DNA of 46,379 bases from Clostridia bacterium (lineage in GTDB: Bacteria; Bacillota; Peptococcia; DRI-13; SV3-B141). This document shows positions 1 to 46,379 of the stretch, piece after piece; position 1 is the stretch's first letter; every line of letters starts with the position of its first letter. A model generated the notes under the pieces. It did not search any database, was not told the DNA's origin, and saw only the letters and a list, made by a program, of their open reading frames with translations. Made by a program: the position numbers and the translations under genes. The stretch lies in contig JAHDSB010000027.1 in assembly GCA_018433015.1 (NCBI GenBank), positions 1 to 46,379 on the forward strand, in the 5' to 3' direction.

Positions 1-78
1 ATTCATATTACACCCTCTTAAAGAAGCACCTCCTCACAGACATCATAACTTTATGCAAAACTAAACACCACCTTTAAT

Positions 79-135
79 TTTGAAAAAGTAACTTCCACAT
101 GGAGTATCAAAGAGGATGGAATTTACTTTTTCAAA
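79..135. repeat. Imperfect inverted repeat, about 18 bp arms
   Basis: The left arm TTTGAAAAAGTAA (79-91) is perfectly complementary to TTACTTTTTCAAA (123-135). After one mismatch pairing continues with TTCCA (93-97) and TGGAA (117-121). No T-run follows on the plus strand. It lies upstream of the promoter at 178-206 and could be a terminator for leftward transcription, an operator or a structural relic. The sequence does not decide between these. Confidence 0.6.
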
Positions 136-177
136 TAAGGATTATCACAGAATAAACACATACACATCTGGTTAATG

Positions 178-206
178 TTGACAAACAAAGTATTCAGCTA
201 TATAAT
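178..206 (+). promoter_or_regulatory. Consensus sigma-A promoter for the Ehr operon
   Basis: TTGACA (178-183) and TATAAT (201-206) are separated by exactly 17 bases, a perfect match to the housekeeping consensus. Transcription should start near 212-214, leaving a leader of about 260 nt before the first gene at 474. No other promoter as good is visible before the six-gene operon. Confidence 0.8.
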
Positions 207-321
207 GCTTGTTGCTGCCTTATATTGGGTAGGGGTGCTAGAAGTACGATTGAGTTTTTACTATTTTTCTCCTAAAACATGGTAATGAACCATATGGATA
301 ATGGTATTATACATTGTCAGG

Positions 322-352
322 ATGCGGATGCAGTTGCTATTCCGCATTTTTC
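322..352 (+). terminator. Leader hairpin with T-run (possible attenuator)
   Basis: ATGCGGA (322-328) pairs with TCCGCAT (341-347), followed by TTTTCT. It lies between the strong promoter at 178-206 and the operon start at 474, so it could stop transcripts at about 140 nt. The seven-pair stem is short, so termination may be partial. I do not recognise a known riboswitch class in the preceding 110 nt. Confidence 0.45.
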
Positions 353-473
353 TATGTTTCGGAGGTTTATATCCAGTAACATTTAGACCTAATAATTTGA
401 ATAGTTTATTAACAAAAAATCAGCAAATTGAACGAATGATGAAAATAAAAAATTTTAGGAGGATAGTTCATTA

Positions 474-2516
474 ATGGATGTATTTTTAGTCAGCAATTTA
501 TTTGAAACGTCTGTCGTATTATATTTACTTGGTGCTATCATATCCCTTGTTTTAATGAAATTGCCTAAACTATGCAACATTATATCAAATTTAATATATA
601 TAATTGCAGCAGCTTTTGGAGCTGTTGTTTCAATTATCTATATCCTTTCAGAAAATAGCCCAATAAATATAAGAATATTTGAATCAACGATTCCTTTTAT
701 AACAATGAATATGAGAATTGATAAGCTTTCCGCCATATTTTTGCTTGCTTTATCTGTTTTAGTATTATGTGTTTCCGTATATTCTATCGGGTATACTTCC
801 CATTACTATGGGAAAAGAAATGTAGGTCTTTTTAATTTTCTGTATTCTACTTTTATCGTATCCATGATATTTGTCTTGACATCCGCTAACGCTGTTTTCT
901 TCTATATTTCGTGGGAAGCAATGTCTTTGCTTTCTTACTTTTTAGTCATTTTTGAGTCGGAGCATGAAGAAAACCAGAAAGCCGGTACCCTTTATATTAT
1001 AATGACCCATATTGGTACTGCTTTTTTACTCATAGGATTTATGATTATTTATAGCTATACTAATTCTTTTGATATATTTGTCGGCTCTGCGGCCATACCA
1101 GAATTTGCGAAGAACATTGTCTTTATTATGTTTCTAATCGGTTTTGCAACTAAGGCGGGAGCAATTCCAATCCATATCTGGTTGCCTCGAGCTCATCCGG
1201 CTGCTCCCAGCAATGTATCTGCGCTAATGTCGGGTATTATGATTAAAACAGCTATTTATGGGCTTGTACGATTTGGGCTTTGTTATTTTGTAACCCCCAA
1301 TACCTGGTGGGGTATTCTTATCTTATGTATTGGTATTGTTTCCGCTGTCATCGGAGGCGCTTATGCCTTGATGGAGCATAACATCAAGCGTCTTTTAGCG
1401 TATTCCAGCGTTGAAAATATTGGTATTATTTTGATTGGCTTAGGAGTGTGCTTTATAGCATTTGCCCAAAATAATCTATTTTTAGGGGAAATGGCACTTG
1501 TGGCAGCCCTTTTCCATTCCTTTAATCATACCTTGTTCAAAGGGGGATTGTTTTTAGGCGCAGGGGCCATCCAATATGCAACGCACACAAAAAACATGGA
1601 AAAGCTTGGTGGACTGATTAAAACGATGCCAATCACAGCACTATTTATATTATGTTTTTCTCTAGCTGTATCATCAATCGTTCCTTTTAACGGATTTGTA
1701 AGTGAATGGCTTACCTACCAAGCTCTTTTTGCAAATATTGCTTGCGGACAAGCAGGAATCAATATTTTATCTATTTTAGCAGTGGCCGCCCTTGGATTGG
1801 TAGGGGCCTTAGCTGCCGCTTGTTTTGTCAAACTTTTTGGCATTTCTTTTTTAGGGCGACCGCGGAGTAATCATGCCACAAACGCTAAAGAGGTTCCTAT
1901 ATCAATGAATATAGGAATGGGCCTACTGGCAGCATTATGTCTTGCGGTAGGACTTTTCCCTTTGCCTGTTCTTAAGCTTATTGATAAGGTGGCCTTTAGC
2001 TTGGTGGGCAGATCTATTTTGGAACAGTTGCACGGAGGGTTTATAGTAGCGTATTATTCTCTGGATATATCAGGTAGGAGTATCTCTCCTGCGGTAATAT
2101 TGTTTACTATTGTAGGGGTGATATTACTAGCACTTCTAATTATAAGAATTATTGGTGGGAAATACAGAGAAAGAACATATGGAACTTGGGATTGTGGCTT
2201 TGAGGCTCTGAATTCCAGAATGCAGTACAGCGCTAGTGGCTTTTCCAAACCAATAAAAATTGTTTTTAAGATATTGTTTAGGCCTTCGCGAAGAACTGTA
2301 GTCACAGGGGATTTACCATACCACCCTGAATCAATAGAGTATACTACCGCATCTGAACCCATTTTTGAAAAGTATATATACAATCCTGCCTGCGTAATAA
2401 TTGAAAACTTTTCTAGAAGAACGAAGTTCAGAGTGCAAACCGGAAGTATTCACAATTACCTAATTTATATTTTTGTGACTGTTTTAGTCTTAATGATATA
2501 CAACATGATTGCATAA
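474..2516 (+). CDS. HyfB/NuoL-like antiporter subunit of an Ehr-type membrane complex
   Basis: This 680-residue polytopic protein of the Mrp-antiporter/NuoL/HyfB family is expected to form a proton- or sodium-translocating channel in the membrane arm. Family charged residues are visible: Glu in WEAMSL (E148), Lys in FATKAGAIP (K227), Lys in MIKTAIYG (K258) and Lys in HTLFKGG (K356). After about residue 560 comes the extra HyfB/HycC C-terminal segment (YGTWDCGF, then MQYSASGFSKP). The ATG at 474 follows AGGAGG with good spacing. It is first of six tightly packed genes. Family is secure; the translocated ion cannot be read from sequence. It is the counterpart of EhrA if the Ehr assignment holds. 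Confidence 0.9.
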   Translation: MDVFLVSNLFETSVVLYLLGAIISLVLMKLPKLCNIISNLIYIIAAAFGAVVSIIYILSENSPINIRIFESTIPFITMNMRIDKLSAIFLLALSVLVLCVSVYSIGYTSHYYGKRNVGLFNFLYSTFIVSMIFVLTSANAVFFYISWEAMSLLSYFLVIFESEHEENQKAGTLYIIMTHIGTAFLLIGFMIIYSYTNSFDIFVGSAAIPEFAKNIVFIMFLIGFATKAGAIPIHIWLPRAHPAAPSNVSALMSGIMIKTAIYGLVRFGLCYFVTPNTWWGILILCIGIVSAVIGGAYALMEHNIKRLLAYSSVENIGIILIGLGVCFIAFAQNNLFLGEMALVAALFHSFNHTLFKGGLFLGAGAIQYATHTKNMEKLGGLIKTMPITALFILCFSLAVSSIVPFNGFVSEWLTYQALFANIACGQAGINILSILAVAALGLVGALAAACFVKLFGISFLGRPRSNHATNAKEVPISMNIGMGLLAALCLAVGLFPLPVLKLIDKVAFSLVGRSILEQLHGGFIVAYYSLDISGRSISPAVILFTIVGVILLALLIIRIIGGKYRERTYGTWDCGFEALNSRMQYSASGFSKPIKIVFKILFRPSRRTVVTGDLPYHPESIEYTTASEPIFEKYIYNPACVIIENFSRRTKFRVQTGSIHNYLIYIFVTVLVLMIYNMIA

Positions 2517-2537
2517 AAGTTTTGAGGAGAAACGGAT

Positions 2538-3500
2538 ATGAGAAATTTGCTTTATATAGTAATTCAGCTACTGGTTATTGTGATGGTTGCACCACTGCTA
2601 AACGGCATTATCAAAAAGATCAAGGCGTTTTCGCAGAAAAGAAAGGGTGCGCCAATTTTTCAGATGTATTTTGATTTATACAAGTTGAGCAGAAAAAGCT
2701 CGGTAGTTTCGGACGTATCTTCGTGGATTTTTAAAGTAACTCCCTACATAGTTTTTGCTACAGCTGTTGCCGCAGCTCTACTTGTTCCTGTATCTTCCTT
2801 GATTGCACCTGAACAAATTCCCGGAGATTTTATAATGCTTGTTTCGATACTTGCCCTGGGTAGATTTTTTATTATGATTACGGCTTTGGATACGGCAAGT
2901 ACTTTTGGGGGAATGGGGAGTAGCAGAGAGGCTATGATTTCATCTCTTATTGAGCCATCAATTTTAGTTTCACTATTTACAATGGGGCTCGTTACTAAAT
3001 CAACATCCCTACTTCCGATGATGAATGTAATGAAAGGTATAGGGTTTCCTTTAGCTCATCCGGGTTGTATAACGATTTTTCTGGCTTTATTTACTATTAT
3101 TATCGCCGAATCGTCCAGAATACCGGTGGATGATCCAGCTACGCATTTGGAATTGACTATGGTACATGAGGCTATGATTTTGGAGTATTCCGGGCGACAT
3201 CTTGCCTTAATGGAGTATGGAGCCGCTATTAAGCAGCTAACGCTAATTACATTACTGGTAAATATTCTGATACCCCATGACCAGCTTATAGCAATAACGG
3301 GTATAGGCGCTGTTGTACTATCCCTGACTATTTATCTGATTAAAGTGATAGGCATTTCCATTATAATTGCAATAGCGGAGGTTAGTACCGTCAAGTTTAA
3401 ATTGTTCAGCATACCTAATTTGGCAGCAATGTCATTCATATTAGCTTTTCTGGGCTTTTTACAGTATTTTGTTTTGGGAGGATGCTATGTATTGTTTTGA
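2538..3500 (+). CDS. HyfC/NuoH-like membrane subunit (respiratory complex I subunit 1 family)
   Basis: This 320-residue integral membrane protein is of the NuoH/EchB/HyfC family, which links the peripheral electron-transfer module to the ion-pumping subunits. The conserved cytoplasmic loop QKRKGAPIFQ is near residues 34-43. The acidic segment RIPVDDPATHLELTMVHEA, with the typical Arg/Asp/Glu residues near the quinone or ferredoxin interface, lies near 196-214. The start follows GAGGAGA 21 nt after the previous gene. Its 3' end overlaps the next gene by 14 nt, so translation is probably coupled. Confidence 0.9.
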   Translation: MRNLLYIVIQLLVIVMVAPLLNGIIKKIKAFSQKRKGAPIFQMYFDLYKLSRKSSVVSDVSSWIFKVTPYIVFATAVAAALLVPVSSLIAPEQIPGDFIMLVSILALGRFFIMITALDTASTFGGMGSSREAMISSLIEPSILVSLFTMGLVTKSTSLLPMMNVMKGIGFPLAHPGCITIFLALFTIIIAESSRIPVDDPATHLELTMVHEAMILEYSGRHLALMEYGAAIKQLTLITLLVNILIPHDQLIAITGIGAVVLSLTIYLIKVIGISIIIAIAEVSTVKFKLFSIPNLAAMSFILAFLGFLQYFVLGGCYVLF

Positions 3501-4140
3501 TATATTATCGCTGTTAATTTTATTATCGTCATTTGCTTTGATGGCAAATAAAAAGAGCAAATCCTATATAAAATCTTTTCGTATTCAATCATTGTTAATA
3601 GCTATTGCAGCTGGCATGATGGGCATAAAGACTATAATTGAAGAGGGACGTTTTGATGTTATGGTGGTTTGCCTGCTTATTATAATTTTGAAAGTTATTT
3701 ACATACCAAATATTTTAAATAAAACGTACACGAAAGCTAAATATCAGGTTGAAAAAGATTTTATTTTAAATATCCCTATACTTATTCTTGTATGCTGCGG
3801 TTTAGTAGTATTTTCCTACTTTTCCTTATCAACTATTGATGGCATTAACGATGGTATGATCAATGTGCAGGTAGTGAATTCAATTTCAGTTATTTTGATT
3901 GGACTTTTCTTTATGATTAGCAGAAGAAAGGCTATAGGGCAGATAATAGGGCTTTTGGTTATTGAAAACGGGCTGTTTGTAACAGCAATGTTCTCTACTC
4001 AAGGCATGCCTTTCATTGTGGACATTGGTATTTTTGTGGATATGCTTACAGCCGTCATGATCCTGGGCATTATGGTATTTAAAATAAATGAAGAGTTTGA
4101 ATCTATTAATATTGATAAATTGAACAAATTGAAAGGATAA
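3487..4140 (+). CDS. HyfE-like membrane subunit
   Basis: This hydrophobic protein of about 217 residues has roughly six membrane segments and matches the HyfE subunit (hydrogenase-4 component E). HyfE is related to NuoK and occurs in Hyf and Ehr complexes. The late motif GLLVIENGLFV, with a Glu inside a hydrophobic helix, is typical. I chose the ATG at 3487 because GGGAGGA (3475-3481) sits just before it; an upstream TTG at 3469 in the same frame has no such signal. The gene starts inside the end of the HyfC-like gene. Its family assignment rests on this motif, length and context. Confidence 0.8.
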   Translation: MYCFDILSLLILLSSFALMANKKSKSYIKSFRIQSLLIAIAAGMMGIKTIIEEGRFDVMVVCLLIIILKVIYIPNILNKTYTKAKYQVEKDFILNIPILILVCCGLVVFSYFSLSTIDGINDGMINVQVVNSISVILIGLFFMISRRKAIGQIIGLLVIENGLFVTAMFSTQGMPFIVDIGIFVDMLTAVMILGIMVFKINEEFESINIDKLNKLKG

Positions 4141-4149
4141 GACAAAGCG

Positions 4150-5622
4150 ATGGGATTTTTCTTAATGGTCGTAACTATTATAGCTATATTGCTGTTCATT
4201 ATCTCTAAGAAGAGTAAGATCCAGCATATTATAAGTTTATCAGCAACAGGTCTCCAAATCTTAATTGCGCTGGCTTTAACCCGCGAGGTTATGCTAAGAG
4301 GTAGTGTTAATTATTCTTTTTTGGGTGGATTCTTTTATCTTGATTCATTAAGTATTATCGTACTTGATATAGTGCTTCTTATCGGTTTTATGGCAAGTAT
4401 ATTTTCCATTGGTTATATAGAAACGGAAATAAGGCATGGTGTAATTGATTCAAATAAGCTAAGGCTCTATTATATTTTGATGCATTCCTTCTTGTTTACC
4501 ATGGTGTTTGCTTTAACGGTGAAAAACATGGGAATTATGTGGATTGCCATTGAGGCTACCACATTAGCTTCAGCGTTTTTGGTCGGTTTTTATAACAATA
4601 AACATTCACTTGAAGCAGCTTGGAAATATGTGATAATTTGTTCTGTAGGAATTGCCATTGCTATGCTTGGCATCACATTTTTACACCTTTCGTCTATAGG
4701 TGTATTGGAAAATGCCCAGTTTTTAGATTGGGTAGCATTATATAATAACGCGGAATCTTTAAAAAGCCCTATAGTAAAACTGGCGTTTATTTTTGTTTTA
4801 GTAGGCTTTGGAACGAAGGCCGGTCTTGCTCCGATGCATACCTGGCTGCCTGACGCCCATAGCCAAGCACCTTCGCCAATCAGTGCGCTACTTTCCGGTG
4901 TTTTGCTAAATAGCGCGATGTACGGAATTATTCGTACAGTAGCAATTGTGAATCGCAATTTAGGCAGCAGTATTTATACGGGCCGGCTATTAATTGTTTT
5001 AGGGCTTCTGTCTATGCTTACTGCGGCAATATTTATACTGACGCAAAAGGATTATAAAAGGTTGCTGGCTTATTCCAGCATAGAGCACATGGGCATAATT
5101 GCTATTGCTGTAGGCATTTTTACCCCACTGTCTATTTTTGGAGCATTGTTACATATAATCAATCATTCCCTTACCAAGTCCATGCTATTTTTAGCTACCG
5201 GTAATATACTGCAAAAATATAACACAAAACAGATTTCGAAAATCAAAGGTATCTTTAAATTGTTACCCGTTTCGGGGATGGTGTTTTTCCTTGGGCTGTT
5301 TGCTATAGCGGGTATGCCACCTTTCAGCATTTTTGCCAGTGAGTTTAGCATTATTGTATCCATATTTAGTGCTAAAAAGTTTTTGGTCGGGGGGGCTTTT
5401 GTTATTTTAATAGCAATTATATTTGCTGGAATTGCAGTTTCTTTATTTAAAATGTTTTATGTTAATAATCAGCAGGAGAATTTACAGCGGGGTGAAACCA
5501 ATATTGCCGGTACGGCAGTCATAGTGGTCCTGCTGGGGATCATAACTATAACCGGGTTGGATATCCCTAATGGTCTAAACGACCTGATTACCCAAGCGCA
5601 GAGCATTATTATTGGAGCGTAG
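4150..5622 (+). CDS. HyfF/NuoN-like antiporter subunit
   Basis: This 490-residue second antiporter-like subunit is closest to HyfF/NuoN. Conserved charges in membrane helices are visible: Glu in MWIAIEATT (E135), Lys in GFGTKAGLAPMHTWLPDAH, the pattern KDYKRLLAYSSIEHMG, and Lys in HSLTKSMLF. It should form the second ion channel of the membrane arm. Together with the HyfB-like subunit the complex has two antiporter modules, one fewer than E. coli Hyf because HyfD is absent. The stop codon ends at 5622 and the next gene begins at 5624. Confidence 0.88.
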   Translation: MGFFLMVVTIIAILLFIISKKSKIQHIISLSATGLQILIALALTREVMLRGSVNYSFLGGFFYLDSLSIIVLDIVLLIGFMASIFSIGYIETEIRHGVIDSNKLRLYYILMHSFLFTMVFALTVKNMGIMWIAIEATTLASAFLVGFYNNKHSLEAAWKYVIICSVGIAIAMLGITFLHLSSIGVLENAQFLDWVALYNNAESLKSPIVKLAFIFVLVGFGTKAGLAPMHTWLPDAHSQAPSPISALLSGVLLNSAMYGIIRTVAIVNRNLGSSIYTGRLLIVLGLLSMLTAAIFILTQKDYKRLLAYSSIEHMGIIAIAVGIFTPLSIFGALLHIINHSLTKSMLFLATGNILQKYNTKQISKIKGIFKLLPVSGMVFFLGLFAIAGMPPFSIFASEFSIIVSIFSAKKFLVGGAFVILIAIIFAGIAVSLFKMFYVNNQQENLQRGETNIAGTAVIVVLLGIITITGLDIPNGLNDLITQAQSIIIGA

Positions 5623-5623
5623 A

Positions 5624-7219
5624 ATGGAGAGCAAAATGGTGATTTTAGCTGAGTTGAAAAATAAGCTTACAGAAGAATTTTCTGAAGATATCTATAAAAG
5701 AGCTGAAAAGAGCAATGAACTTTATCTGGAGGTTAATCCTGATAAAATCGTGGAAATATGTACTTATATCAACATTGAGCAGGGCTATCCTCTTATTTCA
5801 ATGTTTGCCAATGATGAGCAGAGTTTCTGTGATAAGTATGCAGTATATTATGTATTTGCAGATAGGGAGCGAGGAGTGCTCCTGATTATTAAAACCCTGG
5901 TCGATCCTCAGGAAATGAAAATCCGCTCTATTACTGAAAAAGTTCATGCCGCCGCCCTGTATGAAAGGGAAATAAATGACTTGTTTGGTATCGTTCCAAC
6001 AGGGCACCCCAATCCAAAAAGGCTGGTTTTTCATAGTAACTGGCCCAAAGAAGAATTTCCTTTGCGCAAGGAATTTGATTTAAAGCAAAAGCTGGATTTT
6101 GCACAAGAGGAAATTAATTTCCAAAAAGTCACGGGTGAGGGGGTTTATGAAATCCCTGTCGGCCCTGTACATGCAGGTATAATTGAGCCGGGGCATTTTA
6201 GATTTAGCGTAGCGGGAGAACCTGTTATAAATCTTGAAGCCCAACTATATTATGTACATAAAGGCATAGAGAAGATGTGTGAGGGTCAGAGTATTGAAAA
6301 ATGCCTTTATGTGTCGGAGCGTATATCAGGAGATGAAACCTTTGCCAACTCCCTTGCCTACTGTGAGGCTATTGAAAAAATTGCCGAGGTACAGATCTCT
6401 TACCGGGCTAAATACACAAGAGTGGTCTTTGCGGAGCTTGAAAGGTTAACCAGTCACTTAGGTGATTTAGGAGGGCTTTGTCTTGATGCGGCCTATGGCT
6501 TTGCCACCTTTCAGTTTAGAATGATGAGAGGGTGGGCATATGGGATTGCTGATGAACTGTGCGGTATGCGGTTTTTGAGAAGTGTCAACAAGCTTGGCGG
6601 AGTAAGAAAGGATTTTGTTGAAGGGAAAGAAGCCAAACTTATTGCAGAACTGAAAAAAATTAAAACAGAACTTGATGATACTGTTAAAATTATCAAAGCA
6701 AAATCAATGTTTATAGATAGGGTGGAAAACACAGGTATACTTCAAAATAAGATTGCTTCAGATTTGAATGCCGTTGGTCCCGCCGGGCGCGCATCAGGCC
6801 TATACTTCGATGTGAGAAAAACATTTCCTTATGAAGCTTATGACAAGTTGGAATTTGATATACCTAAGCATTATAACGGCGATATTAGTTGCAGGATGAA
6901 TACAAAAATTGAAGAGTGTTTTCAAGCAATAGAGCTGATGATTCAAGCCCTTGAAACAATGCCGGATGGTAAAATTTTTGTGCCTTTAAATTGCGTAAAA
7001 CCATACCGTTTTGCCTTCGGTTTAACAGAGGCACCTCGGGGTGAGAATATTCACTGGGTAATGACAGGTAAGAACAATACAATTTTTCGGTATAAGATCA
7101 GAACACCTTCCTTTTGTAACTGGCCTGCACTATGCCATGCTGTAAAGGGAAATATTGTGCCTGACTTTCCCCTTATTAATAAAAGCTTTAACTTATCGTA
7201 TGCCGGAAATGATCTATAG
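5624..7219 (+). CDS. Fused NuoC-NuoD/HyfG-like large subunit lacking Ni-site cysteines (EhrL-like)
   Basis: This 531-residue protein has a NuoC/30-kDa domain (about 1-165; motif YEREINDLFGI at 113-123) fused to a NuoD/NiFe-large-subunit domain (about 175-531), as in HycE/HyfG. A true [NiFe] hydrogenase has ERxCGxC and a C-terminal DPCxxC. Here the first site reads ERISGDE (232-238), with Ser235 and Glu238 in place of the cysteines. The C-terminus reads FNLSYAGNDL (522-531), with Ser525 and Gly528 in place of the last pair. No Ni-Fe centre can be bound. The reaction is unknown; reduction of a quinone or other acceptor coupled to ion transport is one possibility. The ATG at 5624 has GGAG upstream. 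Confidence 0.88.
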   Translation: MESKMVILAELKNKLTEEFSEDIYKRAEKSNELYLEVNPDKIVEICTYINIEQGYPLISMFANDEQSFCDKYAVYYVFADRERGVLLIIKTLVDPQEMKIRSITEKVHAAALYEREINDLFGIVPTGHPNPKRLVFHSNWPKEEFPLRKEFDLKQKLDFAQEEINFQKVTGEGVYEIPVGPVHAGIIEPGHFRFSVAGEPVINLEAQLYYVHKGIEKMCEGQSIEKCLYVSERISGDETFANSLAYCEAIEKIAEVQISYRAKYTRVVFAELERLTSHLGDLGGLCLDAAYGFATFQFRMMRGWAYGIADELCGMRFLRSVNKLGGVRKDFVEGKEAKLIAELKKIKTELDDTVKIIKAKSMFIDRVENTGILQNKIASDLNAVGPAGRASGLYFDVRKTFPYEAYDKLEFDIPKHYNGDISCRMNTKIEECFQAIELMIQALETMPDGKIFVPLNCVKPYRFAFGLTEAPRGENIHWVMTGKNNTIFRYKIRTPSFCNWPALCHAVKGNIVPDFPLINKSFNLSYAGNDL

Positions 7220-7260
7220 AATCGAGTTGCCTTGATTTTAGGACAAATGGGATGGTGAAT

Positions 7261-8052
7261 ATGTTTAGTGTTGTAAAAAAACTAATAGAATATCCAAGGC
7301 TCACGAAGGATTACCCTAAAGAGCCTTTAGATTCCAGCCAAATAATTGGTATGCCGAAAATTGATTTGAGTAAATGTAATAGATGCGGGGAATGTGTTTC
7401 ACGCTGTCCATCCAGCGCAATTGTGCTGGATAAAGCTTTAGATAATATAGGCATAAATTATGACCAGTGTATATTCTGTACCTTGTGCGAAGAAGTATGC
7501 CCGTCGGGAGCGGCTAAAATGACAAATCAGTTTGAGTCTGCCGAAAAGGATAAAAACAAGCTTAGAATGAATACAACGGTAATTGAAGAAAAAGATATAT
7601 CTGCTGTAGATTATGGAATAATATGCAATGAACTGAAGGTTAATATAAAAAAAATATTTGGCAGAAGCCTGCAAATCAGGGAAGTAGATGCCGGTTCCTG
7701 TAATGGCTGCGATTACGAAATAAACGCCTTAAATAATCCTGTTAATGATATTGAAAGGCTGGGTATTAATTTTGTAGCTTCTCCAAGACATGCCGATATG
7801 CTGCTTGTTACGGGCCCTGTGACGCGAAATATGCAGCTTGCACTTGTTAAAACCTATAATGCTACTCCCGACCCTAAACTTGTTGTTGCGGTTGGGGCCT
7901 GCGCGTGTAGTGGAGGGATTTTTAGGGATACGTATGCTGCCGGTAACGGTATTGATAGTATTGTGCCTGTTGATGTCTATATTCCGGGCTGTCCGCCCAG
8001 ACCTCAGGCCATTATTTGGGGGATTTTGAAAGCCTTGGATAGGATCAAATAA
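7261..8052 (+). CDS. Ferredoxin-NuoB fusion small subunit (HyfH-HyfI-like, EhrS-like)
   Basis: This 263-residue protein joins two electron-transfer modules. The first 90 residues form a 2[4Fe-4S] ferredoxin domain with ligands C39/C42/C45/C49 and C70/C73/C76/C80. Residues about 140-263 are a NuoB/small-hydrogenase domain with the proximal cluster ligands C147 and C150 (GSCNGC), C214 (GACACSGG) and C244 (PGCPPRP). Hyf and Ech normally encode these as two proteins. Electrons would pass from a soluble donor through the ferredoxin clusters to the proximal cluster at the large subunit. I prefer the ATG at 7261 (GGATGGTGA upstream) over the in-frame ATG at 7252. It is the last gene before a strong terminator. 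Confidence 0.9.
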   Translation: MFSVVKKLIEYPRLTKDYPKEPLDSSQIIGMPKIDLSKCNRCGECVSRCPSSAIVLDKALDNIGINYDQCIFCTLCEEVCPSGAAKMTNQFESAEKDKNKLRMNTTVIEEKDISAVDYGIICNELKVNIKKIFGRSLQIREVDAGSCNGCDYEINALNNPVNDIERLGINFVASPRHADMLLVTGPVTRNMQLALVKTYNATPDPKLVVAVGACACSGGIFRDTYAAGNGIDSIVPVDVYIPGCPPRPQAIIWGILKALDRIK

Positions 8053-8080
8053 TGGAGTTTTAAATTAAAGAATAAAAACA

Positions 8081-8135
8081 AGCCAATTCTTTTACCATTT
8101 AAGGTTGTAAAAGAATTGGCTTTGTTATATTTACA
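8081..8135 (+). terminator. Rho-independent terminator of the Ehr operon
   Basis: The 15-base arm AGCCAATTCTTTTAC (8081-8095) is perfectly complementary to GTAAAAGAATTGGCT (8107-8121), followed by TTTGTTATATTTA. It separates the operon from the convergent symporter gene and could also serve that gene on the minus strand. Confidence 0.85.
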
Positions 8136-8197
8136 GGAATTAAGCAGTACTTAATTATTCATTGAAGATAGGTACCAGTAGCAGTGGCAGCTATCAT

Positions 8198-9583
8198 TCA
8201 ATTTTTCTCCGGGCTTTTTATCATTAAGGAACCTGATACTAGCGTAATTAAACTTATTAATAAACCTACATAGAGAGGATCAATGGATTTCCAACCCCAA
8301 ATAGACCAGAAGATTGTGGCACAGGGAGCTAAAGCAATGGCCAGTGTACCGGCCTGGGGTTTAACGAAATTTTTACCAAAAATCAAGAATAAGAGAGGTA
8401 AGCAAATGGCAGAACCTCTCAATCCCATGGAGAGAAAAGTCCATTGTAAAATTAAGGAGTTTAAGTTATTAGTAACAAAGAATAAAGTAAAGGCTGATAC
8501 ACAAATTATAACGATACGGGAAAAGAGCAGTAGAGTTTTGTCATCTGCTTGAGGAGCAATAAATTTTTTATAAATATCCTGGCTGAACATGGTGCTAATA
8601 CCTAAAACTAATCCTGCTGCACAACCTACAGTAGAAATCAAGAGGGTGGCAAGGATTATCCCTCCCAGCCAATCAGGAAGATGATGTAAAACAAAGAGGG
8701 GAAGCGCTTCTGAAGGAACTATGTGGGGAAAATAACTTTTCATATATAGTCCCACTAAAACTCCGGCAAAACCTAAAGGGGGGATCAGCAGTCCAGAAAT
8801 TAGAGCTCCTCGGCGGGAAGCTTGAATATCTTTGCCGGAAAACATAGCTTGCAAGTATGTTTGGGTTGATAATACACCGACTAGCATGGAAAATGCTGCA
8901 GCCAAATCTATACTCAAACCCCTGCCGAATAAACTAAACCAAGGATAGGAGGGGAGGTTTGCTTGGAAGCCTGTAAGGCCCCCTTCTAGTTTATAGGCCA
9001 GAAGGCCGACTACAATCATGGATATATATAATAGAAAAGTTTTAATAGTACCCACAAAGCCAGTACCCCAAACCCCTCCAAAAATAACATAAGAAATTAC
9101 TAATAATACAGAAATAAAAGCAGCCCCCAGTGGTGTTATATCAAACATAGCAGTTAGAAGGGCTACAGCAGATAAAACTTGACTAACAATGCTTAAGAAG
9201 ATACCGATAGAAGAAAAAATACTGGAAAGAACTTGAGATTTATCACCATAAAATTGTGCTAAAAACCCGGGAGCTGTACAAGCATTGGATTGGCGTAATG
9301 GTTTAGCAAGAAATAAACCTAATATTATGCAGGCTATACCACCGCCCAAGTTAAACCACCAAGCGCTGAAACCATATTGATAAGCTAATTGAACTGTGCC
9401 AACGGTGGAAGAACCTCCTACTAAGGTACCAATGATAATGCCGGCAATTAAAGTGGAGCCTATAGATCTGTTTCCTAGAGCAAAATCACCTGCTGATTTG
9501 ATACGACGGATAGAGTATATTCCGACAGTTGTAACTAAAAATAAAGTGCAAATAATACTAATAATATGAATATTGCTTAACAA
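8198..9583 (-). CDS. Sodium:solute symporter family (SSF) transporter
   Basis: This integral membrane protein has about 13 hydrophobic helices and an SSF pattern: an early SAGDFALGNRSIG segment followed by GTLVGGSSTVGT, and later FSMLVGVLSTQTYLQAMFS. SSF proteins import solutes such as carboxylates, sugars, amino acids or pantothenate with sodium; the substrate cannot be read here. The open frame extends to an ATG at 9631, but that codon has no Shine-Dalgarno sequence. A TTG at 9583 is preceded by GGGAAGTG, giving about 461 residues, and I consider it the likelier start. The gene converges on the Ehr operon. Confidence 0.85.
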   Translation of the reverse strand: MLSNIHIISIICTLFLVTTVGIYSIRRIKSAGDFALGNRSIGSTLIAGIIIGTLVGGSSTVGTVQLAYQYGFSAWWFNLGGGIACIILGLFLAKPLRQSNACTAPGFLAQFYGDKSQVLSSIFSSIGIFLSIVSQVLSAVALLTAMFDITPLGAAFISVLLVISYVIFGGVWGTGFVGTIKTFLLYISMIVVGLLAYKLEGGLTGFQANLPSYPWFSLFGRGLSIDLAAAFSMLVGVLSTQTYLQAMFSGKDIQASRRGALISGLLIPPLGFAGVLVGLYMKSYFPHIVPSEALPLFVLHHLPDWLGGIILATLLISTVGCAAGLVLGISTMFSQDIYKKFIAPQADDKTLLLFSRIVIICVSAFTLFFVTNNLNSLILQWTFLSMGLRGSAICLPLLFLIFGKNFVKPQAGTLAIALAPCATIFWSIWGWKSIDPLYVGLLISLITLVSGSLMIKSPEKN

Positions 9584-9712
9584 GATTATCACTTCCCGGA
9601 GTTTTTCTTCCTTCTTTTCAAATGATATCATTTTTTATAAAAATAGGGAATGTTAAAGGACTTAAACTGCTGACTTGTCAACGGCTTAAGTCCTCTAAAT
9701 AAATTTGTTAAA

Positions 9713-9910
9713 TTATTCTTCCACTGCTTTATTTAAGTCTGCTACTAGCTTGTCTGCATCAATACCATGACCAGCAGCACCCTGAGCTACATTCTCAAAA
9801 CGAGCAGCGGCGCAGCCTAAACATCCCATACCATGTTTCATGAAAACTTCGACGGTTTGAGGATATTTTTGAACTATTTCAGTAATAGACATATCCTTTG
9901 TGATGGTCAA
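9713..9910 (-). CDS. DUF1858 domain protein with redox CxxC
   Basis: This small protein of 65 residues is of the DUF1858 / hybrid-cluster-protein-associated redox disulfide family. The core reads TEIVQKYPQTVEVFMKHGM and then GCLGCAAAR, with the CxxC at C30 and C33. The TTG at 9910 follows a strong AAGGAGG with ideal spacing. The open frame extends upstream to 9970, but that part has no ribosome site and would exceed the family length. The role is unknown; a redox or sulfur-handling function is only inferred from CxxC and family. It is divergent from the 67-residue gene at 10060. Confidence 0.8.
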   Translation of the reverse strand: MTITKDMSITEIVQKYPQTVEVFMKHGMGCLGCAAARFENVAQGAAGHGIDADKLVADLNKAVEE

Positions 9911-10059
9911 AGATATTACCTCCTTAACTTGTATATGTTGAAGTATATCAAAACGCGTAAAATTTCTCAATAAGATATAATTAGATATGGATATTATTTC
10001 GCTCTTCGTAAAAAAATATTAGTGAAAATAATTGAGAATAATTAGAGGGAGGTAATAAA

Positions 10060-10263
10060 ATGCCCAGAGTAAAATTTTTAAAGTTTGGGGGAGTACGATT
10101 TAAGCCTCTTGTTGATACAAAAGTAATTAATTCTTATGTAAATAACCTACCTGAAAACCGCAGAGAAAACATGTATGAAGTAGCCAAGGAATTAGTAGAT
10201 CACAATATGATCAAAATAATACCTGGTGAAATGAGTTCCACAGAGGATGATTCTTGTTTATAA
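10060..10263 (+). CDS. Small hypothetical protein (67 aa)
   Basis: I do not recognise this protein. It is 67 residues, begins with the basic stretch MPRVKFLKFGGVRFK, has a probable helix in the middle (ENRRENMYEVAKELVDH) and ends with an acidic tail and a single Cys. It has no signal peptide or membrane segment. A strong GGGAGG lies just upstream of the ATG and a clear terminator (10291-10326) follows, so it is probably a real monocistronic gene. It is divergent from the DUF1858 gene, and the two may share the regulatory region 9911-10059. Confidence 0.65.
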   Translation: MPRVKFLKFGGVRFKPLVDTKVINSYVNNLPENRRENMYEVAKELVDHNMIKIIPGEMSSTEDDSCL

Positions 10264-10290
10264 ATAATGTATAATAAATCTAATATGGCT

Positions 10291-10326
10291 ATAAGTCCCC
10301 TTGCGGGTTAGGGGACTTATTACCTT
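10291..10326 (+). terminator. Rho-independent terminator
   Basis: ATAAGTCCCC (10291-10300) pairs perfectly with GGGGACTTAT (10311-10320), then TACCTTTTCC. It ends the 67-residue gene just before the polysaccharide deacetylase gene. The T-run is broken, so some read-through is possible. Confidence 0.7.
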
Positions 10327-10375
10327 TTCCATCTGGAAGGTTTTTAGCAGAAATGTGTAATGAGGAGGAAAATGA

Positions 10376-11449
10376 ATGGTGCGTGGAAAATCCCTGCTAA
10401 TATTTTTAATTGTTGCAGTATTCGTAGTGTTTAGTGGTTGTAGCAAGAGTAATAATATTCCGGCAGATAGTGGAAGAGAGACTCAACAGTTCCAGGAAGG
10501 AAATGAAGAAAGTGATACTAAACAAGGAAATCAAGTCAAGGGTGAGTCGGCTCAGGAAGATGTGGATTTAGCTCAGATCAAGGCTAATGAGGCAGGGAAA
10601 GTTATGATATTAATGTATCATGTCATTGGCAGTGATAAAGAAGGGGATTGGAGTCAGACCAGTGAAAATTTTCGTCGCGATCTGCAAATGCTTTATGATC
10701 AAGGCTACTCTTTAATTAGTTTAAATGATTTTCTGGCCAATAATATAACGGCTCCAGCGGGGAAAACTCCCCTAGTGTTGACCTTTGATGATGGTACAGA
10801 AGGGCATTTCCGCTATTTAGTAGATGGGAAAGGCAATAAAGAAATTGATCCGGATTGCGCAGTAGGAATTCTCTTGAATTTTGCCCAGGAGCATCCTGAA
10901 TTTGGTCATACGGCAACTTTTTATGTTAATAGTGCACCATTTCGGCAAAAAGACTATTTCAGGGAGAAACTTAATAAATTAGTGGAATTAGGATTTGACA
11001 TAGGCAATCATACTCTAACCCATGAGTATTTGAATAAAGTGTCAGATGATAAAGTACAGAAAGAATTAGGGGGTTTGGCCAAGTATGTTGCCGATAATGT
11101 TCCCGAATATCAAGTGACAACTTTAGCATTGCCCTTTGGACTTTCTCCTAAGAATTATTCGTTGGCTGTAAAAGGTTCTTATAATGACTTTACATATGAG
11201 CATAAAGGTATACTTAAGGTAGGGGCCAGACCGGCCTTAAGTCCTATCCGTGAGGATTTTGATCCCTATCGGTTGCCACGGGTCAAAGCTAGCACGGAGG
11301 AACTGGGAAAATGGTTAGAATACTTTAAAAACCATCCGGAAGAGCGTTATATAAGTGATGGTAATCCCAATAAAATTGCTGTCCCCCACGATAAAGAACA
11401 GCTTGTTGATAAAAGTAAGATGAAAGATAAAGAATTAGTATCATGGTAA
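10376..11449 (+). CDS. Polysaccharide deacetylase family lipoprotein
   Basis: This 357-residue exported protein starts with a basic-hydrophobic signal and a lipobox-like FSGC (C22), suggesting membrane anchoring outside the cell. After a low-complexity Gln/Glu/Ser linker (about 25-70) comes a NodB-type carbohydrate esterase 4 domain. Its metal motif TFDDG is at 136-140 and the HxxxH motif appears as NHTLTHEY further on. Such enzymes remove N-acetyl groups from peptidoglycan, chitin or exopolysaccharide; the substrate is not evident. The start ATG at 10376 follows GAGGAGG. The DUF1015 gene starts close behind. Confidence 0.85.
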   Translation: MVRGKSLLIFLIVAVFVVFSGCSKSNNIPADSGRETQQFQEGNEESDTKQGNQVKGESAQEDVDLAQIKANEAGKVMILMYHVIGSDKEGDWSQTSENFRRDLQMLYDQGYSLISLNDFLANNITAPAGKTPLVLTFDDGTEGHFRYLVDGKGNKEIDPDCAVGILLNFAQEHPEFGHTATFYVNSAPFRQKDYFREKLNKLVELGFDIGNHTLTHEYLNKVSDDKVQKELGGLAKYVADNVPEYQVTTLALPFGLSPKNYSLAVKGSYNDFTYEHKGILKVGARPALSPIREDFDPYRLPRVKASTEELGKWLEYFKNHPEERYISDGNPNKIAVPHDKEQLVDKSKMKDKELVSW

Positions 11450-11477
11450 TATGGTGGAAAAAAGGAGGAATAATTTT

Positions 11478-12638
11478 ATGGTTCAAATAAAGGGTTTAAC
11501 AGGTATAAGGCCGAAAACAGAAAATGTGGAGAGGGTTACTTGTCCTCCCTATGATGTTATTAAAGAGGGGACAAAGTTAGAATCTTTATTACAAGAAAAT
11601 GAAAATTCTTTATACCATATTACTCTGGGGAAGGAACCTTTAAATGCACTAAAAAGAATGTTTGAAAAAGGTATAGTACAACGTGATGAAGAACCGTGTT
11701 TTTATGTATATGAACAGATTTATGGCAATAAAGAGAGAACAGGAGTATTAACAGCTACGAAAGTAAGTGATTATAAGCAAGGTGAAATAATCAGACATGA
11801 AAAGACCTTTGACGATAAAGTTCAAGGAAGGCTTAAATTAAGGGGATTAACAGGTTATACTTTTGAACCGGTATTTTTGTTAACTAAATCAAAGATAGGT
11901 GAAATCCTTACTTTAATTAAGGATACATACTCTCCAGAGTATCAATTTGTCTCTGACTTTGTCGGCAATTCAGAGCTCCATGGAATTAAAAATAGAATTT
12001 TCCGTGTACCGGAAAATAGTAAGGAAGGTTTAGCTCTAAAGCAGAGTATGGGTGAGAATCCTCTTTACATTGCAGATGGACATCACAGATATCATGCTGC
12101 CCTTTTAAATCAACAAACCCATTGTTTAGCATATATCTGCGAAGCAAATCAAGCGGAAATACAAGCATATAATCGTGTCATAAATGGCATAGTGGGATTT
12201 GCAGAGATAAAGGATAAATTGGATTTAACAGAGATTGAGGAATTTAAAACACCACCTAAACATAGCTTTGCTGTGTATACCAAGACAGGAAGCTACTTAT
12301 TAAAAGTTAAAGATATTCCCCAGGATGTTGTGGGGAAATTAGACTGTAGTATCTTAGAAAAAGAACTCTATACCCAATTAGGACTTACCCATGATATGAT
12401 TACAGATCATAGATATTTTGATTATTATCCGGAAGCTGATTTAGATAAAATGAAACACTGTGTTGATTCTGACCAATATGATATCGCTGTGGGGTTACAT
12501 CCCGTCTCAAGTCAGGAGTTAATGGATGTAGCTGATGCAGGAATAATTGATCCCGATATTGTTATGCCGGAAAAATCCACATTCTTTGCTCCTAAAATTC
12601 TTTCCGGAATCTTTATTTATCAGCATACCTTGCGGTAA
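11478..12638 (+). CDS. DUF1015 family protein
   Basis: This protein of 386 residues is of the DUF1015 (PF06245) family and close to the usual length. Characteristic parts are an N-terminal KGLTGIRP and CPPYDVI segment and the central signature DGHHRYHAAL. The family occurs widely in anaerobes, and its biochemical role is not established. I chose the ATG at 11478 because AAGGAGG precedes it; an in-frame ATG at 11451, right after the deacetylase stop, has no such signal. It is probably co-transcribed with the deacetylase, though a functional link is unclear. Confidence 0.85.
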   Translation: MVQIKGLTGIRPKTENVERVTCPPYDVIKEGTKLESLLQENENSLYHITLGKEPLNALKRMFEKGIVQRDEEPCFYVYEQIYGNKERTGVLTATKVSDYKQGEIIRHEKTFDDKVQGRLKLRGLTGYTFEPVFLLTKSKIGEILTLIKDTYSPEYQFVSDFVGNSELHGIKNRIFRVPENSKEGLALKQSMGENPLYIADGHHRYHAALLNQQTHCLAYICEANQAEIQAYNRVINGIVGFAEIKDKLDLTEIEEFKTPPKHSFAVYTKTGSYLLKVKDIPQDVVGKLDCSILEKELYTQLGLTHDMITDHRYFDYYPEADLDKMKHCVDSDQYDIAVGLHPVSSQELMDVADAGIIDPDIVMPEKSTFFAPKILSGIFIYQHTLR

Positions 12639-12875
12639 AGTCGGTTCTATGGGAAAAATGCTAGAAAACAGCTAATTGCTTGTGAAATGAAAATTGCGTA
12701 GGATTAGCAATTTAAGGCATAATAAAAAAAGGTTTCTAAAAATGTTTTACACAGAAAAAAAGGGAAAACCGTTGATAATGTAGAAAAACTTATGTAAAAA
12801 GAGAACGTTGTAATCGATAGTATGTATACAATGCTGTTCGTTAAAAAAGAAAGTTGTATCAGGCGAGGTGAGACC

Positions 12876-13460
12876 ATGAGGAAGGGTAGAAAAATTATTT
12901 TGCGTCAACTGAAAAAAGAAGATGCTGAAACTTTACAAAAATGGTATGTAGATAAAGACTTTCGTTTAGTTTATAATGAATATTCCAGTGTGGATCTGGA
13001 AGCTATTAGGAAAGAGATAAGTTCCTTACAGAATGAAATTTTTGATCCTAAGACTGAAAAAGTTGTTTATATGGTGGAAAGGAAACATGATCGTCGTCCT
13101 ATTGGATTAGCAGGTTTTAGAAATATAGACCGTAAGAACGGGAACGCCGAGTTAGTGCTGGGGATTGGGGAAAAAGATATGCGCTTGGCTGGTTATGGTT
13201 TGGATATTTATATTACTTTGCTGGATATTGTTTATGATGAGCTGGGCTTAGAAAAAGCCTATATGCGTATTTATGATAATAATGAACTGGGACTTAAAAC
13301 TTCAATCAATTTTGGTTTCATTACAGAGGGAAAAATGCGTAAACAATCCTTTGTCGAAGGAAAATATGTGGATTTGTGGATATTGGGACTGTTAAAAGAT
13401 GAATATGCAGGCTTGTCAATTGTGCCCAGATGGAAGAAGAAATACAAAAAAGATAAATAA
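12876..13460 (+). CDS. GNAT family N-acetyltransferase
   Basis: This protein of 194 residues is of the RimJ/RimL/SpeG-like GNAT type. It begins RKIILRQLKKEDAETLQKWY, has the core NAELVLGIGEKDMRLAGYG (acetyl-CoA binding region) and ends with the typical DNNELGLKTSINFGFITEG segment. It would transfer an acetyl group to an amine on a protein terminus, polyamine or small molecule; the substrate is unknown. I start at the ATG at 12876, preceded by GAGGTGA, and not at the in-frame ATG at 12822. A terminator follows at 13510. Confidence 0.85.
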   Translation: MRKGRKIILRQLKKEDAETLQKWYVDKDFRLVYNEYSSVDLEAIRKEISSLQNEIFDPKTEKVVYMVERKHDRRPIGLAGFRNIDRKNGNAELVLGIGEKDMRLAGYGLDIYITLLDIVYDELGLEKAYMRIYDNNELGLKTSINFGFITEGKMRKQSFVEGKYVDLWILGLLKDEYAGLSIVPRWKKKYKKDK

Positions 13461-13509
13461 TTCGTGGGACAGGACATGTTAGATAGATAATTATCTTAAT
13501 TAAACTATC

Positions 13510-13532
13510 AGCACCTTTAAGGTGCTTTTTTC
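13510..13532 (+). terminator. Rho-independent terminator
   Basis: AGCACCTT and AAGGTGCT form a compact hairpin (13510-13526), followed by six T residues. It ends the GNAT gene. Confidence 0.8.
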
Positions 13533-13593
13533 TTGCATTTATGAATGATTACTAATTTATTAATGAAGTTATAGAAGCAGGTGGAATTTTAGA

Positions 13594-14115
13594 ATGGCTG
13601 AAAAAGCAAAGGTTGTTGTGGAATACAAGGATAAAAGAAATTCGTCGGGCAGAGTTATAGATGGTGTAATATATTTGTCAATATCAAATCAGATTAGCTT
13701 AGCTGAAAAAGAGGAACATATTAGAAAATTGACGGATAAATTACAAAGTAAAATAAATTGGGCGAAGAATTATAATTTCAATAATAGTAAAGGGATTGTA
13801 AAAACAAATGAAGAATTGAGCCGTCTAGCGCAGACAATTAATACGGCATATTATAATTATCCCTTGAACATGGTAGAGTTTCATAAACAAAATTCTACCT
13901 GGGGAACTTGTAGCTTAAAAACAAAAAATATTTATATTTCTAATCGTTTAAAGGGAGCTTCTTTGGATCTTGTTTGGTATGTTTTGGTACATGAAATATG
14001 CCATTTGGCAGAACCTAGCCACAACCAGCGCTTTTGGGATCTAGTAAGTAAGGCGTGCCCTACATATAAAGAATGTCGTAAAATGCTGAAAGCATATGGA
14101 ATGCAGATAAAATAA
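13594..14115 (+). CDS. YgjP-like (DUF45 / SprT-like) zinc metallopeptidase
   Basis: This soluble protein has 173 residues. The C-terminal half carries WGTCSLKTKNIYISNRL (about 103-119), then the zinc motif HEICH (133-137) and a third likely ligand His143 in PSHNQRFW, followed by CPTYKECRKMLK. This is the pattern of the YgjP/DUF45 family (PF01863), considered metal-dependent hydrolases and often linked to restriction or repair loci in other genomes; no such genes lie here. The family usually runs about 220-240 residues, so the N-terminal domain is short. Its physiological substrate is unknown. Confidence 0.8.
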   Translation: MAEKAKVVVEYKDKRNSSGRVIDGVIYLSISNQISLAEKEEHIRKLTDKLQSKINWAKNYNFNNSKGIVKTNEELSRLAQTINTAYYNYPLNMVEFHKQNSTWGTCSLKTKNIYISNRLKGASLDLVWYVLVHEICHLAEPSHNQRFWDLVSKACPTYKECRKMLKAYGMQIK

Positions 14116-14141
14116 TAAATTACATAGAAAATGAAAAAAAT

Positions 14142-14172
14142 AATCTAGGCAGATATGCCTGGATTTTTTTAT
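14142..14172 (+). terminator. Rho-independent terminator
   Basis: AATCTAGGCA (14142-14151) pairs with TGCCTGGATT (14156-14165, one G-U pair), followed by a T-run. It separates the metallopeptidase gene from the RidA-led gene set. Confidence 0.8.
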
Positions 14173-14218
14173 TTGGAAAAACAAATACTAACGAAGAAAG
14201 AAGGAAAGGAGTGATGTT

Positions 14219-14680
14219 ATGTCTTTTGAAGCAAAAATTAATGAACTAGGTCTAAAATTACCTGACGCACCTCAACCTGTAGCGGCATATGTACCTGCTG
14301 TTAAGGTGAATGGCTATGTTTATACTTCAGGTCAAATACCATTTGTAAATGGAGAATTGAAGTATAAAGGAAAAGTAGGAGGGCCATTGAGCGAGGCTGA
14401 GGGTTATGAAGCTGCAAAAACGTGCGCTCTTAATTGTCTTAGTGTTATTAAAGCACAGGTGAATTCTTTGGATAACATCGAAAAAATAGTAAAGGTAGTA
14501 GGTTTTGTTAATAGTGCCTCAGGTTTTAACAAGCAACCTCAGGTTATTAACGGAGCTTCAGAATTGATCGGGCAGATTTTCGGTGCGGCAGGGCAGCATT
14601 CCCGTTCGGCAGTAGGAGTAAGTGAATTGCCTTTAGATGCTGCCGTGGAAGTGGAAATGATTGTAAAAGTAAAAGAATAA
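14219..14680 (+). CDS. RidA/YjgF-family enamine/imine deaminase
   Basis: This 153-residue member of the RidA (YjgF/YER057c/UK114) superfamily shows YVYTSGQIPFVNGEL, the catalytic-type Arg in HSRSAVGVSELPLDAAVEVEM and the final Glu in the same segment. RidA proteins hydrolyse reactive enamine/imine intermediates released by PLP enzymes. That fits the gene 16 nt downstream, which encodes a PLP enzyme. It has a strong AAAGGAG ribosome site. It is slightly longer than typical RidA (about 130 residues), matching the YjgF-like subgroup with an N-terminal extension. It probably acts in the cytoplasm. Confidence 0.9.
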   Translation: MSFEAKINELGLKLPDAPQPVAAYVPAVKVNGYVYTSGQIPFVNGELKYKGKVGGPLSEAEGYEAAKTCALNCLSVIKAQVNSLDNIEKIVKVVGFVNSASGFNKQPQVINGASELIGQIFGAAGQHSRSAVGVSELPLDAAVEVEMIVKVKE

Positions 14681-14695
14681 AAGGAGGGAGATTTT

Positions 14696-16159
14696 ATGAG
14701 CAAATTTAAGTACAAATATCAAATGTATAAACATTTGCATGCAAATATTCCTAACATTTATGCTGAAGCTAAAGAAGCTGCTGAGGAATTGCAGATACCC
14801 GCTGAGATTAAAGGTAAATTTGGCTTAACAGGAGCAATTTCAGGTTGTCCGGCTCCCTTAAGGGACGATATCTTAGAAGCTGAAGAACGAGGTTCTAAAG
14901 AGGTTATTCCCTTAGCTAAGCTGGTTGATGAAATTAGGGATATCGTAAAAGATGTATACGGTGATGAATGGGATGCTGCTCCTACCAGTACTTGTGAGGC
15001 GGCCTTATGGACCACTTTTGATTCCCTTTTCACTCCACCTATGCAGGGCAGAGGCGATAATTATCGGGCTCGCTATATAGCTCCCTATGAAAAACATCTC
15101 CATCATCAAGGAGCATACGGACGTCCTTTCCCAGGAAGATTTAAAGATATTTTTGCCGATCGCGGTTCCACTTCAGGTGAATTGGGATTTTATGGGAAAA
15201 GACAAAATAATTTAGATACGGTCATTGTTCCTTTAGCTGGTGCTAAGTATGAATGTCACGGGATAAAATATCATCCTGTTCCCTTGTTAGTAGGAGTTGA
15301 CCCTGATGAATCTATCGATCGTTTAGCAGAGCATGCAGAAATCCATGCTCCTAATTTAACAGGTTTTACATCCCTGGGATATTCTAGTCCCGGTTACGGA
15401 TATGGTGTCAAGGATGAAAGTGGAGAGCCCCTTTTAAGCAGATATATTGCAGACTTGGCTCATTCCTACGATTTACCTTATGTAGTTGATAATGCTTGGG
15501 GACTACCTTTTGTTGGTTATGATCCCACTAAAACCGGTGCAGATGTAGTTGTATATGCTATGGATAAGGCTACCGGATCAGCTACCAGCGGTTTAATAAT
15601 TGGTCGCGAAGAGCTGATGGTTCCTATACGCAGGGCCCTAGGCATGCATGGTGATCGTTATGGGACTACCGCTTCCTATGGTAAGGCTGCTTATGTAACG
15701 TTTGATCCGGGCAAAGAAGCCTTATTAACTCAAATCCAAGCCTTAAAAGTACTAAGAGACAAACCAGAGCTTTTAACAAAACCAGTAGATGATCTATATG
15801 AAATAGTTAAGGAAGAGTTCGATAAGATAAATCCTCAGCTCAAAGAGGGAATTATTATCAATAAAGTTTATAACAGTACAGCTGTAGAAGTAAACTATGA
15901 AGGAACTTGGGCAAAAAGGGAGCTAGGAATACCTATTTTCTCCATTGAAGATATGTATGCCGGTACAAATATCTTCCAAACCGGTCTAGGAGCTATGGGC
16001 GTAATTCCAACGGTGGCCTATGATGGAAATATTTATATTTCCACGGGACTTGGTACTATAGATGATAAGGGTAATCTCCTAAAGGACGTAGTTCGTTATG
16101 GTGTTAAAGCTCTAGTTAAACTAATCGAAATAACATGTAAGTACGCGGATATTATTTAA
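14696..16159 (+). CDS. PLP-dependent fold-type I enzyme of unknown specificity
   Basis: This 487-residue protein looks like a fold-type I PLP enzyme. A conserved Asp in YVVDNAWGLPF (D265) would contact the pyridine nitrogen, and Lys291 in YAMDKATGSATSG is the likely Schiff-base lysine, followed by SGLIIGREEL, a pattern seen in SelA-, aminotransferase- and lyase-like proteins. An unusual N-terminal region is rich in His and Arg (EKHLHHQGAYGRPFPGRF, 132-149). I cannot assign the reaction; aminotransferase, lyase or decarboxylase are all open. It starts after AAGGAGGGAG, directly behind RidA, which suggests that its product includes an enamine or imine. Confidence 0.75.
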   Translation: MSKFKYKYQMYKHLHANIPNIYAEAKEAAEELQIPAEIKGKFGLTGAISGCPAPLRDDILEAEERGSKEVIPLAKLVDEIRDIVKDVYGDEWDAAPTSTCEAALWTTFDSLFTPPMQGRGDNYRARYIAPYEKHLHHQGAYGRPFPGRFKDIFADRGSTSGELGFYGKRQNNLDTVIVPLAGAKYECHGIKYHPVPLLVGVDPDESIDRLAEHAEIHAPNLTGFTSLGYSSPGYGYGVKDESGEPLLSRYIADLAHSYDLPYVVDNAWGLPFVGYDPTKTGADVVVYAMDKATGSATSGLIIGREELMVPIRRALGMHGDRYGTTASYGKAAYVTFDPGKEALLTQIQALKVLRDKPELLTKPVDDLYEIVKEEFDKINPQLKEGIIINKVYNSTAVEVNYEGTWAKRELGIPIFSIEDMYAGTNIFQTGLGAMGVIPTVAYDGNIYISTGLGTIDDKGNLLKDVVRYGVKALVKLIEITCKYADII

Positions 16160-16257
16160 AGCTGAAAGGAGGTACTGCACAAGCAACCCCCACATTACTT
16201 AAACTTAAAGTGCAGTGCCTTGCCATTTAAATATTTATAACCATTAGGAGGCTGGTT

Positions 16258-17538
16258 ATGGTCAAAATTGTCGTGGTAGGTGGTGGATGGGCCGGTGCTG
16301 CAGCTAGCATTAATGCAGCTAAAGTAGGAGCCGAGGTGTTATTGCTAGAAAGAACAGACATGTTCTTGGGTACAGGGCTTGTTGGTGGGATAATGCGCAA
16401 CAATGGACGTTTTGCCGCCACAGAGGAATCTATAGCTCTGGGAGCCGGTGAGCTGTTCGCGGCCGTGGACGAATGTGCTCGACATAAGAATATTGAGTTT
16501 CCAGGTCACAAACATGCAACCTTGTATGATGTGGCAAAAATAGAGCCGGCAGTACGGCGTAAAATTGAAGAAGCTAATGTTACATATAAACTGCAGTGTC
16601 GCATTAGTGATGTAAAGATGGAGGGAAAAAGCATAAGGGCCGTAGTTGATCAGGATAAAAAGGAATATGAAGGAGATATTTTTATTGAAGCAACAGGTAC
16701 GGCAGGACCTCAGGGAAACTGTTTAAAATATGGGAATGGTTGTGCCATGTGTATTTATCGTTGCCCTACATTTGGTCCCCGAATTGCCTTAGCGACTAAA
16801 TGCGGTGTACAAGAATTTATGGGCAAAAAAGCTGATGGTTCAGTAGGGGCTATGAGTGGTTCCTGTAAGTTACACAAAGACTCTCTTTCGCAAGGTATAC
16901 AGGATGAATTGAATAGCAAAGGGGTAGCGGTTATCCCTATACCGTCTTCATTACAAAAGAAAGGAGCTCTGGAAAGTAAAGCTTGTCAACAGTATGCACT
17001 TAAAGAATTTGCTGAAAATATAATCTTGCTTGATACAGGACATGCTAAGTTGATGACTCCTTTTTATCCTTTAGATACTTTACGCAAGATACCGGGCTTT
17101 GAAAATGCACGCTTTGAAGATCCTTATGCAGGAGGTATAGGGAATTCTATGCGGTATCTGGCTTTATCACCCAGGGATAATTATTTACAAACCCAAGGGA
17201 TAGATAATCTCTTTTGCGCCGGAGAGAAAGCAGGATTATTAGTAGGACATACGGAGGCCATTGTTACAGGGAGCCTGGCCGGACATAATGCTGCACGTTT
17301 AGGAACAGGAGTTGAACTCTTGGAATTGCCCGATTCTTTAGCGATCGGTGATGCTATTAAGCATGTAAATGAACAAATGAAGAGTGAGACAGGAATTACG
17401 AAGAAGTATACCTTTTCGGGATCCGTATATTTTGAAAGAATGAAAGAGTTAGGCCTTTATACGACTAATGTAGATGAAATTAAAGGACGAGTAGATAAGG
17501 TAGGCTTAACCGGTATCTATGATAAAAAAATCGTATAA
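16258..17538 (+). CDS. GidA/TrmFO-like FAD-dependent oxidoreductase with a Cys cluster
   Basis: This 426-residue flavoprotein has an N-terminal Rossmann motif VVVGGGWAGAAASINAA (5-21) and an acidic residue ending the second strand (LLLE, E31). The C-terminal FCAGEKAGLLVGHTEAIVTG is the second FAD contact seen in GidA, TrmFO and FAD_oxidored proteins. In the middle lie C155, C162, C165 and C169 (CxxCxxxC preceded by C), which could bind an iron-sulfur cluster or a redox disulfide; GidA and TrmFO lack this. The substrate is unknown. It follows the PLP enzyme by about 100 nt and has a strong AGGAGG start. Confidence 0.8.
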   Translation: MVKIVVVGGGWAGAAASINAAKVGAEVLLLERTDMFLGTGLVGGIMRNNGRFAATEESIALGAGELFAAVDECARHKNIEFPGHKHATLYDVAKIEPAVRRKIEEANVTYKLQCRISDVKMEGKSIRAVVDQDKKEYEGDIFIEATGTAGPQGNCLKYGNGCAMCIYRCPTFGPRIALATKCGVQEFMGKKADGSVGAMSGSCKLHKDSLSQGIQDELNSKGVAVIPIPSSLQKKGALESKACQQYALKEFAENIILLDTGHAKLMTPFYPLDTLRKIPGFENARFEDPYAGGIGNSMRYLALSPRDNYLQTQGIDNLFCAGEKAGLLVGHTEAIVTGSLAGHNAARLGTGVELLELPDSLAIGDAIKHVNEQMKSETGITKKYTFSGSVYFERMKELGLYTTNVDEIKGRVDKVGLTGIYDKKIV

Positions 17539-17552
17539 TATATTGATATAAG

Positions 17553-17590
17553 AATCAGCTGAGAGCTGGGATATCTCAGCTGATTTCTCT
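17553..17590 (+). terminator. Strong hairpin, possible terminator
   Basis: AATCAGCTGAGA (17553-17564) pairs perfectly with TCTCAGCTGATT (17574-17585). Only TCTCT follows, so the T-run is weak. It may reduce, not abolish, transcription into the P-loop gene downstream. Confidence 0.55.
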
Positions 17591-17680
17591 ATGTTGGCAG
17601 GGAAAAGATATTAACATAGCGAATAAAAATATAGAAAATATTTTCAGAATATAGTAGTAACAGAAAGAAGGGTTAGACCA

Positions 17681-18694
17681 ATGAGTAGAATAATTGGAAT
17701 AGCGGGTACAGCTAAAAATACTGGAAAAACTACGGCAACTATGGCGATTATGGAAAAAGTATTTCAAAAAGGTATTAAGCTGGGGCTTACAAGTATAGGT
17801 TATGATGGGGAAACCCTCGATAATGTTACAGGCCTACCAAAACCCCGTATCACTATGGAAAAAGGAAATATTGTAGCCATAGCTGATAAATGTATAGAAG
17901 CTAGCACTGCTGAGATTGAAATTTTAGAAGTAACTAATGTTCGCTCCGCCTTAGGAAGAATAGTAATAGGAGAAATAAAGGAACCAGGTTTAGTTGTTAT
18001 AGCAGGACCTAATAAGAGCTCTGAGGTAAGAATAATAAATCAATATCTTCAAAAATACGGATGCCAACTTATAATGGTGGATGGGGCTATTAATAGAATT
18101 GCTCCTATGGTAGAAACGGAAGGATTATTGCTGGCCACCGGTGCCTCGCGAACACCTGATATTAACCAATTGGCTGAGGAAACTTATGCATTATCTGAAA
18201 TCTTAAATATTCCTGTATGGGAGGATAAACAAAAGGTAACCTTCACCGCATCTTCTTTATTAAGTGATTCTATGGTTAAAGATTTATTAGCGCAAATAAA
18301 ACCTGAAACTGAGGAGATCTTCATAACCGGTGTAATAGGCGTTAATAGCTTTCATACTTTATTTGAATTGGGGAAGGATTGTCTTAAAGATAAGACTTTA
18401 GTTTTAACAGATCCCATCAAATTAGTAGTTGCCGGTGATCCTGATAGAGTGTATGAAACCGTTGTTAACCTAGAAAAAAACGGGACTCCTGTGAGAGTGA
18501 AAAAAAATATCACACTCCTAGCTATCACAATAAATCCTTTTTATCCCAAATATCGTTTTGTATCAAATGATTATGAACCTGCTTATGTAGATAAGCATCA
18601 ATTAAAAGAAGTGCTTACTTCTAAATGTAATGTACCTATTGTCAACGTAGTAGAAGAAGGAGTAGACAAGTTATGGGAGTACTTAGGTATTTAG
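17681..18694 (+). CDS. P-loop NTPase of unknown function (MobB/BioD-like N-terminus)
   Basis: This 337-residue soluble protein begins with a P-loop of the MobB/BioD/CobQ style, GTAKNTGKTT (9-18), and later has LIMVDGAINRIAPM, a possible Walker B-like strand. It shows no membrane segment or signal peptide. The family is not one I can name with confidence. A role as an NTP-dependent chaperone, activase or amidoligase would suit the fold but is speculation. It follows the FAD oxidoreductase on the same strand, separated by a hairpin (17553-17590), and has its own AGAAGGG site. Confidence 0.7.
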   Translation: MSRIIGIAGTAKNTGKTTATMAIMEKVFQKGIKLGLTSIGYDGETLDNVTGLPKPRITMEKGNIVAIADKCIEASTAEIEILEVTNVRSALGRIVIGEIKEPGLVVIAGPNKSSEVRIINQYLQKYGCQLIMVDGAINRIAPMVETEGLLLATGASRTPDINQLAEETYALSEILNIPVWEDKQKVTFTASSLLSDSMVKDLLAQIKPETEEIFITGVIGVNSFHTLFELGKDCLKDKTLVLTDPIKLVVAGDPDRVYETVVNLEKNGTPVRVKKNITLLAITINPFYPKYRFVSNDYEPAYVDKHQLKEVLTSKCNVPIVNVVEEGVDKLWEYLGI

Positions 18695-18734
18695 GATTGT
18701 GAAAAAGTTAAGCATACTTTATAGTACTTTTTGA

Positions 18735-18740
18735 TATGAT
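18735..18740 (+). promoter_or_regulatory. Possible extended -10 promoter before the ylbF-like gene
   Basis: TGATATGAT gives an extended -10 (TGn plus TATGAT, 18735-18740). No good -35 hexamer lies at 17 bases. A transcript would start near 18747, about 43 nt before the ATG at 18790. Confidence 0.35.
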
Positions 18741-18789
18741 AGAAAACGAGAGGAGTATATAGCTCTAAAAATGAAGGGGGAGGGATAAA

Positions 18790-19134
18790 ATGATTTATGA
18801 TAAAGCCCATGAATTAGCAAAAGCTTTCAAATGTTCGCCGGATTATCGTCAGTACCAGGAGAGCAAGAAAGAGGTAAGTGCAAATAAAGAGAATCTCAAG
18901 ATATTACAGGAATTCCATACGAAGCAACTAGAAATTCAAACAATGCAGATGCTGGGACAAGAAATACCTGCAGAAAAAATAAAAGAGTATGAAAAGATGG
19001 CAGAATTGCTGCAATTAAACCCTAGCGTTAAAACATTTTTGCAAGCAGAATATAGGATAATGCAAACATTTGCTGATGTGCAAAAAATACTGGCGGAAGC
19101 CTTAAACTTGGAGTTACCAAAATTCAATGACTAA
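18790..19134 (+). CDS. YlbF/YmcA (DUF964) family protein
   Basis: This 114-residue, largely alpha-helical protein fits the YlbF/YmcA/RicA-RicF family: an early DKAHELAKAFKCSPDYRQYQ segment with the usual YxxY/F pattern, a long middle helix rich in Lys and Glu, and a C-terminal AEYRIMQTFADVQKILAEAL. In Bacillus the YlbF-YmcA-YaaT complex acts in RNase Y-dependent RNA maturation and in competence/sporulation control; whether this paralogue does the same is not shown. A strong GGGGGAGGG site precedes the ATG and a terminator follows directly, so it may form its own short unit. Confidence 0.8.
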   Translation: MIYDKAHELAKAFKCSPDYRQYQESKKEVSANKENLKILQEFHTKQLEIQTMQMLGQEIPAEKIKEYEKMAELLQLNPSVKTFLQAEYRIMQTFADVQKILAEALNLELPKFND

Positions 19135-19138
19135 AGGG

Positions 19139-19170
19139 AACACCGAAGAGTAGCAGCTTCGGTGTTTTTT
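19139..19170 (+). terminator. Rho-independent terminator
   Basis: AACACCGAAG (19139-19148) pairs with CTTCGGTGTT (19157-19166), followed by a T-run to 19170. It ends the ylbF-like gene. Confidence 0.85.
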
Positions 19171-19171
19171 C

Positions 19172-19199
19172 TTGCGAGAAATATAGTATACAGTATAAA
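19172..19199 (+). promoter_or_regulatory. Probable promoter of the CofE-like gene
   Basis: TTGCGA (19172-19177) and TATAAA (19194-19199) are 16 bases apart, immediately after the previous terminator. The transcript would begin near 19206, giving a leader of about 110 nt before the ATG at 19318. Confidence 0.5.
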
Positions 19200-19317
19200 T
19201 GTGATTTGAATAAAAAAAGTTAAAGGAATAAAGGGTTAAATATTGAATATATCATGTTGGCAGATAATCAGCTTAAACAGCTAATTATATATATTCCTGA
19301 AATTGGGAGGGTTAATT

Positions 19318-20511
19318 ATGAGTAGAACTGTAGGAACAACGGTGAGAGGAATTAGAGCACCCATTATAAAAGAAGGAGATAATTTAGTAGAAATCGTTGC
19401 AAAATCTCTCAAAGATTCCTGGGAAACAGAAAAGTATAATCTTCATGATAAAGATGTTGTGGGTATAACCGAATCTTTAGTAGCAAGGGCTCAAGGTAAT
19501 TATGTTACCATTGATAATATAGCCGAAGATGTTAATAGAAAATTAGGTGATGAAATAGGGGTAGTTTTACCAATTTTAAGTAGGAATAGGTTTTCCATTA
19601 TTTTAAAGGGGTTAGCTAGAGGCGTAAAAAAAATGTATTTACTTTTAAGCTATCCTTGTGATGAAGTTGGCAATCATTTAATGGATATAGAAAAAATGGA
19701 TGAATTGGGAATTAATCCATATACGGATGTTTTGAGCGAAAAAAAATACCGGGAGTTGTTTGGGGCAGTCGTTGCTCATAAATTTACCGGTATTGATTAT
19801 GTTCAAATGTATAGGGAAATAGCAGAGCAAGAAAAAGCGGAAATCGAGATAATCCTGGCTAATGATCCGCGGGAAATATTGAAGTTTACAAAAAATATTT
19901 TAACCGCAGATATTCACACCAGAAAAAGAACCAAGAGAATTTTAAAACAAGCAGGGGCTGAAAAAGTTATTGGTCTTGATGACCTTTGTACAGAACCTTT
20001 CAATGGTAGCGGATATAACAAAGATTATGGTTTATTAGGATCGAATAAATCCACGGAGGAACGAATCAAATTATTTCCTCGTAATGGTCAGATATATGTG
20101 GACGAAATCCAAAAGAAAATAAAGGATCTTACAGGTAAAGAGATAGAAGTTATGATCTATGGTGATGGTGCATTTAAAGATCCTGTAGGTAAGATATGGG
20201 AATTGGCTGATCCTGTAGTATCACCAGCCTATACTTCAGGATTAATAGGTACTCCTAATGAATTAAAATTAAAATACTTTGCTGATAATAAATTTGATGG
20301 TCTAGAGAGCCAAGAGATGTGTAAGGCTATGAAAGAATTTATTAGAAATAAGCAGGATGATCTTGTTGGTTCCATGGATTCCCAAGGAACTACCCCTCGC
20401 CAGTTAACAGATTTATTGGGAAGTCTTTGTGACTTGACAAGTGGTAGTGGGGATAAAGGTACTCCTATTATTTTAATCCAAGGGTATTTTGATAATTATG
20501 CAGTTGAATAA
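19318..20511 (+). CDS. CofE-like coenzyme F420-0:gamma-glutamyl ligase family protein
   Basis: This 397-residue protein is of the CofE/FbiB N-terminal (PF01996) family. Visible elements are an early VRGIRAPIIKEGDNLVEIV, DVVGITESLVARAQGN (the usual D-x-x-x-x-x-E-S-x-V-A pattern) and VMIYGDGAFKDPVGKIWELAD. CofE adds glutamates to F420-0, but family members are common in Firmicutes that do not make F420, where their role is unknown. At nearly 400 residues it is longer than the roughly 250-residue archaeal CofE. The ATG at 19318 follows GGGAGGG. No cofC, cofD or cofG/H lies in this window. Confidence 0.8.
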   Translation: MSRTVGTTVRGIRAPIIKEGDNLVEIVAKSLKDSWETEKYNLHDKDVVGITESLVARAQGNYVTIDNIAEDVNRKLGDEIGVVLPILSRNRFSIILKGLARGVKKMYLLLSYPCDEVGNHLMDIEKMDELGINPYTDVLSEKKYRELFGAVVAHKFTGIDYVQMYREIAEQEKAEIEIILANDPREILKFTKNILTADIHTRKRTKRILKQAGAEKVIGLDDLCTEPFNGSGYNKDYGLLGSNKSTEERIKLFPRNGQIYVDEIQKKIKDLTGKEIEVMIYGDGAFKDPVGKIWELADPVVSPAYTSGLIGTPNELKLKYFADNKFDGLESQEMCKAMKEFIRNKQDDLVGSMDSQGTTPRQLTDLLGSLCDLTSGSGDKGTPIILIQGYFDNYAVE

Positions 20512-20541
20512 ACCTTTTAGAAGATCCACTAAGGATAATAT

Positions 20542-20575
20542 AAAACAAGGGTTAAGATATTAGCCCTTGTTTTTA
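20542..20575 (+). terminator. Rho-independent terminator
   Basis: AAAACAAGGG (20542-20551) pairs with CCCTTGTTTT (20564-20573), with more T residues and a complementary A-run on the left, so it may serve both the CofE-like gene and the convergent AEC transporter gene. Confidence 0.75.
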
Positions 20576-20610
20576 TATGAAAAAGAGTAATTAGCTTCTG
20601 GTTTCAGCAA

Positions 20611-21543
20611 TTAATAGGTGAAAAGTAGATAGAGCAGTGGTAAGGTAAAAAGAGCAAGAAGGTTGGAGAGAGAAACTCCTAAGGCTGCAAATTGAGGATC
20701 GGAATTATAGTTTTGGGCGAATATAGCCGTTGTTGGGGCAGAAGGCATTCCAGCCAGTAATACAGCTGTTGTTAACACTAGAGGATTTAGGGACAGATAT
20801 TTTAAAGGGAAAAATAGTAAAGGTATTAAGAGTAATTTTAAAGCTGCGGCTGACCAAAGAAACCAATTTTTTAAGAGGGCTGCAATATTTTTTAAAGATA
20901 GATTGGCAATGAGGCTGCCAATTAGGAGCAAGGAAAGGGGTGTTGTAGGAGAACCTACATTAGATAACAATTTGACTAGAGGCCAGGGCAATTCAAGGGG
21001 TAGAAAGAAGAGAACTAAGCCTATAAAGGTAGCTAGGAGTCCGGGATTGAGTAGAAGTGATTTCCCCATACTGTATTTACATTCACTAAATTTATCTCCG
21101 GCCATCAAATATATGCCATATGTCCAAATTAACACAAGAAAGGGTAGATTATAAATGGATGTCAGCATAATCCCTGTTTCTTTGTACAAAGAATAGATAA
21201 GGGCAAATCCTAAAAAACCTTGATTGCCGAAAATAATTAAACTTTGATAAACCTTATTTTGCTTATTAGATAAAGTATTATGGTTTGCTAATATAGAAGA
21301 GATAATGATTGCTATCCCTAAGTTGAAGGAAGATAAAATTATTAAAAGAATTAGGTCGGTTAAAATAATTTTTGTACTGGGAGAGTTTAAAGAATAGATG
21401 ATTAAGGATGGAAGAGTAATATTAAGGATAAGTTGAGTTACTGCTTCATCAAAAGATCTATTTATTAAATTTATTCTCTTAGCTCCATACCCTATAATTG
21501 CAATACAGTAAAGGATCAGCAGCTCTTGAAAAAAATTATTCAT
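20611..21543 (-). CDS. AEC (auxin efflux carrier) family transporter
   Basis: This 310-residue membrane protein has about ten hydrophobic helices arranged in two halves, as in the AEC family (PF03547). Typical pieces are ILNITLPSLIIYSL near the N-terminus, FGNQGFLGFAL, LLSNVGSPTTPLSLLLIGS in the middle and AGMPSAPTTAIFAQNY near the end. Bacterial members export or import small carboxylates such as malate or malonate; the substrate here is unknown. I chose the ATG at 21543, with AGGGAG at good distance, over the GTG at 21552. It is divergent from the TraB-family gene. Confidence 0.85.
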   Translation of the reverse strand: MNNFFQELLILYCIAIIGYGAKRINLINRSFDEAVTQLILNITLPSLIIYSLNSPSTKIILTDLILLIILSSFNLGIAIIISSILANHNTLSNKQNKVYQSLIIFGNQGFLGFALIYSLYKETGIMLTSIYNLPFLVLIWTYGIYLMAGDKFSECKYSMGKSLLLNPGLLATFIGLVLFFLPLELPWPLVKLLSNVGSPTTPLSLLLIGSLIANLSLKNIAALLKNWFLWSAAALKLLLIPLLFFPLKYLSLNPLVLTTAVLLAGMPSAPTTAIFAQNYNSDPQFAALGVSLSNLLALFTLPLLYLLFTY

Positions 21544-21673
21544 AGCAGTCACTCCCTATCTCACTTTAATTTATGGAAAGTAGTAGAGAAAAGTGATAAA
21601 ATACTATTTATCCTGTATATTAGAGATGTTATTATGTATAAGGATTAACACTACTAAGGGAAAAGGTGATTTA

Positions 21674-22846
21674 ATGCCCGGACAAAACGAATATTGTCTT
21701 AATATAAATGATAAAGAAATAATCCTGATTGGAACTGCCCATATCTCTAAAAAGAGCGCGGAGGAAGTAAAAGCAGTAATAGAGCGAGAGCAGCCTGATT
21801 CGGTATGCATAGAGTTATGCCCGGCCCGTTATCAATCCATCTCAGATAAGGATAAATGGAAAAAAACAGATATAATTAAAATTATTAAAGAAAAAAAAGC
21901 CTTGCTTATGCTGGCTAATTTGGTCCTATCTTCTTATCAGAAGAGAATGGCTAAAAAATTTGGTATTCAGGCTGGACAGGAAATGATTCAAGGGATAGAG
22001 TCTGCTCGAGAAGTCGGAGCACAACTAGTATTAGCTGATAGAAACATTCAGACAACATTTTCTCGTATTTGGCGCAGCATTGGTCTAGGGAGTAAAATGC
22101 GCTTGTTTTTTCAACTTGTTCTAAGTGTCTTTAGTGGCGATGACGTAAGCGAAGAAGATATAGAAAAGCTAAAGTCCTCAGATATGTTAAGCTCTGCCCT
22201 CAATGAAATCGCTACAGCATTTCCTGAATTAAAGAGTGTTTTGGTTGATGAAAGAGATAAATATTTAGCACAAAAAATCAAAGAAGCCCCGGGAAAAAAG
22301 ATTGTGGCAGTTTTAGGGGCCGGTCATATACCGGGAATAACAAGGGAGATATATCGAGAACAAGATTTAAAAAAGCTAACAGAAGTACCACCAGCTTCTA
22401 AGGTGGGTAAAATTATTTTATGGGGCATTCCGCTCCTGGTGATAGCTTTAATTATTTCTACTTTTTCTGTTGATAGACAAGCCGGGTTAGCTCAGATTGA
22501 AAGTTGGATATTGTGGAACGGTACGCTGGCGGCATTAGGAACTTTGTTGGCCTGGGGACACCCTTTATCAATAGCTACAGCTTTTGTTGCAGCGCCTATC
22601 AGCTCTTTGAATCCTTTACTTGCTGCCGGCTGGTTTGCAGGTTTAAGTGAAGCCTTTATGAAGAAGCCTAATGTAGAAGATTTTGAAAATCTGCCTGATG
22701 ATATAACATCTTTTGGTGGGTTCTGGAGAAATAAAGTTACTCATATTCTTCTTGTAGTTGCCCTTGCTAATTTGGGAAGTATGTTTGGCACTATGTTTGG
22801 CGGCGCTGATATCATTAGAATGTTTCTTGAAACTCTTTTTCATTAA
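21674..22846 (+). CDS. TraB/PrgY-family membrane protein
   Basis: This 390-residue protein is of the TraB/PrgY/GumN superfamily. The N-terminal domain carries GTAHISKKSAEEV (20-32, the first conserved GxxH motif), VCIELCPARY and later VLGAGHIPGI. The last 130 residues contain several hydrophobic segments, giving the TraB-type membrane anchor. Family members include the enterococcal pheromone-shutdown proteins, and the fold is related to EreA/TIKI-type metal-dependent proteases; the chromosomal role here is unknown. The ATG at 21674 follows AAAGGTGAT; the open frame extends upstream to 21593 without a ribosome site. Confidence 0.8.
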   Translation: MPGQNEYCLNINDKEIILIGTAHISKKSAEEVKAVIEREQPDSVCIELCPARYQSISDKDKWKKTDIIKIIKEKKALLMLANLVLSSYQKRMAKKFGIQAGQEMIQGIESAREVGAQLVLADRNIQTTFSRIWRSIGLGSKMRLFFQLVLSVFSGDDVSEEDIEKLKSSDMLSSALNEIATAFPELKSVLVDERDKYLAQKIKEAPGKKIVAVLGAGHIPGITREIYREQDLKKLTEVPPASKVGKIILWGIPLLVIALIISTFSVDRQAGLAQIESWILWNGTLAALGTLLAWGHPLSIATAFVAAPISSLNPLLAAGWFAGLSEAFMKKPNVEDFENLPDDITSFGGFWRNKVTHILLVVALANLGSMFGTMFGGADIIRMFLETLFH

Positions 22847-22934
22847 AGAATAATAAGAGCCTGAATTTACCAATATAATAAAAACATAAAAATATATCAC
22901 TAAAAAACAGAGAATTGTATAAAAAATAAAATTA

Positions 22935-22963
22935 TTGACATATATATTTAGATATGGTAAATT
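22935..22963 (+). promoter_or_regulatory. Promoter of the riboswitch / P-type ATPase transcript
   Basis: TTGACA (22935-22940) lies 17 bases before TAAATT (22958-22963), which is preceded by TGG (extended -10). Transcription would start at about 22970, exactly where the riboswitch begins. Confidence 0.7.
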
Positions 22964-22970
22964 AAAAATA

Positions 22971-23057
22971 CAAAAGGGGAGTAGCAATAATCAGAGTGGT
23001 GACAACACGGCCTAAAGCCCGCTTCTCTGACGGAATGACTACCGTGCGAGACCTTTG
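22971..23057 (+). promoter_or_regulatory. yybP-ykoY family (Mn2+) riboswitch aptamer
   Basis: The RNA begins CAAAAGGGGAGUAGC, the diagnostic 5' element of the yybP-ykoY class, and closes with GCGAGACCUUUG (23046-23057). CAAA-GG (22971-22977) and CCTTTG (23052-23057) form the basal helix P1. Between them lie the two internal arms with short conserved segments including GACGGAAUG. This class senses Mn2+ and commonly precedes Mn2+ exporters, including P-type ATPases such as Lactococcus YoaB. The downstream gene here is such an ATPase. The covariance match was made by eye only. Confidence 0.8.
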
Positions 23058-23089
23058 TATGAAATTGGATTTTCATGCAAAGGTTTTTT
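23051..23089 (+). terminator. Riboswitch-controlled terminator
   Basis: ACCTTTGTATGAAA pairs with TTTTCATGCAAAGGT, followed by six T residues. The 5' part of this stem (CCTTTG, 23052-23057) is also the 3' strand of aptamer P1, so the two structures exclude each other. Metal-bound aptamer should block the terminator and switch the ATPase gene on. Confidence 0.85.
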
Positions 23090-23293
23090 GTTTCTGTAAA
23101 TTGTGCGAAAATTAATGTTTAAAAATATACATAATGTTAAGAAATGAAAAAAATCTGAAATTATTAAAAGTTAGAGCTATACGTAATAAAATATATATAT
23201 TTATTTTATAATAAATATATTTTAAATATATGTTAGATGTTTAACAAAACACTAATTAATACATCTTAATAAATAAGGAGGTCGATGGAATAG

Positions 23294-25999
23294 ATGGACA
23301 GCAAAACATGGTATCAACTAAACGCTGAAGAAACCAGCAAAGAGCTTAAAACAAGTCTCGAAAATGGCTTAAACAAAGAACAAGCTGAGGAAAGATTCCA
23401 GAAATATGGCCCTAATGAATTAATTCGTAAAGAAGGCCCCTCGTTTATAGAAATGTTTATTAGCCAATTTAAAGATTTTCTTATTTTAATATTAATAGCT
23501 GCCAGTATTTTATCAATTATAGTAGGGGAAGTTACGGATTCTATAGTTATTATTGCTATTGTAATAATTAATTCCGCCTTAGGTGTATTTCAGGAATATA
23601 GAGCCAGTAAAGCTATGGAAGCTTTAAAGAAAATGACTGCACCCCATGCTAAAGTAATACGGAATGGCGAGCAACTTACCGTATCTGCAGCAGAACTTGT
23701 ACCGGGAGATCTTGTACTTTTAGAAACAGGAGATTATATCCCCGCAGACGTTCGTATAATAGAATCGGTTAACTTAAAAGTCGAAGAAGCTGCTTTAACT
23801 GGGGAATCAGTACCTGTTGATAAGCATGCTGATGTAACGTTGGAAGGCGATGTAGGTATAGGCGACCAAACAAACTGTGGATTTATGAGTACCATTGTTA
23901 CATATGGCCGCGGTAAGGGATTAGTAACTGCCACGGGCATGAATACGGTAATCGGTAAAATTGCGGAAATGCTTCAGTCGGTAGAAGAAGAAGAAACACC
24001 TCTACAAAGAAAATTGGCTGAATTTGGTAAATATTTAGGTGTTGTTTGTTTAGTTGTATGTGCTATAGTTTTTGGTCTTGGAATTATAAGGGGAGAACCC
24101 ATTATTAGTATGTTTATGACTGCTGTAAGTTTAGCAGTTGCCGCAATACCGGAAGGCCTACCGGCAGTAGTAACTATCGTTCTAGCTTTAGGAATGCAAC
24201 GTATGGTAAAACAAAATGCTATCGTGAAAAAACTACATGCCGTTGAATCTTTAGGAAGTACAACAGTTATTTGTTCAGATAAGACAGGCACCCTTACCCA
24301 AAACCAGATGACTGCAGTGAAGCTTTATTCGGCAGGCAAAGTATATGATGTATCTGGGGAAGGGTATTGCCCAGAGGGTGGATGTAGTGTTAATGGAGAT
24401 AAGGTTAACGTAGAGAATGACCAGGTTTTATCCCAGCTTTTAAGGATAGCTGCCCTATGCAATGACAGCAAATTGGAATATGATAAAGAAGAAAATGTAT
24501 GGAATATGCTGGGTGATCCTACTGAGGGAGCTCTAGTAGTAGCTGCAGCAAAAGTTGGTTTTACTAAAGAAAAGGTTAATACTGAATACCCCAGATTGCA
24601 GGAAATACCTTTTGATTCAAAACGTAAGCTAATGACTACTTTCCATAAATCTCCTGAAAACGCATACTTTGCCTTTACAAAAGGTGCTCCTGATATTTTA
24701 GTAGGATTATGTAACAGAATACAACGAGCAAATGGTGATATTGAGCCTATCACGGAAGCTGATGTTAAAGAAATTATGGATAATAATGCAGCTTTAGCTG
24801 GCCAGGCCTTACGTGTATTAGCTTTGGGTTATAAACCTGTTGACGAAATACCGGAACAACCTACACCGGAAGAAACAGAAAAAGAATTGATCTTTAGTGG
24901 GCTTGTGGGTATGATTGACAGACCACGTCCTGAAGCTATAGATGCTATTAAAGTATGTAAAAAAGCCGGCATTAGAGTTGTTATGATTACTGGCGACTAT
25001 AAGGATACTGCTGCTGCTGTAGCAGAAGAATTAGGGATAATAGAAACAAAAGAAGCTGTTATAACGGGAACTGAATTGAACCAGATGTCAGATGAAGAAT
25101 TAGTTGAAGTCGCTAAAACCACTAATGTTTTTGCGAGGGTATCTCCTGAACATAAAGTAAAAATAGTAGATGCCATCAAGAAAGACGGTGGAGTCGTTTC
25201 TATGACAGGGGATGGTGTTAATGATGCGCCTGCTTTGAAACGTGCTGACATTGGTGTGGCAATGGGTATAACAGGTACTGACGTAGCAAAAGAAACAGCT
25301 GAAATGGTTCTGACAGATGATAACTTTGCCAGTATCGTATCTGCAGTTGAAGAAGGCAGGGTAATTTATAGTAACATTAGAAAGTTTGTGTACTTCTTAC
25401 TTTCTTGTAACGTGGCAGAAATTCTTATCATTTTCTTAGCCATGCTCTTTGGTTGGCCCATTCCGTTATTGCCGATTCAATTACTGTGGTTAAATTTAGT
25501 TACTGATGCCTTCCCGGCCTTAGCTTTAGGCATGGAAAAAAGAGAACCCAATATCATGGATTTGCCCCCGCGCGATCCTAATGAACCTATCATAGATAGA
25601 ATTATGAAACAGATGATCACTATTCAAAGTGTAGTAGATACTATTGCAGTATTAGGTTCCTTCTATTTTGCTTATACCACATATAATGATGTGGATATGG
25701 CGAGAACATATGCTTTTGTTACCCTCATTATGGCGGAACTCTTAAGGGCATATACGGCTCGTTCGGAAAAATATACTCTTTGGGAAATTGGAATATTCTC
25801 CAACCGCTATATGAATATGGCTACCCTCTTTTCCTTCTCGCTGCTCTTACTGGTAATGTTAGTACCAAGTTTGCAAGAAATCTTTAAAACTTCTACCTTG
25901 CATTTTAAAGATTGGGATTTAATCATTATCTTTGCATCCTTGCCTTTGATATTTGGTGAATTGAACAAGGTAGTTAGAAGAAAATTGCATAAATGGTAA
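23294..25999 (+). CDS. Cation-transporting P-type ATPase (Ca2+/Mn2+ efflux type)
   Basis: This 901-residue P-type ATPase of the IIA/SERCA-like type has an N-terminal cation-ATPase domain, the actuator motif TGES (169-172), M4 with PEGLP (286-290), the phosphorylation motif DKTGTLT (D329), a nucleotide-binding domain with FTKGAPD, the hinge MTGDGVNDAPALK and M6 with LWLNLVTDAFPALALGM. Asn and Asp in M6 and Glu in M4 are the usual Ca2+ ligands. The enzyme would export Ca2+ or Mn2+ across the membrane using ATP. The upstream yybP-ykoY riboswitch favours Mn2+ detoxification as at least one role. Ribosome site AAGGAGG precedes the ATG. Confidence 0.9.
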   Translation: MDSKTWYQLNAEETSKELKTSLENGLNKEQAEERFQKYGPNELIRKEGPSFIEMFISQFKDFLILILIAASILSIIVGEVTDSIVIIAIVIINSALGVFQEYRASKAMEALKKMTAPHAKVIRNGEQLTVSAAELVPGDLVLLETGDYIPADVRIIESVNLKVEEAALTGESVPVDKHADVTLEGDVGIGDQTNCGFMSTIVTYGRGKGLVTATGMNTVIGKIAEMLQSVEEEETPLQRKLAEFGKYLGVVCLVVCAIVFGLGIIRGEPIISMFMTAVSLAVAAIPEGLPAVVTIVLALGMQRMVKQNAIVKKLHAVESLGSTTVICSDKTGTLTQNQMTAVKLYSAGKVYDVSGEGYCPEGGCSVNGDKVNVENDQVLSQLLRIAALCNDSKLEYDKEENVWNMLGDPTEGALVVAAAKVGFTKEKVNTEYPRLQEIPFDSKRKLMTTFHKSPENAYFAFTKGAPDILVGLCNRIQRANGDIEPITEADVKEIMDNNAALAGQALRVLALGYKPVDEIPEQPTPEETEKELIFSGLVGMIDRPRPEAIDAIKVCKKAGIRVVMITGDYKDTAAAVAEELGIIETKEAVITGTELNQMSDEELVEVAKTTNVFARVSPEHKVKIVDAIKKDGGVVSMTGDGVNDAPALKRADIGVAMGITGTDVAKETAEMVLTDDNFASIVSAVEEGRVIYSNIRKFVYFLLSCNVAEILIIFLAMLFGWPIPLLPIQLLWLNLVTDAFPALALGMEKREPNIMDLPPRDPNEPIIDRIMKQMITIQSVVDTIAVLGSFYFAYTTYNDVDMARTYAFVTLIMAELLRAYTARSEKYTLWEIGIFSNRYMNMATLFSFSLLLLVMLVPSLQEIFKTSTLHFKDWDLIIIFASLPLIFGELNKVVRRKLHKW

Positions 26000-26022
26000 G
26001 AGGTTGAAGGCATGAAATAGAG

Positions 26023-26067
26023 ACGACAACTATTGGATAATAAAATCAATAGTTGTCGTTTTTTTTG
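26023..26067 (+). terminator. Rho-independent terminator
   Basis: ACGACAACTATTG (26023-26035) pairs perfectly with CAATAGTTGTCGT (26047-26059), followed by eight T residues. It ends the P-type ATPase gene. Confidence 0.9.
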
Positions 26068-26188
26068 TGTAAAAGCTAGTTTTTTTATAGAGAGTTTAGA
26101 AATTAAAAGGGAATTACTTAAAATGTATAGAATAATAACAAAAATGGAATAAATAACTATTTAATAAAGATATTGCTTATTATATTAA

Positions 26189-26222
26189 CCTTTTTGTAAT
26201 TAAAGAAAAATTACAAAAAAGG
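26189..26222 (+). promoter_or_regulatory. Hairpin reaching into the Shine-Dalgarno sequence of the DUF3024 gene
   Basis: CCTTTTTGTAATT (26189-26201) can pair with AATTACAAAAAAGG (26209-26222, one bulged A). The right arm ends in the first bases of the ribosome site AAGGAGG (26219-26225). If the stem forms it would partly hide that site. Confidence 0.4.
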
Positions 26223-26230
26223 AGGATATC

Positions 26231-26575
26231 ATGGAGTTTGATGAAGTTACCAAGAAAAGAGTAGAGAAAGTACTAAAGAAGTATTGTCAAGAAAGAGTAC
26301 CAGCGGCCTGGAGATATAAAATAAAACTGAAATACAGCATTAGCGGTCAATACATAACACTTATGGAAGAAAGGCTTTTATTTAGAAATAAAATTAAGCG
26401 AATGAATAATTTTATTGCCCAGTTTCGTTACGACAATGAAAGTGGTAAATGGACCTTATATTGGAGAAGAAGTAATGAACAATGGGATTTATATACGGAA
26501 GCAGCTCCTTCCTTGAATTTATTTGACTTGCTGGAGGAAATGGATAAAGATCCTTTAGGGATATTTTGGGATTAG
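26231..26575 (+). CDS. DUF3024 domain protein
   Basis: This 114-residue small soluble protein is rich in Arg, Lys and Trp. The second half reads FRYDNESGKWTLYWRRSNEQW and closes with LLEEMDKDPLGIFWD, which fits my recollection of the DUF3024 family (PF11225); assignment is by memory of this C-terminal pattern. No function is known. A strong AAAAAAGGAGG precedes the ATG. It stands 26 nt before the PfpI-family gene and may be co-transcribed with it. Confidence 0.7.
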   Translation: MEFDEVTKKRVEKVLKKYCQERVPAAWRYKIKLKYSISGQYITLMEERLLFRNKIKRMNNFIAQFRYDNESGKWTLYWRRSNEQWDLYTEAAPSLNLFDLLEEMDKDPLGIFWD

Positions 26576-26600
26576 AATAGTTAATTAAGGAGGTGTTCTC

Positions 26601-27125
26601 TTGATTATTAATAAAGAAAAAAAGGTAATGGCGTTACTGCATCAGGATTTTGAAGATTTAGAATTATGGTATCCTGTATTAAGATTGAGGGAAGAAGGAG
26701 TCACAGTCCATTTGGTAGGAGAACAGGCGGGTAAAAATTATCTTGGAAAGTACGGTGTGCCGGCCCTGGCTGATTATGGTTTTAATGATGTATCTCCGGA
26801 CGATTATGATGGACTACTGGTGCCGGGAGGATGGGCCCCTGATAAATTAAGACGTATCCCGGAAGTTTTAAAGATAGTAGAAGAGATGAACGAATTAGGT
26901 AAACCTATAGGGCAAATATGTCATGCAGGGTGGGTTTTAATTTCTGCCCGGATTTTAAAGGGAAAAAAAGTCACTAGTACACCAGGGATAAAAGATGATA
27001 TGGAAAATGCAGGTGCTATTTGGCTTGATGAACCTGTAGTAGTTGCTGGAAATATTATTTCCAGCAGGCGTCCTCCTGACTTACCTCAATATATGAAAGC
27101 TTATGTGGAAATTTTGACTAAGTAG
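26601..27125 (+). CDS. PfpI/DJ-1 (type 1 glutamine amidotransferase-like) family protein
   Basis: This 174-residue protein is of the DJ-1/PfpI superfamily. It has the acidic residue E18 in HQDFEDLELWYP and the nucleophile elbow GQICHAGW with Cys107 and His108, the usual Glu/Cys/His set. Members act as proteases, glyoxalase/deglycase-like enzymes or stress proteins; which applies is unknown. Translation starts at a TTG (26601), preceded by AAGGAGGTG, so this is not an ATG gene. It lies just downstream of the DUF3024 gene. Confidence 0.88.
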   Translation: MIINKEKKVMALLHQDFEDLELWYPVLRLREEGVTVHLVGEQAGKNYLGKYGVPALADYGFNDVSPDDYDGLLVPGGWAPDKLRRIPEVLKIVEEMNELGKPIGQICHAGWVLISARILKGKKVTSTPGIKDDMENAGAIWLDEPVVVAGNIISSRRPPDLPQYMKAYVEILTK

Positions 27126-27225
27126 AGGGATAAATAAGTTTTTTGCTAGAATCTTTGATATAATGAAATAAATATATAGCTGGAGAAATGGATCAACCAT
27201 ATTAGTAGCAATGAGGAGGAGAAAA

Positions 27226-27606
27226 ATGGGAGAATTATTGAGATCAAATACTATCATTTTTGTTTTGGTAGTGGTAGCGATCTTCCTAATTTTGAGCGTA
27301 AAAATGTATCGAGAAAGTGGTAACGTTTCACACAGTATTCTTGGTTTATTACTGTTATCAATAATTATATCCCTAGCTTTGGGCATTAATTATGTTGCAG
27401 CTCTAACTGGAGGACAAGATGGAATTGCTATAGAGAATAAAATAGCTTATTTAATAATAGGGGAACAAGGATGTAGTTTGGAACTGTTTCGCCTTTATTT
27501 CCATACTGCTTTAATTAGTAATGTTATTTTCTTGCTCATATATATAGCTTCTTTGTTTATGAAAAAAGGTTCTACAGGCGGTAGAATCCGAGAGATTAAG
27601 TTTTAA
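27226..27606 (+). CDS. Small hypothetical membrane protein
   Basis: I do not recognise this protein. It has about 126 residues and three predicted membrane helices: TIIFVLVVVAIFLILSV (9-25), an ILGLLLLSIIISLALGINYV segment in the middle, and LISNVIFLLIYIASLFM near the C-terminus, followed by a basic tail. I chose the ATG at 27226, with AGGAGGAG upstream, and not the in-frame ATG at 27211, which overlaps that ribosome site. It ends at a bidirectional terminator shared with the convergent M42 gene. Confidence 0.7.
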   Translation: MGELLRSNTIIFVLVVVAIFLILSVKMYRESGNVSHSILGLLLLSIIISLALGINYVAALTGGQDGIAIENKIAYLIIGEQGCSLELFRLYFHTALISNVIFLLIYIASLFMKKGSTGGRIREIKF

Positions 27607-27621
27607 AACACGGATAAAAAT

Positions 27622-27661
27622 AAAAACTAAAGGATGGGTTAATTCCCATCCTTTAGTTTTT
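27622..27661. terminator. Bidirectional terminator
   Basis: AAAAACTAAAGGATGGG (27622-27638) and CCCATCCTTTAGTTTTT (27645-27661) are perfectly complementary over 17 bases. A-run and T-run flank the stem on each side, so it can end the plus-strand membrane gene and the minus-strand M42 gene. Confidence 0.9.
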
Positions 27662-27679
27662 ATCTAGTATAAAATTTAA

Positions 27680-28759
27680 TTAGCAAATTCGTTTGATTTC
27701 CTGAACTGCTTTAACGTCTAAAATTTTTGTTACTTCTACCAGGAGTTTTACGGTATTTACATAATCATCATAGTGCATAATAGCATAGTGGCTATGAATG
27801 TAACGAGTAGGAATACTTATAACTACTGAAGGTACACCCGGTCCTGTCTTATGAACTGCACCTCCATCGGTTCCGCCACCCATCATGGTGTTAAATTGAA
27901 GAGGTATATTCTCTTTTTTGGCGGTATCAATTACAAAATTTCTCAAGGTTCTATTCCCTATCATAGAAGCATCGGCTAGTGTAAGTACAGGACCTTCCCC
28001 TAGTTTTACTTCTGGTTCTTCCTTTTCTAAACCGGGAACATCTGTAGCAATGGTAACATCCACAGTAAGACAAACATCAGGCTCAATAGCATGGGCTGCA
28101 GTGGTAGCTCCTCTTAAACCAACTTCCTCTTGAACAGTACCTACCCCATATATTGTATTGGGATGCTCGATATTTTGTAAGGCCTTAATTACGTCAATGA
28201 ACAAGCAACAACCGGCCCGGTTATCTAAGGCTTTAGACATGATCATTTTTGAATTGTTTAAGACATGAAAAGTACTATCGGGAATAATAGGATCACCTAA
28301 TTGAATCCCCATGATGTCTTGAGCTTCTTCCTTATCCTTGGCCCCAACATCAATAAACATGGTTTTCTTTTCAATAACCTTATCCTTATCTTTAGCAGAT
28401 AGAAGGTGAGGAGGGGTAGAGCCAATAACCCCCTGGACATTGCCTTTAGCTGTCTTAATAATGACTTTTTGTGCTAAAAGTACTTGATCCCACCAACCTC
28501 CTAGAGGAATAAATTTAATAAATCCATTCTTAGTAATACTGTTAACCATAAAACCTACTTCATCCATATGACCCGGGATCATGATTTTAGGACTATCCAG
28601 CAGACCTCTTTTTTTACAAATTAAACTTCCTAAATTATCCTGGCTAAATTCAGCTTTGTTTTCTAAGTGCTTTATAATAATATTTTTAATATCTCCTTCG
28701 AAACCTGAAGGACCTTGAGCTAGGCATAATTCTTTTAACATTTCTAACCGACTGTTCAT
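27680..28759 (-). CDS. M42 family metallopeptidase (glutamyl/leucyl aminopeptidase type)
   Basis: This 359-residue cytoplasmic dimetal aminopeptidase of family M42 shows metal and catalytic motifs in order: MIPGHMDEVG (first His and Asp), SKALDNRAGC (bridging Asp), VGTVQEEVGLRG (catalytic Glu pair), CLTVDVTIATD (Asp) and RYIHSHYAIMH (last His). It trims N-terminal residues from peptides, usually as a large tetrahedral complex. The start ATG at 28759 follows AAGGAGG. It converges on the small membrane gene and is divergent from the perR-like gene. Confidence 0.92.
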   Translation of the reverse strand: MNSRLEMLKELCLAQGPSGFEGDIKNIIIKHLENKAEFSQDNLGSLICKKRGLLDSPKIMIPGHMDEVGFMVNSITKNGFIKFIPLGGWWDQVLLAQKVIIKTAKGNVQGVIGSTPPHLLSAKDKDKVIEKKTMFIDVGAKDKEEAQDIMGIQLGDPIIPDSTFHVLNNSKMIMSKALDNRAGCCLFIDVIKALQNIEHPNTIYGVGTVQEEVGLRGATTAAHAIEPDVCLTVDVTIATDVPGLEKEEPEVKLGEGPVLTLADASMIGNRTLRNFVIDTAKKENIPLQFNTMMGGGTDGGAVHKTGPGVPSVVISIPTRYIHSHYAIMHYDDYVNTVKLLVEVTKILDVKAVQEIKRIC

Positions 28760-28844
28760 AACTGCCTCCTTAAGATATGTAGTAGTAATAATAGAATATA
28801 GATTAATTATAGCTTAAATGGAGAAAATCGCCAAAATATATGCC

Positions 28845-28890
28845 TTGTAATATTTGAATTTCTAATTTAAAATAGTAATGATAGCTATTA
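28845..28890 (+). promoter_or_regulatory. Promoter and possible PerR/Fur-type operator of the perR-like gene
   Basis: TTGTAA (28845-28850) and TAAAAT (28868-28873) are 17 bases apart. Overlapping and following the -10 is an imperfect AT-rich palindrome: TTTAAAATAG, a nine-base spacer, then CTATTAAA. It could be an autoregulatory site, but it departs from the usual Per-box. Confidence 0.4.
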
Positions 28891-28906
28891 AACGTTGGTG
28901 ATGAAA

Positions 28907-29311
28907 ATGTCTAAAAAACACAGAATGACAAAACAAAAAAGAATAATCATGGAAATTTTACGTGGTACTACGTCCCATCCCACGGCAGACTGGGTTTATG
29001 AGCAAGCGAGAAAACAGATTCCTGATATTAGTTTAGGAACAGTTTACCGTAACCTTAATAACTTAAAGGAAATGGGAGAAATCATGGAATTGTGTTACGG
29101 CAGCTCTTTTAGTCGCTATGATGGGAATCCCGAGAACCACTATCATTTCCACTGCCTGGAATGTGGAAGAGTCCTGGATTTAGATATGCCTATAAACAGA
29201 GATCTGGAGAAACAAGTCGAAGAATCGTCTGGGCATAAAGTAGAAAGACATCGTTTGGAATTTTATGGTGTGTGTTGTGAGTGTAATAAGAAAAAGCAAA
29301 AACAGGAATGA
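28907..29311 (+). CDS. perR: PerR-like Fur-family transcriptional regulator
   Basis: This 134-residue Fur-family repressor has an N-terminal winged helix (SLGTVYRNLNNL recognition region) and a C-terminal metal domain. The structural zinc cysteines are C83/C86 and C123/C126. The PerR regulatory ligands are all present: H24 (SHPTAD), D72 (RYDG), H78 and H80 (HYH) and D91 (LDLD). It therefore probably senses peroxide through Fe/Mn-catalysed histidine oxidation, as Bacillus PerR does. I chose the ATG at 28907, preceded by GGTGA, over upstream TTG/GTG/ATG codons at 28895-28901. Targets are not visible, apart from possible self-control. Confidence 0.82.
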   Translation: MSKKHRMTKQKRIIMEILRGTTSHPTADWVYEQARKQIPDISLGTVYRNLNNLKEMGEIMELCYGSSFSRYDGNPENHYHFHCLECGRVLDLDMPINRDLEKQVEESSGHKVERHRLEFYGVCCECNKKKQKQE

Positions 29312-29331
29312 ATAGTCAAAAGAGAACTGCT

Positions 29332-29364
29332 GGAGAGCTGGCAAAGTGTCAGCTCTCCTCATTT
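29332..29364 (+). terminator. Hairpin terminator after the perR-like gene
   Basis: GGAGAGCTG (29332-29340) pairs perfectly with CAGCTCTCC (29350-29358), then TCATTTTG. The T-run is short, so transcripts may continue into sfsA, whose start is at 29386. Confidence 0.65.
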
Positions 29365-29385
29365 TGATAATATAAGGAGTTTAAG

Positions 29386-30084
29386 ATGGATATAAAATTT
29401 CCAGTGCTAATAGAAGGCATATTAATCAAGCGGCTAAATCGTTTTTTAGCAGAAATTAAAGTACATGATAAAATTGCTTTAGCTCATGTGCCCAATTCTG
29501 GTAGAATGCAGGAATTGCTGGTACCCGGTGCCCGGTTGATGTTAGCTCCTCATAACAAAGCTTATAGAAAAACCGCTTATGATATACTGTTAGTAGATAC
29601 AACAGCAGGCTGGGTAGCTATAGATTCTCGTTTGCCCAACAATATCTTAGATGTAGTTTTAGCTAAAAAAAAGATAAAGTATTTTCAAGATATAGTTGCT
29701 TGGAAAAGAGAAGTCACATACAAAAAAAGTCGGTTTGATTTTTGTTTAGAAAACAAGAGTGGGAAAATATGGGTAGAAAATAAATCTGTTAATTTAGTAA
29801 TTGATGGTGAAGCAAGATTTCCTGATGCACCTACCGCACGGGGAACACGACATATAAAGGAACTAATAGAATTGAAAAAAGCAGGTTTTCGTAGTGTTAT
29901 TCTGTTTATAGTTTTACGTGAGGATGCTGAGCAATTTACTCCTAATTGGCAGACAGATCCGGAATTTAGTCAAGCTTTGGTTTTAGCACAGCAAAATAAT
30001 GTAGAATCATATGCCTTTAAGTGTTGCGTAAACAGACAGGGCATCACCTGGGGTCAAGAGATACCTATTCTTCTAAAAGAATAA
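29386..30084 (+). CDS. sfsA: SfsA family protein (DNA/RNA nuclease SfsA)
   Basis: This 232-residue protein is of the usual SfsA length. Family signatures include AHVPNSGRMQELLVPGA near residue 35, VENKSVNLVIDGEARFPDAP and TARGTRHIKEL. E. coli SfsA was named for sugar-fermentation stimulation and was later described as a nucleic-acid binding/nuclease-like protein with an N-terminal OB-like and a C-terminal nuclease-like domain; its physiological role is uncertain. A clear AAGGAG precedes the ATG. Confidence 0.9.
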   Translation: MDIKFPVLIEGILIKRLNRFLAEIKVHDKIALAHVPNSGRMQELLVPGARLMLAPHNKAYRKTAYDILLVDTTAGWVAIDSRLPNNILDVVLAKKKIKYFQDIVAWKREVTYKKSRFDFCLENKSGKIWVENKSVNLVIDGEARFPDAPTARGTRHIKELIELKKAGFRSVILFIVLREDAEQFTPNWQTDPEFSQALVLAQQNNVESYAFKCCVNRQGITWGQEIPILLKE

Positions 30085-30184
30085 AGTGCACATATACCTC
30101 TGTCTAAGATGGCAAAAAAATATATACTATCACTAGATAAAATGCTAAAATTATTCACGAGCCAAAGTAAGGTGGTGATGAGGT

Positions 30185-30991
30185 GTGAAAGTATATGCTC
30201 TTGTTGGTAAGAGTGGAACTGGTAAAAGTCATAGGGCCATGGTAGTAGCTTACGAACATGGCATCAATACACTAATTGATGATGGTCTACTTATTAAAGA
30301 TGGATGCAAACTAGCAGGTAAATCTGCAAAGCGCGAAGCTACATCATTGCAAGCTGTTAAGAGAGCTATCTTCCTAGATCCTCAACACGTTCAAGAAGTA
30401 CGTAAATGTATAGAACGGGAAAATCCTCCACGTATTTTGATTTTAGGTACATCTTTGCGAATGGTTGAACGCATTGCTAAAGCTTTGTCTTTACCTGCTC
30501 CCTGTAAAGTTATTTATATTGAGGACGTTGCTACAGAAAAAGAAATTGAATTAGCCCATGATCTGAGGACAAATCATGGAATGCATGTCATACCTGTACC
30601 TACTGTTGAAGTAAAAAAAGATTTCCCCGGTTATTTGGTAGATCCGCTAAAATATTTTTTTGTAAAAAAGAATCGTCGTAGAATAGGTGAAAAATCTATT
30701 ATTCGACCCAAATTTAGTATGATTGGTAAATTACTAATTTCGGAGCACGCTGTTTCTCAGATAACGTCTTATGTGGTCTTGCGTATCCCGGAAGTTATAC
30801 AGGTAAACAGAATATATGTCAAAATGATAGAAGACGGTGTTAAAGTTCAGCTGGAAATAACAGGCCGCTATGGTGACTATTTGCCTGATGTAGGTAAAAC
30901 TGTCTATGAAAATGTGCACAATGCCCTAGAAAATTTAACTGGCCTTGTAGTATATGGTGTAAAAGTAGTATTTAAGTCTTTAAAACATTAG
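30185..30991 (+). CDS. P-loop ATP-binding / Asp23 domain fusion protein
   Basis: This 268-residue protein has two parts. Residues 1-150 begin with the Walker A motif GKSGTGKS (8-15) and continue as an alpha/beta domain with repeated strands such as PPRILILGTS and CKVIYIEDV. Residues about 170-268 resemble the Asp23/Gls24 (DUF322) fold, with HAVSQITSYVVLRIPEV, then VKVQLEITGRYG and ENVHNALENLTGLVV. Asp23 proteins are envelope-stress or cell-wall associated in Firmicutes. The combination suggests an ATP-dependent partner for an envelope process, but this is inference. It starts at a GTG (30185) just before the DnaD/DnaC genes. Confidence 0.75.
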   Translation: MKVYALVGKSGTGKSHRAMVVAYEHGINTLIDDGLLIKDGCKLAGKSAKREATSLQAVKRAIFLDPQHVQEVRKCIERENPPRILILGTSLRMVERIAKALSLPAPCKVIYIEDVATEKEIELAHDLRTNHGMHVIPVPTVEVKKDFPGYLVDPLKYFFVKKNRRRIGEKSIIRPKFSMIGKLLISEHAVSQITSYVVLRIPEVIQVNRIYVKMIEDGVKVQLEITGRYGDYLPDVGKTVYENVHNALENLTGLVVYGVKVVFKSLKH

Positions 30992-31035
30992 GATAGCATT
31001 GAGTTAAGATGTTTGCATAAAAGGAGGGTTGCGTT

Positions 31036-31971
31036 TTGCCACAAGATAATTTCGCCTCGTGGCTAATGGAAAGTGGACAAGTGACTGTTCCTTGTAGGTT
31101 ATTAGAGGTTCTTGATGTATTAAATATATCAGCAGAAAATTTAGGGTATTTGGTTTTAGCCATGGCTCGAAGTCAAAGGTGCCACAATATAACAGATTTG
31201 TCGAAAGATCCTTGGATTAAGTGGAGCATAGCTGAGGGGTGGGCCAAATGGGAAGGAAAGGGAAAAGATAAGCATATAACTTTTGCCCCGGTATGGAATT
31301 CCTTATATGATACATGGCAAGAAGGTAAGCAGAAGAAAAATGCCCCTGTTAGGAAACAGGGTGATTTTGACTATAATAAGATTTTAAAATGGTTGGATCA
31401 AGTAAGAGGGACTCTTTCAGTTACCCTGAGAGAAAAACAGGTGATTCAAGAATTTAATTTGAAATATGGGTGGTCTTCTGATTTTATTTTAATATTTTTA
31501 CAATTAGCATTTGAACGGGGACAGAATCAAGTTCAAGTCTATCAGGCTTTAGCAAAAAGAGTATATCAAAACGGTATTGATACTGTAGCAGGTTTAGTTA
31601 CATTTATGAATGATCTAGATTGGATTCATTATCAAGTAATTGATGTTAAGAAATGTGTAGGACAATATGGGGGAGTGACCAAACCTCAGCGAGAGATGTA
31701 TTTAAAGTGGAATAAAAAATGGAAATTTAATCATGAAATCATTATGAGAGCTGCTCAAGAAACGGTGCGTACTAATAATCCAAATTTCAATTACATAGAC
31801 GGAATATTAAAAAACTGGCATGAAAAGGGAGTAAAGGATTTGCAGGGAGCTGAGCAAGCTTTATTAGAACACGATCAGCAGAGCCAATCAGTACAAAACA
31901 AGAAAACTGGTAAAAAGAGGATAAGTCGTGCTGATAATAGAGATTGGGAAAAGATGTTAGGTATAGATTAG
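31036..31971 (+). CDS. DnaD domain protein (helicase loading / primosome)
   Basis: This 311-residue protein has an N-terminal winged-helix-like region (about 1-100) and a C-terminal DnaB_2/DnaD domain (about 125-275), ending with the signature NFNYIDGILKNWHEKGV, the YxxxIxxxW pattern typical of DnaD and DnaB loaders. In Bacillus DnaD and DnaB remodel DNA at origins and restart sites to let DnaI load the DnaC helicase. The gene starts at a TTG (31036) after AAGGAGG. It is directly followed by the DnaI-like ATPase, a natural partner. Confidence 0.85.
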   Translation: MPQDNFASWLMESGQVTVPCRLLEVLDVLNISAENLGYLVLAMARSQRCHNITDLSKDPWIKWSIAEGWAKWEGKGKDKHITFAPVWNSLYDTWQEGKQKKNAPVRKQGDFDYNKILKWLDQVRGTLSVTLREKQVIQEFNLKYGWSSDFILIFLQLAFERGQNQVQVYQALAKRVYQNGIDTVAGLVTFMNDLDWIHYQVIDVKKCVGQYGGVTKPQREMYLKWNKKWKFNHEIIMRAAQETVRTNNPNFNYIDGILKNWHEKGVKDLQGAEQALLEHDQQSQSVQNKKTGKKRISRADNRDWEKMLGID

Positions 31972-31984
31972 GTAGGTGAATGAA

Positions 31985-32950
31985 ATGGTACATCATATAT
32001 CGCGGAGTTTGAAGCGTCAACGGAAAATAGAAGAATGGGAAGCTAGAATAGAGAAACTTCATAAAAAATATCCCCGTTTAGAGGAGATATCTAAGCTTTT
32101 TGCCCAAATAGCATTGGAACTGGGATTACTGGAATTGGGCAAAAGCGGGGAATCGGGCATGAGCCGAGAAGAACTTTTAAATGCTCAAAAAGCTCTTCAA
32201 CTAGAAAAAAAGAAGATACTGGAGGAACATCATTTACCGGAAAATATTTATGATGTTTGGTGGGACTGTGAATTATGTCAGGATACCGGTTTTAGAGATA
32301 TAGGAGTAAAGTGTTCATGCTTGATAAAAGAAGAATTAGCTTCCCGTTGTCAATTAAGTGGATTATCTCCGGAACAAAAACAACAAACCTTTGCAACTTT
32401 TTCTTTAGAATGGTATCAAGAAAAAGCACGCTTTCAAGATATAGTTAGGGATTGCTGGGGATTTACTGAAAAGGTAAAGCAAGGAAAATCGGTAGAAAAT
32501 CTGTTACTGTACGGTCCTGTAGGGACCGGTAAGACTCATTTGTGCAGTGCCATTGCTAACTCAGTATTGGAAAGTGGTATCTCTGTAGTTTATCTTAAAA
32601 TCAGTAAACTTTTAGATATAATGAGGGATTACAGATTATCCTTAGACAAAGATGAACTGAAGGATCACAATAAGGATTTACAAAGACTTTATAAAGTTGG
32701 GTTATTGATTATTGATGATTTAGGTACGGAAAATTCCACAGACTTTGTACGAGAACAACTTTTCACTTTATTAGATGAAAGAATTAATTATCATCTTCCT
32801 TGGGTAATTAGTACAAATTTGAATCCTAATGAAATAGGTTCTTTATATGAGGACAGGTTGAGTGATAGGATAATGGGTACTTCCCACTTATTAAAATTCA
32901 CCGGCGAAAGCGTGCGACAACTTAAAAAATTACGCTCATTAGGAAAATGA
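31985..32950 (+). CDS. DnaC/DnaI-like helicase loader ATPase
   Basis: This protein of about 321 residues has an N-terminal helical region, a zinc-type cysteine set (C95 and C98, then C110 and C112) and a C-terminal AAA+ domain with Walker A GPVGTGKT (177-184), Walker B GLLIIDDLG and an Arg-rich end (EDRLSDRIMG, sensor-type). It would bind the replicative helicase and open it onto DNA with ATP. I favour the ATG at 31985, with GGTAGGTGA upstream, over the GTG at 31976. It begins 13 nt after the DnaD gene, so both are probably made from one message. Confidence 0.87.
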   Translation: MVHHISRSLKRQRKIEEWEARIEKLHKKYPRLEEISKLFAQIALELGLLELGKSGESGMSREELLNAQKALQLEKKKILEEHHLPENIYDVWWDCELCQDTGFRDIGVKCSCLIKEELASRCQLSGLSPEQKQQTFATFSLEWYQEKARFQDIVRDCWGFTEKVKQGKSVENLLLYGPVGTGKTHLCSAIANSVLESGISVVYLKISKLLDIMRDYRLSLDKDELKDHNKDLQRLYKVGLLIIDDLGTENSTDFVREQLFTLLDERINYHLPWVISTNLNPNEIGSLYEDRLSDRIMGTSHLLKFTGESVRQLKKLRSLGK

Positions 32951-32978
32951 GGGAACTAACTCTTAAGGGGCTGATATT

Positions 32979-33908
32979 TTGAAGAAAATAATGCTTCTGC
33001 TGTGTTGTTTGATGGTTTGCACCTCTTGTTATAGACAGGATCTGCCCCTAAAGAAAAATGAAGCTACAACACAAGAAGTTCGGATAAATCACTATATCAG
33101 AGAATTAACAAGCACAGAGATGGCAGGGCGTAGAGGGGGAACCAGCGGCGAAGCATTAGCTAGTATGTACTTGGCCGGGTTTATGCAAAAAGCAGGTTTA
33201 GAAACTGCGGGAGAAAAAGATACATATTTTCAAACTTTCCCTATAAAATCTTATGAAACGGTATTAGTGAAAAAACGTATGACTTTTCGTAATGTTTCCG
33301 GCAAAGTCGCAGGCTGGAGCGAAAATATTTTAGGTTTGTTACCGGGGCGTAAGAAAGAAGTAATTGTTGTAAGTGCCCACTATGATCATTTGGGAGTAGT
33401 TGACAATAAAATTTACCCGGGTGCTAATGATAATGCCTCGGGAGTAGCTGTAGTACTAGAATTAATAAATCAACTCAAAGACGAGACCCCGCCCTACAGT
33501 ATTCTTTTTGCCTTTTGGGGTTCTGAAGAAATGGGGCTGTTAGGATCTCGCTATTTCTGTAATAATCCTACAATTGAACTTGTAAACATTAAATGTGTGT
33601 TAAACTTGGATAGTGTCGGAAATCTTAGAAATGATAAAAATCTATTAGGATGGGGTTTGTGTAAGGAAGAACCCTGTAGAAATATTATGGAAAAACTGGC
33701 TGAGGACGGGTGGCAGATTGAATGGGAGAATAATACATCCCATTCAAGCGATCATAATTCTTTTATTCAAGAAGGTATTAGCGGTGTTACTTTATTATCG
33801 CCGGAGTGGCTAGTACAAAATCATACTGTCCATGATACTATTAAGAATATAAAATACGCTCCGTTAGAAGAATTGGTTATAGCCATAAGAAAAGCTCTTC
33901 TAACATAA
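32979..33908 (+). CDS. M28 family zinc aminopeptidase, probable lipoprotein
   Basis: This 309-residue protein starts with a short signal peptide whose lipobox-like end (CTSC, C17) suggests a membrane-anchored extracellular enzyme. The peptidase M28 motifs follow: SAHYDHLG (first His and Asp), GANDNASG (bridging Asp), WGSEEMGLLG (catalytic Glu pair), NLDSVG (Asp) and SHSSDHNSF, with HTVHDT supplying the last His. It should remove amino acids from extracellular peptides. It starts at a TTG (32979) after AAGGGG, only 28 nt behind the helicase loader gene. Of the start and the motifs, the motifs are the firmer evidence. Confidence 0.88.
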   Translation: MKKIMLLLCCLMVCTSCYRQDLPLKKNEATTQEVRINHYIRELTSTEMAGRRGGTSGEALASMYLAGFMQKAGLETAGEKDTYFQTFPIKSYETVLVKKRMTFRNVSGKVAGWSENILGLLPGRKKEVIVVSAHYDHLGVVDNKIYPGANDNASGVAVVLELINQLKDETPPYSILFAFWGSEEMGLLGSRYFCNNPTIELVNIKCVLNLDSVGNLRNDKNLLGWGLCKEEPCRNIMEKLAEDGWQIEWENNTSHSSDHNSFIQEGISGVTLLSPEWLVQNHTVHDTIKNIKYAPLEELVIAIRKALLT

Positions 33909-33962
33909 ATTTAAGTAGCGTATTGTGAAGAATAATTGTGGTGATTTAAGGGAGAGATGAAA

Positions 33963-34499
33963 ATGTTTAATGGCGACTGGCAGATTTTTTTCTTATCAGC
34001 TTTGCCGGTTACTGAGTTAAGGGTTTCCATTCCTTTAGCTATATCTTTAGGAATGACACCCATTAGAGCCTATATCTTTGCTGTGTTGGGAAACATTCTG
34101 CCCGTTATGCCTCTTTTATTACTCTTGGATCCGTTCAGTGCTTTGTTTTGTAGGATCCCTGCAGTAGATAGAATATTTAAAAGAGTAATAGAGCGGACTA
34201 GATTAAAAGGAAAGAATGTAGGAAAATATGGGATCTGGGGTTTGGTGCTATTTGTCTCTATACCATTTCCTGGTACGGGTGCTTGGACGGGTGCCATATT
34301 ATCTTGGTTATTAGGAATTAAGATTCTTCCTGCCTTCCTGGCCATATGTGTGGGTGTTTGTTGTGCAGGAATATTGGTTACTTTAGCAAGTGTAGGGGCC
34401 ATTCAGTTGACTTTAGTATATGGCTTAGAATACTTACTTCTTGCCGTTGTGGGAGGATTGCTAATCTATTACATGTTCAGGCAAAAGAAAAAATCATAA
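33963..34499 (+). CDS. COG2426 small multidrug export family (PF06695) membrane protein
   Basis: This membrane protein of about 178 residues has four to five hydrophobic segments. It begins with FFLSALPVTELRVSIPLAISLGM, which carries the conserved Glu-Leu-Arg motif of PF06695 (Sm_multidrug_ex), and has FVSIPFPGTGAWTGAI in the middle. Despite the name, function is not firmly established. I place the start at the ATG at 33963, which has GGGAGAG at proper distance; the ATG at 33957 is too close to it. A strong terminator follows. Confidence 0.85.
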   Translation: MFNGDWQIFFLSALPVTELRVSIPLAISLGMTPIRAYIFAVLGNILPVMPLLLLLDPFSALFCRIPAVDRIFKRVIERTRLKGKNVGKYGIWGLVLFVSIPFPGTGAWTGAILSWLLGIKILPAFLAICVGVCCAGILVTLASVGAIQLTLVYGLEYLLLAVVGGLLIYYMFRQKKKS

Positions 34500-34513
34500 A
34501 TCTTATTATTATG

Positions 34514-34542
34514 GAATAGACTCAGTGTCTATTCTTTTTTTT
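34514..34542 (+). terminator. Rho-independent terminator
   Basis: GAATAGAC (34514-34521) pairs with GTCTATTC (34527-34534), followed by eight T residues. It separates the COG2426 gene from the dcw cluster. Confidence 0.9.
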
Positions 34543-34634
34543 ATAATTAGCTTAAATCAATTTCCAAAAAAAACCAAAAAAATTATAAATTTTTAAAATG
34601 TAGGAAGGAAATTTAAGAGGTAAGTAGAATATAG

Positions 34635-34692
34635 GTGGTAACGAGTGGTGCAGAGTGGTATAATGTGGTTCAAAGTGGTGGGATGGGTGGTG
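34635..34692 (+). promoter_or_regulatory. MraZ-binding repeats overlapping the dcw promoter
   Basis: GTGGTA, GTGGTG, GTGGTA, GTGGTT and GTGGTG start at 34635, 34645, 34655, 34665 and 34675, one every 10 bases. A sixth GTGGTG lies at 34687, 12 bases on. This is the known MraZ operator pattern (GTGG-type direct repeats on one helix face). TATAAT (34659-34664), preceded by TGG as an extended -10, lies inside the third and fourth repeats, so MraZ binding should block its own promoter. Confidence 0.88.
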
Positions 34693-34699
34693 AAACCAA

Positions 34700-35137
34700 A
34701 TGTTTACAGGTGAATATCAGCACTCCGTTGATGGAAAAGGAAGACTGATTATGCCTGCTAGGTTTCGCGAATCCTTAGGTGATGTATTTATAATTACTAA
34801 AGGGTTAGATACCTGCCTCTTTGTTTATTCGCAAGATGAATGGAAAAAAATAGAAGAAAAGTTAAAAAATCTACCTTTTACTAAAAAAGATGCTCGTGCC
34901 TTTGCTCGTTTCTTTTTTTCCGGTGCTAATGAGTGTGAAATAGATAAACAGGGGCGCATTCTTATTAATAGCAATTTAAGAGAATATGCCCATATTAGCA
35001 AGGATGTTGTTGTTATCGGAGTAGGGACGCGAATTGAAATATGGAGTAAGGAAAGATGGGAAGAATATAAAAATGAGACTGAAGAAAACTATGAAGAATT
35101 GGCAGAAAAAATGGTAGAACTGGATTTAGGATTCTGA
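34700..35137 (+). CDS. mraZ: Transcriptional regulator MraZ
   Basis: This 145-residue protein has the two AbrB/SpoVT-like halves typical of Mra[18 protein letters not shown] near residue 12 and [19 protein letters not shown] near residue 80. MraZ forms ring-shaped oligomers, binds repeats in front of its own gene and controls expression of the division and cell-wall cluster. It opens the dcw operon, directly behind the GTGG repeats, and rsmH follows 11 nt later. Confidence 0.95.
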
Positions 35138-35148
35138 GGTGAAAATGT

Positions 35149-36105
35149 GTGAATTATAAAGGACAAGAATTTAAACATGTCCCTGTTTTACTACAAGAAG
35201 TAGTAAAATATCTACAACCTCAACCGGGAAAAGTGGTTATAGATTGTACTGCAGGCGGGGGAGGACATAGTAGAGAGCTCCTGACTCATGTATTACCGGG
35301 AGGAAAACTAATTGCTTTTGATCAGGACATGGACGCTATAGAAGCGGCAGGAAATAGATTACAGGCACTAGGAAAAGAAAATTATATATTAATACATAGC
35401 AGTTTTATTAATTTGCGTAGCGAGTTAAAAAAAATAGGCGTGTCTTCTGCTGATTGTATTTTATTTGATTTAGGTGTTTCTTCTTATCAATTAGATCAGG
35501 GAGAACGAGGATTTAGTTATCAATATGATGCACCCTTGGATATGCGTATGGACAGAAGAGGAGCAACAACAGCATTTGATTTAGTCAACAATGAAAGCGA
35601 AAAAGAATTAACTCGTATTATCAAGGATTATGGAGAAGAACGCTGGGCTAAGAGAATTGCAGAGTTTATTATAGCCGAACGTACCAATGGACCGTTGGAA
35701 ACCACGGGGCAATTAGTAGATGTTATAAAGAAGGCCATACCTCATAAGGTCAGAAGAGAAGGACCTCACCCGGCAAAACGTACCTTTCAGGCATTAAGAA
35801 TTGCGGTAAATAAGGAATTAGATATCTTGAAAGATGCCTTAATTCAAGCCATTGATGTTTTAAATCCGGGAGGAAGGTTAGCAGTAATTACTTTTCATTC
35901 TTTAGAAGATCGTATAACAAAGAATGTTTTTCAAGAAAAAGCACAGGGTTGTATATGTCCCAAAGATTTTCCAGTTTGTGTATGTAAACGCAAGCCGTCA
36001 GTGAAAATATTGACTACAAAACCGATTTTGCCGGGGGAAGAAGAATTAAAAAGCAATCCGCGTTCCCGTAGTGCAAAATTGAGAGTAGTAAAAAAGCTAG
36101 CTTAG
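35149..36105 (+). CDS. rsmH: 16S rRNA (cytosine(1402)-N4)-methyltransferase RsmH
   Basis: This 318-residue protein is of the RsmH (MraW) family. It shows the S-adenosylmethionine loop DCTAGGGGHSRELL (30-43) and the family segments FDLGVSSYQLD, DMRMDRR, AKRTFQALRIAVN and ITFHSLEDRI. It methylates C1402 of 16S rRNA at the ribosomal P site. Translation starts at a GTG (35149) following GAGGTGA. It is in its normal place, second in the dcw cluster. Confidence 0.95.
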   Translation: MNYKGQEFKHVPVLLQEVVKYLQPQPGKVVIDCTAGGGGHSRELLTHVLPGGKLIAFDQDMDAIEAAGNRLQALGKENYILIHSSFINLRSELKKIGVSSADCILFDLGVSSYQLDQGERGFSYQYDAPLDMRMDRRGATTAFDLVNNESEKELTRIIKDYGEERWAKRIAEFIIAERTNGPLETTGQLVDVIKKAIPHKVRREGPHPAKRTFQALRIAVNKELDILKDALIQAIDVLNPGGRLAVITFHSLEDRITKNVFQEKAQGCICPKDFPVCVCKRKPSVKILTTKPILPGEEELKSNPRSRSAKLRVVKKLA

Positions 36106-36132
36106 TTCTAGGTGGAAGGGGAAGTGAATACG

Positions 36133-36648
36133 TTGGCAGTAGCATATAAAAGAGCCGTTGGTTCAGATTTGGAATGGGATTACACCAGTTATCAGAAAAG
36201 GAAAAAACCGGATATTAAAAAGTATGTTAGACAAGAAGCTTCCCCTGTGGTAAAGGTTTTTGCAGGGATTGCTACAATTGCACTTCTTTTTTCTTTAGGA
36301 ATATCATATACGTATTTAAAGGCCAGTAAAGCTCAACTTAATTGGCGCATAAGCAGATTAGAAAACGATATCCACTATATGAATATGAATAATGAAAAAT
36401 TAAATTTAGAAATCGCGCGCTTGAAATCGCTAGATAGAATAGAAACAATGGCTTTACAAATGGGCATGGTAAAAAACCCTTCAGCCCAATACTTAATGTA
36501 TAAGATTAAGAATGAAGATGATAGTAACGCTTCTTCACAAAATACAGAATTACAAAAACAGGCAGAAAATAATGTAGAAGCTGATGAAAACATGTTGCAT
36601 AAAGTAGCTGATGCCTGGCTGAATAAGGACTATTCTTTGAAAGGATAG
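36133..36648 (+). CDS. FtsL-like cell division protein
   Basis: This bitopic protein of about 171 residues has a basic N-terminal cytoplasmic tail, one membrane helix (VKVFAGIATIALLFSLGISY) and an extracellular coiled coil with heptad-like leucines/isoleucines (LNWRISRLENDIHYMNMN). The order and position between rsmH and the transpeptidase gene are those of ftsL; sequence conservation in this family is low. It would help recruit and activate the septal synthase with DivIC/FtsB. The start is uncertain: TTG 36133 has GAAGTGA upstream, while in-frame GTG codons at 36112 and 36124 are less well placed. A C-terminal tail rich in Asn, Gln and Glu is longer than usual. Confidence 0.75.
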   Translation: MAVAYKRAVGSDLEWDYTSYQKRKKPDIKKYVRQEASPVVKVFAGIATIALLFSLGISYTYLKASKAQLNWRISRLENDIHYMNMNNEKLNLEIARLKSLDRIETMALQMGMVKNPSAQYLMYKIKNEDDSNASSQNTELQKQAENNVEADENMLHKVADAWLNKDYSLKG

Positions 36649-36666
36649 TGTTTGGGGTGGAGAAAA

Positions 36667-38799
36667 ATGTCTGTTCCTGTGACTATAAGGAAAAGAATAG
36701 GATTTGTGTTTTTTGTCGCTATCTTCCTTTTGTTAGCTGTTATGCTACGTTTAGTTTGGATTCAGTTCATACAAGGAGAAAATCTTCGGCAAAAAGCCTT
36801 TGCTGCACGTTTTCGTAATGTAGAAGTCAAGGCCAAAAGAGGAATAATTTATGATACAAGAGGTAGACCTTTGGCTATCAGTGTAAGCACTGATTCTTTT
36901 TATGCCATACCTGCCCAAGTAAGAAAAGCCGATAAGGTGAAAGAAACAGCAGAAAAACTTGCAGAAATATTAGAGATGGATAAAGAAAAGGTACAAAGTC
37001 TGATTACAAAGCATCAGGCTTTTGTTTGGATTAAGCGTCATGTGCCTGATGAACAGGCCCAGAAGATAAAAGCTTTAAAGTTAAAAGGTATTAATTATGT
37101 GGAAGAACCGGAACGCTTTTATCCCAAAGATAAATTGTTGGCACATATCTTAGGCTTTGCGGGCATGGATAATCAAGGGTTATATGGAATTGAAGTCAGT
37201 TACGATAAGGAATTGAGCGGAAAATCAGGGACAATTATGGTTGAGTATGATGCCCGAGGTCAAGAAATACCGGACGCTTTACAAAAATACATTCCGCCGG
37301 AAGATGGTAATAATATATATTTAACTATTGATGAGACAATTCAATATGTAGTGGAACGCGAATTAGATAAGCTTTTTGCTTTAAGAAAACCCAAAAAAGC
37401 CGGAGTTATTGTCATGGAAGTTAGGACAGGAAGAATTTTAGCCATATCTGCCAGACCTAACTTTGACCCCAATAATTATCAGGATTATGATCCTGCGGTA
37501 TGGAAAAATCCTATGATTTCAGATGTATATGAGCCTGGATCTACGTTTAAACCTGTTACGGCAGCAGGGGCCTTAGAAGAGGGAATAGTAAAACCGGAAG
37601 ATAGATTTTATTGTCATGGCTATATTAAGGTAGGCAAGGAAATAATGAGGTGCTGGAGGACGGGGCGTCCTCATGGAAGCCAAACCTTTGTAGAAGGCAT
37701 TAGAAATTCCTGTAACCCAGTTTTTATAAGTGTAGGCTTAAAGATGGGAACGGATGTTTTTTATCGCTATCTTAATGGTTTTGGATTTGGACAAAAGACA
37801 GGTATTGAATTGCCGGGAGAGGCCTATGGTTTAGTAGTAAATAAAAATAGAGCTAAGGAAATTGACCTGGCTTCTATGGCTATGGGGCAGGCCAATGCTG
37901 TTACACCTATACAATTAATCACAGCTTTTTCTGCTATAGCAAACGACGGATACTTAATGAAGCCTCAGATTGTTAAAGAAATCAGGGATAAAGATGGCAA
38001 TTTAATTAGAACCATCGAGCCGGAGCAGGTGCGGCAAGTTATCTCGAAAAAAACATCCCGTACCATGTTAGATATATTGGAAACTGTCGTTAGTGAAGGA
38101 ACAGGGAAAAATGCTTATATTGAAGGGTATCGGGTAGGCGGCAAAACGGGTACTGCCCAGAAAATTATACCCGGTGGTGGATATTCTACCTCGGAATATA
38201 TTGGATCGTTTATCGGTGTTGCACCCACAAATGATCCGAAAATAGCTGTACTTGTTGTTGTAGACTCTCCAGAAGGGGTATACTACGGTGGTACAGTAGC
38301 TGCTCCAGTTTTAAAGGAGATTGTTAAGGATACTATGCGCTACTTGCAAGTACCCGCCCAAGTTGAACCCGATAAAATAACGCCGAAAACTACTACTGTT
38401 GAAATGCCCAATATCGTAGGAAGCGATGTGACAAATGCTGTAAAACAATTAGAAAACTTGAAACTTCAGGCCAATGTGGTAGGGGAAGGGACTCAAGTTA
38501 AAGCACAATTACCTCTACCGGGCAGCGAAATACATCAAGCAGGAAATGTTATTATATACACCAGTATTCCTGCAGAAGGAGGAAATCCTGAGTCAGTTGT
38601 TGTTCCAGATTTAACGGGTAAAACTGTGGGAGAAGTGCGAGAAATTACCAAACTCCTCAACTTAAATTTTGTATTAAAAGGCAGTGGCTATGTAGTTAAA
38701 CAAGATCCGGAACCGGGTTTATTAGTTCCTGTGGGGACAAAAATAACTGTTAACATGGAAAAGCCAATACCCCATGAGTTAGAACCGGCAGGTCCATAG
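36667..38799 (+). CDS. Class B penicillin-binding protein with PASTA domains (FtsI/SpoVD type)
   Basis: This 710-residue septal transpeptidase has a short cytoplasmic tail and a membrane helix at about 11-34. A PBP dimerisation domain follows (RGIIYDTRGRPLA near 58), then the catalytic domain with S292-TFK (SxxK), S348-CN and KTGTAQ near 495, and two C-terminal PASTA repeats (MPNIVGSDVTNAV and VPDLTGKTVGEV). It cross-links peptidoglycan together with the FtsW-like glycosyltransferase encoded downstream. Whether it serves vegetative division (FtsI/Pbp2B) or spore cortex (SpoVD) cannot be told from sequence here. The ATG at 36667 has GGTGGAG upstream. Confidence 0.9.
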   Translation: MSVPVTIRKRIGFVFFVAIFLLLAVMLRLVWIQFIQGENLRQKAFAARFRNVEVKAKRGIIYDTRGRPLAISVSTDSFYAIPAQVRKADKVKETAEKLAEILEMDKEKVQSLITKHQAFVWIKRHVPDEQAQKIKALKLKGINYVEEPERFYPKDKLLAHILGFAGMDNQGLYGIEVSYDKELSGKSGTIMVEYDARGQEIPDALQKYIPPEDGNNIYLTIDETIQYVVERELDKLFALRKPKKAGVIVMEVRTGRILAISARPNFDPNNYQDYDPAVWKNPMISDVYEPGSTFKPVTAAGALEEGIVKPEDRFYCHGYIKVGKEIMRCWRTGRPHGSQTFVEGIRNSCNPVFISVGLKMGTDVFYRYLNGFGFGQKTGIELPGEAYGLVVNKNRAKEIDLASMAMGQANAVTPIQLITAFSAIANDGYLMKPQIVKEIRDKDGNLIRTIEPEQVRQVISKKTSRTMLDILETVVSEGTGKNAYIEGYRVGGKTGTAQKIIPGGGYSTSEYIGSFIGVAPTNDPKIAVLVVVDSPEGVYYGGTVAAPVLKEIVKDTMRYLQVPAQVEPDKITPKTTTVEMPNIVGSDVTNAVKQLENLKLQANVVGEGTQVKAQLPLPGSEIHQAGNVIIYTSIPAEGGNPESVVVPDLTGKTVGEVREITKLLNLNFVLKGSGYVVKQDPEPGLLVPVGTKITVNMEKPIPHELEPAGP

Positions 38800-38863
38800 A
38801 TTAGGTAAAGGGAAGGTAGGCAATACTAAAATTTAGATAAATTACCAGACGGGAGGTGGTCTG

Positions 38864-40363
38864 ATGAAGCTGGAGGAGCTTATTAAATCTACAGACATAC
38901 TGGCCTGGGAAGGATGCTTAAATAAAACGATAACCGGTATAACATATGATTCAAGACAAATTACAGCAGGAAGCCTTTTTGTAGCAATAGCAGGTTTTAC
39001 TACTGATGGACACCAATATATTAATGATGCTATATCCCGAGGCGCAGTAGCAGTGGTAATAGAAAATGAAAACTATAAATCTACTGACTACGCTTGGATA
39101 CACGTTGAACAAAGTCGCATAGCTCTAGCTGATATGAGTAATACATTTTATGGCTATCCCAGCAGCCATTTAAATTTAATAGGAGTGACCGGTACAAATG
39201 GAAAGACTACAGTTACTAACTTAATCACTAATATTCTAGAGGATGCCGGTCATACTGCAGGATTAGCAGGGACAATACATAATCGTATTGGGAAAGAGAT
39301 TATTCCTGTACATCACACTACACCGGAAGCACCTGACTTACAAGAGTTGTTTGTGAAGTTTTTAGATAAAGGTGCAAATTATGCCGTAATGGAAGTCAGT
39401 TCTCATGCCTTAGAATTAGAACGTGTAAGGGGAACTGAATTTGATGTGGCTGTTTATACAAACTTAACGCAAGATCACTTGGATTTTCATGGCAATATGG
39501 AAAACTATTTGAGAGCAAAGGGTAAACTTTTCAGTTCTTTGAGTACCAAGGGAAGAAAACAGCGCCGTAAATTTGCCATATTGAATAAAGATGATAAATA
39601 TCACCATGAATTAGCAGAAATGACTAGTGTACCAATTATAACTTATGGAATAAAAGGACCTGCAGATATTAAAGCGGAGAATGTACGGGTTCTACCCCAA
39701 GGGGTTCAATACGAATTGCACTATACAGATCAAGTTATTCCTGTAAAATTAAAGTTAACCGGTATATTTAATGTTTATAATTCATTAGCTGCTATAGCGG
39801 TGGGTTTAGTAGAAGGAATAGAAATTAAAAAAATAATTAAAAGTTTAGAAAGAATACCTAGTATCCCGGGACGCTTTGAAAAAGTAGAGGCAGGGCAAGA
39901 TTTCACTGTAATTGTTGATTATTCTCATACTCCGGACAGTCTAGAGAATTGTTTAAAAACAACAAGAGAATTTATTAAAGATAGGATCATTACAGTCTTT
40001 GGTTGTGGAGGAGACAGAGATAAAAAGAAAAGGCCCATCATGGGTGAGATAGCAGGGAAACTTTCTGATTTTTGTGTTGTAACATCAGATAATCCGCGCT
40101 CTGAAAATCCCCACGAAATCATTAGGGGTATAGTTCCGGGAGTTAATAAAGTTATGGGCTCCCACCAGTATGTAACTATTGCAGATAGAAGAGATGCTAT
40201 AAATTATGCCATTAGCAAGGCCAGCTCCGGTGATGCTGTGATAATTGCCGGTAAGGGTCATGAAGACTATCAGATTATAGGAGATAAGGTAATTCACTTT
40301 GATGATAAAGAAGTAGCAAGGGAAGCCCTAGCCTCTCTAGTACAATATCGGCAAGTAAAGTAA
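38864..40363 (+). CDS. murE: UDP-N-acetylmuramoyl-tripeptide synthetase MurE (meso-DAP adding)
   Basis: This 499-residue Mur ligase has an N-terminal UDP-binding domain (TGITYDSRQITAG near 24-36), the ATP loop GTNGKTT (110-116) in the central domain and a C-terminal domain containing SDNPRSENP. DNPR in that place is the signature of enzymes that add meso-diaminopimelate and not lysine, so this organism likely has m-DAP peptidoglycan. The enzyme acts in the cytoplasm on UDP-MurNAc-L-Ala-D-Glu. GGGAGGTG precedes the ATG. Confidence 0.94.
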   Translation: MKLEELIKSTDILAWEGCLNKTITGITYDSRQITAGSLFVAIAGFTTDGHQYINDAISRGAVAVVIENENYKSTDYAWIHVEQSRIALADMSNTFYGYPSSHLNLIGVTGTNGKTTVTNLITNILEDAGHTAGLAGTIHNRIGKEIIPVHHTTPEAPDLQELFVKFLDKGANYAVMEVSSHALELERVRGTEFDVAVYTNLTQDHLDFHGNMENYLRAKGKLFSSLSTKGRKQRRKFAILNKDDKYHHELAEMTSVPIITYGIKGPADIKAENVRVLPQGVQYELHYTDQVIPVKLKLTGIFNVYNSLAAIAVGLVEGIEIKKIIKSLERIPSIPGRFEKVEAGQDFTVIVDYSHTPDSLENCLKTTREFIKDRIITVFGCGGDRDKKKRPIMGEIAGKLSDFCVVTSDNPRSENPHEIIRGIVPGVNKVMGSHQYVTIADRRDAINYAISKASSGDAVIIAGKGHEDYQIIGDKVIHFDDKEVAREALASLVQYRQVK

Positions 40364-40367
40364 GTAA

Positions 40368-40415
40368 GATTCTAAGCTTCAAGAGGAGGAAGGACTCCTT
40401 TTGAAGCTTAGAATC
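40368..40415 (+). repeat. Long hairpin between murE and murF
   Basis: GATTCTAAGCTTCAA (40368-40382) pairs perfectly with TTGAAGCTTAGAATC (40401-40415). Pairing continues inward with AGGAG/CTCCT (40384-40388 and 40395-40399) plus a G-U pair, giving about 21 pairs and a six-base loop. The sequence after it is CGTTATC, with no T-run, so it is not an ordinary terminator. It may be an RNA processing or stability element inside the operon. Confidence 0.8.
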
Positions 40416-40481
40416 CGTTATCTTAAAAGGGGTTACTATTAATGATCAGTAAATATCTGAGCAGGGAGGAGCTCAAGCACT

Positions 40482-41879
40482 ATGTATGGGTTGACATTAC
40501 AGAAAATTGCTGAAGTTGTGCAGGGGAGATTAGAAGGAGAAGGACAAGAAAACATACAGCCCAGAGGAGCTGGTATTGATACACGCACATTAAATAAAGG
40601 TGATCTATTTTTTGCTTTAGAGGGTGAAAGAGTAGATGGACATAACTATCTACAACAAGCAAGAGAGAAAGGAGCTGCAGCGGCTGTAGTTAAGAGAATG
40701 CCTGCAGGTTTTGTAAAGGAAGATTTCCCCTTGGTTTTTGTTAAGGACCCGAACAAGGCATTGCAACAAGTTGCTATGGCTCAACGGGAAATCTTTCATG
40801 GCCCTGTGATTGGTATTACTGGTAGTACAGGAAAAACCACAACTAAAGATATGCTCTGGTCTATTTTAAAGGAAAAAGGCCCAGTACTAAAGACTTGGGG
40901 AAATTATAATAATGAACTGGGATTGCCGCTTACGTTACTGTCCTTAAAAGAAGAACATTGGGCTGTAATTTTGGAAATGGGCATGCGTGGTTTGAATGAA
41001 ATAGATCAGTTAGCCAGAATTAGCACACCCAAATATGGCGTGATTACTAATATTGGGCATACCCATCAAGAATTATTAGGAACTCAGGAAAAAATAGCTC
41101 AAGCTAAAGCGGAATTGCTTTCACATTTGCCCTATGATGGGGGGGTTGTTCTAAATGATAATGATAGGAAGATTTTAAAGCCTTGGTTGAGCAACATTCG
41201 TTGTTCTTGTACATGGTTTGGGACAAAAACTGATTCGGATTTGCGGGCTCAGGATATTGAAGAGCATAAAACGGAGGGGCTTTCTTTTACTATCCAAAGC
41301 AAAACAGGTGCCAGGCATCTTGTAAAGATACCTGTACATGGCAAACACAATGTAGCTAATGCTTTAGCTGCCATAGGTGTTGCTCAGCAAATGGGGTTAG
41401 GCTGGGATATGATGGAGCATGGTTTATTTCAACTGAAATTAACACCTATGCGAATGGAATTAAAACACATTAAAGAAAAGGACTTACTAATTATCGATGA
41501 TGCTTATAATGCCAATCCAGATTCTATGGTGGCAGCTTTAGATGTTTTGCAACTTATGGCAGGTGATAAAAAAAGAGCAGTAGCAATACTAGGGGATATG
41601 TATGAATTAGGTGATTACGAAGAAAAAGGTCACCTATTAATAGGTAAAAAAGCAAGTGAAATAGGATTGGCTCAACTAATTACAGTAGGCAAGTTGGGAG
41701 CTATTATTGCCAGAGGAGCAGAAAAACACGGAATGTCTAAAGAAAAAATTAGGGCTTGTCAAAATAACCAGGAAGTACTATCCTTCTTAAAGGGAATCTT
41801 ACAGGCAGGAGATGTAGTATTGATTAAAGGTTCTCGTGGCGTTAAAATGGAAGAAATTACAAAAGGACTACTGCTGTAA
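40482..41879 (+). CDS. murF: UDP-N-acetylmuramoyl-tripeptide--D-alanyl-D-alanine ligase MurF
   Basis: This 465-residue Mur ligase has an N-terminal substrate domain (GIDTRTLNKGDLFFAL near 30), the ATP loop GITGSTGKTTTKDM (about 106-119), the central GNYNNELGLPLTLL and DAYNANPDSM in the last domain, all typical of MurF. It joins D-Ala-D-Ala to the UDP-muramoyl-tripeptide in the cytoplasm, finishing the pentapeptide. The ribosome site GGGAGGA lies 11 bases before the ATG, a little further than usual. Confidence 0.94.
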   Translation: MYGLTLQKIAEVVQGRLEGEGQENIQPRGAGIDTRTLNKGDLFFALEGERVDGHNYLQQAREKGAAAAVVKRMPAGFVKEDFPLVFVKDPNKALQQVAMAQREIFHGPVIGITGSTGKTTTKDMLWSILKEKGPVLKTWGNYNNELGLPLTLLSLKEEHWAVILEMGMRGLNEIDQLARISTPKYGVITNIGHTHQELLGTQEKIAQAKAELLSHLPYDGGVVLNDNDRKILKPWLSNIRCSCTWFGTKTDSDLRAQDIEEHKTEGLSFTIQSKTGARHLVKIPVHGKHNVANALAAIGVAQQMGLGWDMMEHGLFQLKLTPMRMELKHIKEKDLLIIDDAYNANPDSMVAALDVLQLMAGDKKRAVAILGDMYELGDYEEKGHLLIGKKASEIGLAQLITVGKLGAIIARGAEKHGMSKEKIRACQNNQEVLSFLKGILQAGDVVLIKGSRGVKMEEITKGLLL

Positions 41880-41905
41880 GAGAAGTTTCTTAGGAGGTAA
41901 TGAAC

Positions 41906-42868
41906 TTGCAAAACATAGTAATAGCAGGAACTGTAGCTTTAGGTATTTGCCTGGTGAGCGGCCCTATTTTAATACCTTTTCTGCGTTGGCTTAAATTTGG
42001 ACAAACTATTCGTACTGATGGACCAAGAACTCATCTGAAAAAATCAGGTACTCCCACAATGGGGGGGATCATGTTCTTTTTCAGTATAACCATAGGTTCT
42101 GTTGTGGCAGTGGGTCTTAATGCCCGTACAGCTGCGTTATTGTTGGGTACTTTAGGTTTTGGATTTATAGGTTTCGCAGACGATTTGATAATAATAGTCA
42201 AGCAGCGTTCATTAGGCTTGAAAGCGCGGGAAAAAATATTAGGACAAATCTTAATTTCTGGTATTTTTGCTTATATAGCTGTGGCTTACTTACAAAGAGG
42301 TACAGAGCTAATAATCCCAATTTTAAATACGAGTATTGATATAGGATGGTTTTATATTCCTTTTGTAATTTTTATCATGGTTGGTACAAATAATGCCGTT
42401 AACTTAACTGATGGTCTAGATGGTTTAGCTGCAGGAGTAACTTTATTTGCTGCTCTAAGCTATTTGCTGATTACAAAGGCCTGGGGTCAATATGAGCTGG
42501 CTGCTTTTAGTGCCGCTCTACTTGGTAGTTGCTTAGGTTTCTTATTTTATAATATCAATCCGGCCCGTATATTTATGGGCGATACAGGGTCGTTAGCCTT
42601 AGGGGGAGCCTTAGGTTCTTTAGCTGTATTAACTAAAACAGAGCTGCTTCTTCCCCTGATAGGTGGAGTGTATGTCCTAGAAACATTATCGGTTATAATT
42701 CAAGTAGTTTATTTTAAGCTAACAGGAGGCAAACGCATTTTCCGTATGAGTCCTCTACACCACCATTTTGAATTATCGGGCTGGTCAGAACAAAAGGTGG
42801 TAATTATATTTTGGATAGGGGCAGCCTTATTTGCCAGTCTGGCAGTAGCCAGTGCTCTCTATGTTTAA
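41906..42868 (+). CDS. mraY: Phospho-N-acetylmuramoyl-pentapeptide-transferase MraY
   Basis: This protein of about 320 residues has about ten membrane helices. MraY signatures are HLKKSGTPTMGGIMF near the N-terminus, GFADDLIII (catalytic Asp pair), NAVNLTDGLDGLAAG and the HHHFE loop (SPLHHHFELSGW). It transfers phospho-MurNAc-pentapeptide to undecaprenyl phosphate, making lipid I. A TTG at 41906 lies eight bases after AGGAGG and is the better start; the in-frame ATG at 41900 is only two bases from it. Confidence 0.94.
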   Translation: MQNIVIAGTVALGICLVSGPILIPFLRWLKFGQTIRTDGPRTHLKKSGTPTMGGIMFFFSITIGSVVAVGLNARTAALLLGTLGFGFIGFADDLIIIVKQRSLGLKAREKILGQILISGIFAYIAVAYLQRGTELIIPILNTSIDIGWFYIPFVIFIMVGTNNAVNLTDGLDGLAAGVTLFAALSYLLITKAWGQYELAAFSAALLGSCLGFLFYNINPARIFMGDTGSLALGGALGSLAVLTKTELLLPLIGGVYVLETLSVIIQVVYFKLTGGKRIFRMSPLHHHFELSGWSEQKVVIIFWIGAALFASLAVASALYV

Positions 42869-42903
42869 AATTTAAATTAAGATAGATAGAAGGGATTAAG
42901 AGT

Positions 42904-44271
42904 ATGGAATTAAAGAATAAGAAGGTTTTAGTGATCGGTGCCGCTAAAAGCGGGATAGCTTCTGCTCTTTTTTTACGGAGTCATGGCGCTCTTGTTTTTC
43001 TCAATGATATAAAGACATCTGAAGAACTGAATAATGATGTATTGACCGATCTTAAGAAAAATGGTGTGGAATTAGTTTTGGGCAAACATGCCGATGTTAC
43101 GGAATTAGCTGTAGATTTTATTGTTGTTAGTCCGGGAGTTCCATTTTCCATTCCACCTATTGAAGCTGCCTTAAAACAGGGGGTACCTGTCTTAAGTGAA
43201 ATGGAATTAGCTGCTCGTTTTACAAAAGCGCCCATGATAGCAATAACAGGTACTAACGGTAAAACTACAACTACATCTTTGATTGGCAAGATTTTTGCAG
43301 ATAACGGACAACGAGTATTTGTGGGAGGAAATATAGGTGTCCCTTTTATTAAGGAGGCAGAAGAATTAGGGCCTGATGATATAGCTGTATTAGAAACATC
43401 AAGCTTTCAACTGGAAGGTACAGAAACTTTTTGCCCCCGTGTTTCAGCCATCTTGAATATTACTCCTGATCATATTGACAGGCATGGTTCTTTTGCAGCT
43501 TACATTGATGCCAAAGCGAGGATCTTTAAGAACCAAAAGAAAAATGATTGGCTGATTTTGAACTATGATGATGAAGAAACAAAAAAATTAGCTTCTCGGG
43601 CACAGTGTAGAGTTATATTCTTCAGCAGATTGCATAATTTAAAAGAAGGAATCTGTATAGAAAAGGGTTATTTAACAGTAAAAATTGCGGATAAAAAAGT
43701 ACCTATTATTAAACCGGAGGATATATATATCAAGGGAAGTCATAATTTAGAGAATGCCATGGCAGCAGTTGCGGCTGGCTGGTTGATGGGTGTTGAGGCA
43801 GAGGTGATAAAGAATAGTTTAGTTACTTTCCCCGGGGTGCCTCACCGCTTAGAATATGTTGTGACTGCCGCCGGTGTAAGATATATAAATGATTCTAAAG
43901 GTACAAATCCTGATGCTTCAATTAAAGCCTTGGAAGCATATCCTGACCCCATAATTCTTATAGCAGGGGGGAAAAGTAAAGGAAGTGACTTCATACCTTT
44001 TGCTGAAAAGATAAAAGAGCGAGTCAAAGCTTTAGTATTAGTAGGTCAAGCGGCCCCAGAAATTGAGGAAGCGGTGCAAAAGGTAGGGTTTAAAAATTAT
44101 GTAAATGCAAAATCTTTTAGAGAATCCATAGAAAAAGCAAGGGATTTGGCAGTAAGTGGTGATATAGTTCTTTTATCGCCTGCTTGTGCCAGCTTTGATA
44201 TGTTTAAGAGCTTTGAGCATCGTGGCGAGGCATTTAAAGAGCTTGTACGAGAAATTAGTAGAGAACTTTAA
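42904..44271 (+). CDS. murD: UDP-N-acetylmuramoylalanine--D-glutamate ligase MurD
   Basis: This 455-residue Mur ligase has the MurD order: a short N-terminal Rossmann-like domain (VLVIGAAKSGIAS near 9-21), the ATP loop ITGTNGKTTTTS (about 115-126), NITPDHIDRHGS in the central domain, HRLEYV and NDSKGTNPDA. It adds D-glutamate to UDP-MurNAc-L-alanine in the cytoplasm. It lies between mraY and the ftsW-like gene, as in most Firmicutes. Confidence 0.95.
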   Translation: MELKNKKVLVIGAAKSGIASALFLRSHGALVFLNDIKTSEELNNDVLTDLKKNGVELVLGKHADVTELAVDFIVVSPGVPFSIPPIEAALKQGVPVLSEMELAARFTKAPMIAITGTNGKTTTTSLIGKIFADNGQRVFVGGNIGVPFIKEAEELGPDDIAVLETSSFQLEGTETFCPRVSAILNITPDHIDRHGSFAAYIDAKARIFKNQKKNDWLILNYDDEETKKLASRAQCRVIFFSRLHNLKEGICIEKGYLTVKIADKKVPIIKPEDIYIKGSHNLENAMAAVAAGWLMGVEAEVIKNSLVTFPGVPHRLEYVVTAAGVRYINDSKGTNPDASIKALEAYPDPIILIAGGKSKGSDFIPFAEKIKERVKALVLVGQAAPEIEEAVQKVGFKNYVNAKSFRESIEKARDLAVSGDIVLLSPACASFDMFKSFEHRGEAFKELVREISREL

Positions 44272-44304
44272 GGCTCAGCAATAAGTACTGTGGAGGACTG
44301 ATCT

Positions 44305-45402
44305 ATGGGTTTAAAAAAGAGTACTCCGGATTTATTAATATTTTTTGCTACCCTATTGCTTCTGACCATAGGCATTATTATGGTATTTAGTGCTAGTTAC
44401 TATGATACAATTGATAATGATCCTTATCTTTATTTAAGAAAACAGTTGCTGTGGAGTGTTATAGGTTTAGGTGCGATGTTTATTGTAATGAAAATAGATT
44501 ACTACCGCTATAAACCATATATAAATATACTTTTTTTCCTAACTATAATACTTTTGGCCCTTGTTATAATTCCCGGTGTAGGGGTGGCAGTTAAGGGTTC
44601 TACACGTTGGTTGAATTTGGGTTTTACCAAGTTTCAGCCTTCGGAGGCTATGAAACTGGCCATTATTATGTATTTTGCCAAAAATTTATGTAAAACTGGA
44701 AAGCGTATAAAAAACTTTTTTTCCGGGTTACTTCCATATCTTATGTTGTTAGGCGTGGTGGCGGTACTAATAATGTTGGAGCCTGATTTGGGAACAACTA
44801 TTGCAATTTCCATGATTGCTTTTGTTATGCTTTTTGTAGCAGGCATAAGATGGAGTCATATCGTATTTTTAGGGTTCTCGGGTATGGCGGTAGTTGTAGC
44901 CTTGATTATTCAAAAACCTTATCGTTTAAAGCGTATTACTGGTTACTTATTCCCTTGGGAACACGCTTCAGATGCAGGTTACCAGATAATTAATTCTCTC
45001 TACGCTTTAGGGTCAGGAGGATTTTTTGGGATGGGGTTAGGTAACAGTAGGCAAAAACTTGATTTTTTGCCCGAACAGTACACTGACTTTATCTTTGCCA
45101 TATTAGGGGAAGAATTAGGATTCGTAGGGACATTATTAGTTATTATTTTATTTTTTACTATTGCTTGGAGAGGATATAAGATAGCCTTGACGTGTCCTGA
45201 TCCCTTTGGTAGTCTCTTGGCTACAGGAATAACGACTATGGTAGTATTTCAAGCATTTCTTAATATGGGAGTGGTAACAGGGTTGCTTCCAGTTACAGGA
45301 ATAAGTTTACCTTTTATTAGTTATGGAGGCTCTTCTCTTTTGTTTTCCCTATTGGGAATTGGAGTGCTTTTGAATATATCCTGCTATTGTCACGATAATT
45401 AA
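44305..45402 (+). CDS. ftsW: FtsW/SpoVE-type SEDS peptidoglycan glycosyltransferase
   Basis: This 365-residue membrane protein has about ten helices and belongs to the SEDS family (FtsW/RodA/SpoVE). Conserved segments are IMVFSASYY, KGSTRWLNLGFTKFQPSE, LEPDLGTT and, near the end, TGLLPVTGISLPFISYGGSS. It polymerises lipid II with a class B PBP, here probably the protein encoded at 36667. FtsW and SpoVE cannot be separated from this sequence alone. An inverted repeat directly follows the gene. Confidence 0.9.
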   Translation: MGLKKSTPDLLIFFATLLLLTIGIIMVFSASYYDTIDNDPYLYLRKQLLWSVIGLGAMFIVMKIDYYRYKPYINILFFLTIILLALVIIPGVGVAVKGSTRWLNLGFTKFQPSEAMKLAIIMYFAKNLCKTGKRIKNFFSGLLPYLMLLGVVAVLIMLEPDLGTTIAISMIAFVMLFVAGIRWSHIVFLGFSGMAVVVALIIQKPYRLKRITGYLFPWEHASDAGYQIINSLYALGSGGFFGMGLGNSRQKLDFLPEQYTDFIFAILGEELGFVGTLLVIILFFTIAWRGYKIALTCPDPFGSLLATGITTMVVFQAFLNMGVVTGLLPVTGISLPFISYGGSSLLFSLLGIGVLLNISCYCHDN

Positions 45403-45431
45403 GCCAGGGCAGTGCCCTGGCTGTTAATTTT
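45402..45431 (+). terminator. Hairpin between ftsW and murG (attenuator-like)
   Basis: AGCCAGGGC (45402-45410) pairs perfectly with GCCCTGGCT (45414-45422) over a three-base loop, followed by GTTAATTTTTG. The GC-rich stem begins at the last base of the ftsW stop codon. It could lower transcription of murG relative to upstream genes. Confidence 0.6.
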
Positions 45432-45451
45432 TGTAAGCGAGGTGAGGTTAG

Positions 45452-46379
45452 ATGCGGATCATATTAACAGGGGGAGGTACGGGAGGACATATCTATCCTG
45501 CTGTTGCTATCGGACAGGCTATAAAAAAAGTATGGCCTAATGCTGAATTCCTTTATGTTGGTACTAAAAGAGGATTAGAAACTAAAATTGTATCTGCTGC
45601 AGGCTACAAGCTAATAACTCTTGATATTATGGGTTGGGAAAGAAAGGTATCTTTGCAAGCTTTAAAGGCTGGTTGGAAGGCAATACGGGGCTTGCAGCAA
45701 GCCACTAAAATAGTCAAAGACTTTAAGCCTCAGCTAGTTATTGGGACTGGTGGTTATGTGTGTCTGCCTGTTGTATGGGCTGCTGCACGGCAAGGTGTAC
45801 CTACACTTATTCATGAACAAAATGCTATGCCGGGATTAACTAATAAGTTTCTTTCTCGCCGTGTTGATGGTATAATGCTAACGTTTCCCCAATCAAAAAA
45901 ATATTTTTCTCAAAAACTACAAGAAAAATTATATGTTACTGGTTTGCCTGTACGTCCTGCTATTCTTGAAGTAACCAAAGAGGAAGGCCTAAAACACTTT
46001 GGTCTTTCCAAGGAGAATTTGACAATAGTAAGTGTAGGGGGGTCACGGGGCGCTAAGAGTATTAATGAAGCCATGCTTCGTGTATGCGTGGAATACGCAG
46101 CCCCCTTAAGTAAGGGATCCCTTAGAAAAACTTATGATTCAACGGGAAGGATAAGTTATAAATCTCCGGGTGTCCAGATAATTCATATCACGGGGACAGA
46201 TGGGTACACTAATTTCCTGAGCAAGTTACAAAGAGCAGGTATAAATATGGCTAATAATGGTAATATTATCGTAAGACCGTATATACACGAAATGGAGTAT
46301 GCTTTAGCCTGTGCTGATTTGTGTATTGCCCGGGCCGGTGCAGCCTTTCTCTCAGAAATGACGGCTCGTGGAATTCCAG
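45452..46379 (+). CDS. murG: MurG N-acetylglucosaminyltransferase, 3' end cut by window
   Basis: An open frame starts at ATG 45452 (GAGGTGAGG upstream) and runs without stop through the window end, 309 codons visible. It begins with MRIILTGGGTGGHIYPA, the MurG donor/acceptor glycine motif, and later has GTGGYVCLPVVWAA, HEQNAMPGLTNK, SVGGSRGAKSINEA and IARAGAAFLSEMTARGIP. MurG transfers GlcNAc from UDP-GlcNAc to lipid I, making lipid II at the inner membrane face. Between the SRGAKSINEA and IIHITG segments there is an extra stretch of roughly 20 residues compared with the B. subtilis and E. coli forms I recall. The C-terminal end lies outside. Confidence 0.92.
   Translation, partial: MRIILTGGGTGGHIYPAVAIGQAIKKVWPNAEFLYVGTKRGLETKIVSAAGYKLITLDIMGWERKVSLQALKAGWKAIRGLQQATKIVKDFKPQLVIGTGGYVCLPVVWAAARQGVPTLIHEQNAMPGLTNKFLSRRVDGIMLTFPQSKKYFSQKLQEKLYVTGLPVRPAILEVTKEEGLKHFGLSKENLTIVSVGGSRGAKSINEAMLRVCVEYAAPLSKGSLRKTYDSTGRISYKSPGVQIIHITGTDGYTNFLSKLQRAGINMANNGNIIVRPYIHEMEYALACADLCIARAGAAFLSEMTARGIP

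Follow-up and report, generated by a model that had tools for sequence, protein, structure and literature searches.

The leader of L. lactis yoaB controls a cation ATPase, and the yybP-ykoY leader of S. pneumoniae mgtA was reportedly described by Martin et al. in 2019. The leader analysed here shares with a second leader of the same genome (L001, on contig C7) a three-way junction, an overlapping terminator and a downstream P2A ATPase, but the C7 leader has a canonical L3 neighbourhood (UCG-UCAUUCC) and is scored by the Rfam model RF00080 at 35.1 bits. In the L. lactis yoaB leader the 3' strand of P1 (P1.1) also serves as the 5' arm of a terminator, as it does here, and the whole acts as a transcriptional ON switch (PMC11087558, PMC9190785); the aptamers differ in that the L. 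lactis one forms a four-way junction that includes P2 and carries the L3 sequence UCAAUUC, whereas a three-way junction and the L3 sequence ACAACAC were found here. This P1/terminator mechanism was experimentally established in L. lactis (PMC11087558) and supported in X. oryzae (PMC6754395). The S. pneumoniae mgtA leader is similar in carrying a three-way-junction aptamer before a P2A-type ATPase switched by Mn2+, and its aptamer is described as canonical, whereas the receptor C-G pair is U.G here; for that leader Mn2+ is reported to activate transcription better though Ca2+ binds tighter (PMC9495176). Overall, a Mn2+ riboswitch before a cation pump is an arrangement already known in other bacteria, and the present leader is a largely ordinary member with one unusual pair.

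Layout of the leader

The window analysed was the whole 46,379-nt stretch of contig JAHDSB010000027.1 from Clostridia bacterium (assembly GCA_018433015.1). The leader and its gene were arranged as follows.

22935..22963, + strand: sigma-70 type promoter, TTGACA-17-TAAATT with an extended -10 TG (consensus match 10/12)
22968..23060, + strand: yybP-ykoY (Mn2+) riboswitch aptamer of the three-way-junction type without P2 (match of covariance model R1; orthologous leaders)
23048..23089, + strand: intrinsic terminator, 17 bp followed by a T run, its 5' arm overlapping the P1 3' strand
23294..25999, + strand: P2A cation-transporting P-type ATPase of 901 aa, SERCA/PMR1 type (Pfam domains, NCBIfam, site residues)

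Judged from the promoter, transcription is predicted to start at about 22970, within the first bases of the aptamer, which agrees with an earlier reading of the sequence alone (hereafter the sequence-only reading) that placed the aptamer at the predicted start. The predicted transcript opens with ACAAAAGGGGAGUAGC, and GCGAGACCUUUGUAU is located 60 nt further on. This terminator, also delimited as 23048-23087, was the sole terminator-like site of the region (shuffles averaged 0.1). The segment CCUUUGUAU (23052-23060) is common to the P1 3' strand of the aptamer and the 5' arm of the terminator, and it includes the CCTTTG that the sequence-only reading had assigned to both helices. Folding of the leader to 23060, which leaves out the 3' arm of the terminator, gave a closed P1 at -23.4 kcal/mol, while folding of the entire leader gave a formed terminator and an open P1 at -40.1 kcal/mol. 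The sequence-only reading thus described the parts and their coordinates correctly.

Between the terminator and the start codon lies a very AT-rich untranslated leader of about 200 nt (23090-23293), longer than in the other leaders examined. A weak promoter-like site (23164-23192) is located 3' of the terminator and may bypass the switch.

Aptamer structure and the variant P3 pair

The elements of the aptamer were assigned as follows.

22976..22985, + strand: L1 5' strand GGGGAGUAGC, matching the family consensus at every base (alignment of 123 aptamers)
22991..23030, + strand: P3 arm, UCAGAGUGGUG / CGCUUCUCUGA with one U.U mismatch, inner hairpin GGC-CUAAA-GCC
23002..23008, + strand: L3 ACAACAC, fitting [AU]CANNNN, its CA invariant in 123/123 aligned aptamers
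23046..23053, + strand: L1 3' strand GCGAGACC, identical to the consensus

The L1 signature (GGGGAGUAGC...GAGACC) and the P1 closing helix, by which members of the family are recognised, are both present. The remaining helices are a short P1.2 (GCA/UGC) and a small P4 (CGG...CCG), P2 is absent as in the C7 leader, and P1 carries one bulged A. On alignment, A23004 corresponds to the invariant Mn2+-contacting adenosine (A41 in L. lactis, A48 in X. oryzae), the L3 residue that holds the metal in the X. oryzae structure (PMC6754395).

The pair two steps below L3 in P3 is U23000.G23021, which keeps wobble pairing, while C-G is found at this position in 122 of the 123 aligned aptamers, a count that rests on matches from consensus-favouring models and may miss very divergent members. 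The C-G receptor pair seen in all the other members is therefore absent from this leader, but it is not a published membership criterion. The next pair down P3 is G-C, where 110 aptamers have U.G, 11 have C-G and one other has G-C. The structure from X. oryzae has A10, the conserved adenosine of L1, in A-minor contact with the pair G66=C44 (PMC6754395), and mapping through the L3 sequence quoted in that paper suggests that this pair corresponds to U23000.G23021. The metal site is thus retained, and the docking receptor differs by a single transition.

A similarity search of the leader DNA against 60 related genomes gave no match beyond itself, and the exact variant L3 pattern was matched among 398 genomes by the window alone. 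When the same pattern was sought in genome contigs, its one match, in a Gemmatimonadetes MAG, had no aptamer context and was regarded as chance. The analysis covered one genome of the genus, and the U.G pair could possibly reflect a sequencing error at one base.

Family assignment

The sequence-only reading had named an RF00080 covariance search as a check on the aptamer and the lack of a hit as a ground for rejecting it. At this site RF00080 gave no match at the gathering score (45 bits) and none at E<=10. Of 299 genomes sampled from the phylum, just 7 had a match above the cut-off of this model, and within the same genome both the C7 leader and the C47 leader (30.0 bits) fell below 45 bits. 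As so few genomes pass and the plain aptamers of the same genome fall below the cut-off, the missing match is uninformative. RF00080 in its current form is far too insensitive for this phylum, where most members escape it, and annotation pipelines built on it consequently report this type of regulation too rarely.

RF00080 in the release used is a 177-position model, whereas R1 is a 100-position lineage model. R1 was built as a covariance model from 30 aligned aptamers of other loci with the window left out, and its structure comprised P1, P3 and the inner P3 hairpin. It matched 22970-23058 with 41.1 bits and an E value of 2.8e-8 over the 46-kb window; the runner-up, a weak match at 33433 (15.2 bits), was rejected as noise. 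Held-out leaders of orthologous pumps scored 49.2, 47.7 and 45.2 bits, with 23.4 bits for one with long insertions, and R1 matches were found in 229 of 398 genomes. Covariation was strong, and over 101 aligned aptamers 97.7% of cells were paired compared to 73.8% after shuffling and <=53% with the partner slid, although these figures lean in favour of the structure since the alignment was fitted to it. The yybP-ykoY identity and the mutually exclusive terminator given by the sequence-only reading are upheld by the R1 score and the orthologous leaders despite the absent RF00080 match.

Conservation beside orthologous pumps

Six orthologues of the pump were found in the order, with 66-71% identity. 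The aptamer with its overlapping terminator lies just upstream of four of them (L051, L052, L054 and L055). No leader aptamer was found for the closest orthologue (G004, 71%), and none was present in the ~340 nt of upstream sequence available for G006. A tree was made with 34 P2A ATPases from the class. In it, aptamer leaders precede five of the seven pumps of the window clade, three pumps of the five-member clade that includes this genome's second pump, and a third pair. No aptamer leaders were found upstream of a 17-member clade of other P2A pumps in the tree. The switch is thus stably associated with certain lineages of the pump.

The pump and its substrate

The pump carries the P-type ATPase Pfam domains, the DKTGT motif and the site residues of TM4, 5, 6 and 8, which are the features of P2A membership. 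Both NCBIfam models scored just below their cut-offs (776.8 bits against 798.3 for the PMR1 type and 698.3 against 703.4 for the SERCA type). The pump has the full set of ten residues that form sites I and II in SERCA (V282, A283, I285, E287, N706, E709, N734, T737, D738 and E815). Glu815, at the position of SERCA E908, is Glu in all seven window-clade pumps (including those of L050-L055), and almost all of the remaining P2A pumps of the class that include the region have Gln. This makes Glu at the E908 position a change of a cation-site residue specific to the clade.

Site residues failed to tell a Mn2+ from a Ca2+ pump, as all ten SERCA residues were there. The sequence-only reading had argued from the riboswitch that the pump exports Mn2+ rather than Ca2+. 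This does not follow, since the ten SERCA residues are present, nearly the same residues occur in a sister pump without the riboswitch, and the S. pneumoniae relative involves both Ca2+ and Mn2+ (PMC9495176). Pumps for both Mn2+ and Ca2+ are known under this riboswitch, as with S. pneumoniae mgtA. Mn2+ export by this pump is plausible, and Ca2+ may possibly be exported as well.

Proposed regulation and alternative explanations

The locus is very probably a divergent yybP-ykoY Mn2+ riboswitch that controls the P2A ATPase by antitermination. It has the homology and the architecture of the family, its P1 overlaps the terminator, and the arrangement is conserved beside orthologous pumps. The R1 score is near the 45-49 bits of held-out orthologous leaders, and the L1 consensus and the L3 CA are kept; counting against are the missing RF00080 match, the U.G receptor pair, the P3 U.U mismatch, the bulged A in P1 and G004 without a leader. 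We infer the ligand (Mn2+), the direction of the switch (ON) and what the pump transports. With metal absent, the terminator would capture the P1 3' strand and transcription would end about 120 nt past the start. With enough Mn2+, L1 would dock on L3 with the metal held between them and P1 would be stabilised; the stabilised P1 would block the terminator so that the pump gene is read, and the pump would then reduce the cytosolic metal (Mn2+ and possibly Ca2+ too). The metal-dependent ON switch of the sequence-only reading agrees with the known logic of a P1/terminator layout (PMC11087558, PMC6754395), and the direction here is presumably the same.

Several other explanations were considered. 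The U.G receptor could mark a natural variant in which docking strength, threshold or metal preference has changed, and this pump and the C7 pump would then answer to different metals or metal levels, but this is unlikely. The leader could also be a decaying or desensitised copy in which loss of the C-G receptor weakens docking, with the result that the terminator dominates or only very high metal works. The receptor pair is U.G in just this one of the 123 aptamers, P3 and P1 carry the mismatch and the bulge, and A10 contacts exactly the altered pair in X. oryzae (PMC6754395). However, decay would be expected to cost the terminator or L1 as well, whereas nothing is missing from the promoter, L1, L3, the 3' L1 strand or the terminator, and pairing is preserved through the remaining changes of the triplet (U.G to G-C, C-G to U.G), which makes such decay unlikely.

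An aptamer variant whose metal preference has moved (e.g. from Mn2+ to Ca2+) to suit a Ca2+ pump would fit the Glu of the clade at the E908 position, which gives a complete two-site Ca2+ constellation, and the S. pneumoniae mgtA aptamer binds Ca2+ at higher affinity than Mn2+ (PMC9495176). This is quite improbable, as L1 and the L3 CA match the Mn2+ consensus and canonical aptamers precede orthologues of the clade that share this Glu. Finally, a fortuitous resemblance, in which two short motifs of an unrelated attenuator look like the aptamer, would fit the missing RF00080 match and is in practice refuted by the 41.1 bits from a model that never saw the site, compared to 15.2 bits for the runner-up, and by leaders in the same placement before orthologous genes.

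The divergent leader described here adds a clear case of a Mn2+ riboswitch that is shared by orthologues and precedes a pump for which Ca2+ ATPase is the usual annotation. As a natural variant in one pair of the tertiary docking site, it would test the weight of the A-minor receptor.

Other leaders in the same genome

Three yybP-ykoY aptamers were found in the genome. In addition to the present one, L001 (G000:C7:3239-3328) lies before the second P2A ATPase (906 aa, 48% identical), and L002 (G000:C47:1924-2016) lies before an MntP-like protein of 196 aa, which we take to be MntP from reading its sequence. MntP is a known family of Mn2+ exporters. The third P2A pump of the genome (C135:108533) has no aptamer before it. 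An FMN riboswitch (114.5 bits) was also found near the mntP-like gene of L002, at 2568-2696 on the minus strand, and the gene after it encodes a membrane protein resembling a riboflavin transporter component.

Follow-up and report, generated by a model that had tools for sequence, protein, structure and literature searches.

The dcw operon in the window analysed here (the whole stretch of DNA under study, 46,379 nt) is likely to be read from two tandem promoters, a sigma-H promoter (P1) and a sigma-A promoter (P2), which would both be gated by MraZ through one array of GTGG boxes. MraZ binding at this place, the two transcription starts, the use of sigma-H and the repression are all inferred from the sequence.

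The GTGG array at the head of the dcw cluster

Five GTGG boxes stand at exact 10-bp steps in front of mraZ, and a sixth starts 12 bp after the fifth and ends nine bases before the mraZ ATG (Table 1). The initial annotation had described five boxes in step and a sixth shifted by two bases, and both its coordinates and its count were confirmed; the further GTGG that overlaps box 5 was absent from its list. When the 3.75-Mb genome was searched for at least three GTGG at 10-bp steps, the array was the sole place found, and the reversed-pattern control gave none. A three-box pattern with up to three mismatches matched the window five times, four times in the array and once at 45750, compared with a shuffle mean of 0.38, and none of 100 shuffles reached five matches.

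Since the array is unique in the genome and lies directly 5' of mraZ, it is most likely the MraZ operator heading mraZ, mraW, an ftsL-like gene, a penicillin-binding protein gene and a Mur ligase gene. At least three direct repeats with a GTG core and a 10-bp period lie over the promoter and the predicted start, and the repeats are kept 5' of mraZ in relatives, with runs of at least three in 66 of 112 upstreams. The proposal that this is a MraZ operator array at the head of dcw is thus supported, as the next ORF is MraZ (PF02381) and the repeats are conserved before mraZ.

The AlphaFold2 model of the window MraZ had a pLDDT of 92.6 and matched solved MraZ chains at Z scores of 19.9-22.8 (1n0e, Z 22.8). 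Matches beyond MraZ (FliM, CheC and similar proteins, Z below 6) were set aside as a common arrangement. The order mraZ, mraW, ftsL/divIC-like gene, penicillin-binding protein with PASTA domains and Mur ligase identifies the head of a dcw cluster. The gene before mraZ (33957-34499) belongs to the PF06695 small multidrug export family, and the terminator-like hairpin follows it.

Table 1. Features of the mraZ promoter region and the genes around it (window coordinates)
Feature	Position	Strand	Remark
Terminator-like hairpin	34513..34535	+	Separates the preceding gene from the mraZ promoter region; 1 such hairpin, compared with 0.1 on average in shuffles
P1 -35 element GAAGGAAAT	34604..34612	+	Exact fit to RNAGGAWWW
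P1 -10 element GTAGAAT	34624..34630	+	Exact fit to RNNGAAT; 11 bp after the -35 element
MraZ box 1 (GTGG)	34635..34638	+	4 nt past the P1 -10; expected over the putative P1 start
MraZ box 2	34645..34648	+	Sequence
MraZ box 3	34655..34658	+	Supplies TG of the extended -10
Extended -10 TGGTATAAT, P2	34656..34664	+	Probable sigma-A promoter
MraZ box 4	34665..34668	+	Sequence
MraZ box 5	34675..34678	+	Further GTGG begins at 34678
Shine-Dalgarno-like GGTGGTGA	34686..34693	+	7/8 match to GGAGGTGA; overlaps box 6
Displaced terminal box 6	34687..34690	+	12 bp after box 5; relatives more often 11 or 21
mraZ, 145 aa	34700..35137	+	PF02381, 157.6 bits, two domains; expected array binder
mraW (rsmH), second dcw gene	35149..36105	+	PF01795, 406 bits
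ftsL/divIC-like gene	36112..36648	+	PF04977, 21 bits (below the cut-off of 28.9); position
Penicillin-binding protein with PASTA domains (spoVD/ftsI type)	36652..38799	+	PF00905, PF03717, PF03793
Mur ligase (murE by position)	38864..40363	+	PF08245, PF02875, PF01225

Two candidate promoters at the array

The sigma-H consensus in B. subtilis is RNAGGAWWW-N11/12-RNNGAAT, and this motif was sought here. P1 reads GAAGGAAAT-N11-GTAGAAT (34604-34630), with four bases between its -10 element and box 1, and its transcription would start at about 34637-34639. The dcw promoter had previously been placed within the array; there is indeed a -10 element there, but the main element, P1, lies just upstream and had been missed. 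A scan for standard -35 and -10 elements (TTGACA/TATAAT) reported neither P1 nor P2, and its single site was inside the upstream gene.

To compare relatives, 112 distinct mraZ upstreams were used, selected without reference to the motifs and drawn from 80 loci, this genome and relatives of its order and class; they remained from 126 upstreams after removal of L045, L090 and L118 (shorter than 120 bases) and 11 duplicates. The exact sigma-H-type motif occurred in 21 of the 112 (shuffle mean 0.17, maximum 2) and the relaxed motif in 35 (shuffle mean 1.4, maximum 5). When spacings of 2-25 were scanned in the same upstreams, the halves of P1 were paired only at 11 (20 cases) and 12 (one case). Among 398 genomes of the phylum, the P1 pattern followed by two boxes within 2-14 bases was found in 148 (37%), while the reversed control was found in none of the 398. 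Thirty of these promoter-plus-boxes places were fetched, and all 30 were 5' of mraZ. Sigma-A-like -35/-10 pairs with at most one mismatch in each element were present in 11 of the 112 upstreams at 17 bp and in seven at 15 bp, indicating that the sigma-H form is not universal.

The second candidate, P2, has TATAAT (34659-34664) between boxes 3 and 4 and TGG (34656-34658) just before it, and would start transcription at about 34670-34672; no good -35 element is present in its sequence. GTGGTATAATGTGG was found in seven of the 112 upstreams and never in shuffles; it forms spacer 3 in the window and in L105, L107, L108, L109 and L112, and spacer 2 in L115. The extended -10 TGNTATAAT was found in eight of the 112 (shuffle mean 0.99, maximum 3). 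In L097 and L110, TATAAT is kept next to a decayed box 3 that reads AAGG or AGGG, which points to selection on the -10 element itself. L103 also has a decayed box 3, and the adjoining TATATA is retained. Given the conservation of TATAAT in close relatives, the element is probably a second promoter of the extended -10 type, and the initial annotation of an extended -10 inside the array was borne out in this respect.

Box layout among relatives and competing readings

The longest strict GTGG run at 10-bp steps comprised one, two, three, four or five boxes in 3, 43, 41, 14 and 11 of the 112 upstreams, respectively. Ten of the 11 five-box runs came from the window's order, and the eleventh, L094, from another family of the class. 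Four in-step boxes were found in 35 of the 398 sampled phylum genomes, a genome-wide pattern count that may include places other than mraZ upstreams, and the reversed control was found in three (G227, G333 and G410). Five boxes, seen as two overlapping matches, occurred in this genome and three others of its order (G000, G005, G012 and G016). G136 also gave a five-box match, which is a perfect GTGGTCATCT tandem and counts here only as a candidate array. Five boxes are therefore common in the window's order and no peculiarity of this genome, and box number was rejected as a novelty. The statement that about three repeats are usual holds for the wider survey of 112 upstreams but not for the window's own order, and the idea that the box number here is unusual was not borne out.

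The position of the last box was examined in a set of 142 upstreams, consisting of the 112 and 30 loci picked by the promoter pattern itself; because of this selection, the larger set informs box layout only. The GTGG-GTGG distances, for which no shuffle was run, peaked at 10 (288), 20 (167), 21 (83), 30 (82), 31 (87) and 41 (67), indicating a common layout of 10-10-(10)-11. In this layout, the last box is displaced by a single base and lies 11 or 21 bp beyond the final box in step. A later GTGG past the last in-step box lay at 11 bp 16 times, at 21 bp 32 times and at 12 bp once. The shifted sixth box had also been taken as unusual, which did not hold, as the last of the six boxes in L089, L091 and L094 is displaced too, in their case at 11. 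In L089, L091, L094 and L169-L192, the terminal box is repeatedly one base off and often enters a G-rich stretch resembling a ribosome-binding site.

GGAGGTGA is the ribosome-pairing (Shine-Dalgarno) consensus. As box 6 lies within GGTGGTGA, which agrees with it at seven of eight bases, box 6 likely doubles as a MraZ box and a ribosome-binding site. It is quite possible, if somewhat short of an even chance, that the sixth GTGG is a Shine-Dalgarno sequence only and no MraZ site. The same seven-of-eight match ahead of the ATG at 34700 would suit this, and so would a spacing that is off by two. However, many relatives retain a GTGG 11 or 21 bp past the last in-step box, and these late GTGGs often have AAA in front, like other boxes, where the window's box 6 has ATGG.

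The promoters can also be read differently. It is unlikely that the sole promoter is the sigma-A extended -10 in the array, with an unusual box number that makes the MraZ complex larger or the repression graded. Such a promoter would be TGGTATAAT, helped by the conservation of GTGGTATAATGTGG described above, and five or six boxes do exceed the four named in the title of the solved complex 9sz7; but the AGGA and GAAT halves are more widespread than the array TATAAT by the exact, relaxed and phylum-wide counts, and five boxes are ordinary in the order. Equally improbable, in our judgment, is that the GAAT element of P1 is a sigma-A -10, with AGGA incidental or an activator site and sigma-H uninvolved. 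TAGAAT matches TATAAT at five of six positions, and Spo0A is missing from eight of the 148 promoter-bearing genomes, as this reading would allow. Against it, relatives often have GCGAAT, GGAGAAT or GTGGAAT, which are poor sigma-A -10 elements; AGGAWWW lies only 11-12 bp from the GAAT element among all spacings scanned, which is the sigma-H spacing; and the TTGACA/TATAAT scan gave no site there. We consider it very unlikely that the G-rich repeats form a G-quadruplex that governs transcription of dcw. Such a role has been proposed for the mraZ promoter of S. aureus, with CD and NMR support reported for a quadruplex in the G-rich region downstream of it (PMC11796246). The window array is likewise G-rich on one strand, but its conserved features, GTGG and the 10-bp period, are not needed by a quadruplex, and by inspection it offers mostly GG tracts with long loops.

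Sigma-H, sporulation and the proposed MraZ control

The genome encodes SigH (TIGR02859, 381 bits, cut-off 294.8), Spo0A, two SpoVS proteins and a SpoIIAA-like protein that scored below its family cut-off. Sigma-H-type motifs were found 5' of ftsZ (exact) and, with at most one mismatch per half, 5' of spo0A, the spoIIAA-like gene and one of the two spoVS genes. In 58 kb of the contig, 29 genes have a gap of at least 50 bases, and matches of the looser kind preceded 15 of them, so that the motifs at spo0A, the spoIIAA-like gene and spoVS weigh little alone; exact matches preceded three of the 29. The exact motif at ftsZ lies 93 nt 5' of the gene (L168, 11417-11443; contig C135, about 51416-51442, past the window), and another exact motif lies 54 nt 5' of the ORF 19303-20511 in the window. 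Genome-wide, the exact motif was counted 63+52 times versus 25+28 times for the reversed pattern, although AGGA of ribosome-binding sites may inflate these counts.

Spo0A was present in 140 of the 148 genomes with the exact pattern versus 205 of the 250 lacking that pattern (p=2e-4 with no kinship correction), and Spo0A is a weak discriminator because 345 of the 398 genomes have it. Within the class, 37 relatives were scored, the window genome included; the table excludes G028, which has no mraZ, and G017 and G035, whose upstreams were too short. The relaxed motif was present in 21 of them, 19 with Spo0A, and absent from 16, eight with Spo0A (19/2 versus 8/8, p=0.009, kinship ignored). All scored members of families f7 and f10 are among the 16 without the motif. 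The coupling between P1 and sporulation is thus weak, a loose and statistical one. PMC6362236 reports massive transcription in C. beijerinckii, from spore cortex formation onward, of mraZ or of its operon (the wording is ambiguous); this timing is compatible with control by sigma-H or by a later stage of sporulation but is no proof of it.

In the arrangement that we favour, sigma-H RNA polymerase would read P1, directly upstream of box 1, and sigma-A polymerase would read P2, with TG from box 3 and TATAAT in spacer 3. MraZ, as a ring-shaped oligomer, would contact one box per helix turn, and bound MraZ would cover the P1 start with the region downstream and all of P2. The genes mraZ, mraW, ftsL, PBP and murE would then be held down until MraZ declines or sigma-H increases at the sporulation transition. 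The terminal box may be 1-2 bp off step because it doubles as a ribosome-binding site, because it fits the helical repeat over a longer distance, or both. As a conjecture, five or six boxes, being more than four, may engage more than one face of the MraZ ring.

MraZ operators over promoters are already known. In B. cenocepacia, four 7-nt repeats with 3-nt spacers directly follow the -10 and cover the start, 'as in E. coli', in the available text of PMC7761207, and the window follows this design, with MraZ repeats right after the -10 and over the putative start. The mraZ repeats of M. gallisepticum are given as (AAAGTGKN3)3 (PMC5282649, available text), and MraZ is described as repressing its own operon in the accessible part of PMC8475190. 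Solved MraZ-DNA complexes comprise, by their titles, 9r4j 'with its promoter' and 9sz7 with a 4-box promoter (M. genitalium). The MraZ operators of E. coli, B. cenocepacia and mycoplasmas, as far as these sources describe them, share with the window direct repeats with a GTG core and a 10-bp period before mraZ, whereas the window has five in-step boxes and a displaced terminal box, a sigma-H-type promoter and a second -10 in the array. In S. aureus, the sequence from the mraZ promoter to mraZ likewise includes a G-rich stretch, but there it is interpreted as a G-quadruplex (PMC11796246), and that study uses neither the term 'MraZ box' nor 'MraZ binds'. This S. aureus region, as described there, may instead or also be an array of MraZ boxes.

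Among the several promoters of the B. subtilis ftsAZ operon, one depends on sigma-H. This operon resembles the window in being a division operon with a vegetative and a sigma-H promoter, and the exact motif 5' of ftsZ in the window's genome recalls it; it differs in being another operon, whereas the dcw promoter in the window is overlaid by MraZ boxes. Within the literature searched, which mostly did not extend to subscription journals, no description was found of a sigma-H promoter on mraZ or of the 10-10-(10)-11 layout in which the terminal box coincides with the ribosome-binding site. The fusion of a sigma-H-type promoter to a MraZ operator and this layout are new within that literature, and an earlier description may exist.

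The wider generalisation has, in our estimate, about an even chance of being right: the dcw operon in Bacillota would widely be read from a sigma-H promoter fused to a phased MraZ array laid out as 10-10-(10)-11, its last box also serving as ribosome-binding site, MraZ would be a general gate between vegetative growth and sporulation, and arrays of five to six boxes would engage more than one ring face. The tandem-promoter reading leads to a clear prediction about transcriptomes and start-site maps that already exist, and a MraZ array offers an alternative reading of the G-rich mraZ promoter regions discussed as quadruplexes. If true, MraZ would be the gate between vegetative and sporulation-phase provision of enzymes for division and the septal wall, and an operator anchored to a sigma-H promoter in spore-formers would suggest when this brake matters, namely at the switch from medial to polar septation.
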